Origin: Dokdonella koreensis DS-123
GTDB taxonomy: Bacteria > Pseudomonadota > Gammaproteobacteria > Xanthomonadales > Rhodanobacteraceae
Assembly (NCBI RefSeq): GCF_001632775.1
Contig: NZ_CP015249.1
Coordinates: 1,778,686 to 1,842,685, forward strand
Reading direction: 5' to 3'
Length of the DNA: 64,000 nt
Positions 1 through 64,000 of the stretch are shown piece by piece. Position 1 is the stretch's first letter, and the number at the start of each line of letters is the position of its first letter. The notes below the pieces were generated by a model, which did no database searches, was not told the DNA's origin, and was given only the letters and a program-made list of their open reading frames with translations. A program made the translations under genes and the position numbers.

Positions 1-1
1 G

Positions 2-2576
<2,575 letters not shown>

Positions 2577-2596
<20 letters not shown>

Positions 2597-3035
2597 GCGC
2601 TGGGAGCAGGTGGTCGAGATCCTGCTGATCGAGGACAACGAGGGCGACGTGCGCCTGACGCGCGAAGCACTCAAGGACGGCCGGTTGCGCAATCGGCTCA
2701 ACGTCGTCAGCGACGGCGAACAGGCACTGGCCTACCTGCGGCGGCAGGCCCCGTTCGAGGACGCTCCGCGGCCGGACCTGATCCTGCTCGACCTGAACCT
2801 GCCGCGCCTGGACGGGCGCGAGGTGCTGGCCGCGGTCAAGAACGATCCGCAGCTCAAGCAGATCCCGGTCTGCGTCCTGACCAGCTCGCGCGCCGAGCGC
2901 GACCTGCTGCGCGCCTACGACCTGCACGCCAACTGCTTCATCACCAAGCCGGTGGAGTTCGAGGAGTTCATGCACGTCGTGCGCAGCATCGAGAACTTCT
3001 GGCTGACGATCGTCGTGCTGCCGCCGAAGGACTGA
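2577..3035 (+). CDS. Single-domain (Rcp1/CheY-like) response regulator
   Basis: This 152-residue receiver-only protein probably takes phosphate from the kinase encoded just upstream. The acidic pair lies in LLIEDNEGD (residues 16-24), the phospho-acceptor is Asp72 in LLDLNLP, the conserved Thr/Ser is in VLTSS and the conserved Lys is in FITKP. There is no output domain, as in the Rcp1 family of phytochrome-type kinases. I chose the ATG at 2577 because the protein then starts just before the receiver domain, and because the 20-bp overlap with the kinase gene suggests translational coupling. The same frame stays open further upstream, but that part reads as a shadow of the kinase. The downstream partner is unknown. 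Confidence 0.93.
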
Positions 3036-3068
3036 ACGCCGGCCGCAGGGGTTCGCCGGCTGCGGGCG

Positions 3069-4544
3069 TCAGCCGGCGTCGTCGTGCCCGTCGTCGGACG
3101 CGTCGGCGGCCTGGCGCGATCGCCGCCGCCAGTGGCCGCGGTGGCGGACCAGCATCGACGCGGCCAGCCAGATGCCGACGGCGGCCAGCGGCCAGGCGAT
3201 GTAGTGCGGGCGCAGGATCGCCAGCACCGAGAAGGCGACCAGCGCGGCGGCGGCGATCAGCGCGACGCCGGCCTCGGCCTCGCCGAGCACGCGATGGCGC
3301 GAGAACGCGGCGCCGACCGTATTGACGAAGCGCATCGCGCTGGCAGTCGCGCGGGACGAACTGCCGCGTCCGCCGCGCCGGCGCGACCGTGCCGAGGTGC
3401 TTCCCGTCCGCCGCACCTGCCGGCGCGGCGTCAGCACGATCTCGGTGGCGTTGGCGAGGTCCGCCGCGTACTGCCGCTCCATGCGCTGCGCGAAGCCGGC
3501 ATCCTCCACGGCGACGTCGATCTCGCAGTTGCCGAGCCAACTGGCGATGTTGAGGTTGCTGGACCCTACGCGCGCCCAGCGCCCGTCGGCGACGGCGGTC
3601 TTGGCGTGCATCATCGAGCCGTTCCATTCGAACACGCGCACGCCCGCCTCCAGCAGCGGCCGGTAGCCGGCGCGCGAGAGCGAGGCGACCATGCCGATGT
3701 CGCTGGAACCGGGCACCAGCAGCCGCACGTCGACGCCGTCGCGCGCGGCCGCGGCCAGCGCCTGCACGTAGGGCGCCACGCCGACGAAGTAGGCGTCGGC
3801 GAGCCAGAGCGAGCGCTGGGCCAGCGCGGCGACCAGTTGGTCGAGGCGGTACACGCCGGTCGTGCTCGGCTGGGTCGCGATCAGGCGCATGTCGATCGTG
3901 CCGGCCGCCGGCGTTCCTTCGCCCAGGCCGGCGAGGGTATCGGGCAGCGGCGTCCCGGTCGCCGCCCACATGGCGGCGAAGGCCTTGACCAGCTCGTGCA
4001 GCACCGGCCCGCGCAGGACGACGCCGGTATCGCGCCAGGGCGGGATGCCGCGCGCGGCATCGCCGAGCCACTTGCCGCTGACGCAGACGCCGGAGACGAA
4101 GCCGACGTCGGCGTCGACGATCAGCGACTTGCGGTGGTCGCGGCTGAGCCAGCTGCCGCTGCCGGGCAGGCCCGGCGGGTTGTAGGTGCGCACCTGGCCG
4201 CCGGCGGCGAGCAGCGGCTTCCAGAACCGTGCCGGCGAGTTGCCGAGGCAGCCGAGCCAGTCGCGCAGCACGCGGACCTCGACGCCTGCGGCGGCGCGTT
4301 CGACCAGCGCGTCGCGGAACGCGTGGCCGATCGCGTCGTCACGGAAGATGTAGTTCTCCAGCAGGATCGCCCGGCGTGCGCCGCGGATCGCGCCGAGCCA
4401 GGCGTCGAAGTGCGCCTGGCCGTCGATCAGCAGATCGACCGCGTTGCCGCCGACCAGCGGTGCGCCGGCGGCGCGGCAGAACGCGCGCTCGGCGACGTGC
4501 CGCAGCGGGGTGTCGGGGGAGGGGTGCGACGAGGCGCGGACCAT
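3069..4544 (-). CDS. Phospholipase D / cardiolipin synthase-like protein
   Basis: This 491-residue protein has two phospholipase D active-site motifs: HRKSLIVD with His137, Lys139 and Asp144, and HAKTAVAD with His313, Lys315 and Asp320. Each is followed by the family's GxxN-type context (VGSSNLN after the second). Paired HKD motifs in one chain fit cardiolipin synthase of the ClsB/ClsC kind, which makes cardiolipin or transfers phosphatidyl groups at the inner membrane. The C-terminal 100 residues hold two hydrophobic segments (VALIAAAALVAFSVLAIL and the AWPLAAVGIWLAASMLV stretch), so membrane anchoring is at the C-terminus, unlike ClsA. It is convergent with the response regulator gene. Substrate is inferred from family only. 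Confidence 0.85.
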   Translation of the reverse strand: MVRASSHPSPDTPLRHVAERAFCRAAGAPLVGGNAVDLLIDGQAHFDAWLGAIRGARRAILLENYIFRDDAIGHAFRDALVERAAAGVEVRVLRDWLGCLGNSPARFWKPLLAAGGQVRTYNPPGLPGSGSWLSRDHRKSLIVDADVGFVSGVCVSGKWLGDAARGIPPWRDTGVVLRGPVLHELVKAFAAMWAATGTPLPDTLAGLGEGTPAAGTIDMRLIATQPSTTGVYRLDQLVAALAQRSLWLADAYFVGVAPYVQALAAAARDGVDVRLLVPGSSDIGMVASLSRAGYRPLLEAGVRVFEWNGSMMHAKTAVADGRWARVGSSNLNIASWLGNCEIDVAVEDAGFAQRMERQYAADLANATEIVLTPRRQVRRTGSTSARSRRRGGRGSSSRATASAMRFVNTVGAAFSRHRVLGEAEAGVALIAAAALVAFSVLAILRPHYIAWPLAAVGIWLAASMLVRHRGHWRRRSRQAADASDDGHDDAG

Positions 4545-4615
4545 GGCGCCAGTCTACCGGGAACCGATGCCCGCGCCGGCGCTGCCGGGCGTTGCGGCCG
4601 GCGTGAAGCCGTTCG

Positions 4616-5413
4616 TCAGGAAACCTTCAGCCGTCGCGCGAAGGCGGTGTACCAGCGCAGCGGAAGGAAGCGCTTGAACCAGACCGCGATACGCTCGCGG
4701 CCGGCGATGACGACCTCGTAGCGGTCGCGCTCGACCGCCCGCCAGAGGCGCTCGGCGCAGGTGGCCGGCAGCATGCCCTGGCCGATGTCGGCGTCGACCG
4801 TTCCCCAGGCGCGCCCGTCCGGCCCCAGTGCGTTGACCGAGATGCCGGTGCGGACGAAGCCGGGGCAGGCGAGCGTGAAGCGGATGCCGCGGTCGCCCAG
4901 CTCGATCCGCGCGCAATCGAAGAAGCCGTGCAGCGCATGCTTGGCGGCGGCGTAGCCGGTGCGGCGCGCCATCGCGATCTTGCCGAACACGCTGCTCACC
5001 ACCACGACGTGGCCGCTGCCGCGGGCGACCATCTCCGGCAGCAGCGCGTGGGTCAGCGCGACCGGCGCGAAGAAGTCGATTTCCAGCAGCCGCCGGTAGG
5101 CCTCGATCGAGGTCTCCAGTGTCGTGGTGCGCTGGGACAGGCCGGCATTGTTGACGAGGATGTCGACCGGCCCGAAGAACGCCTGTGCACGTGCCGCCAG
5201 CACCTGGGCATCCTCGATCCGTTCCAGGTCCGCCGGCAGCAGGGCGACCTGGTCCGGCTGCGGACAGGCGGCGCGCACGCGTTCGAGTTCGGCGCTGCGG
5301 CGCGCGGTCAGTACCAGCCGCGCACCGCGTGCCGCGGCTGCCAGCGCCAGCGCCTCGCCGATGCCGCCGGATGCCCCGGTGATCCAGACCACCTTGCCCG
5401 CGAGCTGCGTCAT
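4616..5413 (-). CDS. Short-chain dehydrogenase/reductase (SDR)
   Basis: This is a 265-residue NAD(P)-dependent oxidoreductase of the classical SDR family. The cofactor motif TGASGGIG lies near residues 11-18, NNAG near 90, the catalytic Ser in VVVSSVFG near 140, and the catalytic pair in GYAAAKHA (YxxxK) near 153-157. A hydrophobic, basic C-terminus (VWFKRFLPLRWYTAFARR) resembles membrane-associated DHRS7-like members. The start at 5413 follows a GGGGGAAA Shine-Dalgarno and places the Rossmann fold at the N-terminus; the same frame runs far upstream across cysK without being coding. It lies 74 bp after cysK on the same strand and may be co-transcribed. Substrate unknown. Confidence 0.88.
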   Translation of the reverse strand: MTQLAGKVVWITGASGGIGEALALAAAARGARLVLTARRSAELERVRAACPQPDQVALLPADLERIEDAQVLAARAQAFFGPVDILVNNAGLSQRTTTLETSIEAYRRLLEIDFFAPVALTHALLPEMVARGSGHVVVVSSVFGKIAMARRTGYAAAKHALHGFFDCARIELGDRGIRFTLACPGFVRTGISVNALGPDGRAWGTVDADIGQGMLPATCAERLWRAVERDRYEVVIAGRERIAVWFKRFLPLRWYTAFARRLKVS

Positions 5414-5487
5414 CGTTTCCCCCTGCGGTCTCGGGCGCAGGGCCCGCCTGGGCGCAGCCTGCCAGCAAGCGGGGCCGCTGGCAAAGC

Positions 5488-6564
5488 TCAGGCGTCCTGC
5501 GGGAACGCGCGGTCCAGCCAGTCCGGCACCGGCAGGCCCTTGCCGCGCAGGAAGGCCGGATTGAACAGCTTGGCCTGGTAGCGGGTGCCGGCGTCCGCCA
5601 GCACGGTGACGATCGTGTGGCCGCGGCCCAGCGCCTGCGCGAGGCGGATCGCGCCGGCGAGGTTGACGCCGCTCGATCCGCCGACGTTGAGGCCTTCGGC
5701 GGCGATCAGCGCGTGCACCAGCGGCACCGACTCGGTATCGGGGATCGACCAGGCCAGGTCGATCGGCGCATCGGCGAAGTTCGCGGTCACGCGGCTGGAA
5801 CCGATGCCTTCGCTGATCGAACTGCCCTCGGCCTTGAGCTCGCCGGTCGCCACGTAGGCGGCCAGCGCCGACCCGGCCGGGTCGGCGAGGGCGATGCGGA
5901 CCTTGGGATTGCGTGCCTTCAGCGCGCGACCGACGCCGGCCAGCGTGCCGCCGGTGCCGCTCGCGCAGACGAAGCCGTCGACCTCGCCACCGAGCTGTTC
6001 CCAGATCTCCGGGCCGGTCGTCGCCTCGTGGAAGTCGCGGTTGGCGGTATTGTCGAACTGGTTCGCGAACCAGGCGCTGCCCGGTTCGCGTGCGTTCATC
6101 GCCTCGGCCAGGCGCCGGGCGGTGTGGGCGTAGTGGCCCGGATCGGCGTAGGCCACCGCCGGCACCAGATGCACCTCGGCACCGGTCACGCGCAGCGCAT
6201 CGATCTTCTCGCGGCTCTGCGTGGCGGGCATCGTGATGATCGTGCGGTAGCCGCGGCTGGCGCCGAGCAGGGCCAGGCCGATGCCGGTGTTGCCGGCGGT
6301 GCCCTCCACGATCGTGCCGCCGGGGCGCAGCGCCCCGCTGCGCTCGGCATCCAGCAGCAGGCCGAGCGCGGTGCGGTCCTTGATCGATCCCCCGGGGTTG
6401 GCGAACTCCGCCTTGCCGTAGATGCGGCAGCCGGTCAGGTCCGAGGCGTGGCGCAGGCGGATCAGCGGCGTACGGCCGATCGCGGCGGCGAGGTCTTCGC
6501 GCGTATCCAGACTGCCTCCCGTCGACGCCGCGGTGGCGCCGATCACCCGCCGCGCCAGCGTCAT
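5488..6564 (-). CDS. cysK: Cysteine synthase (O-acetylserine sulfhydrylase family)
   Basis: This PLP enzyme is expected to join sulfide with O-acetylserine to give cysteine. The 358-residue chain has the PLP lysine Lys62 in GGSIKDRT, the substrate loop GTAGNTG near 109-115 and the phosphate-binding GTGGT near 200. It is longer than enterobacterial CysK (about 320), with an N-terminal extension and a C-terminal tail rich in LFNPAFLRGKGLP, which resembles the longer family members annotated as cysteine synthase A in proteobacteria. Its ATG overlaps the stop of the peroxiredoxin gene by 4 bp (ATGA), implying translational coupling within the leftward cysG-prx-cysK run. A cystathionine beta-synthase role cannot be excluded from sequence alone. 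Confidence 0.88.
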   Translation of the reverse strand: MTLARRVIGATAASTGGSLDTREDLAAAIGRTPLIRLRHASDLTGCRIYGKAEFANPGGSIKDRTALGLLLDAERSGALRPGGTIVEGTAGNTGIGLALLGASRGYRTIITMPATQSREKIDALRVTGAEVHLVPAVAYADPGHYAHTARRLAEAMNAREPGSAWFANQFDNTANRDFHEATTGPEIWEQLGGEVDGFVCASGTGGTLAGVGRALKARNPKVRIALADPAGSALAAYVATGELKAEGSSISEGIGSSRVTANFADAPIDLAWSIPDTESVPLVHALIAAEGLNVGGSSGVNLAGAIRLAQALGRGHTIVTVLADAGTRYQAKLFNPAFLRGKGLPVPDWLDRAFPQDA

Positions 6565-7196
6565 GCGCGAGGCGCCGGAACCGTGCGCAGGTACGGCTTG
6601 AGCGTCTTCCAGCCGTCCGGATGCAGTTTACGCGCATCCTCGTCGGAAACCGACGGCGCGATGATGACGTCGTCGCCGGGCTTCCAGTCCACCGGCGTCG
6701 TCAGCTTGCGCCCCTCGGTCAGCTGCAGCGAGTCGAGCACGCGCAGGATCTCGTCGACGTTGCGGCCGGCGCTGGGCGGGTAGGTGAGGGTGAGGCGCAC
6801 CTTCTTGTTGGGGTCGATGATGAAGACCGAGCGCACCGTGACCTTGGGATCGGCCGCCGGATGGATCATGCCGTAGAGCTCGGCGACGCTGCGGTCCGGA
6901 TCGGCCAGCAGCGGGTAGTTGAACGTGGTGTTGCCGACTTCCTCCACGTCCTTGATCCAGCGCTGGTGCGAGTCCAGCGGGTCGACCGAGAGGCCGAGCA
7001 ACTGCGTGTTGCGTGCGGCGAACTCCGCCTTGCGGCGGGCGAACGCGCCGAGCTCGGTGGTGCAGACCGGCGTGAAATCGGCCGGATGCGAGAAGAACAC
7101 CACCCAGCCGCTGCCGATGTAGTCGTGGAAGCGGATGGGGCCGTCGGTCGATTCGGCGGTGAAGTCCGGAGCGGTCTCTCCGAGTTTGAGCGACAT
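6561..7196 (-). CDS. 1-Cys peroxiredoxin (Prx6 family)
   Basis: This 211-residue cytosolic thiol peroxidase has the peroxidatic motif PADFTPVCTTE with Cys45, the conserved Arg in SVDPLDSHQRW context, and the long C-terminal domain (about 160-211) characteristic of Prx6-type enzymes. No second, resolving cysteine is present, so reduction must use an external thiol. The ATG follows an AAGGAGATTCCC-type ribosome site. It sits between cysG and cysK on the same strand, with 31 bp after cysG and a 4-bp overlap with cysK, so peroxide defence appears to be expressed together with cysteine synthesis. Confidence 0.95.
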   Translation of the reverse strand: MSLKLGETAPDFTAESTDGPIRFHDYIGSGWVVFFSHPADFTPVCTTELGAFARRKAEFAARNTQLLGLSVDPLDSHQRWIKDVEEVGNTTFNYPLLADPDRSVAELYGMIHPAADPKVTVRSVFIIDPNKKVRLTLTYPPSAGRNVDEILRVLDSLQLTEGRKLTTPVDWKPGDDVIIAPSVSDEDARKLHPDGWKTLKPYLRTVPAPRA

Positions 7197-7227
7197 GGGA
7201 ATCTCCTTGCGGTTGGGGGAAGAGGGG

Positions 7228-8676
7228 TCAGGCGGCCGCGTCGAGCGGGGGATGCGGGCAGGCGTCGCCGTCGATCACCGGCAGGCCGTGCCAGGCCAGT
7301 GCCGGCGCGAGCGAGGCGACCGTCCCGAGGATCAGCAGGCTCGGCGAGCGCAGGCCGTGTCGCGCGGCGATCTCGGGCAATGCCGCGAGGCGCCCGCAGA
7401 TCACGCGCTGGTCGGGGCGGCTGCCGTTCTCGACCAGGGCGAACGGCGTATCGCCGGACCGGCCATGGGCGAGCAGGCGGTCGCGCAGCGCCTCCAGCGT
7501 GCCGCCGGCCATGTAGATCGCCAGGGTCTGACGGTCGTCGGCCAGCACGTGCCAGTCCAGCGTGTCGATCGAGCGCTGGCAGTGCGCCGTCAGCAGCCGC
7601 ACCGACTGCGCGTGGTCGCGATGGGTCAGCGGTATGCCGGCATGGGCCGCGCAGGCCAGCGCGGCGGTGATGCCGGGGACGACCTCGTAGGGCACGGCAT
7701 GCGCGCGCAGGAACTCCAGCTCCTCGCCGCCGCGCCCGAAGACGAACGGGTCGCCGCCCTTGAGGCGGACCACGCGGCGGCCGGCACGCGCATGCTCGAG
7801 CAGCAACTGGTGGATGCGGTCCTGGCTGACCGAATGCCGGCTCGCCTGCTTGCCGACCGCGATGCGCTCGGCGTCGCGGCGAGCCAGTTCGAGCACCTCG
7901 CTGCCGACCAGGTGGTCGTACAGGATCACGTCGGCTTCGTTGAGCGCACGCAGCGCGCGCAGCGTCAGCAGGCCGGGGTCGCCGGGGCCGGCACCGACCA
8001 GAACCACGCTTCCGGCCGGTGTCGGCGCCGGTCGCGCCAGGGCGGCGTCGACCTCACGCCCGGCGTCGTGCTCGCGGCCGCTGCGGACCAGGCGAGCGAT
8101 CTCGCCCGTCAATGCGAATTCGTAGAAGCGCCGTCGCGCGGCCAGCGTGGGCCGGCCCTGCCGGATCGCGCGGCGCTTGCGCGCCAGCAGGGCGGCGATG
8201 CGGCCGAGCGCGGGATCGAGCAGGGTCTCCAGCCGCTCCCGGATCGCGCGGGCGAGCATCGGTGCGCTGCCGCCCGAGGAGACCGCCACCTGCAGCGGCG
8301 CCCGGTCGATCACCGCCGGCACCTGGAAGCTCGAGCGCTCGGCATCGTCCACCACGTTGGCGAAGATGCGGCGCTGCGCCGCGGCCGCCGCGACGTCGGC
8401 GTTGAGCGCCGGATCGTCGGTCGCGGCGACCACCAGCCAGGCGTCGTCGAGCCAGCCCGGCTCGAAGCGGCCCGGCCGGTAGGCGATCTCGCCCTGTGCG
8501 ACACGCCGTGCGATCGCCGCGTCGAGCGCCGGCGCGCCGACGCGGATCGCCGCGCCGGCCTTGGCCAGCGCGGCGATCTTGCGCTCGGCCACCGTGCCGC
8601 CACCGACGACCAGCACCGTCCGGCCGGCGAGGTCGGCGAACATCGGATAGAGCGTGGAGGGCGCACCGGTCTGCAT
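7228..8676 (-). CDS. cysG: Siroheme synthase (trifunctional CysG)
   Basis: The 482-residue protein carries both CysG halves. The N-terminal precorrin-2 dehydrogenase/ferrochelatase part starts with a Rossmann motif [13 protein letters not shown] and includes [16 protein letters not shown]. The C-terminal uroporphyrinogen-III methyltransferase part runs from [17 protein letters not shown] through [15 protein letters not shown] and [23 protein letters not shown]. It makes siroheme, the prosthetic group of the CysI encoded at 35069. The start at 8676 aligns best with E. coli CysG; ATG at 8643 is a shorter alternative. It heads the leftward run with the peroxiredoxin and cysK, and diverges from the CysB-type regulator. 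Confidence 0.95.
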
Positions 8677-8769
8677 GGCGAGGACCTTAGTCGTGCGTGC
8701 CGGCGCGAGGAAATGACCGCGCCGACGACCCATATCGCCGCTGGTAATGAGTGCGGATGAGCACTTCGG

Positions 8770-8789
8770 TTCGGACGGATGGACGTCCA
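8770..8789 (+). promoter_or_regulatory. Putative cys-regulon operator (shared with the cysJ promoter)
   Basis: The site TTCGGACGGATGGACGTCCA contains the palindrome TGGACGTCCA and two tandem octamers, GGACGGAT and GGACGTCC. The same 20-mer recurs with one mismatch at 38606-38625, in front of cysJ and pointing the same way relative to the gene. Here it lies in the 252-bp divergent region between cysG and the CysB-type gene, overlapping the -35 of a possible rightward promoter. A tandem-octamer GACGTC pattern recalls the met boxes bound by MetJ in E. coli, but the binding protein is unknown. Confidence 0.6.
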
Positions 8790-8808
8790 AATAACTTTTG
8801 GATATGAT
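8780..8808 (+). promoter_or_regulatory. Possible sigma70 promoter for the CysB-type gene
   Basis: A -10 box TATGAT (8803-8808) lies 17 bp downstream of TGGACG (8780-8785), a four-of-six match to the -35 consensus, and the latter is inside the shared cys operator. The stretch between (AAATAACTTTTGGA) is conspicuously AT-rich for this genome. A separate small dyad, AGTGC-N6-GCACT, lies at 8750-8765. No equally good leftward promoter for cysG was found. Confidence 0.4.
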
Positions 8809-8928
8809 CGGCCGCGTTGGCTTCGCGAGTACGCGGCGGGCCGCGGCGCAGCCTGTGGCTGTCCTGCCGCGTTTCCTCGCGCGGGGGCCGCCCCACCGCA
8901 GCCGCGCCTTCATCGAAGGGGACCGTCC

Positions 8929-9933
8929 ATGACACTCACCCAGTTGCGCTACCTGGTCGCGATCTCCGACGCGGGCCTCAACATCACCCAGGCGGCCGAG
9001 CACGTGCACGCCACCCAGCCGGGCCTCAGCAAGCAGCTCAAGCAGCTCGAGGACGAGCTGGGCTTCCAGCTGTTCGCGCGCAAGGGCAAGAGCCTGGCCA
9101 ACGTGACGCCGGCCGGCCAGCAGGTGATCGACCGCGCGCGCATCATCCTGGCCGAGGCGCGCAACATCCGCGCCATCGCCGCCAACCTGCGCGGCGACCA
9201 CCAGGGCGAGCTGGCGATCACCACGACACACACCCAGGCGCGCTTCGTGCTGCCGGCCGCGATCGCCGAGCTCAAGCGCCTGTACCCGGCCATCGGCGTG
9301 CACCTCAAGCCGCACGGCGATGCGCAGGTGATGGGCCTGTTCGAGCGCGGGGAAGCGGACCTGGCGATCATCAGCACCACCGGGGCGGCGCCCGGCGACG
9401 GCGTGGCGGTGCCGCTGTTCCGCTGGCGGCGCGTCGTCGTCGTGCCGCGCGGCCACGCGTTGGCCGGCCTGCAGCGGCCGCTGCGGATCGAGGACCTGGT
9501 CGGCCAGCCGCTGGTCAGCTACGAATCCTCGCTGCGGCCCGAATCCTCGCTGCGGCGCACCTTCGAGGAAGCCGGCGCGGTGCCGAACTTCGCCTGCACC
9601 TCGCGCGACGCGGACCTGATCAAGACCTATGTGCGCGCGGGCCTCGGCGTCGGCATCTTCGCCGAGATGGCGCTGGCCGAAGAGGACGCACGCGATCTCA
9701 AGGCGCTCGAAGCCGGCAGCCTGTTCCCCGAATGCACGACCTGGCTGGTCCTGCGGCGCGACCGCGTGCTGCGCGCGTACGCGGCCGCGCTGGCCGGCCT
9801 GATCGCCCCGCAGCTCGATCCGCGCGACCTGCAGCGCGCGTTGAACGGCGAGGAGCCGGCGGCCTGGCCGCAGCCGCCGTACTGGCGTGAACTGCCGAAT
9901 GCCGGTTTCCTGCCGGCCGCCCTGGTCGCCTGA
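8929..9933 (+). CDS. cysB: LysR-family regulator, CysB/Cbl-like
   Basis: This 334-residue protein begins [20 protein letters not shown], the start typical of CysB and Cbl, with a winged helix-turn-helix over about 1-60 ([20 protein letters not shown]) and a periplasmic-binding-like effector domain from about 90 ([13 protein letters not shown], the CysB signature). CysB activates sulfate assimilation genes and responds to O-acetylserine in enterobacteria. Here it is divergent from cysG-prx-cysK, which fits that role. The ATG at 8929 follows GAAGGGGA; an earlier in-frame ATG at 8779 overlaps the operator and is rejected. Autoregulation through 8770-8789 is plausible. Confidence 0.92.
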
Positions 9934-10039
9934 TCGCCCCTGCCGGCAACGCCAGCACGCCGGCCCCGGTCAAGCGTCCGGTCGCCACGATGGGCGGCGT
10001 GGCGGTCCGCGGTCCACGGCAGCGCGCCTGCGGCCGTCT

Positions 10040-12145
10040 TCAGGCCGCCGAGCCCTTCGCCAGCGGTGTCGGTGACGGATACCGGATGACCCGGTTGCGG
10101 CCCGAGGCCTTGGCGGCGTACAGCGCCTGGTCGGCGGCGTCGATCAGCGCCTCCAGGCGGTAGCTGCCGACCAGGGCGAGACTGGCGATGCCGATGCTGA
10201 TCGTGCACGCCGGACCGTCCGGGTCGAGCGCGCGCAGCGCGTCGCCGACCTTCTCGCAGATGCGCTCGGCCACCTCCAGTGCGGCGGCGGCATCGCTGCG
10301 GGTCAGCACGATCAGGAATTCCTCGCCGCCGAAGCGGCCGAGCAGGTCGCCGGGCTCCAGCCACTGGCGCATCGCCTGGACCCCCACGACCAGTGCGCGG
10401 TCGCCGAACAGGTGGCCGCGCAGGTCGTTGAGCTGCTTGAAATGGTCGAAGTCGATCAGCAGGAGGCTGAGGTCGCGTTCCCGCGTCTGCGCGTCGAGGA
10501 TGCGCTCGTTCAGCTCGCGCAGCAGGTGGCCGCGATTGTGGGTGCCGGTCAGCGGGTCGGTGACGGCGGCGTGGTAGAGCTCGGCGGCCTGGCGCTCGAG
10601 CTGGACGTTGGCGTCGCTCAGCACCTGCCGCTGGCGCTCCAGCTCGCCGGCGTTTTCGGCCAGCAGGCGGTTGCGCTGCTTGACGCTCACGTAGCGCCAC
10701 GAGACCAGACCGAGCACGACCAGCAGCGTACCGATGCCGAGCAGGCCGAACTGGCGCTCGAGCCGCTGGTTGTGCAGCCGGGTGGCCTGCAGCTCGTTTT
10801 CCTTGGTCAGCAGCGCGTTGCGTTGCTCGGCTTCGTGGCGCGCGTGGCGTACCTGCAGCGCGGCGAGCTGGCGGCTGGTGCGGGCGCCGAGCATTTCCTC
10901 ACGCAGCGCCGATCGGCGGCCGAGGTAGCGCAGGGCAGCGGTGGTGTCGTGCTCGGCCGTCGCCAGTTGCTCGCGCAGCTCGTAGGCCTGCGCGAGCTGC
11001 GGCTTGAGCTGGCTGGTCTCCAGGCCGGCCAGGGCCTCGTCCAGCAGCGCGCGTGCGCGCAGGCGGTCGCGCTGGTCCAGCGCGACGCGTGCCAGGTTCA
11101 GCAGCGCGGTCGCGACGATCTCGCGCTGCCCCAGCTCGCGGCCCAGCGCCAGCGTCTGCTCGAGTTCGGCCTCGGCCTCGGCGCGGCGCCCCAGGGCGGC
11201 CAGCGCGCGGCCGGCTTCCAGGCGCTCGAGCCCCTGCGACGGGCGGCTGCCGATGGCCTGGTCGATGGCGAGGGCCTCGCGCGCCGCCGCCAACGCTTCC
11301 TCGTAGCGTTCCAGGTCGTTGAGCAGGCCGGCGTAGCTGCCCAGGATCGGTGCCAGCAGCGACGGCGCCCCGCGCCGGCGCGCCGCGTCCAGGGCCTGGG
11401 TGAAGTAGGCGGCGGCCGCGTCGCTGTCCTCGATCGCGCGGTAGATCAGGGCGATGTTGCGATAGGAGGTCTCGGTCTGTTCGTCGTAGCGCTCGCGGAT
11501 CGCCAGTGCTTCGAGCTGCAGGTCCAGCGCCTTGGCGTAGTCGCCACGGTCGCGCATGGCGGTGCCCAGGTTCGCCAGCGCCTGCGCCTCGCCCAGGCGG
11601 TCACCCAGCCGGCGATACAGGTCCAGCGCGCGTTCGCCGTGCCGCAGTGCCCCGCCGAGCCGGCCCTGCCGGCGTTCGAGGACCGCCCGGAACAGCTCGG
11701 CGGTGGCCTCGGCGCCGGGCGATGCCAGGCCCGAGAGCCGGCCGACCAGTTCTTCGCACCGCCGGTAGTCGCCGGCCTGCAGGGCGATCTCGGCGCGGTT
11801 CTGCAGGGCTTCGGCGACCCGGCGTGGGTCGCCGCTGCGCTCGGCGAGCGCCTGCACCTGGGCCCAGCGCCGGTCGCCGATCGCACGCGACTCGAACAGC
11901 AGCGCCAGGTAGGCGGCTGCATAGGCGGTCTGCAGGCGGCCGGCGGGGGTGAGCGTGGCGCCGGATGCGGCCGCGGCGAATTGCAGCAGGTCGTCCAGGT
12001 CCTCGGCGATCCGGTGCGAGCCGGCCGCCACGCGGGCGCTGGGGAAGTCGGGGGCCACGGAGGGGGCGGCCTGCGATCCCGCCGCCAGCGGCAGTGCGAA
12101 TGCGATGCAGCAGCCGGTCACGAATCTCGCGCGTTGCATGGCCAT
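10040..12145 (-). CDS. TPR-containing membrane diguanylate cyclase (GGDEF)
   Basis: The 701-residue protein has an N-terminal signal-like hydrophobic stretch (FVTGCCIAFALPLAAG), a long run of TPR-like helical repeats (about 60-410, e.g. ALANLGTAMRDRGDYAKALDLQLEAL), a coiled coil, one TM helix near 485-505 (LLGIGTLLVVLGLVSWRYV), a second coiled coil and a GGDEF domain with the catalytic signature RFGGEEF. The predicted topology puts the TPRs outside and the cyclase in the cytoplasm. The inhibitory RxxD site is EPGD here, so its first residue is lost and product inhibition at that site is unlikely. It should make c-di-GMP in response to a protein or envelope signal. It is divergent from rimO. 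Confidence 0.9.
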   Translation of the reverse strand: MAMQRARFVTGCCIAFALPLAAGSQAAPSVAPDFPSARVAAGSHRIAEDLDDLLQFAAAASGATLTPAGRLQTAYAAAYLALLFESRAIGDRRWAQVQALAERSGDPRRVAEALQNRAEIALQAGDYRRCEELVGRLSGLASPGAEATAELFRAVLERRQGRLGGALRHGERALDLYRRLGDRLGEAQALANLGTAMRDRGDYAKALDLQLEALAIRERYDEQTETSYRNIALIYRAIEDSDAAAAYFTQALDAARRRGAPSLLAPILGSYAGLLNDLERYEEALAAAREALAIDQAIGSRPSQGLERLEAGRALAALGRRAEAEAELEQTLALGRELGQREIVATALLNLARVALDQRDRLRARALLDEALAGLETSQLKPQLAQAYELREQLATAEHDTTAALRYLGRRSALREEMLGARTSRQLAALQVRHARHEAEQRNALLTKENELQATRLHNQRLERQFGLLGIGTLLVVLGLVSWRYVSVKQRNRLLAENAGELERQRQVLSDANVQLERQAAELYHAAVTDPLTGTHNRGHLLRELNERILDAQTRERDLSLLLIDFDHFKQLNDLRGHLFGDRALVVGVQAMRQWLEPGDLLGRFGGEEFLIVLTRSDAAAALEVAERICEKVGDALRALDPDGPACTISIGIASLALVGSYRLEALIDAADQALYAAKASGRNRVIRYPSPTPLAKGSAA

Positions 12146-12230
12146 CCGGTACGGGTGACGGTTGCCGGCGGGCTCGGTGCACGCTGCCGCGCGGCCGACG
12201 CCGAGTGTAAACTTCGCGCCCTCGAGAAAT

Positions 12231-13568
12231 GTGAATGGAACCGTGCAGAACGCACCGAAAGTCGGCTTCGTCAGCCTGGGATGCCCCAAGGCCCTGGTGG
12301 ACTCCGAGCGCATCCTGACCCAGTTGCGGGTGGAAGGCTATGCGATCGTCCCGAGTTACGACGCCGCCGACGTCGTCGTCGTCAATACCTGCGGCTTCAT
12401 CGACGCCGCGGTCGAGGAATCGCTCGACGCGATCGGCGAGGCGCTGGAGGAGAACGGCCGCGTCATCGTCACCGGCTGCCTCGGCAAGCGCGCCGAGCTG
12501 ATCCGCGACACCCACCCGGACGTGCTGGCGATCAGCGGGCCGCAGGACTATTCGAGCGTGCTGGCGGCCGTCCACGCGGCGCTGCCGCCCAAGCGCGACC
12601 GCTTCACGGACCTGCTGCCGGTGCCGGACGACGGTGTCGGCATCAAGCTCACGCCCAAGCACTACGCCTATCTCAAGATCTCCGAGGGCTGCAATCACCG
12701 CTGCACGTTCTGCATCATTCCCTCGATGCGCGGCGACCTGGTCTCGCGGCCGGTGGACGAGGTGCTGGTCGAGGCCGAGAAGCTGGTGCGGGGCGGCGTC
12801 AAGGAGCTGCTGGTGATCTCGCAGGACACCAGTGCGTACGGCGTCGACCTGCGCTACGCCGAACGGACCTGGCGCGGCAGCCCGCGCCGCACGCGGATGA
12901 CCGAGCTGTGCGCCGCCCTCGGCGAACTCGGCGCCTGGGTGCGCCTGCACTACGTCTACCCGTACCCGCACGTGGACGAAGTGATCCCGCTGATGGCCGA
13001 GGGCCGGATCCTGCCGTACCTGGACATCCCGCTGCAGCACGCCAGTCCGCGCATCCTCAAGCTGATGAAGCGGCCCGGCGCGGTGGACAAGGTGCTCCAG
13101 CGCATCCAGGCCTGGCGCGCGGCCTGCCCGGACCTGACGCTGCGCAGCACCTTCATCGTCGGGTTTCCCGGCGAGACCGAGGCGGAGTTCGGCGAGCTGC
13201 TGGACTTCATCGAGGCGGCACAGCTCGATCGCGTGGGCTGCTTCGCCTATTCGCCGGTCGACGGCGCCAAGGCCAACGACCTGCCCGATCCGGTGCCCGA
13301 AGCGGTCAAGCAGGAGCGGCTCGAGCGCTTCATGACGATGCAGGCGCGGATCAGCGCCGCACGGCTCGCGGCCAAGGTCGGTCGCGAGCTCGACGTCATC
13401 GTCGACGAGGTGTCGCAGGGCCGCGCGATCGCGCGCTCCTCGGCCGACGCGCCGGAGATCGACGGCGTCGTGCACGTCCACGGCGCCGGCGGGCTGCGTC
13501 CCGGCCAGTTCGCGCGCGTGCGCGTGCGCGCCGCCTCCGAACACGACCTGGAAGCCGATCTGGTCTAG
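12231..13568 (+). CDS. rimO: Ribosomal protein S12 methylthiotransferase RimO
   Basis: RimO beta-methylthiolates the conserved aspartate of ribosomal protein S12. The 445-residue protein has the N-terminal UPF0004 domain ([20 protein letters not shown]), the radical-SAM cluster CNHRCTFC (Cys154, Cys158, Cys161), and a C-terminal TRAM domain ending in [19 protein letters not shown]. The GTG at 12231 gives an N-terminus matching E. coli RimO; GTG at 12243 is an alternative, and there is no in-frame ATG close by. Its stop codon TAG is the first CTAG of an eroded copy of the 271-bp repeat element. Confidence 0.96.
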
Positions 13569-13659
13569 GGCGTGTCATCCATCCCCCGGCAGGCCGCGCC
13601 GTTTTCTAGCGTGCGGCCGGGACAAGGAAGAGCGAGGCCGTGGACGCCGGTCCACGCCC
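13565..13659 (+). repeat. Eroded fragment of the 271-bp inverted-repeat element
   Basis: From the CTAG that includes the rimO stop, about 95 bp matches one end of the element in the orientation of the 24629 copy: the terminal CTAGGGCGTGTCATC, the GGCAGGCCGCGCCGTT segment, a CCGGGACAAGGAAGAG segment and the GTGGAC...GTCCAC hairpin. Several substitutions and small indels are visible, and the other half of the element is absent. It therefore looks like an older, decayed copy. Confidence 0.75.
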
Positions 13660-13724
13660 TCGGGGTGCCCCGCGGACGCCGATCCGGTTAGGCTTCGGTT
13701 TTCCCGTCGCCCCCGGAGCCGCCG

Positions 13725-14966
13725 ATGCCGTCCGATGCCGCCTTGATCACCGACGACGGCGTCGTCCTGGGCCTGGTGGCGGCGATCCTCGCATTGGTGT
13801 TCTGGACCTCGTCCAGTCCGGCACCGTTTTGGAAGCGCTTCTATTCGGTCGTGCCGGCGCTGATGCTGTGCTACTGCATCCCGGCGCTGTTCAACACGCT
13901 CGGCATCATCGACGGCCATGCCGCCGCGCTCTATCCGGTGGCGCGCGACTACCTGCTGCCGACGGCCCTGGTGCTGCTGACGCTGTCGATCGACATCAAG
14001 GGATTGATCGGCCTCGGGCCCAAGCTGCTCATCATGTTCGTGACCGGCACGGTCGGCGTGATGATCGGTGCGCCGCTGGCGTTCCTGGTGGTCGGCTGGT
14101 TCGATCCGGATACCGTCGCCGGCGACACCTGGGCCGGCATGGCGGCACTGGCGGGCAGCTGGATCGGCGGCGGCGCGAACATGGTCGCGATGCGCGAGAT
14201 CTTCCAGGTCGACGCCACCACCTTCGGCCAGTTCGCCGCCGTCGACGTGCTGGTGGCGAGCCTGTGGATGGCCTTCCTGCTGTTCCTGTCGGGGCGCGCG
14301 GCGCGCATCGACGCGCGCACCGGTGCCGATACCCGCGCGATCGACGACCTCAAGCGGCGCATCGAGCACTGGCACGCCCAGCACGCGCGCAACCCCACGC
14401 TGGCCGACATGATGGTGGTGCTCGGCACCGGTTTCGCGGCCACCGGCCTGGCCCACGCCATCGGCGGACCGGTCTCGGCCTGGATCGCCGCCGAGGCGCC
14501 CGAGCTGGCGCGGCTCAGCCTGACGTCGAAGTTCTTCTGGATCGTCATGCTGACCACCACGATCGGCGTGATGCTGAGCTTCACGCGCGCCAGCCGCCTG
14601 GAGGGCGTCGGCGCGTCGAAGTTCGGCTCGGTCCTGCTCTACGTGCTGATCGCCAGCATCGGCATGCAGATGGACCTGCGCGCGATCCTCGATCGCCCCG
14701 GGCTGTTCGCGCTCGGCGCGATCTGGATGCTGGTGCACGGCGGACTGCTGCTGATCGTCGGCCGGCTGATCAAGGCGCCGCTGTTCTATTTCGCGATCGG
14801 CTCGCAGGGCAACATCGGCGCCGCGGCCTCCGCGCCGGTGGTCGCCGCGGCCTTCCATCCGGCGCTGGCACCGGTCGGCGTCCTGCTCGGCGTCGTCGGC
14901 TACGCGACCGGTACCTACCTGGCCTGGGTGGTCGGCCAGGTCCTGCGCTGGCTGGCCGGTGCCTGA
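13725..14966 (+). CDS. DUF819 family integral membrane protein
   Basis: The 413-residue protein is almost entirely hydrophobic, with roughly ten to eleven TM helices, and matches the DUF819 (YjcL-like) pattern: a periodic permease-like architecture with GSWIGGGANMVAMREIF in the middle and GSQGNIGAAASAPVVAAAFHP near the C-terminus. Two similar halves are separated by a cytoplasmic loop (about 185-220). Function is unknown; the fold and duplicated topology suggest a secondary transporter. Its 3' end overlaps the next gene by 8 bp, so the two are probably co-transcribed. Confidence 0.88.
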   Translation: MPSDAALITDDGVVLGLVAAILALVFWTSSSPAPFWKRFYSVVPALMLCYCIPALFNTLGIIDGHAAALYPVARDYLLPTALVLLTLSIDIKGLIGLGPKLLIMFVTGTVGVMIGAPLAFLVVGWFDPDTVAGDTWAGMAALAGSWIGGGANMVAMREIFQVDATTFGQFAAVDVLVASLWMAFLLFLSGRAARIDARTGADTRAIDDLKRRIEHWHAQHARNPTLADMMVVLGTGFAATGLAHAIGGPVSAWIAAEAPELARLSLTSKFFWIVMLTTTIGVMLSFTRASRLEGVGASKFGSVLLYVLIASIGMQMDLRAILDRPGLFALGAIWMLVHGGLLLIVGRLIKAPLFYFAIGSQGNIGAAASAPVVAAAFHPALAPVGVLLGVVGYATGTYLAWVVGQVLRWLAGA

Positions 14967-15834
14967 GTCCTGCGCCGGCTGGGGCGAGGCGATCGCCGGT
15001 CCGCCGCTGGCCGCCTGGGGCGGCGAACTGCCGCCGCCGCGCACGCCGGTCGCCGCGCTCGACCGGCTCCTGCGCGAGGCCTGCTCGCGCGATGGCCATG
15101 CGCGCCCGGCGGTTCGCGAGCAGACGCCGGCCTTGCTCGCGGACGGCTTGCACTACGAGGAGCGCATCGCCCGGCACGATACGCTGGCGACACGGCCGGA
15201 CTGCGTGCACGACCTGTTCAACGTCCTGGCCTGGTGGCGCCATCCGGCGCTCAAGTGGGCGCTCAATGCGCGGCAGGTCGCCGACATCGCGCAGGTCGGT
15301 CCGCGCCAGCGCACGCGCGGGCAATGCGCGCTGACGCATTTCGACGAGGCCGGCGTGGTGGTCTGGATCGCCGGGGACGATCTGCTGGCCTGTTGGGACC
15401 GCCACGACTGGGCCGGCCTGTTCCACCGGCATGCCCCGGATTGGGGACGGCGCATCGGCGTGACGGTGTTCGGCCATGCGCTGTTCGAGCATGCCGTGTG
15501 CCACGCGCATCGGCCGACCGCCAAGGCGCTGGCGGTACGGATGCCGGCCGAGCGTATCGCGGCGCAGCGTCCCGCCACCGGCGCGATCGTGCGCGGCTGG
15601 CCCGAGGCAGAGGCGCTGCTGGCGGCGGCGATCGCCGACGGACGGCTGCTGGCCGATCCGCAGGACCTGCGGCCGCTGCCGCTGGCAGGCATTCCGGGCT
15701 GGCACGATGCGCCGCCGTCGCCGGCGTTCTTCCGTGAAGCGCCGTGCTTCCGGCCGCTGCGCCCCGGCCGCCGCTATCCGCCGCCGTTCGACGGCGAACG
15801 GGCGTGCGGCAGCGGCGTGGAGGCCGCCGCATAG
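14959..15834 (+). CDS. DUF3025 family protein
   Basis: This 291-residue soluble protein matches DUF3025, seen mostly in beta- and gammaproteobacteria. Recognisable segments are LHYEERIARHDTLATRPDCVHDLFNVLAWWRHPALKWALNAR-like (about 65-105), a charged middle, and FGHALFEHAV (about 170-180). There is no signal peptide or TM helix. No biochemical role is established for the family that I know of. It overlaps the DUF819 gene by 8 bp. Confidence 0.85.
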   Translation: MPESCAGWGEAIAGPPLAAWGGELPPPRTPVAALDRLLREACSRDGHARPAVREQTPALLADGLHYEERIARHDTLATRPDCVHDLFNVLAWWRHPALKWALNARQVADIAQVGPRQRTRGQCALTHFDEAGVVVWIAGDDLLACWDRHDWAGLFHRHAPDWGRRIGVTVFGHALFEHAVCHAHRPTAKALAVRMPAERIAAQRPATGAIVRGWPEAEALLAAAIADGRLLADPQDLRPLPLAGIPGWHDAPPSPAFFREAPCFRPLRPGRRYPPPFDGERACGSGVEAAA

Positions 15835-15910
15835 CGACACGGTGGCGCCATTGCGGATGGCCGCGCACGGTCGCATCATGCGGCCATCGTTTGCCCTACG
15901 GAGCCGCTGC

Positions 15911-16738
15911 GTGACCCATCGAATGCCTCTCGGGATCGGCCTGATCGCGGCCGTGCTCGTCTGGACGCCGCTGGCGGCGCGTGGCGAGACGGATGAATCG
16001 CAGACCGTCACGGTCAGCCAGCGCGAGTACGAGCGGACCGTCGCCAAGCTCGGCCGGGTCAACCCGGTGCGCGGCTACAGCGACCTGACCGGCTTCGCGC
16101 ACGGCATGAGCGCCTACGCCAAGCGCCGCTACGACGATGCGATGAAGTTCTTCCTGCTCGGCGCGCGCTTCGCCGACAAGCCTTCTCAGCTCAGCATCGG
16201 CCTGATGTACCTCAACGGCGAGGGCGTCGCCCGGGATGCGGCCACCGCCTACGCCTGGATGGACCTGGCCGCCGAACGCGACTATCCGGATTTCGTCACC
16301 ACGCGCGATCGCGTCGCGGCGCAATTGACCGCCGAGGAGCGCGCCCGCGCCGACGGCATCCGCGCGACCCTGGCGGCCGAATACGGCGATGCGGTCGCCA
16401 AGCGCCGCGTCGCCGGCGAGCTGGGCTCGGTGCGTCTCAACACGACCGGCTCGCGCACCGGCTACGACGACCTCAGCGTCCGCAGCGCCAGCAGCACCGC
16501 CAGCAACGGCGGCGGCAACTGCATGGGCATCGGCGGCATCGTGATCGGCAACATCGTGATCGGCGAGTCCGGCTGCGGCCAGGCCGTCCGTGGCCTCGAC
16601 GACGTCAACCCGACCGATCCCAAGGCCTATTTCGCGCTGCGCGACGCGCAGTGGAAGGGCACCGCCACGGTGGGGCCGCTGCAGGCGGTCGACGAATCGG
16701 CGCCGGTCGCCCCGGCCGGGAAGCCGGCGGGCGACTGA
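15911..16738 (+). CDS. Secreted Sel1-like repeat protein
   Basis: The 275-residue product starts with an export signal (MPLGIGLIAAVLVWTPLAARG, from residue 5) followed by helical Sel1/TPR-like units: YAKRRYDDAMKFFLLGARFADKPSQLSIGLMYLNGEGVARDAATAYAWMDLAA. The C-terminal third has a short hydrophobic glycine/isoleucine patch (CMGIGGIVIGNIVIG). Sel1 repeats normally mediate protein contacts. I chose the GTG at 15911 because GGAG sits 8 bp upstream; ATG at 15923 is the alternative. The partner is unknown. Confidence 0.75.
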   Translation: MTHRMPLGIGLIAAVLVWTPLAARGETDESQTVTVSQREYERTVAKLGRVNPVRGYSDLTGFAHGMSAYAKRRYDDAMKFFLLGARFADKPSQLSIGLMYLNGEGVARDAATAYAWMDLAAERDYPDFVTTRDRVAAQLTAEERARADGIRATLAAEYGDAVAKRRVAGELGSVRLNTTGSRTGYDDLSVRSASSTASNGGGNCMGIGGIVIGNIVIGESGCGQAVRGLDDVNPTDPKAYFALRDAQWKGTATVGPLQAVDESAPVAPAGKPAGD

Positions 16739-16809
16739 CGCACGGATCGAACGGGCGCGCGCCGCGGCGCCGCCGACCGACCGCCGCGGGCGCAGGTCCA
16801 CGCGCGGAA

Positions 16810-16825
16810 TCGGGAACTTTCCCGA
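16810..16825. promoter_or_regulatory. 16-bp perfect dyad upstream of the ABC cassette
   Basis: TCGGGAA-CT-TTCCCGA lies about 195 bp before the ABC transporter ATPase gene. It contains GGAACTTT, which resembles the -35 element of ECF/sigma-E promoters, but no convincing -10 follows at the expected distance. It is either an operator or part of an alternative sigma promoter. Confidence 0.35.
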
Positions 16826-17020
16826 GCGTTTGCTGTACATTTCCGGCGCCCGCAGGAGGTGCCCGGGCGGGGCACCGCTCTGCTGTCCGCATCCGAAGCA
16901 CGCCGCTCGTCGGCGGCCGGTCCATTCCGGCCAGTGCCGGATGCCGGTCACTGCCGTCCGCTGCGCCCTGCAGCGCTGCGACGGGCGGGACGCCCTACGA
17001 ACGGAGCGAGCGATCAGACC

Positions 17021-17968
17021 ATGATAGAAACCCGACAACTCTCCAAGCGCTACGGCGACCTGGTCGCCGTGGACGGCATCAGTTTCACCGTCGAGCCCGG
17101 CCAGGTGCTCGGCTTCCTGGGGCCCAACGGCGCCGGCAAGTCGACCACGATGAAGATGATCGCCGGCTTCCTCGCACCCACCTCCGGCAGTGCCAGTGTC
17201 TGCGGATTCGACGTCGAGAAGCAGCCGCTCGAGGCGCGCCGTGCGCTGGGCTACCTGCCCGAAGGCGCACCGAGCTACGGCGAGATGACGGTACGCGAGT
17301 TCCTCGCCTTCATCGCCGACGTGCGCGCGCTCAAGGGCGAGCTGCGCCACCGCCGGCTCGACGACGTGATCGGGCGCCTGCACCTGGAGCGGGTCGTCGA
17401 GCAGCCGATCGAGACGCTGTCCAAGGGCTTCAAGCGCCGCGTCGGCATCGCCCAGGCGATCCTGCACGATCCGAAGGTGCTGATCCTCGACGAGCCGACC
17501 GACGGCCTGGATCCCAACCAGAAGCACGAGGTGCGCGGCCTGATCAACGACATGGCGCGCGACAAGACGATCATCGTCTCGACCCACATCCTCGAAGAGG
17601 TCCACGCCGTCTGCGACCGGGCCGTGATCATCGCCGCCGGCAAGGTGCTGGCCGACGCCAAGCCGGCCGAGCTGGAGGCGCGTTCGCGCTACCACCAGGC
17701 GGTCTCGCTGACCGCGGTGGACGTCAACGCCGCGCGCGAGGCGCTGGCGCGGGTCGCCGACGTGGCCGCGATCGAGGTCGACCCGCAGGACGGCCGGGTC
17801 ACGGCGTTCCCGAAGCCGGGGCGCGCGATCTTCACCGAGGTCAGCGACGTGCTGAAGGCGCAGAACATCGTCGTGCGCGAGCTGGCGCTGGAAGGCGGGC
17901 GGCTGGACGAGGTGTTCCGCACGATCACCGGCGGTGTCGCCACCGGCGAGCGGAGGACGCAGGCATGA
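17021..17968 (+). CDS. ABC transporter ATP-binding protein (GldA-like)
   Basis: The 315-residue ATPase has Walker A GPNGAGKST (near residue 36), the signature in LSKGFKRRVGIAQAIL, Walker B VLILDEPTDGLDP and the switch His in IIVSTHILEEV. The 80-residue C-terminal extension matches the DrrA/GldA-like group that powers ABC-2 exporters. It follows a good ribosome site (ACGGAGCGAG) and overlaps the permease gene by ATGA. With the next three genes it forms the widespread proteobacterial cassette related to the Gld gliding system; in non-gliding bacteria its substrate is unknown. Confidence 0.93.
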   Translation: MIETRQLSKRYGDLVAVDGISFTVEPGQVLGFLGPNGAGKSTTMKMIAGFLAPTSGSASVCGFDVEKQPLEARRALGYLPEGAPSYGEMTVREFLAFIADVRALKGELRHRRLDDVIGRLHLERVVEQPIETLSKGFKRRVGIAQAILHDPKVLILDEPTDGLDPNQKHEVRGLINDMARDKTIIVSTHILEEVHAVCDRAVIIAAGKVLADAKPAELEARSRYHQAVSLTAVDVNAAREALARVADVAAIEVDPQDGRVTAFPKPGRAIFTEVSDVLKAQNIVVRELALEGGRLDEVFRTITGGVATGERRTQA

Positions 17969-18699
17969 GCGGCGTGACGACCCTGTTCAAGCGCGAGCTG
18001 CGCAGCTACTTCGCCACGCCCGTGGCGTACGTGTTCATCGTGATCTTCCTGGTGCTGTCCGGCGCGTTCACGTTCTACCTCGGCGGCTTCTACGAGAGCG
18101 GCCAGGCGGACCTGCGGCCGTTCTTCACGTTCCACCCGTGGCTGTACCTGTTCCTGGTGCCGGCGGTGTCGATGCGGATGTGGGCCGAGGAACGCAAGAG
18201 CGGCACGATCGAGCTGCTGCTGACGCTGCCGGTCACCACCTGGCAGGCGGTGCTCGGCAAGTTCCTGGCGGCCTGGGCGTTCATCGCCATCGCGCTGGTG
18301 CTGACGTTCCCGATCTGGCTGACCGTCAACTACCTCGGCTCGCCCGACAACGGCGTCATCTTCGCCAGCTACCTGGGCTCGCTGCTGATGGCCGGTGCGT
18401 TCCTGGCGATCGGTTCGTGCCTGTCGGCCTCCACGCGCAACCAGGTCGTGGCCTTCATCCTGACCGTGGTCGTGTGCTTCGGGCTGCTGCTCGCCGGCTT
18501 CCCGCTGGTGCTCGACGCGGTGCGCGCGTTCGCGCCGCAGGGCGTGGTGGACGCGATCGCGGGCCTGAGCTTCCTGACCCATTTCGCGGCGGTCAGCAAG
18601 GGCGTGATCGACCTGCGCGACCTCCTGTATTTCCTGCTCATGATCGGCTTCTGGCTCTATGCCAGCGCGCTGGTCATCGAGATGAAGAAAGCCGATTGA
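17965..18699 (+). CDS. ABC-2 family permease (GldF-like)
   Basis: The 244-residue protein has six predicted TM helices and the ABC-2 features of this group: an N-terminal FKRELRSYFATPVAYVFIVIF, the loop SMRMWAEERKSGTIELLLTLPV and a C-terminal ASALVIEMKK. It should form the membrane channel for the ATPase encoded directly upstream, with which it overlaps by 4 bp. The Gld-like protein gene begins 12 bp downstream. Confidence 0.93.
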   Translation: MSGVTTLFKRELRSYFATPVAYVFIVIFLVLSGAFTFYLGGFYESGQADLRPFFTFHPWLYLFLVPAVSMRMWAEERKSGTIELLLTLPVTTWQAVLGKFLAAWAFIAIALVLTFPIWLTVNYLGSPDNGVIFASYLGSLLMAGAFLAIGSCLSASTRNQVVAFILTVVVCFGLLLAGFPLVLDAVRAFAPQGVVDAIAGLSFLTHFAAVSKGVIDLRDLLYFLLMIGFWLYASALVIEMKKAD

Positions 18700-18711
18700 G
18701 GGACCGACGAC

Positions 18712-20586
18712 ATGACGCTCCATCGCAAGACCCTTTCCGGCGGCGCCCTGGTGGTGCTGGCCATCCTGCTCGTCGCCGTGCTGCTGATCGTCAACACGCT
18801 GTTCCGCGGCGCACGCGTGGACCTGACCGAAAGCCGGCTCTACACCTTGTCGGACGGCACCCGCAACATCCTCGGCACGATCGAGGAGCCGATCCACCTG
18901 TACCTGTTCTATTCGGACAAGGGCACGCAGAACCTCGCCCCGCTGCGCACCTACTACCTGCGCGTGCGCGAGATGCTCGAGGAGATGGCGGCGCGTTCCG
19001 GCGGCAAGATCGCGCTCGACGTGGTCGACCCGCTGCCGTTCTCGGAGGATGAGGACCGCGCCTCGGCGTTCGGGCTGCAGGGCATCCCGGCCGGCCCCGG
19101 CGGGGAAACGATCTTCTTCGGCCTGGCCGGCACCAACTCGACCAACGGCCGCGCGACGATCCCGTTCTTCCAGCCGGACAAGGAATCGTTCCTCGAGTAC
19201 GACGTCGCCAAGCTGATCCACGAGCTGAGCGCCGCCAAGAAGCCGGTGGTGGGCCTGCTGTCGAGCCTGCCGATCAGCGCCGGCTTCGACCCCGCCACGC
19301 GCCAGATGCGCGAGCCCTGGGCGGTCGCCCAGCAGCTCGAGCAGCTCTCGGAGCTGCGCACGCTCAATCCGGAAGGCCTCAAGGCGATCGACGCCGAGAT
19401 CGGCACCGTCGTGCTGGTCCATCCCAAGCAGCTGTCGGACGACGCCCAGTACGCGCTGGACCAGTTCGTGCTGCGCGGCGGCCACCTGCTGGTCTTCGTC
19501 GATCCCAACGCCGAAGCCGACCAGTCCGGCCAGGATCCGGAGAACCCGCAGGCGGCGATGTTCGCCGACAAGTCCTCGGACCTGGGCAAGCTGTTCAAGG
19601 CCTGGGGCGTCGGCTACGACGCCGGCAAGGTCGTGATCGACCGGCTGCGCGCGCTGGCGATCAGCCGCGGCCCCGGCCAGCAGGCGGTGCGCCATCCGGC
19701 GATCCTCGGCCTCACCGCCGGCGACTTCAGCCGTGACGACGTCGTGACCTCGGGCCTGGAGGCGATCAACGTGTCCACGGCCGGCTTCTTCACGCTGGCC
19801 GAAGGCGCCAAGACCACGCTGACGCCGCTGATCCAGAGTTCGAGCGAAGCGGCCTCGGTGGACACCGACAAGATCCGCTTCATGCAGGATCCCGGCGTGC
19901 TGTTCGAGGGCTACCAGCCGGCCGGCCAGCCGTTCGTGATCGCGGCGCGCCTGGGCGGCAAGCTGGCGACCGCGTTCCCCGAGCGCAGCGAGGCGGGGCA
20001 CCTGGCCGAATCGAAGGAAGACGCCCAGATCGTGCTGGTCGCCGACACCGACCTGCTGGGCGACCGCATGTGGGTGCAGGTCCAGCAGTTCTTCGGCCAG
20101 CGCATCATGAACGCGTTCGCCAACAACGGTGACTTCGTCGTCAACACGGTCGACAACCTGAGCGGCTCGGGCGACCTGATCTCGATCCGCAGCCGCGCGA
20201 CCTCGCTGCGCCCGTTCACGACGGTCGAGGCGCTCAAGCGCCACGCCGACGAGCGCTTCCGTGCCAAGGAGCAGGAGCTCCAGCGCGAGCTGCAGGACAC
20301 CGAGCGCAAGCTGGCCGAACTGCAGCGCGCCAAGAGCGGCGACCAGGCGATGATCCTGTCGCCGGAGCAGCAGGCCGAGCTCAAGAACTTCGCCGAGCGC
20401 AAGCTCGAGATCCGCAAGGAGCTGCGCAGCGTGCGCCGTGAGCTCGACGCCGACATCGAAGGCCTCGGCACGCGCCTGAAGCTCATCAACATCGTCCTGA
20501 TGCCGTTGCTGGTGACGCTCGCCGCGCTCGGCTTCGTGTTCTGGCGCCGCAGCCGGCGGCGCGCCGCCGTCCAGGGAGGCCTGTGA
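18712..20586 (+). CDS. Gld-like extracytoplasmic auxiliary ABC protein
   Basis: The 624-residue protein has an N-terminal TM helix (ALVVLAILLVAVLLIVNTLF), a large periplasmic region of the ABC_transp_aux/GldG type (TESRLYTLSDGTRNIL, IHLYLFYSD, KKPVVGLLSSLPI), a coiled coil near 515-580 rich in QELQRELQDTERKLAELQ, and a C-terminal TM helix (IVLMPLLVTLAALGFVFW). It likely works with the permease and ATPase on the periplasmic side. The stop overlaps the next start by one base (TGATG). Confidence 0.92.
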   Translation: MTLHRKTLSGGALVVLAILLVAVLLIVNTLFRGARVDLTESRLYTLSDGTRNILGTIEEPIHLYLFYSDKGTQNLAPLRTYYLRVREMLEEMAARSGGKIALDVVDPLPFSEDEDRASAFGLQGIPAGPGGETIFFGLAGTNSTNGRATIPFFQPDKESFLEYDVAKLIHELSAAKKPVVGLLSSLPISAGFDPATRQMREPWAVAQQLEQLSELRTLNPEGLKAIDAEIGTVVLVHPKQLSDDAQYALDQFVLRGGHLLVFVDPNAEADQSGQDPENPQAAMFADKSSDLGKLFKAWGVGYDAGKVVIDRLRALAISRGPGQQAVRHPAILGLTAGDFSRDDVVTSGLEAINVSTAGFFTLAEGAKTTLTPLIQSSSEAASVDTDKIRFMQDPGVLFEGYQPAGQPFVIAARLGGKLATAFPERSEAGHLAESKEDAQIVLVADTDLLGDRMWVQVQQFFGQRIMNAFANNGDFVVNTVDNLSGSGDLISIRSRATSLRPFTTVEALKRHADERFRAKEQELQRELQDTERKLAELQRAKSGDQAMILSPEQQAELKNFAERKLEIRKELRSVRRELDADIEGLGTRLKLINIVLMPLLVTLAALGFVFWRRSRRRAAVQGGL

Positions 20587-21773
20587 TGAACGCAAAGACG
20601 CTCGGCATCATCGCCGCGGTGACGCTGGCCGCACTGGCGGCCGCGGTGGGCCTGAACCATTCGCGCAAGCCCGCCACCGAGCTGCGCACCAGCCAGCTCG
20701 TGCCCGGCCTCAAGGAGGAGATCAACGCGATCAGCAAGGTGACGCTGACCGGCGCCGGCAACCAGCCGATCGCCGTGCTCGAGCGCCGGGACGCCGGCTG
20801 GGTCGTCGCCAGCCGCGACGGCTATCCGGCCGACAGCGGCAAGCTGCGCGAATTCGTGCTGAAGCTGGCCGACGCCACCGTGCTCGAGCCCAAGACCGCC
20901 AACAAGGACCGTTACGCGACGCTCGGTGTCGAGGACGTGACCGCCGCCGACGCCAAGGGCATCCTGGTGCAGATCGAAGGCCCGAAGACGCCGGTGCACC
21001 TGATCGTCGGCAACTACAACGGGCAGGGCGGCGGCGGGACGTTCGTGCGGGGCGCCGACGAGGCGCAGAGCTGGCTGGCGAGCGGCACGCTGACCCCCGA
21101 CAAGAACGCCGGCGACTGGCTGAGCCGCGACCTGGCCGACATTCCGGCGGCACAGATCGCCGAGGTCACGATCGACAAGGGCGGCAAGACGCTGCGGGTC
21201 TACAAGGAGAACGCGAGCGATCCGAACTTCCGCATCGCCGACCTGCCGAAAGGACGCGAGCCCAGCTCGGACGCCGTCGCGAATGCACCGGCCTCGGGCC
21301 TGGCGGGCCTGCGCATCGACGGCGTGCAGAAGGCGGATGCCGGCGCGGCGCCGGAGCAGGCGCTCAAGGCGCGTTTCGTCGCGTTCGACGGACGGCAGGT
21401 GGACGTCACGGCCTGGGAGCAGGGCGGCAAGCACTACGGCCAGTTCACCGCGTCGCTGGACGAGGCGCGCGCCGGTGCGCACATCCAGGCTGCCCAGGAC
21501 ACGGCGAAGGCCGAGCACGAGGCCGCCGCCGCCAAGGCCGCGGCGGGCGACGCCAATGCCGCCGCGGCGCCACCGCCGGCGGTCGCCGATCCGGGCAAGG
21601 ACCGCGAAGACCGTCTGGCCGAGCTGAAGAAGCAGGTCGGCGATCTCGACCGGCGTTTCGCCGGCTGGACGTTCGAGCTGCCGGCGCACAAGTACGCCAG
21701 CCTCGACAAGTCGATCGACGACCTGTCCAAGCCGGTCGAAGCCAAGCCGGCGGCGCCGGCCAAGAAGAAGTAG
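20586..21773 (+). CDS. DUF4340 domain protein of the ABC cassette
   Basis: This 395-residue protein has one N-terminal TM helix (TLGIIAAVTLAALAAAVGL) and an extracytoplasmic DUF4340 region (about 60-250), with ISKVTLTGAG, NKDRYATLGVE and GGGTFVRGADEAQSWL. The last third is Ala/Pro/Lys rich with a KAEHEAAAAKAAAGDANAAA linker and a short charged coiled coil. DUF4340 genes commonly close Gld-type ABC operons. ATG at 20586 is used rather than the GTG 3 bp earlier because GGAGGC sits correctly upstream. Confidence 0.88.
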   Translation: MNAKTLGIIAAVTLAALAAAVGLNHSRKPATELRTSQLVPGLKEEINAISKVTLTGAGNQPIAVLERRDAGWVVASRDGYPADSGKLREFVLKLADATVLEPKTANKDRYATLGVEDVTAADAKGILVQIEGPKTPVHLIVGNYNGQGGGGTFVRGADEAQSWLASGTLTPDKNAGDWLSRDLADIPAAQIAEVTIDKGGKTLRVYKENASDPNFRIADLPKGREPSSDAVANAPASGLAGLRIDGVQKADAGAAPEQALKARFVAFDGRQVDVTAWEQGGKHYGQFTASLDEARAGAHIQAAQDTAKAEHEAAAAKAAAGDANAAAAPPPAVADPGKDREDRLAELKKQVGDLDRRFAGWTFELPAHKYASLDKSIDDLSKPVEAKPAAPAKKK

Positions 21774-21777
21774 CGGC

Positions 21778-22182
21778 GTGGCCGATCCGCGCCGGATGTC
21801 CACCCTGCTGGCGGCCGGTTTCGGCGGCAGCGGCGTGGTCGCCGGCGCGTTCGGCGCGCATGCGCTGAAGGGCCTGCTCGGCGCCGATGCGCTGGCCGTC
21901 TGGGGCACCGCGGTGCAGTACCAGCTCTGGCACGCATTGGCGCTGCTCGGCCTGGCGGCCCTGGCGCCGGCGCTGCCGGCGCGCGCGGTGCGTGGGATCG
22001 CCTGGGCGTTCGCCGCCGGCATCGTGCTGTTCTGCGGCTCCCTCTATCTGCTCGCGCTCGGCGCGCCGCGCGGCCTCGGTCCGCTGACGCCGATCGGCGG
22101 CCTCGCGCTGATCGGCGGCTGGGCCGGACTGGCCTGGGCCGCGTGGCGCACGCCGCATACCGGCGACGGCGGCCCGCCCTGA
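21778..22182 (+). CDS. DUF423 family small membrane protein
   Basis: The 134-residue protein has four TM helices and the DUF423 (YgdD-like) pattern: GFGGSGVVAGAFGAHALK, VWGTAVQYQLWHALALL, LFCGSLYLLAL and PLTPIGGLALIGGW. Function is unknown. It begins with GTG only 4 bp after the DUF4340 stop; an ATG at 21796 would remove six residues and keep the first helix. It is probably the last gene of this transcription unit. Confidence 0.9.
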   Translation: MADPRRMSTLLAAGFGGSGVVAGAFGAHALKGLLGADALAVWGTAVQYQLWHALALLGLAALAPALPARAVRGIAWAFAAGIVLFCGSLYLLALGAPRGLGPLTPIGGLALIGGWAGLAWAAWRTPHTGDGGPP

Positions 22183-22215
22183 GCGGCAGCACGGCCGAAG
22201 CCGGCCGGAGCCGCT
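22182..22215 (+). terminator. Possible hairpin terminator after the DUF423 gene
   Basis: AGCGGC (22182-22187) pairs with GCCGCT (22210-22215), and CGGCC pairs with GGCCG inside it. There is no T-run, so it is at best a weak intrinsic terminator. Confidence 0.35.
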
Positions 22216-22286
22216 AGACCGGAGCAGGTAGAATCCGAGGCGAACGGCCGCGCGATCGCGCGGCCGAACCGTTTCCCAGCATACGA

Positions 22287-24632
22287 ATGCAGCCACCCGC
22301 GTTCCGCTTCGGCGCCTATCGACTGATTCCCGCAGCACGCGAGCTCTGGAAGGACGGCGGGCGCGTCACGCTGCCGCCGCGCGCATTCTCCTGCCTGGTC
22401 CTGCTGGTCGAGCAGCGTGCGCGCGCCGTCGGGCGCGAAGAGCTGATCGAGGCGCTGTGGCCGCGCGGCGTCGCTTCGGACGTCCAGCTCGGCCAGCTGA
22501 TCCTGCAATGCCGCCGCGCGATCGACGACGACGGGCAGACCCAGCACGCGATTCGCACGGTGGCCGGCTTCGGCTACCGCTGGGTGGCGCCGACCGTGAT
22601 CGAGGCGGCCGCCGCGGCCGCACCGGCGGATGGCGACACCGCCGCTGTGCCCGCAGCGACGGCCGCGCTCCCGCCGGCGCGGCGGCCGCGGACCGGCCTG
22701 CTGATCGCGCTGGCCGTGCTGCTGGCAGCGACGGCGGCCGCAGGCATCGCCTGGCTGCAGCGCGCGCCACGCCCGGTACCGCCGCCATCCGCAGCCGGCG
22801 AGCGCATCGTGGTGCTGCCGATCGTCGCGGCCGCCGACGACGAGCCGTGGTTGCGGCTGGGCGGCATGGACCTGGTCGGCGACCGGCTGCGGCGCAGCGG
22901 CATCGCCGTCGTGTCCAGCGATGCCACCGTCAGCCTGCTGCGCAGTCTCGGCGCCGACACCGCGGCCGCCGCGGCCCCGCCGGTGCGGGCGGCGCTGCAG
23001 CGCCTGTCCGGTGCGGCGATCCTGGTGCAGACGGTGGTGACGCGCGAGGCGGGCCGCTGGCGGGTGGCCATGACCGCGACCGCAGCCGACGCATCCACCG
23101 TGCGCAGCGAGTTCGAGGACGCCTCGCCGGTGGTCGCGCTGCACGCCGCGGCGGATCGGTTGAGCGCGGTGCTCGGGCACGTACCGGCCGTGTCGGCGGA
23201 GGCGGCCGGCGTCTCCGAGACCCTGCAGCGCGCGCGCGCCGCGATGCTGGCCAACGAGCCCGAGGCCGCACGCGCGATCCTGCGCGCCGATGCCGACCTG
23301 GTCCGCGACGAGCCGAAGCTGCGCCAGCACCTGGCCGAGGTCGACATCCGGACCGGTCGCGTCGACGACGCGCGCGCCGCCCTCGACGCCTTGCTGGCCG
23401 ATACCGAAGGCCAGGTTTCGGTGTTCCGTGCCGAGCTGCTGGCCGCGCGGGCGACGGTGGCGATCCGGTCCGGCGCGTTCGCCGAGGCCGGACGCTACGC
23501 CTCCGAGGGGATCGACCTGCATGCCGACGACGGTGACGCGATCCTGGTCGGGCGCCTGCACCTGACGCGCGGCGTCAGCCGCATCTCGCTGCAGGACCAT
23601 TCGGGCGCGCTGATCGACAACGGCATCGCCCGCGAGGAATTCCTGCGCGCCGGCGACATCGCCAGCGTCGCCCGCGTCGACGGCAACATCGGTGCGCTGG
23701 AGACGCTGCGCGGCCATCCGGCGCAGGCCGAGCCGTACCTGGAAGCGGCGATCGCGCAGTTCCAGGCGCTCGGCGTGGTGCAGGAGCCGATCAGCAACCT
23801 GCAGACGCTGTACGTCGCCCGCCGCCAGCAGCTCAAGAACGCGCAGGCGATGGCGACGATCGATCGTGCCTGGGCGATGCGCGAGCGCATGGTCAATCCG
23901 GACTCGCTGCTGTCGGTGCGGCTCTATCGCATCCAGGGCCTGCTGCGCGCCGGCCGCCACGGCGAGGCCTTCGCCCTGCTCGACGATCCGGCCAACGACC
24001 GCACCCCGGCCGATCCGTTCGAGAACGAGCGGCTGCGTCTGCTGCGCGCCGAGCTGGCCTGGGACCGCGGGCATCCGGCCGAGGCGCTGGCACTGCTCGA
24101 GCCGGTGCCCGAGGACGAGCTGGCCTCCGCCGACAGCGACATCATCCGCGTGGCCGTCGCCGTGCTGCGCTCGCGGCTGGAACAGGCGCTGGGTCGCCCG
24201 CCGGGCGGTCCCGGCACCGGTGGGGACGTGCTTCCGGCGGGCGACCGCACGCATCCGCGGATGCCGCTGCGCGGTCTGGCCGCCGCCAACCGGGCCTGGA
24301 CCGCCGGTCGCGCGGACGAGGCCGAGCGGCGGTTCCAGGCGGCGCTGTCACTGGCCGACGCGCAGGGCGTGGCCGAGACCATCGCCGCCGTCGTCGCCGA
24401 CTACACGCGGTTCCTGCTCGACGCCGGCCGCGTCCGCGAAGCGGCGGCGATCGCCGGCCGCGTCGCGCTCTGGGCCGAGCAGGACTACGGCTGCGCGCTG
24501 ACGCGCCTGCGCCTGGCCCATGCGCAGGGCCGCACCGACGCCTGGCAGGCCGCGCTCGACCAGGCCCGCCGGCTCGCCGGCGAGCGCAGGCTGCCTGCCG
24601 CGCTGGTCACCGCGCCGGTGGCCGCGCGCTAG
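22287..24632 (+). CDS. CadC-like transmembrane transcriptional regulator with TPR domain
   Basis: The 781-residue protein starts with an OmpR-type winged helix (about 1-105: FGAYRLIPAARELWKDG, REELIEALWPRG, AIRTVAGFGYRWVAP), then an Ala/Pro linker, one TM helix near 133-152 (TGLLIALAVLLAATAAAGIAWL), and a large C-terminal region with TPR-like helical repeats (about 300-770). This is the ToxR/CadC layout: DNA binding inside, sensing outside, no phosphotransfer. The stop codon TAG is shared with the terminal CTAG of a 271-bp repeat element. Target genes are unknown. Confidence 0.88.
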   Translation: MQPPAFRFGAYRLIPAARELWKDGGRVTLPPRAFSCLVLLVEQRARAVGREELIEALWPRGVASDVQLGQLILQCRRAIDDDGQTQHAIRTVAGFGYRWVAPTVIEAAAAAAPADGDTAAVPAATAALPPARRPRTGLLIALAVLLAATAAAGIAWLQRAPRPVPPPSAAGERIVVLPIVAAADDEPWLRLGGMDLVGDRLRRSGIAVVSSDATVSLLRSLGADTAAAAAPPVRAALQRLSGAAILVQTVVTREAGRWRVAMTATAADASTVRSEFEDASPVVALHAAADRLSAVLGHVPAVSAEAAGVSETLQRARAAMLANEPEAARAILRADADLVRDEPKLRQHLAEVDIRTGRVDDARAALDALLADTEGQVSVFRAELLAARATVAIRSGAFAEAGRYASEGIDLHADDGDAILVGRLHLTRGVSRISLQDHSGALIDNGIAREEFLRAGDIASVARVDGNIGALETLRGHPAQAEPYLEAAIAQFQALGVVQEPISNLQTLYVARRQQLKNAQAMATIDRAWAMRERMVNPDSLLSVRLYRIQGLLRAGRHGEAFALLDDPANDRTPADPFENERLRLLRAELAWDRGHPAEALALLEPVPEDELASADSDIIRVAVAVLRSRLEQALGRPPGGPGTGGDVLPAGDRTHPRMPLRGLAAANRAWTAGRADEAERRFQAALSLADAQGVAETIAAVVADYTRFLLDAGRVREAAAIAGRVALWAEQDYGCALTRLRLAHAQGRTDAWQAALDQARRLAGERRLPAALVTAPVAAR

Positions 24633-24899
24633 GGCGTGTCATCAATCCCTCGGTAGGCCGCGCCGTTCTTGCGTGCGTCCGGGCCAAGGAAGAGGGAGGA
24701 AGTGGACGTCGGTCCACGCCCGAGCGATGACGCAGTCCCGGGCGCACGCAAGAGCGGCCCTCCGGGTTGGCCCTGGAAAGCCGCCAGCGTGCGTTGCGCG
24801 GCTTGACCTGACGGCCAGTCAGGCGCGGCGCCACACAACACCCCCTGACGACTTTCCAGGGCCAACGCGACCTGCCGGGAGATTGATGACACGCCCTAG
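24629..24899 (-). mobile_element. 271-bp MITE-like inverted-repeat element, copy 1
   Basis: The element is bounded by CTAG on both sides and has long terminal inverted repeats beginning CTAGGGCGTGTCATCAATC. It lies in the opposite orientation to copies at 49073 and 54536. It has no coding capacity; short open frames inside are artefacts. Inner inverted repeats are the TTGGCCCTGGAAAG/CTTTCCAGGGCCAA pair and a CTTGCGTGCG-type pair enclosing the GTGGAC/GTCCAC hairpin. Its left CTAG contains the stop codon of the CadC-like gene. A transposase-dependent MITE is the likeliest identity; the flanking CTAG could be a 4-bp target duplication, as used by some IS5-family elements. Confidence 0.85.
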
Positions 24900-25031
24900 A
24901 TCGTTGCGCGGCAAGGAATAACGCGATCCGAACACGATCCGAACAGGCCTCGAATCGCGGTCGGCGCGGCGATCCGGGACGATAGCCCGGACGCCTGCCG
25001 TCCCCGTCCCTGCATGAGGAAGATGCCGTTC

Positions 25032-26138
25032 ATGAACATCGCGAAATCGTCCCGGTCCGCCGCCGTGCTCGCCGGCCTGGCGCTCGTGTCCGGCCCGGCG
25101 GCCGCCGCAGCGCCGCAGTACCACCTGGTGCCGATCCAGATCGCCGGCGCCGAGAACGTCTACGTCGCGGACATGAACGACGCCGGGCAGGCGGTCGGTT
25201 ACTACACCGACGCGAAGACCTTCGCCAACCGGGCCTTCCTCTGGGACGGCAGCCAGGCGCATACGCTGCCGATTCCGGCCGACCGGGAGGAGGGCACCGC
25301 CACCGGCATCAACAACCTCGGCCAGATCGTCGGCTACGCCACGACGATCCTCAAGGACGGCGCGGTCACCACCGGCCTGCTCTGGGACGCGACCGACCTG
25401 ACCGGCTTCGAGACGATGACGGGGCCGGAGGGGACCAAGCTCAATCCGGACGACATCAACGACCTCGGTGTCGTCGTCGGCCTGGCGGCGACCGACGGGC
25501 AGTTCAATGCGTTCGAGTGGACCGCCACCGGCGGTTTCGTCGACGACGGCGTGCCGCCGCACGGGCCTGGCACCCAGGCTTACTGGGCCGGCATCAACAC
25601 CGCCGGCGTCAAGGTCGGCGGCTGGTACTTCCCGGGCACGCCTTCGCATGCGACGGTCGGCCAGGTCGGTGTGGCCGGCATCGGTCCGATCGCCACCGGC
25701 GTCGACGAGGTGGCCAGCAAGGCGCACGCGATCAACGAAGCAGGTGTCGCCGTCGGCGAGATGGACCTTGCCGCCACCGGCAAGGTGGTGCCCGTGACCT
25801 TCGTCGACGGCGTGGCCACGGCGGTGCCCGGCGCCTTGCTCGGGCTCGAGCAGGGCATCGCCTTCGACGTCAACGCGCGCGGGACCATCGTCGGGCGCGC
25901 GTACGACTTCGCCACGCTCCAGTTCAAGGCCTTCGTCCACGTGGACGGTGTTTCCTACGACATCGCCGCGCAGGCCGACAACGGCACGCTCTACGAGTAC
26001 CTGCTCAACGCCGTGGCCGTCAGCGAGAACGGCCGGATGGCCGGCACCGCCCGCGGCCCGGACTTCACCGTGGTGAGCTATGTCGCCGTGCCGGTCTTCG
26101 CTGACCCGATCTTCGCCGACGGCTTCGAGCAGCCGTAG
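25032..26138 (+). CDS. Secreted HAF-like repeat protein with FADGFE tail
   Basis: The 368-residue product has a clear signal peptide (AVLAGLALVSGPAAAAA) and repeated units of the HAF type, seen as INNLGQIVGYAT, INDLGVVVGLAA, INTAGVKVGGWY, INEAGVAVGEMD and VNARGTIVGRAY, spaced roughly 50 residues apart. Such repeats suggest a beta-propeller-like extracellular protein of unknown function. The C-terminus is PIFADGFEQP, the same tail found on the subtilase at 60030. I chose ATG 25032 because AGGAAG lies 9 bp before it; ATGs at 25014 and 25023 are in frame. Confidence 0.8.
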   Translation: MNIAKSSRSAAVLAGLALVSGPAAAAAPQYHLVPIQIAGAENVYVADMNDAGQAVGYYTDAKTFANRAFLWDGSQAHTLPIPADREEGTATGINNLGQIVGYATTILKDGAVTTGLLWDATDLTGFETMTGPEGTKLNPDDINDLGVVVGLAATDGQFNAFEWTATGGFVDDGVPPHGPGTQAYWAGINTAGVKVGGWYFPGTPSHATVGQVGVAGIGPIATGVDEVASKAHAINEAGVAVGEMDLAATGKVVPVTFVDGVATAVPGALLGLEQGIAFDVNARGTIVGRAYDFATLQFKAFVHVDGVSYDIAAQADNGTLYEYLLNAVAVSENGRMAGTARGPDFTVVSYVAVPVFADPIFADGFEQP

Positions 26139-26597
26139 CGCGTTCACGCCGTATCGACCGGCCGGCCGCGCGCCGTGCCGGCCGCCGGCCGTTGCGTCGA
26201 AGTCCCGATGGCGCGACGGCGCTGGCGATTCCCGCGCCGTCGCACACGCAGCACGGACGCCGCCCGGTAGTTCGGCAGCGGAGTGGCAGACGCCGGCCCG
26301 AATCCACCGGAGACCACCGTCTCGCCGCCGGACGACGGCCGGTCACCGGAGGCGATGCGCGTAGTCCCGTAACGGCGATCTTCGCAACCCGGCCGGGCCG
26401 GGCCGCTGACCGGACCTCCGCGCCGGCGTCCAGGCAACATCCGGCCGCTGTGGACGGCCGTCGCCAGCGGCGGCCACGCCGGATCGACACCCGTGGACGG
26501 CCTTCCGCGACGCTTCCGGCGCCGCGGCACCGCGGGCACCAGCGGTGCGGTGCCCCGCGCCGGGTGGCGATCGGCGACCCCCGTGACTTTCGGCCTG
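26139..26597. other. 459-bp non-coding stretch
   Basis: No frame here has a plausible start, ribosome site and coding-like protein. It is very GC-rich, with an imperfect CGGCCGG-type hairpin just after the secreted gene (about 26158-26195) that may act as a transcription stop. No RNA gene or repeat copy was recognised. Confidence 0.5.
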
Positions 26598-26626
26598 TTT
26601 ACACCGGCAGGGGCTTGTTCTACAAA
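26598..26626 (+). promoter_or_regulatory. Promoter of the blaI-blaR1-like pair
   Basis: TTTACA (26598-26603) and TACAAA (26621-26626) are separated by exactly 17 bp, close to the sigma70 consensus, and the -10 lies inside the first operator dyad. Repressor binding would therefore block RNA polymerase directly. Confidence 0.65.
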
Positions 26627-26645
26627 TGTAGTACTACAGGCGTAG
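26620..26645. promoter_or_regulatory. BlaI-type operator, two dyads
   Basis: Two adjacent 12-bp dyads, CTACAAATGTAG (26620-26631) and CTACAGGCGTAG (26634-26645), are separated by TA. TACA/TGTA half-sites are the hallmark of BlaI/MecI operators. The sites lie 9 bp before the blaI-like start codon and overlap the promoter, which fits autoregulation of the repressor and its partner. Confidence 0.8.
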
Positions 26646-26654
26646 AACGGAGTC

Positions 26655-27059
26655 ATGAACCGCATGTCCGAGGACATCGCACTGAGCGAGCTGCAGCTGG
26701 ATGTCATGCGCGTACTCTGGCGCGGCGAGGCGACCGTGGCCGACGTCGTGGCAGCCCTGGCGGCCTCGCGTGGCCTGGCGCACACCACCGTCGCCACCTT
26801 GCTGACGCGGCTCGAGAAGCGCGGCGCCGTGGCGTTCCGCCGCGAAGGCCGCCAGTTGCTCTACCACGCCCGTGTCAGCGAATCGCAGGTACGCCGCTCG
26901 ATGGTCAGCGGCCTGATCCAGAGCCTGTTCCGCGGTGACTCCCAGGCGCTGCTCGCGCATCTGGTCAGCGAGAACGACGTCGCCCCCGGTGACCTGGAGC
27001 GGGTGCGCGCGCTGCTCGAAGCCGATGCCGGCGCACCGAAGGGAAGGAGGCGGACATGA
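26655..27059 (+). CDS. blaI: BlaI/MecI/CopY-family repressor
   Basis: The 134-residue protein has the family's winged helix (LSELQLDVMRVLWRGEATVADVVAAL, then HTTVATLLTRLEKRGAVAFRREGRQLLYHARVS) and a C-terminal dimerisation helix region. BlaI-type repressors bind TACA/TGTA dyads and are inactivated by proteolysis triggered by a membrane M56 peptidase, the product of the next gene, whose start overlaps by ATGA. The operator is visible immediately upstream. The name shows family membership; no beta-lactamase is present in this window, so the regulated function is open. Confidence 0.93.
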   Translation: MNRMSEDIALSELQLDVMRVLWRGEATVADVVAALAASRGLAHTTVATLLTRLEKRGAVAFRREGRQLLYHARVSESQVRRSMVSGLIQSLFRGDSQALLAHLVSENDVAPGDLERVRALLEADAGAPKGRRRT

Positions 27060-29326
27060 TCGCCCTCATCGAATGGTCCGCGTCCGCCCTGGCGACGCTG
27101 GCCGTCCACGCGACCGTGTTGCTCGCGATCGCCTGGCTGGCGGAGCGGTTGCGTCTGCTGCGCAGCACGCAGGCGCTGGAGCTGGCCTGGCGCTTCGCCT
27201 TGTTTGGCGCGCTGCTGTCGAGCACGGTGTCGCTGCTGCCGTCCGCGCTGCCGGTTACCGGCCCGCAGCGACCGGAGTCGGCCGACGCGCGTCCGCGCCT
27301 CGCGACCGTAGCGCCACCGCCGGCGGCGGATGCCCGGCGGCCCGCCGGCACCGGCGCGGCGACCCGGCCGGTCGCGCCGCAGTCCGCCGAGGTGGCCGCG
27401 CCTAAGACACCGCCGGCGCTGGTGCTTCCTCCGGCCGTCGCCCAGGGCGCGGTCGCGCTGTGGCTGGCCGGGCTCGCGGTCGCGATGGCGGTGTTCGTGC
27501 GTCGCAGCCGCAGCCTGCTGTACCTGTGGCGGCGCGGTCTGGGCCAGGGCGAGTCCGCATCGGCAGCGCTGCATGACCAGACCGCCCGGCTGGCCGGGCA
27601 GATGCGCCTGCGCACGCCGGCCGTGCGCGTGCTGGCCGACATCGCCAGCCCGATGATGCTGCCGCGCGCGGTGCTGCTGCTGCCGCGCTGGAGCGGCGAC
27701 CTGGCCGCCGGACAGCAGCGCGCGTTGCTGGCCCACGAGCTGGCCCACCAGCAGCGCTGCGATCCGTACTGGCGTATCGCCCAGCATGCGGCGCTGCTGC
27801 CGCTGTTCTTTCATCCGCTCGCCTGGCATGCGCGGCGGCGGCTGGAATCGCTGGCCGAGGATGCCTGCGATGCCACCGCTGCCGCGCTGCTGGGCAGCGG
27901 CAGGCCATTGGCCGAATGCCTTGCCACCTGTCTGTCCCATGCCCGCGGCGGCCCGCGGGTCCCCGCCTTCGCCGCCGCGATGGCCCACGATGCCAGTCCG
28001 GTCGTGCGCCGCGTCCACCGCCTGCTCGAGGAATCCACCATGTCCACCTCTCCTTCATCCGCGCTGCTGCGTCGTGGCGCGTTCGTCTGCGGCCTGTTCG
28101 TGCTGGTCGCGCTGCCCGGCGTCGCCGTGACCACCCTTGCCGTCGGCGGCACCAGCCAGAGCGTCGAGATACGCAGCTCGAACGGCAAGGAATCCGTCCG
28201 CTTCAGCGATCGCCGCAGCGGCTACGCGCTCGACGTCGATCAGAAGGGGAAGATCGAGTTCAACGCCGACGAGAGCGATGTCGCCGGGCTGGCAGACGGC
28301 GCCTACCTGGACATCAGCGAGACCACGTCCGGCGTGACGCGCGAGATCCGCTTCAAGGGTACTGCGAGCGGCGTCGACCGGCGCTACCGCGTCGACGGTA
28401 CCGAGTGTGCGCTCGACGCCGAAGGCCGCGCCTGGATCGCCGCCTTGGTGCCGCGCATGTTGCGCGAGACCGGCGTCCAGGCCGAGGCGCGCAGCCGGCG
28501 TCTGCTGGCGCGTGGTGGTGCGGCTGCGCTGCTGGCCGAGATCGACCTGATCCAGGCCGATCATGCGCGGGCCGGCTACCTGCGCGTGCTGTTCGCCGAT
28601 GCCCCGTTGTCGCCCGAGCAGCAGGCGCGTGCGCTGGCCCTGGTCGAGGCGATCGATTCGGCGTTCGAGAAGCGCAACGTCCTGCAGGCCGCGCTCGGCC
28701 AGCCGTCGCTGTCGCCGGCCTTGCAGGTGCTGCTGTTGAAGGCGGCCGCCGGTATCGATTCGGACTTCGAGCGTGCCGAACTGCTGGTCTCGGTGGCTGG
28801 GCGCATGCCGGTGCAGGGCGAGGTGCTGGATGCGTGGAGCACGGCATTGAACGGCATCGGTTCGGATTTCGAGCGCCGCCGCGTCATCGAGGCGCTGCTG
28901 AAGCAGGCTGCGGTCACGCCGGATGTCCTGGTCCGCGCGCTCGACGGCGCCGACAGCATCGGCAGCGATTTCGAGAAGCGCTCGGTGCTCGAAGCGGTGG
29001 CCGCCCGCCGCGGCGATTCGCCGGAGGTGCGCGCTGCCTACCTGCGCCTGGCGGCCGGTATCGGCTCGGACTTCGAGCGCCGCCAGGCCCTGGTCGCGCT
29101 GCTCGACGGCCCGGCGGTCGATGCCGCCACGGCACAGAACGTGCTCGCCGCGGTGGCGACGATGGGCTCGGATTTCGAAGCCCGCGAAGTGCTGGTCAGG
29201 CTCGCCCGCGTGATGCCGGAGGACGCCGGGTTGATCGAGCGCTACCGCGGCGTGGCGCGCGGTCTCGGTGACTTCGAGCGTGGCCAGGCGGAGAAGGCGC
29301 TGGACCGGTTCGCCGTCGTCAACTGA
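27056..29326 (+). CDS. BlaR1-like M56 metallopeptidase antirepressor with C-terminal GSDFE repeats
   Basis: The 756-residue membrane protein has N-terminal TM helices, a Pro/Ala linker, the zinc peptidase motif HELAH (His227, Glu228, His231) in LLAHELAHQQRCDP, and a further TM helix near 343-365. A downstream glutamate (ESLAEDACDA) is likely the third ligand. BlaR1 cleaves or causes cleavage of the BlaI-type repressor when its sensor is triggered. The usual penicillin-binding sensor is absent. Instead the C-terminal part (about 530-750) consists of about seven units of 30-36 residues, each starting I(G/D)SDFE(R/K)R, probably an alpha-helical solenoid. The signal is therefore probably not a beta-lactam. 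Confidence 0.9.
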   Translation: MIALIEWSASALATLAVHATVLLAIAWLAERLRLLRSTQALELAWRFALFGALLSSTVSLLPSALPVTGPQRPESADARPRLATVAPPPAADARRPAGTGAATRPVAPQSAEVAAPKTPPALVLPPAVAQGAVALWLAGLAVAMAVFVRRSRSLLYLWRRGLGQGESASAALHDQTARLAGQMRLRTPAVRVLADIASPMMLPRAVLLLPRWSGDLAAGQQRALLAHELAHQQRCDPYWRIAQHAALLPLFFHPLAWHARRRLESLAEDACDATAAALLGSGRPLAECLATCLSHARGGPRVPAFAAAMAHDASPVVRRVHRLLEESTMSTSPSSALLRRGAFVCGLFVLVALPGVAVTTLAVGGTSQSVEIRSSNGKESVRFSDRRSGYALDVDQKGKIEFNADESDVAGLADGAYLDISETTSGVTREIRFKGTASGVDRRYRVDGTECALDAEGRAWIAALVPRMLRETGVQAEARSRRLLARGGAAALLAEIDLIQADHARAGYLRVLFADAPLSPEQQARALALVEAIDSAFEKRNVLQAALGQPSLSPALQVLLLKAAAGIDSDFERAELLVSVAGRMPVQGEVLDAWSTALNGIGSDFERRRVIEALLKQAAVTPDVLVRALDGADSIGSDFEKRSVLEAVAARRGDSPEVRAAYLRLAAGIGSDFERRQALVALLDGPAVDAATAQNVLAAVATMGSDFEAREVLVRLARVMPEDAGLIERYRGVARGLGDFERGQAEKALDRFAVVN
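28651..29290 (+). repeat. Seven-unit GSDFE protein repeat region
   Basis: Within the BlaR1-like gene the units are IDSAFEKR, IDSDFERA, IGSDFERR, IGSDFEKR, IGSDFERR, MGSDFEAR and a degenerate LGDFERG, each followed by a leucine-rich helix. Unit spacing is about 30-36 codons. The DNA copies differ at many synonymous positions, so the array is old and under protein-level selection. Confidence 0.8.
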
Positions 29327-29380
29327 CGCGATCGCGCGCCGGTTCCGCGCCGGCCGGCCCGGGAGGCGGTCCCGGCAACG

Positions 29381-29412
29381 AAAAAGGCCCTGACGAAGCA
29401 GGGCCTTTTTTT
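29381..29412. terminator. Bidirectional intrinsic terminator
   Basis: AAAAAGGCCCTG (29381-29392) and CAGGGCCTTTTT (29399-29410) form a strong stem with a six-base loop, with an A-run before and a T-run after. It can stop rightward transcription from the blaR1-like gene and leftward transcription of tRNA-Ser. Confidence 0.93.
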
Positions 29413-29416
29413 CGTG

Positions 29417-29506
<90 letters not shown>

Positions 29507-29615
29507 AGAAGCGGTGCCCGGATGGTCACGGGAAGGGCGCGGATGATACGGGTCGGGGCCTCCGGTGACAACCCGGTCCGGTAAACTGGCCGCTCTCCGT
29601 TTTCGGCGCCTTCCG

Positions 29616-30008
29616 ATGAGCCAGATTGCCACCCCCGTTTCCTATGGCGAACTGATCGACAAGATCACCATCCTCGAGATCAAGTCCGAGCGCATGACCG
29701 ACCCGGCCAAGCTGGCCAACGTCGGCAACGAGCTCGGTGCCTTGACCCGCACCTGGGCGGCCGACCCGGTCTCGACGGTCGACATCGCGGACCTGCGGAC
29801 CGGCCTCAAGGCGGTCAACGAGGCGCTCTGGGACATCGAGGACCGCATCCGCCTGAAGGAAAAGGCCAAGGCCTTCGACGCCGAGTTCATCGAGCTGGCG
29901 CGTTCGGTCTACATCCGCAACGACGAGCGCGCCGCGCTCAAGCGCGAGATCAACCTTCGGCTCGGCTCGACGCTGATCGAGGAAAAGTCCTACCAGGACT
30001 ATCGCTGA
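29616..30008 (+). CDS. DUF6165 family protein
   Basis: The 130-residue cytosolic protein is helical and highly charged: VSYGELIDKITILEIKSERM, VNEALWDIEDRIRLKEKAKAFDAEFIELARSVYIRNDERAALKREIN. It matches the DUF6165 family, found near nucleotide-sugar or LPS genes in several proteobacteria, with no established activity. No ligand-binding motif is visible. The ATG at 29616 starts directly at the conserved region. Confidence 0.85.
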   Translation: MSQIATPVSYGELIDKITILEIKSERMTDPAKLANVGNELGALTRTWAADPVSTVDIADLRTGLKAVNEALWDIEDRIRLKEKAKAFDAEFIELARSVYIRNDERAALKREINLRLGSTLIEEKSYQDYR

Positions 30009-30165
30009 CACGCGGCGCGACGGGAGATTCCGTGCCCGGTATCGCCTGCAGCCCCGCATCGAACGCAACGGCAATGATGGAAACGACCGGCCGCGCGTCC
30101 GGGACGATCGCCGTTCCGCCGGGCTCCCGCACCGCTGGCGAGCCGGATCGGCCGGTGCCGCCGCG

Positions 30166-30468
30166 ATGACGATTCGCGCGTACCTGCTGAGGAGCGGCCG
30201 CCGGTATCGCCTCGCGTTCTTCGTGTTCTGGGCGATGGCGGCGGTCCCCGGGTTCTTCAGGCTCGGTCCGCCGTACAGCTACGGCTGGGGCCTCGGAATC
30301 GCCGGAGTGGCGGTTACCCTGCTGGCGGCCTATCGATCGATCCGCTGTCCTCGCTGCGGCGGCAGTGCATGGATGGCCGGCATGCGGATGGCGCCTCTGT
30401 GGAAGACGGGGCCGGGCCACGCCTGTCCCCGCTGCGAGGTCAGCTATGAGGCGCCGTTGACGCCGTAG
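30166..30468 (+). CDS. Small membrane protein with C-terminal zinc ribbon
   Basis: The 100-residue protein has two predicted TM helices (LAFFVFWAMAAVPGFF and LGIAGVAVTLLAAY) followed by two CxxC knuckles, CPRCGG and CPRCEVSY, 28 residues apart, which should bind zinc. I do not recognise a named family. Third-position codon bias fits a real gene, and the two knuckles are hard to explain by chance. It stands alone between the DUF6165 and aminotransferase genes. Confidence 0.65.
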   Translation: MTIRAYLLRSGRRYRLAFFVFWAMAAVPGFFRLGPPYSYGWGLGIAGVAVTLLAAYRSIRCPRCGGSAWMAGMRMAPLWKTGPGHACPRCEVSYEAPLTP

Positions 30469-30653
30469 CGGGCGTCCTCCGTTTCAGCGGCGAGCGCGGC
30501 TCACCGCGCCGCGGCTGCGGGATCCACCGGGCGGCGCGCGCGCAGGCCGGACGCGGAGAAGGCTTGCCGCGATCGCGCCCACGGACCGTCGTGCGGACAC
30601 CGGACGCGGCGACGATACAATCACGGTTCCGCTGCTTCCGAAGGCTGCCGCCG

Positions 30654-31772
30654 ATGCAAAGCTTCCTGCCTCCCGATCGCCTGCTGCTGGGGCCGGGGCC
30701 GTCCCCGGTTCCGGCACGCGTGCTGGCCGCACTGGCGCGGCCGACGATCGGCCATCTCGACCCGCGCTTCATTGCGATGATGGACGAGGTCAAGGAACTG
30801 CTGCGGCTGGCGTTCCGCACCGGCCACGCGCTGACGCTGCCGGTCTCGGCGCCCGGCTCGGCCGGCATGGAGACGGCCTTCGTCAACCTGGTCGAGCCGG
30901 GCGACACGGTGATCGTCTGCCGCAACGGCGTGTTCGGCGGGCGCATGCGCGAGAACGTCGTGCGGATCGGCGCGAATGCGGTGATGGTGGACGATCCGTT
31001 CGGCCAGCCGGTCGATCCGGACAAGGTGCAGGCGGCGCTGCGCGCCAATCCCGGCGCCAAGGCGCTGGCGTTCGTCCATGCGGAGACCTCGACCGGCGTC
31101 GCATCGGACGCGGCCACGTTGTGCCGGCTGGCACGCGAGCACGGCGCGCTCAGCATCGTCGATGCGGTGACCAGCCTCGGCGGCAGTCCGCTGGAGGTGG
31201 ATGGCTGGGGCATCGACGCGGTCTACTCGGGTTCGCAGAAATGCCTGTCCGCGCCGCCGGGCCTGTCGCCGGTCAGCTTCAGCGAGGCGGCGGTGGCGGC
31301 GATCAAGGCGCGCCGCACGCCGGTGCAGAGCTGGTTCCTCGATCTCACCCTGGTGATGGGCTACTGGCAGGGCGAAGGCGCGCGCGCCTACCACCACACC
31401 GCGCCGATCAACATGCTCTACGCGCTGCACGAGGCGCTGCTGGCACTGCGCGAGGAAGGCCTGGAAGCGGCCTGGGCGCGCCACCGCGCCCATCATCTGC
31501 GCCTGCGCGATGGCCTGGAGGCGCTCGGCCTGTCGTTGCCGGTGGCTCCCGCGGTGCGATTGCCGCAGCTCAATGCGGTCGCCGTGCCGGCCGGTGTCGA
31601 CGAGGCGGCAGTGCGCCGCACGCTGCTCGACCGGCACGGCATCGAGATCGGCGCAGGCCTCGGCGAGCTGGCCGGCAAGATCTGGCGCATCGGCCTGATG
31701 GGGCACGGCAGCACGCCGGAGAACGTCGACCGCGTGGTCGCGGCGTTCGGCGAGGTGCTTGCGCGCGGCTGA
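30654..31772 (+). CDS. Class V aminotransferase (alanine/serine-glyoxylate or serine-pyruvate type)
   Basis: This 372-residue PLP enzyme resembles alanine-glyoxylate/serine-pyruvate aminotransferases. The N-terminus LLLGPGPSPVPARVLAAL and the cofactor segment VSAPGSAGMETAF are typical, and the PLP lysine is Lys196 in SGSQKCLSAPPG. It would move an amino group between alanine or serine and glyoxylate or pyruvate. A -10-like TACAAT lies at 30616-30621. The GST gene follows 36 bp later on the same strand. The exact donor cannot be set from sequence. Confidence 0.92.
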   Translation: MQSFLPPDRLLLGPGPSPVPARVLAALARPTIGHLDPRFIAMMDEVKELLRLAFRTGHALTLPVSAPGSAGMETAFVNLVEPGDTVIVCRNGVFGGRMRENVVRIGANAVMVDDPFGQPVDPDKVQAALRANPGAKALAFVHAETSTGVASDAATLCRLAREHGALSIVDAVTSLGGSPLEVDGWGIDAVYSGSQKCLSAPPGLSPVSFSEAAVAAIKARRTPVQSWFLDLTLVMGYWQGEGARAYHHTAPINMLYALHEALLALREEGLEAAWARHRAHHLRLRDGLEALGLSLPVAPAVRLPQLNAVAVPAGVDEAAVRRTLLDRHGIEIGAGLGELAGKIWRIGLMGHGSTPENVDRVVAAFGEVLARG

Positions 31773-31808
31773 TCACCACGCGTCACGACGACATCGAAGG
31801 AGACCGAC

Positions 31809-32420
31809 ATGAAGCTCTACTACGCCCCGGGCACCTGCGCCCTGGCTTGCTGGATCGCGCTGGAATGGGCCGGTGCGGATTACACGGTCGAGAAGGTCGA
31901 TCCGAAATCGGAGGCCTACCGGCGCATCAATCCGCTCGGCATGGTGCCCGCGCTCGACATCGGCGGGCCGCGTGCGATGACGCAGGCCGACGCGATCCTG
32001 CAGTACGTCGCCGAGAAGTACCCGCACCGGCACCTCGGTGTCGACGGCGATCCGGAACAGCGCTTCGCCTTCGTCGAGACGATGGCGTTCCTGACCGGCG
32101 ACTTCCACCCGGCGTTCTGGCCGTTCTTTTCGCCGCAGCGCTACACCACCCGCGAAGACGAGGCGGCGCTGAAGGAGGTGCGCGAGGCCTCCCACGCGCG
32201 CATCGATCGCGTCCTGACGCACCTGGACGGCCTGATCGGCGGCGCCGAACACGTCTACCAGGACCGGCGCACCGTGGCCGATCCCTATGCCTTCGTCATG
32301 GTGCGCTGGTCCGAACGGCTGCCCAAGACCTGGCGCGACTACGCCAACGTGGCTCGCTTCATGACGGCGATGCAGGCCGACCCGGCGGTCGAGCGGGTGC
32401 TGGCGCAGTCGAGGGCCTAG
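31809..32420 (+). CDS. Glutathione S-transferase family protein
   Basis: The 203-residue protein starts MKLYYAPGTCALACWIALEW, a beta-class-like N-terminus with Cys10 in the glutathione site, continues with NPLGMVPALDI (the cis-proline loop) and TQADAILQYVAEKY, then the all-helical C-terminal domain including the conserved N-cap (TVADPYAFVMVRW). A good ribosome site GAAGGAGA precedes it. It is likely co-transcribed with the aminotransferase. Substrate unknown. Confidence 0.92.
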   Translation: MKLYYAPGTCALACWIALEWAGADYTVEKVDPKSEAYRRINPLGMVPALDIGGPRAMTQADAILQYVAEKYPHRHLGVDGDPEQRFAFVETMAFLTGDFHPAFWPFFSPQRYTTREDEAALKEVREASHARIDRVLTHLDGLIGGAEHVYQDRRTVADPYAFVMVRWSERLPKTWRDYANVARFMTAMQADPAVERVLAQSRA

Positions 32421-32501
32421 CGCGCTCGCCCGGCGCCGGGCGAGCGGCAGCGCGAGGCACCCGTCTGCCCGGACGCCTCGCCAGGCCGGTGCGCGAGCCG
32501 C

Positions 32502-34247
32502 TCAGCCGGCCAGGCCGCGTTCGGCGAGGAAGGCCAGTACCGCATCGGCCAGCGCATGGGGCGTGGTGCCGGCGGTGTCCAGGCGCAGCTCCGGTGCGGC
32601 GGGTGCCTCGTACGGATCGCTGACGCCGGTGAACTGCGGTATACGGCCGGCGCGCGCCTGCGCATACAGGCCCTTGCGATCGCGCGCCTCGCACACCTCG
32701 ATCGGCGTGGCGACGTGGACCTCGACGAAACTGCCGTGCTGTTCCACCAGCCGGCGTACCTCGCCGCGGTCGTCGGCATAGGGTGCGATCGGTGCGCAGA
32801 TGGCGATGCCGCCATGGCGCGTCACCTCGGCCGCCACCCAGCCGATCCGGCGCACGTTGGCGGAACGGTCCTCGCGGCTGAAGCCGAGGCCGCGCGAGAG
32901 GTGCTTGCGCACGTCGTCACCGTCCAGCAGCGTGATCTGGCGTGCCGAGCTTTCCAGCAGTCGCGCGATCACGGCCTCGGCGAGGGTGGACTTGCCGGCG
33001 CCGGAAAGGCCGGTGAAGAACAGCGTGAAGCCGCGCCGGGCACCGGCCGGGTGCCGCTCGCGCAGGATCGTCGCGATCTCCGGATAGGTGAACCAGGCCG
33101 GGATCTCCTCGCCAGTCTGCAGGCGGCGCCGCAGCTCGGTGCCGGAGAGATCCTCGACCCGGTCGTCGCTGCCGACGTCGGTGGCCGGCAGGTAGCTGTC
33201 GCGATTGGCGGCGTAGACCATCGCCGGGAACGGCACGATGCGGATGCCGAGCTCGTCCTGGTGGCGTGCCAGCAGCTCCTGCGCGGCGAACGGCTCGTAG
33301 AACGGCACGCCGGCGGCGTCCCGGCCCGGGCCGGCATGGTCGCGGCCGACGATGAAGTGCGTGGCGCCGTAGTTCTTGCGGATGATCGCGTGCCACAACG
33401 CCTCGCGCGGGCCGGCCATCCGCATCGCCAGCGGCAGCAGGGACAGCTTGGCGTGGTTCTTCGGGTAGTGCGCCAGCAGCGCCTGGTAGCAGCGCACGCG
33501 TGTGAAGTGGTCGACGTCGCCGGGCTTGGTGCGGCCGACGACCGGCTGGATCAGCAGCCGCGCGCCGGTCTGCTCGGCGGCGCGCAGGGTCAGTTCGCGA
33601 TGCGCACGGTGCATCGGGTTGCGTGTCTGGAAGGCCACGGTCTCGCGCCAGCCCTGCCGGGCCAGCCACTCGCGCAGCTCGCGCGGCGATTCGCGCAAGG
33701 CGCGGAAGTCGAAGTGGGCCGGTGGCTGGATACCCTGCAAACGCCCGCCGAGGTAGACCGGGTGCGTGCGGTCGAGCAGGTCGGCGACGCCCGGGTGGCT
33801 GCGGTCGAGCGTGCCGAAGACCGCACGCGCCTCGGTTTCGCGGTCGGGCCGGTACAGGCTCTGGAGCGTGAGCACGGCCAGCGGCACGCCCTGGTTGTCG
33901 CGCAGCGCGATCTCGTCGCCGAGGCCGAGCGTCGCGGCGAAGGCCTCGGTGACGCCGAGCGTGATCGGGATCGGCCACAGCGTGCCGTCGGCGAGGCGCA
34001 GGTCGCTCAGCACGTGCTCGTAGTCCTCGCGGCCGAGAAAGCCTTCCAGCGGCGAGAACGCGCCGTTGAGCAGCAGCTCCAGGTCGCAGAGCTGGCGCGC
34101 GTCGAGGTCCCAGCCCGGCAGCGCGGCGCTGCGCTTGCGTAGCGCCGCGGCCGCGTCGCCGGCCAAGTAGAGGTCTTTCAGTTCGCCGCCGTGCGGCAGC
34201 GGCGTGGGGTCGTCGATGAAGTCGATCGCTTCGGCAGGACGGGACAT
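32502..34247 (-). CDS. sat: Bifunctional ATP sulfurylase / APS kinase
   Basis: This 581-residue fusion converts sulfate to APS and then to PAPS. The N-terminal part (about 1-395) is a homomeric-type ATP sulfurylase with QTRNPMHRAH and IVGRDHAGPG. The C-terminal part (about 400-581) is APS kinase with a Walker A GLSGAGKST near 411-418, DGDDVRKHLSRGLGFS and KGLYAQARAG. The kinase motifs look intact. This replaces the CysDN heterodimer plus CysC found in many gammaproteobacteria. It lies 102 bp after cysH on the same strand, forming the last gene of the cysJIH-sat run, and matches a PAPS-specific CysH. Confidence 0.94.
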   Translation of the reverse strand: MSRPAEAIDFIDDPTPLPHGGELKDLYLAGDAAAALRKRSAALPGWDLDARQLCDLELLLNGAFSPLEGFLGREDYEHVLSDLRLADGTLWPIPITLGVTEAFAATLGLGDEIALRDNQGVPLAVLTLQSLYRPDRETEARAVFGTLDRSHPGVADLLDRTHPVYLGGRLQGIQPPAHFDFRALRESPRELREWLARQGWRETVAFQTRNPMHRAHRELTLRAAEQTGARLLIQPVVGRTKPGDVDHFTRVRCYQALLAHYPKNHAKLSLLPLAMRMAGPREALWHAIIRKNYGATHFIVGRDHAGPGRDAAGVPFYEPFAAQELLARHQDELGIRIVPFPAMVYAANRDSYLPATDVGSDDRVEDLSGTELRRRLQTGEEIPAWFTYPEIATILRERHPAGARRGFTLFFTGLSGAGKSTLAEAVIARLLESSARQITLLDGDDVRKHLSRGLGFSREDRSANVRRIGWVAAEVTRHGGIAICAPIAPYADDRGEVRRLVEQHGSFVEVHVATPIEVCEARDRKGLYAQARAGRIPQFTGVSDPYEAPAAPELRLDTAGTTPHALADAVLAFLAERGLAG

Positions 34248-34349
34248 GGCAGGTGCTCTCGGGGTCTTTTTTCTTGGGATGGGCACCACCGGCTGCAGCC
34301 AGCGGGTGGTGGTGGAAGCAACGGCACCGCGGCGCCGGGCGCCCTGCGG

Positions 34350-35072
34350 TCAGGTGTCGTAGTGCAGCCCGCACTCGCGGCCGAGGCCGAAGAAGCGCGT
34401 GTCCTCGGGCGCCATGCCGTCGGCCAGCGCGTGCGTGGTGTGGATGTCGCCGATCGAGACGTAGCCGCGCTCCCACAGCGGGTGGTACGGCAGGTCGTGC
34501 TGGCGCAGGTAGGTCCAGACGTCGCGGTCGCTCCAGTCGACCAGCGGATGTACCTTCCAGCGGCCCTCGCGCAGCTCGAGCACCTGCGCCTCGGCGCGGG
34601 TACGGGCCTGGCTGCGCCGGAGGCCGGCGATCCAGCTGCGGGCGCCGAGTTCGTCCAGCGCCCGCCGCATCGGCTCGACCTTGCGCATGCGGTTGTAGCG
34701 GCGCAGCCCGTCGACGCCGTCTTCCCAGAGGCGGCCATGGCGGGCCTCCATCCAGGCGATGCCGATCTGCGGGCGATAGACGCGCAGGTTGAGGCCCAGG
34801 CGCTCGGTCAGCGCGTCGGCGAAGCGATAGGTCTCCGGGAACAGGTAGCCGGTATCGACCAGGATCACCGGCACGTCCGGACGCTGCTGCGTGACCAGGT
34901 GCAGCAGGACGGCCGATTGCGCACCGAAGCTCGACGACATCACGTGCTCGCCCGGCAGGGTGGACAACGCCCAGGCGAGGCGCGCCTTGGCGTCGAGGCG
35001 TTCGAGCCAGGCGTTCATCCGCGCGCGTGCGCGATCGTCCTCGGCGACGCTGACCAGGTCGGGCAGGCTCAC
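34350..35072 (-). CDS. cysH: PAPS reductase (thioredoxin-dependent)
   Basis: The 240-residue enzyme reduces PAPS to sulfite. It shows the PP-loop-like [14 protein letters not shown], the substrate segment [15 protein letters not shown], and the catalytic C-terminal ECGLH. The iron-sulfur CC...CxxC cysteines of APS reductases are absent ([12 protein letters not shown] at the equivalent place), so it should use PAPS, in agreement with the APS kinase encoded downstream. It starts with GTG at 35072, overlapping the cysI stop by 4 bp (GTGA). Confidence 0.95.
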
Positions 35073-36775
35073 TGCGGGGGCTCCAGGGGCAGGGAAGGCG
35101 GGGCGGGCACGGCGACGATGCCGCTGCGGACCAGGAAGTCGCCGAAACCCTCGCCGGGATGGCGCTGGTCGGCGTAGCGGGCGAACAGCCCGTCCAGTTC
35201 GGCCAGGATCTGCGGCTCGTCGATGTTCTCGCGATGCAGCCGGTTCAGGCGTTGGCCGCGGGCGTCGGCGCCGAGCATCAGGTTGTAGCGGCCGGGCGCC
35301 TTGCCGACCAGGCCGATCTCGCCGAGGTAGGGGCGCGAGCAGCCGTTCGGGCAGCCGGAAATGCGCAGTCCGATCGGCGCATCGGCCAACGCATGGGCGG
35401 CCAGCCGTTCTTCGATCCGCGCCAGCAGCGGCGACAGGTAGCGTTCCGCCTCGGCCATCGCCAGCGCGCAGGTCGGCAGGGCGACGCAGGCGAGCGCGTT
35501 GCGGCGCACCGGCGTGGCACGGCGATGGTCGTCGAGCCCGTGCTCGGCCACGAGCCGGTCGATCGCGGCACGCGCCGCCGGCGCGACGCCGGCAATGACC
35601 AGGTTCTGGTTGCCGGTCAGGCGGAAGTCGCCGGTGTGGATGCGGGCGATCGCGCGCAGGCCGGCGAGGTGGCGGCGCTCGCCGCGGTCGGCGACACGGC
35701 CCGATTCGATGCGAAGGCCCAGGTGCCAGGCGCCGTCGTGGCCCTCGACCCAGCCGTAGCGATCGCCGCTGTGCTCGAACGCATAGGGCCGCGCCGCCGG
35801 CAGCGGCTCGCCCAGGCGGCGCTCGACCTCGGCCTTGAACGCGGGCAGCCCGAGCCGGTCGATCGTGTACTTGAGCCGCGAGAGCTTGCGGTCGCTGCGG
35901 TTGCCGAGGTCGCGCTGCGCGGTCACGACCGCCTCGGCGACGGCCAGCAGCCGCTCGGGCGGCACGAAGCCGATGACCTCGGCCAGCCGCGGGTAGGTGC
36001 GTGCATCGCCGTGGGCCGCGCCAAGGCCGCCACCGACCGCGACATTGAAGCCCTGCAGCACGCCCGCGTCGATGATCGCGATGAAGCCGAGGTCGTTGGC
36101 GAACAGGTCCACGTCGTTGAACGGCGGGATCGCCAGCGCGGTCTTGAACTTGCGCGGCAGGTAGACCGGCCCGTAGATCGGCTCGTCCTCCTCGCCGCTG
36201 CCGGCGACCTTCTGCTCGTCGAGCCAGATCTCGTAGTAGGCGCGGGTCTGCGGCTTGAGGTGCTCGGACAGCCGGCGCGCCCAGTCGTAGACCGCGGCGT
36301 GCGCCTGCGACTGGACCGGATTGGCCGAGACCATCACGTTGCGGTTGACGTCGCCGCAGGCGGCGATCGAGTCGACCAGGCTGCGGTTGATCGCCTGGAT
36401 CGTCGCCTTGAGGTCGCGCTTGATGACGCCGTGGAACTGGAACGCCTGACGCGTGGTGAGGCGCAGCGTGCCGTTGGCGTAGGTGGTCGCGATCGCGTCC
36501 AGCGCCAGCCATTGCTGCGGCGTGACCACGCCGCCGGGCGTGCGCGTGCGGATCATGAAGCTGTAGGCCGGCTCCAGCTTCTGCGCGCGGCGCTCCTCGC
36601 GCAGGTCGCGGTCGTCCTGCTGGTAGCTGCCGTGGAACTTGATCAGCTGGGTATCGTCGGCGCGGATCGCGCCGGTCAGCGCGTCGTCCAGGCTTTCGGC
36701 CAGCGAGCCGCGCAGGCGCCGGCTGGCGGCCTTGATGGTCTCGACCGGGGACGGCGGATCGGTGAGGGTGGCCAT
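35069..36775 (-). CDS. cysI: Sulfite reductase hemoprotein (beta) subunit
   Basis: The 568-residue subunit reduces sulfite to sulfide using siroheme and a 4Fe-4S cluster. Cluster/siroheme cysteines are Cys430 and Cys436 (CVALPTC) and Cys475 and Cys479 (CPNGC), matching the E. coli CysI arrangement. Ferredoxin-like half-domains are visible as [14 protein letters not shown] and [11 protein letters not shown]. The start at 36775 shares one base with the cysJ stop (TGATG) and the end overlaps cysH, so cysJ-cysI-cysH are translationally coupled. Siroheme would come from the CysG at 7228. Confidence 0.97.
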
Positions 36776-38601
36776 CAGTAGACGTCCCGGCTGTAGCGGC
36801 GCTGGGCGGCGAGGGTGTGGAGCCATTCGGCGGCCGATTCGCGCCCGTGCCCGCCGTGCGTGATCGCGATCTCGACGAGCGCCGCCTCGACGTCACGCGC
36901 CATCCGCGCGGCATCGCCGCAGACGTACAGGTGCCCGCCGTTCTCGATCCAGTCGTACAGGTCGCGGCCGCGCCGCCGCAGGGCGTGCTGCACGTAGACC
37001 TTCTCCGGCTGGTCGCGCGAGAACGCCAGGTCGATCCGGTGCAGGCGGCCGTCGCGGTGCGCCTGCTGCCACTCGGCCTGGTAGAGGAACTCCGAACGGA
37101 AGTGCGGATTGCCGAAGAACAGCCAGTTGCGGCCGGTGGCGCCGGTCTCGATGCGTTCCTGCAGGAAGGCGCGGAACGGCGCGACGCCGGTACCCGGACC
37201 GATCATCACGATGTCGCGGGCCGGGTCGGCCGGCAGGCGGAAGCGGTCGTTGGCCTCGACGAAGACCGGCACCGTGCCGGCTTCACCGCGATCGGCCAGG
37301 AAGCGCGACGCGCTGCCGACGTGCGGCGTACCGAAGGCCTCGTAGCCGACTACCGCGACGGTCAGGTGCACTTCCTCGCCGACGGCGGCGCGGCTGGAGG
37401 CGATCGAGTACAGGCGCGGCGCCAGGGGCCGCAGCGCGGCGACGAGATCGCCCGCATCCCAGCGCGCGGGGAATGCGCGCAGCAGGTCCACCACCTGGTG
37501 ACTTTCGAGCAGGGCGCGCAGCCGGTCGGCACCGTCGGGCGCGAGCGCCGCATCGAGGGCGGCATGGCCGGCCCGCCCGGCATGCGCGGTCACGAACGGT
37601 CGCGTGAGCCGGGTCAGCTCGCGCCGTCCGGACAGCCAGCCGGCGAGCGGCAGCGTCTCGCCGGCCAGCGTCACCGGCTGCTCGCGATCCGCGCCGAGGG
37701 CGTCGATCACCGCGTCCACCAGCGCCGCCGGCTGGGTCGGCCAGACGCCGAGCGCATCGCCCGGCTGGTAGTCGAGCCCGGACCCTTCGAGCGAGAGCTC
37801 GATGTGGCGGATGTCCTTGGCGCTGTCGCGCCCGACGATGCGCTGGTTGGCGAGCAGCGGCGCCGCGAACGGACGCTCGCGCGTCACGCTCGACGGCGCG
37901 GGCGAGGCCGCGCCGCCGCGCAGCGGCGTCACGGTGGCCAAGGCCGGTGCCGGCTTGAGGGCCTCGCGTGCACGCGCCAGCGCCTGTTCGTTCCACGGCC
38001 CGGCGACCGATTCGACATCCACGTCGGCTTCGCCGCGCGCCAGCAGCCGCTCGGCGCCCAGCGCCGCGAGGCGCTCGTCGATCAGGGTTCCGATCGCGCA
38101 GAACCGGGGATAGCTGGAGTCGCCGAGGCCGAGGACCGCGTAGCGCAGCTGCGGCAGGCGCGGCGCGCGGCGGCCGTTCAGGTGCTCGATGAACGCGCGC
38201 GCATCATCGGGCGGGTCGCCGTCGCCCTGGGTGCTGACCACGACGTAGAGCAGGCGCTCGGCGGACAGTTCGCGCAGCGGATAGGCGTCGGCGCGCAGCA
38301 GCCGCACCGGCAGGCCGGCGTCCTCGATCCGGCGAGCCAGCGCTTCGGCCTGGCGCTTGGCGTTGCCGGTCTGCGAGCCGAACACGATGGTCGCCGGCGC
38401 GCCGTCGGCCGCCTCGGCCGGGGCCGGCTGGCCGCTGCCGGGTTCGCGTATCGTCTGTGCGGCCAGGCCGGCGAAGTAGCCGGCGGTCCAGTGCAGCGCG
38501 TCGCGGTCCAGTCCCTCGGTCAGCCGCGACAGCAGCGCCAGCTTCTCCTGGGGCAGGGCGGGCGGCAGGCGGGCGGGAAGGGCGGACACCGGTAGCTCCA
38601 T
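36775..38601 (-). CDS. cysJ: Sulfite reductase flavoprotein (alpha) subunit
   Basis: The 608-residue diflavin reductase passes NADPH electrons to CysI. It has a flavodoxin domain (about 65-205: [44 protein letters not shown]), an FAD-binding domain with RLYSIASS, and an NADPH domain with [17 protein letters not shown], ending RYSRDVY as in other CysJ proteins. I prefer ATG 38601 because the upstream ATG at 38616 lies in the palindrome of the putative operator. It is first in the leftward cysJIH-sat run and divergent from a porin. Confidence 0.96.
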
Positions 38602-38605
38602 CGAA

Positions 38606-38625
38606 TGGACGTCCATACGTCCGAA
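38606..38625 (-). promoter_or_regulatory. Putative cys-regulon operator at cysJ
   Basis: On the minus strand the site reads TTCGGACGTATGGACGTCCA, identical at 19 of 20 positions to 8770-8789 upstream of the CysB-type gene. It includes the 12-bp palindrome ATGGACGTCCAT (38605-38616) and tandem octamers GGACGTAT and GGACGTCC. It ends 4 bp before the chosen cysJ start, a position more typical of a repressor than an activator. Confidence 0.6.
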
Positions 38626-38840
38626 TGACGAGGATGCTAGGGGTTCGCGGGCGGGTGCGGAACGAACGGCTGGTTATGGGGACATGCCGGGGGTGCATTG
38701 CCGATCGCCATATCGGCCCGGGCGCGGCAGGATGCCGCCCCACGGTGCGTCGCGCGGTGATTGGGATATTCGCAGCGTTCATTTCCGGGCGACGCCGGGC
38801 GCTCGCGATAGTGTGGACTCGACATTCATCGGGGATCGGC

Positions 38841-40028
38841 ATGTTCAAGCTTTCAACGGGTCTTCTGGGGCTGGCCGCGGCGCTGGCCGGCAATGCGCTG
38901 GCCTACGACATCGAGGACTGGCCCACGCACGTGGTCTTCGCGGACGGCACCGACCTCGGCCTGAGCGGGCAGTACCAGTACGACACCAACCGCTTCTCCA
39001 ACGACGTGCTGCCCGACGGCAGCCGCCGGTTCGAGGACGACACCGCCAACCGCCGCAAGGAGCTCGGTTTCTTCGTGCGCAAGAAGGGCGTCTACGACGC
39101 CGGGGCGATCTACGACTTCTGGAACAAGCAGTGGCTGGACACCTACGTCCGCGTCCAGTCCAAGGCCCTGTTCGGCGCCGACTACGGCGCGTTCCGCATC
39201 GGCTACACCAAGACGCCGGTCGGCTTCGAGGGCGTCACCAGCTCGCGCGCGACCAGCTTCCTGGAGACGGCGCTGCCGATCCAGGCGTTCTACGAGAATC
39301 GCCGCACCGGCATCGACTGGGCCTTCGAGCGCCCGCGCTACCTGGTCAACCTCGGCTACTACTTCGGCCAGGACATCCAGGGCGACAACGACGGCACCAC
39401 GCTGGGCGGTCGTGTCGCGCTGACGCCGTTCAAGGACGCCGGCCACGTGCTGCACCTCGGCCTGTCCGCCTCGCGCGAGTCGCCCGACGCGACCACCGAC
39501 GGCCTCGGCCGGCGCAACCTGCCCGGTTTCCGGCCGCGCGCCCGCCCGGAGGCCGGCCTGACGCCGATCCGGCTGGTCGACGCCGGCAACCTGGCCGACG
39601 TCGACACGATCGACCGGGCCGGGCTGGAGGGACTGTGGATCGAGGGGCCGTGGTCGCTGCAAGGCGAGTACCTGACGGTGGATGTCGAGCGCAACGGGGC
39701 CCTGCCGGGCTTCAGCGGCGAGGGCTACTACGTGTTCGGCAGCTGGGTGGCCACCGGCGAATCGCGCCCCTACAGCGGCGGCAACAGCGGCAACATCAAG
39801 CCCAAGGGCCGCTGGGGCGCGCTGGAGCTGCTGTTGCGCTACAGCGCCGTCGACCTCAACGACGGCGCGATCCGTGGCGGCCGCCAGGACGACTGGACGC
39901 TCGGTGCCAACTGGTTCCTGACGACGCACTTCAAGCTGCAGGCCAACGTCGTCAAGGCATCCAGCCGGCGCCAGGGCCTGGGGCTGGACCCGGAGGTGTT
40001 CCAGCTGCGTGCGCAGATCTATTTCTGA
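38841..40028 (+). CDS. Outer-membrane porin (OprO/OprP-like)
   Basis: The 395-residue protein has a signal peptide (LLGLAAALAGNALA), then a porin O/P-type beta-barrel: alternating amphipathic strands, FRIGYTKTPVGFEG, YENRRTGIDWAFERPRYL, and a C-terminal phenylalanine in LRAQIYF, the outer-membrane insertion signature. OprO/P members pass phosphate or polyphosphate. Placement divergent from the sulfate operon suggests an anion such as sulfate, but that is inference. It shares the 239-bp control region that holds the cysJ operator. Confidence 0.88.
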   Translation: MFKLSTGLLGLAAALAGNALAYDIEDWPTHVVFADGTDLGLSGQYQYDTNRFSNDVLPDGSRRFEDDTANRRKELGFFVRKKGVYDAGAIYDFWNKQWLDTYVRVQSKALFGADYGAFRIGYTKTPVGFEGVTSSRATSFLETALPIQAFYENRRTGIDWAFERPRYLVNLGYYFGQDIQGDNDGTTLGGRVALTPFKDAGHVLHLGLSASRESPDATTDGLGRRNLPGFRPRARPEAGLTPIRLVDAGNLADVDTIDRAGLEGLWIEGPWSLQGEYLTVDVERNGALPGFSGEGYYVFGSWVATGESRPYSGGNSGNIKPKGRWGALELLLRYSAVDLNDGAIRGGRQDDWTLGANWFLTTHFKLQANVVKASSRRQGLGLDPEVFQLRAQIYF

Positions 40029-40032
40029 TGCG

Positions 40033-40058
40033 GTGACGGCCGGTTTCCGGCCGGTCAC
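40033..40058 (+). terminator. Hairpin after the porin gene
   Basis: GTGACGGCCGG and CCGGCCGGTCAC flank a TTT loop and form a strong stem with one bulged base, five bases after the porin stop codon. The T-run is lacking, so termination is likely but not certain. Confidence 0.5.
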
Positions 40059-40137
40059 TTGACCTGCGCCGATTCGCGCCCAACATAGGCCCTTCGGCGG
40101 GCCGGCCCGCCGTCCGAATCCTGAACGAGCGCGTCCG

Positions 40138-41088
40138 ATGACCGTCAACGAAAGCAGCGCCCTGCGCGCGATGCCCGATATCGCCACCGAACCCCAGGCG
40201 GCCACCGCCGGCGTGCTGGACTGGGTGGGCATGGACGACATCGCGGCGCCGGTGCGCCTGGCGACCGCCGATGGCGGCATCGTGCAGTCACCGGCGCGGG
40301 TGGCGGCGTTCGTCAACCTCAAGCGCCAGGACGCGCGCGGCATCCACATGTCGCGCCTGTACCTGCACGTGGACCGCCACCTGTCCTCCGAGCCGCTGAC
40401 GCCGTGCTCGCTGCGCCGGCTGCTGCGCGACTTCCTCGACTCGCACGCGGACCTGTCCGACCGTGCCCAGGTCCGCATCCGCTTCGACCACATGGTCCGC
40501 CGCCCGGCGCTGCGCAGCGACAACAGCGGCTGGAAGTCCTACCCGATCACCGTGACGGCGACGATGGACGAGGGCCAGTTCGCGCTGGAGCTGGGCTGCG
40601 ACATCGCCTACTCGAGCACCTGTCCGTGCTCGGCGGCGCTGGCGCGCCAGCTGATCCAGCAGCAGTTCGCCGCCGATTTCGCCGCGGACCAGCCGCTGGC
40701 CCGCGAGGCGGTGCTGGCCTGGCTGGGGCGCGAGCAGGGCATCGTGGCCACGCCGCACAGCCAGCGCAGCAGCGCGCAGGTGCGCGTGCGGTTGGCGCCG
40801 GGCTTCGATTTCCCGATCCTCGACATCATCGACCGCGTCGAGGACGCGCTGCAGACGCCGGTGCAGACCGCCGTCAAGCGCGAGGACGAGCAGGCCTTCG
40901 CCCTGCTCAACGGCCAGAACCTGATGTTCTGCGAGGATGCGGCGCGCCGCATCCGGCACGCGCTGGACGGCGACGAGCGGATCAGCGACTTCTGGGTCCG
41001 CGCCAGCCACTTCGAGAGCCTGCATCCGCACGATGCCGTCGCCGTGGCGACCAAGGGCGTGCGCAACGGCTACGGCCCGGACGCCTGA
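40138..41088 (+). CDS. folE2: GTP cyclohydrolase FolE2 (type IB)
   Basis: The 316-residue enzyme opens GTP to dihydroneopterin triphosphate, the first step of folate and queuosine synthesis. Family marks include the QGIHMSRL-like DARGIHMSRLY, the metal cysteine in CPCSAALA, and the C-terminal FESLHPHDAVAV. FolE2 often substitutes for zinc-dependent FolE and is frequently under Zur control, but no Zur box was seen upstream. A TTGACC at about 40060 may be a -35 element. Confidence 0.94.
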   Translation: MTVNESSALRAMPDIATEPQAATAGVLDWVGMDDIAAPVRLATADGGIVQSPARVAAFVNLKRQDARGIHMSRLYLHVDRHLSSEPLTPCSLRRLLRDFLDSHADLSDRAQVRIRFDHMVRRPALRSDNSGWKSYPITVTATMDEGQFALELGCDIAYSSTCPCSAALARQLIQQQFAADFAADQPLAREAVLAWLGREQGIVATPHSQRSSAQVRVRLAPGFDFPILDIIDRVEDALQTPVQTAVKREDEQAFALLNGQNLMFCEDAARRIRHALDGDERISDFWVRASHFESLHPHDAVAVATKGVRNGYGPDA

Positions 41089-41139
41089 GGCGCCGGGGGA
41101 GGGCCGCGGGGCGCTCCCTGCCGATCGGCTAGCGCGTGG

Positions 41140-42375
41140 TCAGTACAGCACGCGCGTGCGCAGCGTGCCGGGGATCTGCGCCAGCGCCTCCTTGAGCGCG
41201 GCGGCCTGCGGCTCGGACGTGGACACGTCGATCACGACGTAGCCGATCGACGGGCTGGTCTGCAGGTACTGGCCGTCGATGTTGACGTTCTCGCGCGAGA
41301 ACAGCTCGTTGATGCGCGACAGCATGCCCGGCGTGTTGCGGTGGATGTGCAGCAGCCGGCGGCTGTGCGGATGCTCGGGCAGGGTCACCTCGGGGAAGTT
41401 GACCGCCGACAGCGTCGAGCCGTTGTCGCTGTAGCGCACCAGCTTGGCGGCGACCTCGATGCCGATGTTGTCCTGCGCCTCCAGCGTGCTGCCGCCGACG
41501 TGCGGGGTCAGTATCACGTTGTCCATGCCGACCAGCGGCGAGACGAACGCGTCCTCGTTGCCCTTGGGCTCGACCGGGAACACGTCGATCGCGGCGCCGG
41601 CGATGTGCCCGGTGCGCAGCGCCGCGGCCAATGCGTCGATGTCGACGACGGTGCCGCGCGAGGCGTTGATCAGGCAGGCGCCGGGCCGCATCCGCGCCAG
41701 CTGCGCCGCACCGATCATCAGCCGCGTCTGCGGCGTCTCCGGGACGTGCAGCGTGACGACGTCGGCGCGTTCGAGCAGGTCGTCCAGGGCGGCGGCGGCC
41801 TGCGCGTTGCCGAGCGTGAGCTTGGACTCGACGTCGTGGAACAGCACGCGCATGCCGAGCCCCTCGGCGAGCAGGCCCACCTGGGTGCCGATGTGGCCGT
41901 AGCCGACGATACCGAGCACCTTGCCGCGCACCTCGTAGCTGCCGGCGGCGGACTTGGACCAGCCGCCGCGATGGCACTGGGCGTTCTTCTGCGGGATGCG
42001 CCGCATCAGCAGGATCGCCTCGGCCAGCACCAGCTCGGCGACGCTGCGGGTGTTGGAATAGGGCGCGTTGAAGACCGGAACGCCCAGGCCCTGCGCGGCG
42101 GCCAGGTCGACCTGGTTGGTGCCGATGCAGAAGCAGCCGACCGCGATCAGGCGCTTGGCGCTTTCCAGCGTGGCTGCATCGAGCTGGGTGCGCGAGCGGA
42201 TGCCGACCAGGTGCGCATCGGCGATGCGCCGGCGCAGTTCCGCGTCCGGTAGCGACTTCTCGTGGAACTCGATCTGCGAGTAGCCGGCCGCCTTGAAGGT
42301 CTCCACCGCGCTCGCGCTGACGCCTTCGAGCAGCAGCACGCGGATGTCCTGCTTGGGAAACGAGGTCTTCTTCAT
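41140..42375 (-). CDS. serA: D-3-phosphoglycerate dehydrogenase
   Basis: The 411-residue enzyme starts serine synthesis by oxidising 3-phosphoglycerate. The NAD site is LGIVGYGHIGTQVG (near 152-165), the catalytic Arg is in NASRGTVVD, the His in LTPHVGGST, and a C-terminal ACT domain (about 335-411, LLHIHRNTPGMLSRINELF) binds serine for feedback inhibition, as in E. coli SerA. SerA homologues also reduce 2-oxoglutarate to D-2-hydroxyglutarate, which fits the divergent dehydrogenase gene next door. It starts 176 bp from that gene. Confidence 0.96.
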   Translation of the reverse strand: MKKTSFPKQDIRVLLLEGVSASAVETFKAAGYSQIEFHEKSLPDAELRRRIADAHLVGIRSRTQLDAATLESAKRLIAVGCFCIGTNQVDLAAAQGLGVPVFNAPYSNTRSVAELVLAEAILLMRRIPQKNAQCHRGGWSKSAAGSYEVRGKVLGIVGYGHIGTQVGLLAEGLGMRVLFHDVESKLTLGNAQAAAALDDLLERADVVTLHVPETPQTRLMIGAAQLARMRPGACLINASRGTVVDIDALAAALRTGHIAGAAIDVFPVEPKGNEDAFVSPLVGMDNVILTPHVGGSTLEAQDNIGIEVAAKLVRYSDNGSTLSAVNFPEVTLPEHPHSRRLLHIHRNTPGMLSRINELFSRENVNIDGQYLQTSPSIGYVVIDVSTSEPQAAALKEALAQIPGTLRTRVLY

Positions 42376-42551
42376 GGCTCCGGTCGGCGGGTCGCGGGGA
42401 TGACCGGGTCGGCAGGGCTCGGCCCGGGTGAGCCGGAACTATGCCATGAGCGGGCGGCCATCGCGGCACGCCGCCGGTGGACGGTTTGCCGCATCGCTGG
42501 CAGGCTAGCGGCCTGCACCCGCGGGTGCCGATCCTCCCCGTTCCGTCGCCG

Positions 42552-46193
<3,642 letters not shown>

Positions 46194-46436
46194 TGGCTCA
46201 AGTTCCGTCGGCGCGGCGCCGGGACGACTCTGGCTGCAAGGTGCGTCGGGCGCAGGCCATGGCTGGACCGACGGGTTCGACCGTGAATGATCGCATGCCT
46301 GCCGGCTGCGGGCGACGCGGCCCGGCCCGGTGGGCCGCGGCGGCGGGCTGGGGCGGATCGCGCCGCGGCGGTCCGACGGCCGCGCGCGCGTGCACGTGGT
46401 GCGTCGCCGCCGGCGGCGCGCCGGCCGGCCCTTCGC

Positions 46437-47333
46437 TCAGTCGAGGACGACGCCGGCCAGCTTCTGCAGTGCTTCGGCGTAGCGCGCGGCCGTGCCCTCG
46501 ATGATCGCGCGCGGCAGGATCGGGCCGGGCGCGCGCTTGTTCCAGTCCAGCGTCTCCAGGTAGTCGCGCACGTACTGCTTGTCGTAGCTCGGCGGGCTGC
46601 TGCCGGGCTGGTACTGGTCGGCCGGCCAGAAGCGCGAGGAGTCCGGCGTCAGCATCTCGTCCATGACGAACAGGCGGCCTTCGGCGTCGGTGCCGAACTC
46701 GAACTTGGTGTCGGCGATCACGATGCCGCGCTCGGCGGCATAGGCGGCCGCATACCGATAGAGGTTCAAGGTCGCGGCCCGCACCTGCTCGGCGAGGTCG
46801 GCGCCGATGGTCGCGACGATGTGATCGAAGCTGACGTTCTCGTCGTGGTCGCCGAGCTTGGCCTTGGTCGACGGGGTGAAGATCGGCTCCGGCAGGCGGT
46901 CGGCCTGGCGCAGGCCCGCCGGCAGGCGGATGCCGCACACCGTCCCGCCGGCCTGGTAGTCCTTCCAGCCCGAGCCGATCAGGTAGCCGCGCGCGATCGC
47001 CTCGACCGGCAGCGGCTTCAGGCGCCGCGCGATGACGCTGCGCTTCGCGTAGAGGCCCGCCTCCACGCCCGCCGGCAATACCGGCGCCACCGGCTTGCCG
47101 GTCAGGTGGTTGGGCATCAGCGCAGCGGTCTTGGCGAACCAGAAGTTCGACAGCTGGGTCAGGATCTCGCCCTTGCCGGGAATCGGATCGGGCAGCACGA
47201 CATCGAACGCACTCAGCCTGTCGCTGGCGACGATCAGCAGTTCTTCGGGCGACAGGGCGTAGACGTCGCGAACCTTGCCGCGATGGAGCAGGGTGAGCTC
47301 GGGCAGGTTCGACTGGTGCAGGATGGTCGGCAC
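46437..47333 (-). CDS. purC: SAICAR synthetase
   Basis: The 298-residue purine enzyme joins CAIR and aspartate using ATP. Family marks are [60 protein letters not shown] and [13 protein letters not shown]. It belongs to the longer, about 300-residue group seen in many proteobacteria and yeast-like enzymes rather than the 237-residue E. coli form. The 243 bp downstream contain no gene. Confidence 0.96.
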
Positions 47334-47604
47334 GGAAATCCGGAAGGTCGGTCGTGGGTGGGCGGCGATTGTAGCGGCAACTCGCTGCGTTCGACGTGCC
47401 GCGTTCGATGTTCGTGCGCCGTCGCCGTCCGCTTCTTGCAGGGACGCAGCGAGGCAGCGCGGGCGGACGCCGGTTCCGGCGGGTTTGCTACCATGCGCGC
47501 CGGTCCGGCGCCGCTCAGCGCGGGGCCGATGCGCACGCCCGCGGTCCGTCCGCGTGTTCAGCCCCGGCGATGCGCCACCACTGTCCCACCGCCATCACCT
47601 ATTC

Positions 47605-48396
47605 ATGATGAAGATCACCGGCAAGATCCTGGGCGCCTGCATCGGCCTGCTGGTCACCCGCAGCAGCTGGGGATTGCTCGCCGGCCTGTTCCTGGGCCAC
47701 CTGTGGGACATGGGACTGTTCCGGTCGCGCCCGCCGGTCCGGACGGCCTCGTTCCTGAATCCGCTGTTCGCCTTCGCGGGCGCGGTGTCCAAGTCCGACG
47801 GCCGCGTTTCCGAGGCGGAGATCCGCGCCGCCGAGGCACTGATGACGCGCATGCAGCTCGACAACGACCAGCGCCAGTCGGCGGTCGAGAGCTTCAACCG
47901 CGGCAAGCAGCCGCAGTTCGACATCCAGTACGCGATCACCGAGCTGCGCGCCTGGGCCAGCGGGCGGCGCGACCTGGGTTTCCTGCTGCTGGACATGCTG
48001 CTGGACATCGTCCACGCCGACGGTCCCCTGTCCACGCCGAAGCTGGTGCTGGTGCGCCGGCTGGGCAGCGCGCTCGGCATCAGCGACAACGAATTCAATG
48101 CCCTGTCGGCGATGAAGGGCTACGGCCGTCCGGGCGCGGACCCCGGTGCCGGTTCCCGCGGCGCCGGCGCCGGTGGCGCGCGCCCGCGATCGCAGGGCGG
48201 CGATCCGTATGCGATCCTCGGGCTGCAGCGCAGCGCGAGCGACCGCGAGATCAAGACGGCCTGGCGGCGGCTGATGAGCCAGCACCACCCGGACAAGCTC
48301 GGCGCCGTGCCGGACGAGCTCAAGCGGCGCGCCGAGCAGCGCGCGCGCGAGATCAACGCGGCCTACGAACAGATCAAGAACGAACGCGGTCAATGA
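47605..48396 (+). CDS. djlA: DjlA-like membrane co-chaperone (TerB plus J domain)
   Basis: The 263-residue protein has an N-terminal hydrophobic segment with the glycine-rich [23 protein letters not shown], a TerB-like helical domain (about 50-170), a Gly/Arg-rich linker and a C-terminal J domain (about 200-263) with the HPD motif in SQHHPDKL. DjlA anchors DnaK activity to the inner membrane. Two ATGs in tandem (47605, 47608) are possible. Its stop overlaps the rpe start (ATGA), so the two genes are coupled. Confidence 0.93.
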
Positions 48397-49076
48397 CGCC
48401 CATGGCAAAGCAACCCTGCATCATCGCTCCCTCGATCCTCTCGGCCGATTTCGCCCGCCTCGGCGAGGAGGTCGATCGCGTGCTGGCGGCCGGTGCCGAC
48501 TGGGTGCATTTCGACGTGATGGACAACCACTACGTGCCGAACCTGACGATCGGGCCGCTGGTCTGCGAGGCGCTGCGCAAGCACGGCATCACCGCCCCGA
48601 TCGACGTGCACCTGATGGTCAAGCCGGTCGACCGCATCATTCCCGATTTCGCCAAGGCCGGTGCGACGCTGATCAGCTTCCACCCGGAGGCCAGCGAGCA
48701 CATCGACCGTACGATCCAGCTGATCAAGGCCTCCGGCTGCCAGGCCGGCCTGGTCTTCAATCCGGCCACGCCGCTCGCCTATCTGGACCACGTGCTCGAC
48801 CAGCTGGACCTGGTCCTGATCATGTCGGTCAACCCCGGCTTCGGTGGCCAGAGCTTCATTCCATCGGCGCTGGACAAGCTGCGCAGCGTGCGCGAGCGCA
48901 TCGACCGCAGCGGCCGGCCGGTCCGGCTGGAGATCGACGGCGGCGTCAAGGCCGACAACATCGCGGCGATCGCCGCGGCCGGCGCGGACACCTTCGTCGC
49001 CGGTTCGGCGATCTTCGGCCAGGCCGACTACGCCGGTGTCATCGCCGCGATGCGCCAGGCCGTCGCCGCGGTCTAG
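48393..49076 (+). CDS. rpe: Ribulose-phosphate 3-epimerase
   Basis: The 227-residue TIM-barrel enzyme interconverts ribulose-5-phosphate and xylulose-5-phosphate. Metal and catalytic segments are [58 protein letters not shown] and LEIDGGVK. The ATG at 48393 overlaps the djlA stop; ATG 48402 is possible. Its TAG stop is part of the terminal CTAG of a full copy of the 271-bp element, so any downstream gene is cut off by that insertion. Confidence 0.97.
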
Positions 49077-49343
49077 GGCGTGTCATCAATCCCCCGGCAG
49101 GTCGCGTTGGCCCTGGAAAGTCGTCAGGGGGTGTAGTGTGGCGCCGCGCCTGACTGGCCGTCAGGTCAAGCCGCGCAACGCACGCTGGCGGCTTTCCAGG
49201 GCCAACCCGTAGGGCCGCTCTTGCGTGCGCCCGGGACTGCGTCATCGCTCGGGCGTGGACCGACGTCCACTTCCTCCCTCTTCCTTGTCACGGACGCACG
49301 CAAGAACGGCGCGGCCTACCGAGGGATTGATGACACGCCCTAG
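49073..49343 (+). mobile_element. 271-bp MITE-like inverted-repeat element, copy 2
   Basis: Ends are CTAGGGCGTGTCATCAATC and its inverted complement, each including CTAG. It has the same orientation as the 54536 copy and I count only two differing bases between them (GTG against GAG in the left end, GTCAC against GTCCC in the right half). The left CTAG supplies the rpe stop codon. No open frame inside encodes a transposase. The near identity of two copies 5 kb apart indicates recent movement or gene conversion. Confidence 0.88.
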
Positions 49344-49451
49344 GGCCAGGCGCGCCGTTCGCTTCGCCCGGCAGCGCACCGTGCCGAAAAATCCGCAGCG
49401 CGGTACCGGCGGCGGAGGGCGCGGTACCGGCTGCGGAACGAAAACCTGAGG

Positions 49452-49637
49452 TCAGCGATTGTCCGCGACGTGAACACGGTATCGGCCGGCCGGCGCCGGT
49501 CCTGCGCGTCCCGGCGCCCGGCTGCCGGTCTTCGCGTCCGCAGGCGCGCCGCCGTGGGCGAGCAGCCACACGAGGAACGCCAGCCGGGTGGGATGCAGCC
49601 AGGGACGCGTGACATCCGGCGGCGCGGGCCGCTTCAT
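49452..49637 (-). CDS. Small predicted exported/membrane protein (61 aa), micro-ORF 3
   Basis: This 61-residue product begins MKRPAPPDVTRPWLHPTRLA, has one short hydrophobic stretch (LAFLVWLLAHG) and a Gly/Pro/Arg-rich tail. It is not recognised. Support comes from context: its ATG overlaps the stop of the preceding micro-ORF (ATGA), the third member of a chain with identical junctions, and codon third positions are strongly G/C like real genes here. Confidence 0.5.
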   Translation of the reverse strand: MKRPAPPDVTRPWLHPTRLAFLVWLLAHGGAPADAKTGSRAPGRAGPAPAGRYRVHVADNR

Positions 49638-49798
49638 CGCGCGGCCGTTGAGGTAGCCGCGTCGCGCGCGGCGGTGCCGGCCTCGGGCGCGCCGATCGAG
49701 GCGGCGATGCCCAGCAGCAGGGCGATCAGCGCGAACGCGATGCGCATCGGCTCGCGGCCGTCCAGTTCGCTGTCGGACTCGGGGTGTTCGTTCTTCAT
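49634..49798 (-). CDS. Small single-pass membrane protein (54 aa), micro-ORF 2
   Basis: The 54-residue product has an acidic hydrophilic N-terminus (MKNEHPESDSELDGREP) and one clear TM helix (MRIAFALIALLLGIAASIG), followed by an Ala/Thr tail. It is joined to the ORF on each side by ATGA overlaps, and third codon positions are nearly all G or C. No family recognised. Its position divergent from the sortase-type response regulator suggests control by that system. Confidence 0.6.
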   Translation of the reverse strand: MKNEHPESDSELDGREPMRIAFALIALLLGIAASIGAPEAGTAARDAATSTAAR

Positions 49799-50019
49799 CG
49801 CGCTGTCCTCGGGGCTGGGTGGTCCGTGATCGCCAGGGCCTGGCGGCAGCTGCCCGGCTGGTCCGGCGATCGGGCGAGGTCGGTGCGGCAGGCCGGGTCG
49901 GCATCCGCGCCGGGGACGCCGAGCGGCAGGGCGGTCAGCCATGCCAGGGCGAGCCAGGCGGCGCAGAGCAGGCGGAATCCGCGGTGTCGGTGGAACGGCA
50001 GTGGCGATGGCGCGTGCAT
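49795..50019 (-). CDS. Small exported protein (74 aa), micro-ORF 1
   Basis: The 74-residue product has a basic N-terminus and a hydrophobic core (LLCAAWLALAWLTALPLGV) resembling a signal peptide, then a short mature part with two cysteines (PACRTDLA and GSCRQALA). It would be first in the three-ORF leftward unit and starts 175 bp from the divergent response regulator gene. Longer in-frame starts run into that gene and are less likely. Not recognised. Confidence 0.5.
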   Translation of the reverse strand: MHAPSPLPFHRHRGFRLLCAAWLALAWLTALPLGVPGADADPACRTDLARSPDQPGSCRQALAITDHPAPRTAR

Positions 50020-50194
50020 GGCGGTTGCGGGTCGGGGTTGCGTGGGGCCATTGAAGCCCCTGGCACGGGCAGGAAGCCGCCGGTGCGCTGGCCGGTTGGC
50101 GGCCGCTTTATGGCGATTCGCGGGCGGTCGCTCCAGCGCCGTTGCATGCCGCGCGCCGGCCTGCGTAAGCTGCCGGCAACCGGAGGAAAGCCGC

Positions 50195-50884
50195 ATGCCA
50201 CGCCACGTCGCCATCGTCGAAGACGAGCCCCTCATCCGCGCCAACTACGTCGAGGCGGTCGGCCGCATCGGCTACGAGGTGCGCGGCTACGGATCACGGC
50301 CCGAAGCCGAGACGGCCTTCGCCCAGCGCCTGCCGGAGCTGGTCATCATCGACATCGGCCTCGGCGACGAGCCGGAAGGCGGCTTCGAGCTGTGCCGCTC
50401 GCTGCGCGTGCGCTCGCCGACGCTGCCGATCATCTTCCTGACCGCCCGCGATTCGGATTTCGACGTGATCTCCGGCCTGCGGCTGGGCGCGGACGACTAC
50501 CTGGCCAAGGACGTCTCGTTCCACCAGCTCGCCGCGCGCATCAGCGCGCTGTTCCGGCGCATGGATGCGCTGCGCCGGCCGGCCGAGAGCGACAGCATCC
50601 TCGAGCAGGGGGCGTTGCGGATCGAGTCCGAGCGCATGCGCATCAGCTGGAACGGCCAGGACGTGCCGCTGACCGTCACCGAGTTCTGGATGGTGCACAC
50701 GCTCGTGCGCTTCCCCGGGCACGTCAAGAGCCGCGACCAGTTGATGCGCGATGCCCAGGTCGTCGTTGACGACGCCACCATCACGTCCCACATCAAGCGC
50801 ATCCGCAAGAAGTTCGTCGCGATCGATCCCGCATTCGACGCGATCGACACCGTGCACGGCGCCGGCTACCGGTGGCGCAGCTAG
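50195..50884 (+). CDS. pdsR: Response regulator, proteobacterial dedicated sortase system type
   Basis: The 229-residue OmpR-class regulator has a receiver with Asp53 in VIIDIGLGDEP, the acidic pair in IVEDEPL, Thr in FLTARDSD and Lys in YLAKD, then a winged helix (about 135-229) ending HGAGYRW. Sequence style and gene order match the response regulator of the sortase-associated two-component pair in proteobacteria. GGAGGAAA precedes the ATG. The kinase gene starts 70 bp later. No sortase or LPxTG-type target gene is in the window. Confidence 0.8.
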   Translation: MPRHVAIVEDEPLIRANYVEAVGRIGYEVRGYGSRPEAETAFAQRLPELVIIDIGLGDEPEGGFELCRSLRVRSPTLPIIFLTARDSDFDVISGLRLGADDYLAKDVSFHQLAARISALFRRMDALRRPAESDSILEQGALRIESERMRISWNGQDVPLTVTEFWMVHTLVRFPGHVKSRDQLMRDAQVVVDDATITSHIKRIRKKFVAIDPAFDAIDTVHGAGYRWRS

Positions 50885-50954
50885 CGTCCGCGCGCCGCCG
50901 CGCGCCGGCCGCTCGGTATCGGCCGCGGGCCGGCGCATCCTGCAAGGCCCGGCG

Positions 50955-52976
50955 ATGTCCCTGCGCTTCAAGCTGCTGATCGTCGCGCTGTCGACCCTGG
51001 TCCTGCCGTGGGTCGGCTGGCAGTTCGTGCGCCAGACCGAAGGGCTGCTGCGGCAAGGCCAGGAACAGACCCTGCGTGCGTCGGCCGAGGCGGTGGTCAA
51101 GGCGGTCGACGCGCTCGGCGTCGCCGCTCCGGTCGAAGGTCCGGTGTTCCCGGTCTTCCGGGCGAGGCAGCCGATGGTGGTCGACGGCTACGCCGACGAC
51201 TGGGACGGCTTGCTGGCCTATCGGCAGCCGGCCGGCAGCGGCGAGCAGGCGAGGGCCCAGGTGCTGCTGGCCGAGGACGCCGGCTGGCTCCATCTGCTGG
51301 TCGAGGTCCGTGACGGCACGCGCGCGCGCGTGGACGCTCGCGACCGGCGCGTGGCGACCAGCGATCACGTCGTGCTCGAGCTGCAGCGCGGGCCGGAGCA
51401 GGCGCGCTACCGGCTGGCCAGTGCCGCCCCCGGCGAATTCGACGCGCCCGCCGGGCAGCCGGTGCGTGAACTGCCCGACCACATCGCCGGGCAGTGGCAG
51501 GAGGATGGGTCTTCGTACCGCGTCGAGCTGCGGTTGCCGCGCGCGATCCTGCCCGATCGCATCGCCGTGGCCATGCACGATTCGGCGGCACCCGGCCAGC
51601 CGGACGCGCCGTTGCGCCGCCTGGTCCGCTACGACGCCGACGCCGCGCGCGTGCTCGCGCAACTGGCGCCGGACCGGACGCAGGCGCGCCTGGTCACGCC
51701 GGAGGGCTGGCTGACGGCCGAAGGCGGCGGCCTGGTCGCCGAAGCCGCGGACGCGCGCGAGGACGAGGGCTGGTTCGGCGGATTGATCTACCGCGGCCTG
51801 ATCGCGCCGGCACTGACCGGTTCGCGCGCCTTGGACGACGCGGCACCGCGACTGGACGTGCCCGAAGTGCGCGCCGCTGCCGGCGGCCAGCCGAGCCTGA
51901 GCTGGCGGCCCGGCGCGCGCCCGGGCGAGGTGGTGCTGGCCGCGGCGGTGCCGCGCCGGCAGGGCGACCGCGTCACCGGGGTCCTGGTACTGGAGCAGGC
52001 CAGTCGCGCGCTGCCGCTGCTGGCCAATCGCGCCTTGACGGAGCTGATGGTCGCCAGCGCCATCGCCCTGGCCGTGGCCGGCGGCGTCCTGGTGCTGTTC
52101 GGCGCGGTGCTCTCGTTCCGGATCCGGCGCTTGCGCAACGCCGCCGAGCAGGCCGTCGGCAGCGGCGGGCGCCTGGCCGGCCCGTTGCCGCTGGTCGATT
52201 CGCGCGACGAGCTGGGCGACCTGGCGCGCAGCTTCGGCAAGCTGCTGCAGGAGGTGGATGCATACACCGACTACCTGCGTACGCTCGCCTCCAAGCTCTC
52301 GCACGAGCTCAACACGCCGCTGGCGATCGTCAAGTCTTCGCTCGACAACCTCGACCAGCATCCGCTCGGTGACGGCGCGCGTGCCTACCTGGCGCGGGCA
52401 CGCGACGGCGCCGAGCGCCTGGGGACGATCGTGCGTGCGATGAGCGAGTCGCACCGGATCGAGCGTGCGATCGCCTCGGCCGAAGCCGAGGATTTCGACC
52501 TGGACGGCCTGGTCGCCGGGTGCGCGGCCGGCTATCGCGCGCTGGCCGGCACGCGCACGATCCGCCTGCAGGTGCCGGAAGGTGCGTTCCCGTTCCACGG
52601 CGCGCCGGAGCTGATCGCCCAGGCGCTCGACAAGTTGTTCGACAACGCGCGCTCGTTCACGCCGGAGGACGGCTGGATCGGCCTGTACCTGGCGCGCGAG
52701 GGCGAGGACGCCGTGCTGACCGTCGCCAACAGCGGCTCGCGCCTGCCCGAAGCGTTGCAGGAGCGCCTGTTCGACACCCTGGTCAGCGTACGCGAGCGCA
52801 GCAGCCGCGGTGCCGGCGAGACGCCGCACCTGGGGCTGGGCCTGTACGTCGTGCGGCTGGTCGCCGATCTGCACCGCGGCCAGGCCTCGGCGCGCAATCG
52901 CGCGGAGGGCGACGGCGTCGAGTTCGTCCTGCGGCTCAAGGGCATGCCGCGCCGGCGGCTGGCTGCTGGCGACTGA
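50955..52976 (+). CDS. pdsS: Sensor histidine kinase, dedicated sortase system type
   Basis: The 673-residue kinase has an N-terminal TM helix, a large periplasmic sensor (about 35-360) containing VDGYADDWDGL and HVVLELQRG, a carbohydrate-binding-like (CBM9/DOMON-like) fold as in sortase-associated kinases, a second TM helix near 365-390, a HAMP-like region with DSRDELGDLARSFGKLL, HisKA His450 in LSHELNTPLAIV, and an HATPase domain with LFDNARSF, NSGSRLPE and LGLGLYVVRLV. It should phosphorylate the regulator encoded upstream. The likely signal is an envelope glycan or surface protein state. Confidence 0.8.
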   Translation: MSLRFKLLIVALSTLVLPWVGWQFVRQTEGLLRQGQEQTLRASAEAVVKAVDALGVAAPVEGPVFPVFRARQPMVVDGYADDWDGLLAYRQPAGSGEQARAQVLLAEDAGWLHLLVEVRDGTRARVDARDRRVATSDHVVLELQRGPEQARYRLASAAPGEFDAPAGQPVRELPDHIAGQWQEDGSSYRVELRLPRAILPDRIAVAMHDSAAPGQPDAPLRRLVRYDADAARVLAQLAPDRTQARLVTPEGWLTAEGGGLVAEAADAREDEGWFGGLIYRGLIAPALTGSRALDDAAPRLDVPEVRAAAGGQPSLSWRPGARPGEVVLAAAVPRRQGDRVTGVLVLEQASRALPLLANRALTELMVASAIALAVAGGVLVLFGAVLSFRIRRLRNAAEQAVGSGGRLAGPLPLVDSRDELGDLARSFGKLLQEVDAYTDYLRTLASKLSHELNTPLAIVKSSLDNLDQHPLGDGARAYLARARDGAERLGTIVRAMSESHRIERAIASAEAEDFDLDGLVAGCAAGYRALAGTRTIRLQVPEGAFPFHGAPELIAQALDKLFDNARSFTPEDGWIGLYLAREGEDAVLTVANSGSRLPEALQERLFDTLVSVRERSSRGAGETPHLGLGLYVVRLVADLHRGQASARNRAEGDGVEFVLRLKGMPRRRLAAGD

Positions 52977-53063
52977 GAAACATCACCTGACGTCGCACGC
53001 CGCGCCTGCTATGGTCGCGCGCGGTCAGGTTTCTTTTCTTCCATTCGCCCCCGAGGAAAGCGT

Positions 53064-54539
53064 GTGATTTCGCAGGACCAGTTCGATGCGTTGGCGGCCC
53101 AGGGCTACAACCGGATTCCCGTGGTGCGTGAGGTCCTGTCCGACCTGGACACGCCGCTTTCGGTCTATCTGAAGCTGGCGGACGGCCCGTACGCCTACCT
53201 GTTCGAATCCGTGGAGGGGGGCGAGACCTGGGGGCGCCATTCGATCATCGGCCTGCCGTGCCGGCGCGTCTATTCGCTGCGTGGCCACCGGCTCGACGTG
53301 GAGGACCTGGGCGAGGTCGTCGAGACCCGCGAGCTGGCCGACCCGCTGGCCGAGATCGAGGCGCTGCGCGCGCAGTACCGCGTGCCGCAGCTGCCCGGGC
53401 TGCCGGCGTTCAGCGGTGGCCTGGTCGGCTACTTCGGCTTCGAGACGATCGGCTGGATCGAGCCGCGGCTGGCCGGCGACGACAAGCCCGACCAGCTCGG
53501 CACCCCCGACGCGCTGCTGATGCTGAGCGAGGAAGTGGCGGTCTTCGACAATCTCAAGGGGCGGCTGTACCTGATCGTCCACGCCGACCCGGCGCAGCCG
53601 CAGGCCTACGCACGGGCGCGCAGGCGGCTGGACGAGCTGGCGTTCCGATTGCGCCACGCGGGCGCCGCCTATCCGGAAATGCTCGATCCCAAGCCGCTGG
53701 ACGAGGCCGATTTCGTCTCGGGCTTCACGCGGGAAGGCTTCGAGGCGGCGGTGCGGCGCGCCCAGGAGTACATCCGTGCCGGCGACATCTTCCAGGTCGT
53801 CCTGTCGCAGCGGTTGAGCGTGCCGTTCCGGGCGCGCCCGGTCGACGTCTATCGGGCGCTGCGCTCGATGAATCCTTCGCCGTACATGTACTTCATCGAC
53901 CTGGGCGCCACGAAGATCGTCGGGTCCTCGCCGGAGATCCTCGTCCGCCAGCAGCACGGCAAGGTCGTGCTGCGTCCGATCGCCGGCACACGCCCGCGCG
54001 GGGCGACCGTCGAGGAGGACCTGGCACTGGAACAGGAACTTTTGGCCGATCCGAAGGAGCGCGCCGAGCACCTGATGCTGATCGACCTGGGCCGCAACGA
54101 CGTCGGGCGCGTCAGCAAGACCGGGACGGTGCGCCTCACCGACAGCTTCGTCGTCGAGCGCTACTCCCACGTCATGCACATCGTCAGCCAGGTCGAGGGC
54201 GAGCTCGGCGAGAACCTCGGCTACATGGACGTGCTGAAGGCGGCGTTCCCGGCCGGCACCGTCAGTGGCGCGCCGAAGATCCGGGCGCTGGAGGTGATCC
54301 GCGAGCTGGAGCCGGTCAAGCGCAACATCTATGCCGGGGCGATCGGCTACATCGGCTGGTGGGGCGATGCCGACACCGCGATCGCGATCCGCACCGCCGT
54401 GATCCAGGACGGCCGGCTGCACGTGCAGGCCGGTGCCGGCATCGTGTTCGACTCCGATCCCGCGCGCGAGTGGGAGGAAACCATGAACAAGGGGCGCGCG
54501 CTGTTCCGCGCGGTGGCGCAGGCGGCCGGCGGGCTCTAG
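53064..54539 (+). CDS. trpE: Anthranilate synthase component I
   Basis: The 491-residue enzyme converts chorismate to anthranilate with ammonia from TrpG. It has the N-terminal domain (DTPLSVYLKLADGPYAYLFESVEGGE, with the LLES-like tryptophan site) and chorismate-binding core marks FQVVLSQR, PSPYMYFIDLG, GSSPEILV, IAGTRPRG, DLGRNDVGRV and GTVSGAPKIRALE. GTG start follows GAGGAAAG. No trpG follows; the TAG stop is joined to a 271-bp element and then to unrelated secreted-protein genes. The amidotransferase must be encoded elsewhere. Confidence 0.97.
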   Translation: MISQDQFDALAAQGYNRIPVVREVLSDLDTPLSVYLKLADGPYAYLFESVEGGETWGRHSIIGLPCRRVYSLRGHRLDVEDLGEVVETRELADPLAEIEALRAQYRVPQLPGLPAFSGGLVGYFGFETIGWIEPRLAGDDKPDQLGTPDALLMLSEEVAVFDNLKGRLYLIVHADPAQPQAYARARRRLDELAFRLRHAGAAYPEMLDPKPLDEADFVSGFTREGFEAAVRRAQEYIRAGDIFQVVLSQRLSVPFRARPVDVYRALRSMNPSPYMYFIDLGATKIVGSSPEILVRQQHGKVVLRPIAGTRPRGATVEEDLALEQELLADPKERAEHLMLIDLGRNDVGRVSKTGTVRLTDSFVVERYSHVMHIVSQVEGELGENLGYMDVLKAAFPAGTVSGAPKIRALEVIRELEPVKRNIYAGAIGYIGWWGDADTAIAIRTAVIQDGRLHVQAGAGIVFDSDPAREWEETMNKGRALFRAVAQAAGGL

Positions 54540-54806
54540 GGCGAGTCATCAATCCCCCGGCAGGTCGCGTTGGCCCTGGAAAGTCGTCAGGGGGTGTAGT
54601 GTGGCGCCGCGCCTGACTGGCCGTCAGGTCAAGCCGCGCAACGCACGCTGGCGGCTTTCCAGGGCCAACCCGTAGGGCCGCTCTTGCGTGCGCCCGGGAC
54701 TGCGTCATCGCTCGGGCGTGGACCGACGTCCACTTCCTCCCTCTTCCTTGTCCCGGACGCACGCAAGAACGGCGCGGCCTACCGAGGGATTGATGACACG
54801 CCCTAG
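54536..54806 (+). mobile_element. 271-bp MITE-like inverted-repeat element, copy 3
   Basis: Bounded by CTAG at 54536-54539 (containing the trpE stop) and 54803-54806. Terminal repeats span about 34 bp each side. Inside are two further stem structures: TTGGCCCTGGAAAG (54570-54583) with CTTTCCAGGGCCAA (54655-54668), and CTTGCGTGCGCCCGGGA (54683-54699) with its near-perfect complement (54751-54767), the latter capped by GTGGAC-CGAC-GTCCAC (54718-54733). The left end has GCGAGTC in place of GCGTGTC. The whole could fold into a two-armed cloverleaf. Confidence 0.88.
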
Positions 54807-54900
54807 CGCGCAGCGATTGCACCCGATGCGGGGTTGTCGGTGCGGCCGCGGCTTTCGATACTCGGAGGCTTGCTGTCCGCATACGCACAAGGAGCGCTTC

Positions 54901-56352
54901 ATGCCTTTCTTTCTCGATCCGATACCCTGCCTCGGGCGCGCCGCCGTCATCGGCCTCGGGCTCGTGCTGGCCGGCCAGGCCGGCGCCGTCCGCCTCGATC
55001 CGCACGGTGTCGGCCAGGTCCTGCTGTACCCGTACTACACGGTCAACGTGGCGCAGCAGACCTACGTCAGCCTGACCAACACGACCAACCGCGCCAAGGC
55101 CCTGCAGGTCGATTTCCGCGAGGGCCACAACAGCCGCTCGGTGCTGAGCCTGCGCGTGTACCTGGCACCGTACGACACGTGGACCGGCACGGTGTTCGCG
55201 CTCGCCGATGCCGTCGCGGGCGCCGGCGACGGCGCGGCACTCCTCAGCAGCGACGGCAGCTGCACCTCGCCGAGCTTCTCGACGCAGGCCCACGGCACGG
55301 TCAACGGGCAGCCGTACCTGCGCTTCTCCACGACCGCCTATGCCGGCGACCCGGGCCCGCAGGACGCCACGCGCACGCGGGAGGGCCATGTCGAGGTCGT
55401 CGCGCTGGCCGACCTGACCGGCAGCCTTGCCGCCGCGATCACGCAGGGTCCCGGCGGTACGTCGGCCTGCGCCGTCGTGGCCGACCTGGAAGCACCGACC
55501 GCCGAAACGCTCGCACCGGACGGCGGCCTGATCGGCAGCGGCGCCGTCATCAATGTCGGCCAGGGCACGTACTTCCCGTATCGCGCGACGGCGCTCGACG
55601 ACTTCACCTCGCGCGTGCTGGTCGCGCCGCACGTCGCGGCGTTCGATCCGCTCGGCGAGGCCGGCGACGCGGCCGGCGCAACGGCGACGGTCGGCGTCGG
55701 CGCGACCACGGTGCAGGCCGCCTATCCCGCCGATCGCCGGATCGACGCCGTGAGCGCGGCGCTGACGGCCAACGAGATCCACAACGACTACCTGCACGAC
55801 GCGGCGATCGGCGCGAACTCGGACTGGCTGATGACGTTTCCGACCAAGCGCTTCTACACCGCACCGGGCGCTCCGGCGATCGCGCCGTTCGCGGAGCCGT
55901 TCGGTGCGGACGGATCGTGCGTGATGCCGCGGCTGGTCACGTTCACGCGGGAAGGTGTCCTCGTGTCCGGTGGGCCCTTCGGCGCGCCGTCCACGACGCC
56001 GAATCTGTGTTACGCGACCAACGTGCTGCCGTTCGTCGACGGACCGCCGTTCCCCGCGCACACCGACGTGCTCGGCTCGCGCCTGCGGGCGCGTATGAAC
56101 GGCACGCGCGCGGTCTCCGGGCTGGCCCAGCTCGGCTTCGGCAACGGCATCTATTCGTACGCGCTGCGGCCCTCGCTGGGCGCGGAGGCGGGTGTGCCGG
56201 GCCATGTGTTCCATGGCCTGCCGGTGATCGGCTTCTGGGCGTCGAACCTGGTCAACGGCCACGTGGCCGACGGCGTGCTCGCCAACTACAGCGGCGTGGT
56301 GCCGCATGCGGTTCGCGTTGCCTGCACGATCGGCGAGGCGAGCTGCGGCTGA
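54901..56352 (+). CDS. Secreted six-cysteine family protein, paralog A
   Basis: This 483-residue protein has a signal peptide (AAVIGLGLVLAGQAGA) and shares its whole length with the next two genes. Family landmarks are GVGQVLLYPYYTVN, QQTYVSLTNTTNRAKALQVDFREG, YDTWTGTVFAL, GSGAVINVGQGTYF, SDWLMTFPTKRFYT and HGLPVIGFWASNLVNG. Six mature cysteines are conserved in all three paralogs (CTSP, SAC, SCV, LCY, and the last two in VACTIGEASC), probably as disulfides. I know no function for the family. AAGGAGCG precedes the ATG; the frame open upstream runs through the mobile element and is not coding. Confidence 0.82.
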   Translation: MPFFLDPIPCLGRAAVIGLGLVLAGQAGAVRLDPHGVGQVLLYPYYTVNVAQQTYVSLTNTTNRAKALQVDFREGHNSRSVLSLRVYLAPYDTWTGTVFALADAVAGAGDGAALLSSDGSCTSPSFSTQAHGTVNGQPYLRFSTTAYAGDPGPQDATRTREGHVEVVALADLTGSLAAAITQGPGGTSACAVVADLEAPTAETLAPDGGLIGSGAVINVGQGTYFPYRATALDDFTSRVLVAPHVAAFDPLGEAGDAAGATATVGVGATTVQAAYPADRRIDAVSAALTANEIHNDYLHDAAIGANSDWLMTFPTKRFYTAPGAPAIAPFAEPFGADGSCVMPRLVTFTREGVLVSGGPFGAPSTTPNLCYATNVLPFVDGPPFPAHTDVLGSRLRARMNGTRAVSGLAQLGFGNGIYSYALRPSLGAEAGVPGHVFHGLPVIGFWASNLVNGHVADGVLANYSGVVPHAVRVACTIGEASCG

Positions 56353-56365
56353 CGCCGGCGGCACG

Positions 56366-56402
56366 GGCGCGACGCGGCGGTGCTCTGCCGCCGTGTCGCG
56401 CC
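56366..56402 (+). terminator. Hairpin terminator after paralog A
   Basis: GGCGCGACGCGGCGG (56366-56380) and CCGCCGTGTCGCGCC (56388-56402) pair at 14 of 15 positions around a 7-base loop, 13 bp after the stop. No long T-run follows (TTCC), but the stem is very stable. Confidence 0.6.
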
Positions 56403-56599
56403 TTCCGGTGCCGGGACACCGACAGGGCGCCCCGGGCGCCCGTGACGCGGCTCCCGTCCCGGCTGGCGTTCCTGCCGCCTGCCATCGCAGGACGTACCTG
56501 CTTCCACGATCGACAGCGCCTCCGCCGCATTGCATCTGCGCGTACCGGCCCGGATACTTCGGGCCCGGTTGACTCTCAGATACGAGGAGCGAGTTCACG

Positions 56600-58093
56600 A
56601 TGAATCGCGTTGCTGGAAGCAAGGTTTCAGCGGTGATTGGCATGGTCCTGGGGCTGGCGCTCGCCGGTCAGGCCGGGGCCGTCCACGTCAATCCACGCGG
56701 CACCGGCCAAGTGCTGCTCTATCCGTACTACACCGTCAACAAGGACCAGCAGACCTACGTCACGCTGGTGAACACCACCGAAAATGCCAAGGTCGCCCAG
56801 GTCAGCTTCCGCGAGGGTCGCAACAGCCGGACGGTCTTGGACTTCAAGGTCTTCCTGTCGCCGTTCGACGTCTGGGCCGGGACCGTGTTCGCGCTCGAGG
56901 ACGTGGCCGGCGAAGGCGGCGAGGGCGCGGCGGTGCTGACGTCCGACCGCAGCTGCACCAGTCCGAGCTTCTGGACCGGCGGCCACGGGATGATCAACGG
57001 CAGCCCCTATGCACGCTTCACCTCCTCCAGCTTCGCGGACGATGGTGGCCCGCAGGGATCGGCGCGCACGCGCGAGGGCCATATCGAGATCGTCGCGCTG
57101 GCCGACCTGACCGGTTCGCTCGCCGACGCGGTGACGCACCGCAACGGCGTTCCGGTCGATTGCGCGCGGGTGGCCAACCTGAACGCGCCGACCCCGGAAA
57201 TGGTCGCACCCGGCGGCGGCCTGCTCGGCAGCGGCGCGGTGATCAACGTCGGCCAGGGCACGTACTTCTCGTTCCGCGCCGATGCGCTGGACGATTTCAC
57301 CTCGCGCACGCTGATCACCGGACTGGACGTGCTGGTCGATCCGCTGGGCGAGGTCAACGACGCGGGGAGCACAAACGCGACCGCGCGGGTGTTCACCGGT
57401 GACGGGATCGTCGAGGCACGCTACGGCGGCGACACGCCGAACCTGCGCATCGATGCGGTCAGCGCGGTGCTGATGGCCGACACGCTGCACAACGACTACC
57501 TCGTGGAGCCTGCGATCGGCGCCAGCTCCGACTGGGTCATCACGTTCCCGACCAAGCGCTTCTATACCGATCCGTTCGCCGGAGCTGGCGATGGGCCAGC
57601 AGCGCTGCCGCCGTTCGTCGAGCTGTTCGACGAAGGCGCCTCGTGCGTGCAGACGCAGATCACCTACTACGACCGCGAGGAAATGACGGCAGCCACCGGC
57701 GGCTTCCCCGGCATCCCGCCGGCGCCGCTGCGCCCGCAGCTGTGCTATGGCGCGAACGTGCTGACGTTCGGAACCGACACGTCACCGGACGCCTCCGCGG
57801 TGCTGGGATCGCGGCTGGTCGCCGTGGGCTTCGGCCTCGATCCGGCCTTCAAGGCCGGCTGGGCGCGGCTCGGCCTCGATCCGGATGCCGAGCCGCATGC
57901 CTTGCGCCCGTCGCTCGCGCTCGGCGGTGCCGGCTCGTCGGGCAAGGTGTTCCACGGCCTGCCGGCGATCGGCTTCTGGACGGTGAACCTGGTCAACAAC
58001 AACGTGGCCGATGGCGTCATGTCCAACTACAGCGCCGCCGTGCCGCATACCACGCGGGTGACGTGCACCGCCGGCGAGTCGGGCTGCCGGTGA
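56600..58093 (+). CDS. Secreted six-cysteine family protein, paralog B
   Basis: This 497-residue product has a signal peptide (VIGMVLGLALAGQAGA) and the family order: GTGQVLLYPYYTVN, QQTYVTLVNTTENAKVAQVSFREG, FDVWAGTVFALED, REGHIEIVALADLTG, GSGAVINVGQGTYF, ASSDWVITFPTKRFYTDP and HGLPAIGFWTVNLVNNNVADG. The six conserved cysteines are present, the last pair in VTCTAGESGC at the very end. It has its own ribosome site (GAGGAGCGAG) and lies 247 bp after paralog A, behind a hairpin, so the copies may be separately transcribed. Extracellular or surface role unknown. Confidence 0.82.
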   Translation: MNRVAGSKVSAVIGMVLGLALAGQAGAVHVNPRGTGQVLLYPYYTVNKDQQTYVTLVNTTENAKVAQVSFREGRNSRTVLDFKVFLSPFDVWAGTVFALEDVAGEGGEGAAVLTSDRSCTSPSFWTGGHGMINGSPYARFTSSSFADDGGPQGSARTREGHIEIVALADLTGSLADAVTHRNGVPVDCARVANLNAPTPEMVAPGGGLLGSGAVINVGQGTYFSFRADALDDFTSRTLITGLDVLVDPLGEVNDAGSTNATARVFTGDGIVEARYGGDTPNLRIDAVSAVLMADTLHNDYLVEPAIGASSDWVITFPTKRFYTDPFAGAGDGPAALPPFVELFDEGASCVQTQITYYDREEMTAATGGFPGIPPAPLRPQLCYGANVLTFGTDTSPDASAVLGSRLVAVGFGLDPAFKAGWARLGLDPDAEPHALRPSLALGGAGSSGKVFHGLPAIGFWTVNLVNNNVADGVMSNYSAAVPHTTRVTCTAGESGCR

Positions 58094-58116
58094 TCGCAGG
58101 TTCGCCATGAGCGGAC

Positions 58117-58145
58117 GGGCGCCGCCTTCCGGGGAGGCGGCGCCC
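58117..58145 (+). terminator. Hairpin terminator after paralog B
   Basis: GGGCGCCGCC (58117-58126) and GGCGGCGCCC (58136-58145) are a perfect 10-bp stem with a nine-base loop, 23 bp past the stop codon, followed by TTCGGG. No T-run. Confidence 0.65.
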
Positions 58146-58414
58146 TTCGGGAAGGGGGACGTTCCGGCGCCGGTAGCAGCGTGAAGCTGTGTCGCGGTGG
58201 TGGTGCCCGGCATTGGAATCCGGAGTCGGCCGGCCGCTGTATCCCCTGCAAGAAATGGGGCGACTCTTCGACGCCGCGAGCGCCGGTTGCCGAGCTGCTT
58301 CCACGGCGGCGACTTCCCCGGCACGGTGCATGTGGGCCTTGCAGTGTGCCGCGTCTCGCCGCCCGCCCTGCGCATGTATCCGCAAGCGAACCCAACTAGG
58401 AGAGAGGTGCATCC
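58146..58414. other. Non-coding spacer between paralogs B and C
   Basis: After the hairpin, about 270 bp carry no gene with a credible start or codon pattern. The last bases hold the ribosome site AGGAGAGAGG of paralog C. The spacer is less GC-rich than its surroundings. No repeat copy or RNA gene recognised. Confidence 0.5.
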
Positions 58415-59923
58415 ATGCGTGGAGTCTCGAAGAAGGCAGGCCTCGTGGCCGGACTGGCCGTGTTCGGCCTGGTATTTGCGGGCGTGGCCTCGGCCGTGCA
58501 CCTCGATCCGCGCGGCTTCGGCCAGGTTCTGCTCTATCCGTACTACACCGTCAACGCGCACCAGCAGACCTATCTGACGGTGGTCAATACCGCCGACCGC
58601 GCAAAAGCGGTCCAGGTCAGCGTTCGTGAAGGCTACAACGGGCGTCCGGTCCTCACGTTCGCCTTGTTCCTGTCGCAGTACGACGTCTGGACCGGGACGA
58701 TCTTCGCGCTGGAGGACATTGGCGGCGAGGGCGGTGCCGGTGCCGCTCTTCTGACCACCGATGCCAGTTGCACGGTGCCCGACCTGCGCGATGTCGCCGA
58801 CGGAACCCTCAACGGCCACCCGTATGTGCGCTTCGCCCTGGGGCCGGCGCCCGATGGCGGCCCGCAAGGCGATGCGCGGACGCGTGAGGGGCATGTCGAG
58901 CTGGTGGCCCTGGCCGACCTGACCGGTGCGTTGCGTGCGGCAGTCTCCCAGGACGAATCCGGTCGCCCGCGCGGCTGCCATATGGTTGCAGGCGATCTCT
59001 CCAATGGCGTGGACGACATGCATACGCCGTCGGGGAGCCTGTTCGGCAGTGCAGCGGTCATCAACGTCGCGGAAGGGACCTACTATCCATTCCGCGCCGA
59101 TGCGCTGCGCGACTTTACCCGGCACGAGCTGCTGAGCCGGAGCGGCGAGATCGCCGATGCGCTCGGCGAGGTGAACGACGGCGCACAGGCGACGCGCGTC
59201 ACGGCCCATGTCCATGCCGGCGACCGCTCGATCAGCGCGTCGTACGACGCCTCGGCGCCGCAGTATCGGATCGACGCCGTCAGTGCCGCGTTGATGGCCG
59301 ATGCCATCCACAACGAGTACGTCGTCGATCCGGCGCTCGGGGCCCATTCCGACTGGGTCGTCACGTTCCCGACCAAACGCTTCTATACCGATCCGGCGCT
59401 GCTGCCTGCCGGTTCGGCAGCGGTGCAACCGTTCGTCGCACTCTTCGAGGCACCGGGCCGCTCCTGTGTCCAGGCACCGATCCGCTATTTCAACCGGGAG
59501 CAGTTGACCACCCCGGGCGATGGCTCGGGCTTCCCGGGCATGCCGCCACCGCGCTATCCGAAGCTGTGCTACGGGACCAACGTGGCGAGTTTCCTGATCG
59601 GCGAACGGCCGGAGGCCTCCTTCGTGCTCGGGTCGCGGCTGCTGGTCGAGGACTTCAGCCTGCGCGACCGGTTCGAGAACGGCTGGGCCGTGATGGACCT
59701 CGATCCCTATGTCGAGCCGCACCGGCTGCGCACGTCGTTGAACGTCGGCGGTGCCGGCGATTGGGGCAAGACCTTCCTCGGCCTGCCGGCGATCGGGTTC
59801 TGGGCATCCAACCTCGTCAACGGCCAGGTCGCCGAGGGCGTGCTGTCCAACTACAGCGGTGTCTCCGCACACGCCATGCAGGCCACCTGCGTGACCGAGG
59901 ACGAGACCGTCTTCTGCGAGTAG
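58415..59923 (+). CDS. Secreted six-cysteine family protein, paralog C
   Basis: The 502-residue protein has a signal peptide (LAVFGLVFAGVASA) and the family landmarks GFGQVLLYPYYTVN, QQTYLTVVNTADRAKAVQVSVREG, YDVWTGTIFALEDIG, SDWVVTFPTKRFYTDP, PKLCYGTNV and LGLPAIGFWASNLVNG. The six cysteines are kept, with the last two in ATCVTEDETVFC. It differs most in the middle (SNGVDDMHTPSGSLFGSAAVINVAEG). The subtilase gene follows 106 bp later on the same strand and may act on or with this family, but that is only proximity. Confidence 0.82.
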   Translation: MRGVSKKAGLVAGLAVFGLVFAGVASAVHLDPRGFGQVLLYPYYTVNAHQQTYLTVVNTADRAKAVQVSVREGYNGRPVLTFALFLSQYDVWTGTIFALEDIGGEGGAGAALLTTDASCTVPDLRDVADGTLNGHPYVRFALGPAPDGGPQGDARTREGHVELVALADLTGALRAAVSQDESGRPRGCHMVAGDLSNGVDDMHTPSGSLFGSAAVINVAEGTYYPFRADALRDFTRHELLSRSGEIADALGEVNDGAQATRVTAHVHAGDRSISASYDASAPQYRIDAVSAALMADAIHNEYVVDPALGAHSDWVVTFPTKRFYTDPALLPAGSAAVQPFVALFEAPGRSCVQAPIRYFNREQLTTPGDGSGFPGMPPPRYPKLCYGTNVASFLIGERPEASFVLGSRLLVEDFSLRDRFENGWAVMDLDPYVEPHRLRTSLNVGGAGDWGKTFLGLPAIGFWASNLVNGQVAEGVLSNYSGVSAHAMQATCVTEDETVFCE

Positions 59924-60029
59924 TCGCGGGGCCTGCCGGGCGCCGGCGGCAACGGCGCGGCAGGGGATGTGCGAGTGCCGGCACGGCCTCGGGTACCATT
60001 TGCCGATTCTTCGGTCGAAGGTCTCGCGA

Positions 60030-61529
60030 ATGGCACGCTGTCCCTGTTCGGTGTTCGTGCGCGGCCTGCCGCTGGCGCTGGCCTGCAGCATCGGCCTGGC
60101 GCGGGAGCCCGCGCCGATCGATCCGCGGCTGCTCGCCATTCCGCAGGCGGACGGCCGCATCGATGCGCTGATCGAGCTGCGCGCCAAGGCACCGTCGACC
60201 CTGCTCGATCCGGCCGCGGAACCGCCGGCGCGCCGGCGGGCCTGGGTGCAGGCCTTGCAGGCGACGGCCGCCGCTGCCCAGGCCGCCCTGGTCGCCTGGC
60301 TGGAAGCGCACGGTGTCGAGCACCAGCCGTTCTGGATCGCCAACGCCGTCCGTGTCCGCGCCGATCGCGCGACGCTCGAGGCGATTGCGGCCCGCGACGA
60401 GGTGGCGAGCGTGCAGGCCGATTTTCCGGTCACGGCCCGGCTGCCCGGGCCGGCCGCAGCCGCGGCGACCGGCGCGCGCGGCCTCGAATGGGGCATCGAG
60501 CGCGTGCGTGCGCCCGCGGCCTGGGCCGCGGGGATCCGCGGCGCCGGCGTGGTCGTGGGCGGCGCCGATACCGGCTATCAGTGGGATCACCCGGCGCTGC
60601 GCGCGGCGTACCGCGGCTGGAACGGCACGACGGTGGTGCACGACCACAACTGGCACGACGGCGTCGCCAGCGCGATCGGCGGCGCTCCCGGCCCTTGCGG
60701 CGTCGCCTCGCCGGTGCCCTGCGACGACCACGGGCACGGCACCCACACGATGGGGACGATGGTCGGTGACGACGGCGGCACCAATCAGATCGGCGTGGCA
60801 CCGGACGCGCACTGGGTCGCCTGCCGCAACATGGACCAGGGCAACGGGCGTCCCTCGACCTACATCGCCTGCACGCAGTGGTTCCTGGCGCCGACCGACC
60901 TGGCCGGCAACGACCCCGACCCGGATCGCGCGCCGGACATCGTGAACAACTCCTGGGGCTGTCCGCCGGTCGAGGACTGCGTACCGCCCGACATCCTGCG
61001 CGAATCGGTCGAGAACGCCGTGGCGGGCGGGCTGTTCTTCGTCGTCGCCGCCGGCAACAGCGGCCCGGCCTGCCAGACGATCGACGCGCCGCCGGCGATC
61101 TACGCGACGAGCTTCGTCGTCGGTGGCAGCAACGAGGCGGGGCGGATGTACGGCGGTTCGAGCCGGGGTCCGGTGCCGGGACTGGCCGTCGTCAAGCCGG
61201 ACCTCATCGCGCCGGCCGAGTCGGTGCGCTCCAGCGTGCCCGGCGGCGGCTACACCTGGATGACCGGCACCAGCATGGCGGCGCCGCACGTTGCCGGCGT
61301 GGCCGCGCTGATGCTTTCGGTCAACCCCGGCCTGCGCGGGCATCCGGATCGCATCGCCGCGATCCTGCGCGCGACCGCCGTCCCGCTGACGACGACCAGC
61401 CAGGTCTGCGGGGGCATCGCCTCGACCACGTTCCCCAATCCGGTGCAGGGCTTCGGCGAGGTCGACGCCTGGGCGGCGGTGCGCCTGGCCGACACGGTCT
61501 TCGCCGACGGGTTCGAGACCGCGCGCTGA
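60030..61529 (+). CDS. Secreted subtilisin-like serine protease (S8) with FADGFE tail
   Basis: The 499-residue protease has a hydrophobic N-terminal signal, an inhibitor-I9-like propeptide (about 35-135, ending near ASVQADFPV) and an S8 domain with the triad Asp180 (GADTGY), His236 (HGHGTHTMG) and Ser415 (GTSMAAPHVAG), plus oxyanion Asn in AAGNSG. Cysteine pairs in the catalytic domain suggest disulfides. The C-terminus ends TVFADGFETAR, the same tag as the HAF-like protein at 25032. GAAGG lies 8 bp before the ATG. Substrate unknown. Confidence 0.92.
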   Translation: MARCPCSVFVRGLPLALACSIGLAREPAPIDPRLLAIPQADGRIDALIELRAKAPSTLLDPAAEPPARRRAWVQALQATAAAAQAALVAWLEAHGVEHQPFWIANAVRVRADRATLEAIAARDEVASVQADFPVTARLPGPAAAAATGARGLEWGIERVRAPAAWAAGIRGAGVVVGGADTGYQWDHPALRAAYRGWNGTTVVHDHNWHDGVASAIGGAPGPCGVASPVPCDDHGHGTHTMGTMVGDDGGTNQIGVAPDAHWVACRNMDQGNGRPSTYIACTQWFLAPTDLAGNDPDPDRAPDIVNNSWGCPPVEDCVPPDILRESVENAVAGGLFFVVAAGNSGPACQTIDAPPAIYATSFVVGGSNEAGRMYGGSSRGPVPGLAVVKPDLIAPAESVRSSVPGGGYTWMTGTSMAAPHVAGVAALMLSVNPGLRGHPDRIAAILRATAVPLTTTSQVCGGIASTTFPNPVQGFGEVDAWAAVRLADTVFADGFETAR

Positions 61530-61580
61530 GGCTTCGTCGTCGTGGACGAAGCCGGCTGCGTCGACACGACCGCAGCCGGC
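61530..61580 (+). terminator. Two tandem hairpins after the subtilase gene
   Basis: GGCTTCGTC/GACGAAGCC (61530-61538 with 61545-61553) and GCCGGCTGCG/CGCAGCCGGC (61551-61560 with 61571-61580) are both perfect stems beginning at the base after the stop codon. The first and second share three bases, so they may compete. No T-run follows. Confidence 0.6.
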
Positions 61581-61654
61581 ATGCGCGGATCCGATAGGAG
61601 CGGATGTCGCGATCGGATGCGCGTCCGTCGCGGCGTACGCGATAGACTGTCGGC

Positions 61655-62581
61655 ATGTCGATCGATTCGCCCGCCGCCGCCGCCCGCCCACCCGAGGGCG
61701 ATCGCCTGGTGGTCGCCATCTCCTCGCGGGCCCTGTTCGATCTCGGCGAGAGCCACGAGTTGTTCGAGCGCGAAGGCGTCGATGCCTATGCCGACTACCA
61801 GATCGCCCACGAGAACGAACTGCTGGCGCCGGGCGTCGCGTTCCCGCTGGTGCAGAAGCTGTTGCGCCTGAACCGGCTCGCGCCCGAGTCGCCGCGTGTC
61901 GAGGTCATCCTGCTGTCGCGCAATTCGGCCGATACCGGCTTGCGGATATTCAAGGCCATCGAGCACTACGGCCTGGACATCGTGCGCGCCGCGTTCACCA
62001 ACGGCGCGCCGACCGCGCCCTATGCGCACCCGTTCGGCGCCAGCCTGTTCCTGTCGGCCAACAGCGAGGACGTCGGCCGCGCGCTCAAGGCCGGCATCGC
62101 CGCGGCGACGATCCTGCCTTCCAGGACCTTGCAGGGCCATCCGGAGCAGCTGCGGATCGCCTTCGACGGCGATGCGGTGATCTTCGGCGACGACTCCGAG
62201 CGCGTGTCGGTGGAGCAGGGCATCGAGGCCTTCCACCGCAACGAGCGCGAGCGTGTCGGCGAGCTGCTCGCGGTCGGCCCGTTCCGTGCGTTCCTCGATG
62301 CGGTCCACCGCATCCAGGCGGCGTTCCCGCCGGAGGCCTCGCCGATCCGCACCGCGCTGGTCACCGCGCGTTCGGCGCCTGCGCACGAGCGGGTGATCCT
62401 GACCCTGCGCGCCTGGGGCGTGCGCCTGGACGAGGCGCTGTTCCTCGGCGGCCGCGACAAGGGCCCGTTCCTCGAGGCGTTCGGCGCCGACATCTTCTTC
62501 GACGATTCGACCGTCAACGTCGAATCGGCACGCCAGCACGTGGCCACCGGCCACGTGCCTCACGGCGTGCGCAATCCCTGA
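61655..62581 (+). CDS. Cytosolic 5'-nucleotidase (NT5C1-like)
   Basis: The 308-residue protein matches the bacterial 5'-nucleotidase family related to eukaryotic cytosolic type I enzymes: LVVAISSRALFDLGESHELFE, VILLSRNSADTGLRIF, RIAFDGDAVIFGDDSE (the phosphatase aspartates), IRTALVTARSAPAHERVI and FFDDSTVNVESA. It would dephosphorylate nucleoside monophosphates in the cytoplasm. No signal peptide. It is followed 44 bp later by rlmI on the same strand. Confidence 0.9.
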   Translation: MSIDSPAAAARPPEGDRLVVAISSRALFDLGESHELFEREGVDAYADYQIAHENELLAPGVAFPLVQKLLRLNRLAPESPRVEVILLSRNSADTGLRIFKAIEHYGLDIVRAAFTNGAPTAPYAHPFGASLFLSANSEDVGRALKAGIAAATILPSRTLQGHPEQLRIAFDGDAVIFGDDSERVSVEQGIEAFHRNERERVGELLAVGPFRAFLDAVHRIQAAFPPEASPIRTALVTARSAPAHERVILTLRAWGVRLDEALFLGGRDKGPFLEAFGADIFFDDSTVNVESARQHVATGHVPHGVRNP

Positions 62582-62625
62582 CCGCACCGCGGCCCCTGTC
62601 CCCTGATTCCCGAGAGCACGATCGC

Positions 62626-63831
62626 ATGAGCGAAACCGTCGACTACCCGGCCCTCGTGCTCAAGCGCGGCGAGGATACCCGCCTGCGCGCCGGCCACCTG
62701 TGGGTCTTTTCCAACGAGGTGGACGTGCAGCGCACGCCGCTGACCGGCTTCGAGCCGGGCCAGGCCTGCGCGATCCTCGACAGCCGCGACAAGCCGATCG
62801 GCGTCGGCTACGTGAACCCGCATTCGCTGATCTGTGCCCGCCTGGTCTCGCGCGGGCTGGAGCACGCGCTGGACCGCTCGCTGTTCGTGCACCGCCTGAA
62901 CATCGCCTTGTCGCTGCGCGAGCGGCTGTACGAGGCGCCGTACTACCGGCTGGTGTTCGGCGAGGCCGACGGCCTGCCCGGGCTGACGATCGACCGCTTC
63001 GGCGATGTCCTGGTCGCGCAGACCACCACGGCCGGCATGGAGCGGCTCAAGGAACCGATCACCGAGGCGGCGATCAAGGTGCTCAAGCCCGCTGCCTTGT
63101 GGTGGAAGAACGATGCGTCGATCCGCGAGCTCGAAGGGCTGCCGGCCTATGCCGACCTCGGCTACGGCGAGGCCTCGCTGCCGCTGCGGGTGCGCGAGGG
63201 CGGGCTGGAGTTCGCGGTCGACCCGATCGGTGGCCAGAAGACCGGCTGGTTCTACGACCAGCAGGCCAATCGCGACCAGCTGGCGCGTTTCGTCAAGGGC
63301 AAGCGCGTGCTCGACGTCTGCAGCTACCTGGGTGCCTGGGGACTGCGCGCGGCCGCCCTCGGAGCGTCGGAGGTGGTGTGCGTGGATGCCTCGGCCAGCG
63401 CGGTCGAGGCGATCGAGGCCAATACCGAGCGCAACGGACTGGCCGACAAGGTGAAGGCCGTGCGTGCCGACGCTTTCGACCACCTGCGCGCGTTGCGCGA
63501 GGCGCGCGAACGCTTCGACGTGGTGATCCTCGATCCGCCGGCCTTCGTCAAGCGCCGCAAGGACCTGGCCGAAGGCCGGCAGGCCTATCGCCGCCTCAAC
63601 GAGCTGGGCATGCAGGTGCTCGCGAAGGACGGCATCCTCGTGACCTGCTCGTGCTCGTATCATATGCCGCGCAGCCTGTTGCTCGAAGGCGTCCAGCACG
63701 GTGCCCGCCACCTGGAGCGGCAGGCGCAGGTGCTGGTGCAGCTGCAGCAGGCGCCGGATCATCCGATCCATCCCGCGATCCCGGAGACCGACTACCTCAA
63801 GGGTTTCCTGTTGCGGGTGGTGCCCGCCTAG
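62626..63831 (+). CDS. rlmI: 23S rRNA m5C1962 methyltransferase
   Basis: The 401-residue SAM-dependent enzyme has an N-terminal PUA domain (about 1-85: [13 protein letters not shown]), a central EEHEE-like region with [19 protein letters not shown], and a Rossmann methyltransferase domain with [22 protein letters not shown] and the catalytic-site motif ILDPPAF plus the CSCSYHM segment. It corresponds to E. coli RlmI (YccW). It is likely co-transcribed with the nucleotidase gene. Confidence 0.94.
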
Positions 63832-63925
63832 CGCGGGATGCGCCGCATGCCGGATGCAGGTCCGGCGGAGCCGGCCGGGTCGCACAGCGTCCCGGGCGGT
63901 ACCTCGAAGACGCCAACGGAACGCC

Positions 63926-64000
63926 ATGCGCTATTTCCACGACATCGACCCGATCGCCTTCTCCATCGGTCCGCTGGGCATCCACTGGTACGGCATCATG
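63926..64000 (+). CDS. lgt: Prolipoprotein diacylglyceryl transferase (3' end outside window)
   Basis: Only 25 codons are visible, reading [20 protein letters not shown] and then WYGIM. The [16 protein letters not shown] start is the characteristic N-terminus of Lgt, the inner-membrane enzyme that adds diacylglycerol to the lipobox cysteine of prolipoproteins. The first TM helix would begin at the window edge. Confidence 0.88.

Follow-up and report, generated by a model that had tools for sequence, protein, structure and literature searches.

The gene rpe of Dokdonella koreensis DS-123 (G000) ends in a TAG that also forms the last three bases of the CTAG at one end of a repeated hairpin element, which raises the question of how a repeat comes to lie on a stop codon. 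The window (the whole 64,000-nucleotide stretch analysed, G000:C1:1778686-1842685) holds four such loci. According to the first-pass annotation, the TAG at each of them, rimO, a CadC-like gene, rpe and trpE, ends a gene reading toward the element, and this is borne out at all four, the rimO copy being only a remnant of about 95 bp. The features of the window are as follows.

12243..13568, + strand: rimO-like gene (gene call; Radical_SAM, UPF0004 and TRAM_2 matches; the name rimO is taken from the first-pass annotation)
13565..13659, - strand: remnant of about 95 bp, with a single end, on the rimO stop codon (TAG 13566-13568)
22287..24632, + strand: CadC-like gene (gene call; Trans_reg_C PF00486 plus TPR)
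24629..24899, - strand: full-length copy on the stop codon of the CadC-like regulator (TAG 24630-24632), inverted relative to the rpe copy
32417..32420, + strand: one example of an unoccupied GNNCTAGNNC target coinciding with a gene stop (G000:1811099)
48402..49076, + strand: rpe, ribulose-phosphate 3-epimerase (gene call; Pfam PF00834)
49073..49343, + strand: full-length 271-bp MITE copy on the rpe stop codon (letters, alignment, gene calls)
49073..49076, + strand: left CTAG of the presumed target duplication of the rpe copy, its TAG being the rpe stop (49074-49076; letters, gene calls)
49340..49343, + strand: right CTAG of the presumed target duplication of the rpe copy (letters)
53064..54539, + strand: trpE, anthranilate synthase component I (gene call; PF00425, PF04715)
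54536..54806, + strand: full-length copy on the trpE stop codon (TAG 54537-54539), left end GGGCGAGTC with one mismatch

A 271-bp hairpin element appears to have spread recently through the genome

The end-pattern search covered the whole contig of this single-contig genome (4.45 Mb), with alignment scoring of 40 of the 71 first-look candidates. It yielded 21 full-length copies, each 271 bp from CTAG to CTAG, with pairwise identities of 97-100% (mean 98.4%); over the 267 bases compared, the rpe copy does not differ from the one at G000:162908. The element possesses near-perfect terminal inverted repeats (GGGCGTGTCATCAAT...) and two internal stem-loops, and the rpe copy as RNA is predicted to pair from end to end (-189 kcal/mol, z -14.8). 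No gene of at least 40 codons was called inside any of the 21 copies. Being short, bounded by terminal inverted repeats, devoid of a transposase gene and present in many near-identical copies, the element has the properties of a MITE and appears to have spread recently through this genome. Both flanks are CTAG in 20 of the 21 full copies. The copy at G000:237884-238154 (L034:4385-4655) is the sole one with unequal flanks, CTAG and CTAA, and because of it the duplication may comprise TA only (2 bp). Positions 27-133 of the full element show a match of about 70% to the inverted other half, which suggests growth by duplication. A 148-bp form with both ends intact, located at G000:1001234-1001381 (L049:4235-4382), also lies on a gene stop.

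Full-length copies lie almost exclusively on stop codons

With genes called by a hexamer model trained on sequence of this genome, 19 of the 21 full copies genome-wide adjoin a gene that reads toward them and whose stop codon is the TAG in one of the element's terminal CTAGs. Pfam matches were found for 18 of the 20 upstream genes tested, which comprise these 19 and rimO; acetolactate synthase small subunit, LpxB, MurJ, rpe and trpE are among those matched. The two exceptions are the copy at 450272, between divergent genes, and the copy at 1497260, beside an older copy that itself has a gene stop at its far end; small unannotated ORFs at these two places had no coding score. Among partial or degenerate candidates, 8 of the 14 examined abut a predicted stop, one of the 8 being a weak 51-codon call. 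In a nested case at G000:472076-472357 (L036:4577-4858), a young copy is located between a gene stop and an older degenerate copy. Here the CTAG common to the gene and the old element is reused as target, and such nesting is expected, since CTAGGGC at the end of the element corresponds to half of the preferred target described below.

To gauge these counts, CTAGs were collected from 32 scattered 20-kb stretches (640 kb) that were hand-picked at round coordinates, not drawn with a random generator, and contain no element end. CTAG occurs 112 times in this sample, compared with 1535 occurrences of GTAG and 1424 of CTAC. Gene stops account for 33 of the 112, intergenic sequence for 59 and coding sequence for 20, even though 88% of the sample is coding, in support of the proposed scarcity of CTAG in coding DNA. 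None of the 21 full copies is located inside a called gene, compared with 20 of the 112 control CTAGs. Elements are found on stops at 19:2, non-coding control CTAGs at 33:59 (n = 92; one-sided Fisher p = 4e-6). When CTAGs within 90 bp of an adjacent start are removed, the comparison is 19:2 versus 29:37 (p = 1e-4); an adjacent start is that near for 4 of the 33 control stop CTAGs and for 0 of the 19 elements, a difference that is not significant. The first-pass annotation had envisaged a CTAG-targeting transposable element enriched at C-TAG gene ends, and had asked whether most copies lie elsewhere or whether CTAG is common enough at gene ends to produce the pattern by chance. The bulk of the copies do not lie elsewhere, CTAG stops are too few among the controls to explain 19 of 21, and both the targeting and the enrichment are supported. 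Since stops exceed their share among non-coding control CTAGs, the rarity of CTAG alone is insufficient to explain the placement. The four window cases would not settle the matter on their own, as stops make up 33 of the 47 empty non-coding sites listed that carry the full motif.

The preferred target is longer than CTAG and is found mostly at stops

Inspection of 8 positions per arm, and thus a post hoc search, showed that the third base outward from the CTAG is C in 30 of 42 element arms, compared with 24 of 66 control stop arms (p = 7e-4) and 15 of 116 control intergenic arms (p = 5e-12). The target is close to the palindrome GNNCTAGNNC, often with G at the second position outward, and represents a statistical flank preference. 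In a logistic model, the third-base term has a p value of 6e-5, stop status of 0.07 and GC of 0.12. Ends from other genomes provide partly independent support. Third-base C is present at 12 of 21 distinct IS-type ends in other genera of the family, a set that allows up to two mismatches and includes a few doubtful ends (p = 9e-4 against pooled controls of this genome; not significant against control stops alone, p = 0.13), and at 10 of 21 MITE ends of other genomes (p = 0.014 against pooled controls of this genome). The proposal that a CTAG target explains the bias toward gene ends is consequently upheld in part: the enrichment is real, but CTAG alone does not suffice and the preferred site is nearer to GNNCTAGNNC.

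A census of empty GNNCTAGNNC sites, drawn from those listed in the first 2.89 Mb (of 4.45 Mb) after exclusion of element ends and recognized old copies, contains 54 sites, with 33 at gene stops, 14 intergenic and 7 coding. One of the 33 empty stop sites, 2824687, adjoins an end-like sequence with 2 mismatches and may be an old insertion. The -10-like context TAGnnT is found on at least one strand at 36 of 59 control intergenic CTAGs versus 7 of 33 stop CTAGs (p = 4e-4), and 21 of 39 strand-specific TAGnnT matches (L059-L070, L109-L128) point to a start within 200 bp. As intergenic CTAGs are often -10-like and have starts nearby, CTAG may mark promoters in this GC-rich genome, and most of the intergenic CTAGs that are not stops may lie in promoters. 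With 33 of the 54 empty sites listed at stops, most good targets are stops, and the majority of other intergenic CTAGs carry the wrong flanks. Stratification by motif leads to an expectation of 12.8 copies on stops where 19 are seen (P of 19 or more 0.002; Mantel-Haenszel OR 7.2, p = 0.015). The motif therefore leaves part of the excess unexplained. The residue could reflect purifying selection, a target motif longer still, or true targeting of gene ends; of these we favour selection.

The element most likely derives from an IS5-family insertion sequence

Other genera of the family contain elements of roughly 835 bp (L090 in G014 and L084 in G028) that are flanked by CTAG and whose ends, AATTGATGACACGCCCTAG and variants, almost match those of the MITE. 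The domain scan, carried out on the L090 frames, identified DUF4096 (PF13340) and DDE_Tnp_1 (PF01609); the reading frames of both elements are interrupted. Judging by this sequence similarity, the 271-bp element is most likely an IS5-family-derived MITE. An origin from IS630, which reportedly prefers TA in CTAG (Tenzen and Ohtsubo 1991), was also considered and rejected. IS630 possesses a DDE_3 domain (PF13358), for which no match was found in G000, whereas DUF4096 and DDE_Tnp_1 are the domains of L090, the autonomous-type element with MITE-like ends.

G000 itself yielded no intact cognate transposase. A decayed IS5-like remnant at G000:2202195-2204023 (L058:2196-4024) has related ends and a broken DUF4096/DDE_Tnp_1 frame, and its left CTAG is located four bases past the TGA stop of a gene. 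At about 810.4-811.6 kb of G000 (L114:10352-11564), a 339-amino-acid DDE_Tnp_1 frame lies between 17-nt inverted repeats (GGGCACCTCGAAAAACC) unrelated to the MITE ends; this element at 810.9 kb is apparently a separate, possibly intact IS. With only the decayed remnant and a DDE_Tnp_1 gene with unrelated ends in this genome, the burst appears to have lost its partner or to have used an undetected one.

Related elements in other genomes lie on stops less often

In a named genome collection, the exact 20-base end pattern is present at 8 loci, distributed over three Xanthomonas species (four loci), a Luteimonas, another Lysobacteraceae bacterium and two MAGs labelled Betaproteobacteria and Kaiparowitsia. 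An end-pattern survey of 233 family genomes returned matches in 20, G000 included. Of 20 surveyed places inspected, 17 lie in called genes and L203 lies outside genes without a TAG end; the other two are an element-like copy off a stop (L196) and an IS end on a stop (L215). In five Lysobacteraceae genomes, 30 loci taken from 32 matches reduce to 23 distinct ones, from which four were left out by eye: L229 and L232 (inside genes), L238 (TCGGGCG end) and L233 (doubtful; it abutted a predicted stop). Nine of the resulting 19 distinct MITE loci lie on stops, fewer than in D. koreensis (p = 0.005), with genes called by the D. koreensis hexamer model, which is less well fitted to other genomes. IS-type ends in other genomes lie on stops in 5 of 21 cases.

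Target sequence and selection probably account for the stop bias

We consider it likely that the element is a non-autonomous IS5-derived MITE whose stop bias results mainly from the GNNCTAGNNC target combined with selection and not from recognition of stop codons. An IS5-family (DUF4096/DDE_Tnp_1) insertion sequence would have given rise to the MITE, and the transposase would duplicate CTAG while preferring the longer palindrome. Genes being strongly depleted of CTAG, and most intergenic CTAGs resembling -10 boxes with the wrong flanks, the good targets left over would be mostly CTAG stop codons. Insertion at such a site would copy the stop rather than destroy it. Copies on stops would then persist because the stop is duplicated and the protein left intact. 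The stop bias would be mainly a by-product of target sequence plus selection, as the remaining good targets are mostly stops and insertions there would do little harm.

The first-pass annotation had worded the relationship differently, with the element supplying the TAG of the upstream gene; elements carrying their own CTAG ends would then make new stops by inserting near gene ends. The congeners of D. koreensis bear on this reading. A search of 9 further genomes of the genus returned no match to the end pattern. In the nearest relative, G001, the sites that could be compared hold no element; of the 22 sites, 14 had an alignable orthologue in the sequence covered, 13 of them with full copies in D. 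koreensis and one with the rimO remnant. G001 has TGA at 10 of these 14 stops and TAG at 4, with CTAG at only 2, which speaks for new stops in D. koreensis. Ordinary TAG genes of D. koreensis turn over similarly, however, corresponding to TAG in 4, TGA in 7 and TAA in 1 of 12 G001 genes (one more is ambiguous), and 0 of 5 ordinary CTAG-ending genes kept CTAG. Creation of new stops is also at odds with the CTAG at both ends of nearly all copies, with gene ends that fall at the same codon position in 10 of the 14 orthologues and with the empty single-CTAG stops of a DMT_6 gene in G001 (L163) and of trpE in G005 (L169). We regard new stops as highly improbable, and the wording is probably wrong as a mechanism. 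Since 10 of the 14 comparable genes of G001, which lacks the element, stop at the same codon position, an existing CTAG stop was most likely duplicated on insertion, the ancestral codon of individual genes being unproven.

The transposition complex might also be guided to stops by more than sequence. IS5-like machinery could prefer the ends of transcribed or translated genes in addition to GNNCTAGNNC, responding to termination-linked DNA structure such as terminator supercoiling, to R-loops or to ribosome or Rho release. Such guidance would account for the over-representation of stops that persists after motif stratification and after removal of CTAGs close to starts. On the other side, a large part of the excess goes with sequence (stop status has a p value of 0.07 once third base and GC are in the model), comparable elements in other genomes occupy a stop at just 9 of 19 loci, and purifying selection predicts the same residue. 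Gene-end guidance is accordingly unlikely; if true, it would represent a mobile element with the stop codon as its target duplication, spreading without breaking genes. Selection for function could instead have kept the copies in place, with a 271-nt hairpin at the mRNA 3' end stabilising the transcript or blocking read-through. The predicted RNA fold of the rpe copy, which starts inside the stop codon, is what such a role would call for, but palindromes are expected of any MITE. At the rpe copy, the combination of GC-rich hairpin and U-tract that characterizes an intrinsic terminator is absent: no U-tract terminator was found on either strand of window positions 49000-49500, where a promoter scan also returned nothing. 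The 5 Rfam matches at this copy (up to E 1) all score far below the gathering scores. None of 107 pairs among 19 distinct copies has changed on both sides and several mutations break pairs, the copies occur in both orientations relative to the upstream gene (11 like the rpe copy, 8 opposite), and the end pattern is missing from the 9 congeners searched. These observations argue against the suggestion that the hairpins act as terminators, a role in mRNA stability is unneeded to explain the placement, and maintenance by function seems very doubtful. Target choice combined with selection remains the reading that we prefer.

Significance and comparison with known systems

The D. koreensis element suggests how insertion can stay nearly harmless in a GC-rich, gene-dense genome: a parasite need not evolve recognition of gene ends if codon usage and promoter composition confine the rare palindromic word that it targets mostly to stop codons. 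With 21 near-identical copies and countable empty targets, target choice and purifying selection can be tested against each other directly. The case also cautions that repeats on stop codons are not necessarily regulatory 3' UTR elements. No report of an IS5-type MITE confined to stop codons was found in titles and abstracts of open PMC papers; relative to this literature, an IS5-type MITE that lies almost only on stops and has a measurable target-based explanation is apparently new.

Escherichia coli IS5 duplicates the target Py-T-A-Pu, most often CTAG (15 of 24 tabulated sites; PMC5493358). Element and IS5 thus share a YTAR/CTAG duplication, and the DDE transposase of IS5 belongs to the same broad family. 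In contrast, IS5 is autonomous, and the available text of that paper discusses insertions in upstream, stress-destabilised DNA and does not mention placement on stops (PMC5493358). MITEPsy1 of Pseudomonas syringae is a probable IS5-family MITE that generates a 4-nt duplication at its CTAG or YTAA insertion sites (PMC3189936). It differs in its length of 100 nt and its terminal repeats, and no stop-codon bias is reported in the available part of its description; two of its 6 copies interrupt genes, another two are intergenic and the remaining two lie within other transposons (PMC3189936). The termini of GTAG-tagged REPs, which are often RAYT-associated, often provide the flanking ORF with its TAG stop (PMC3733652). 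These repeats are 20-40 bp long with an unpaired GTAG at one end, while the D. koreensis element is 271 bp long with CTAG at both ends, IS5-like terminal repeats and ends that are paired in the predicted fold, and does not match the form of GTAG REPs or REPINs. Palindromic and with a TAG stop at the terminus like the element described here, the GTAG REPs nevertheless represent a precedent for a repeat whose end coincides with the stop codon of a gene.
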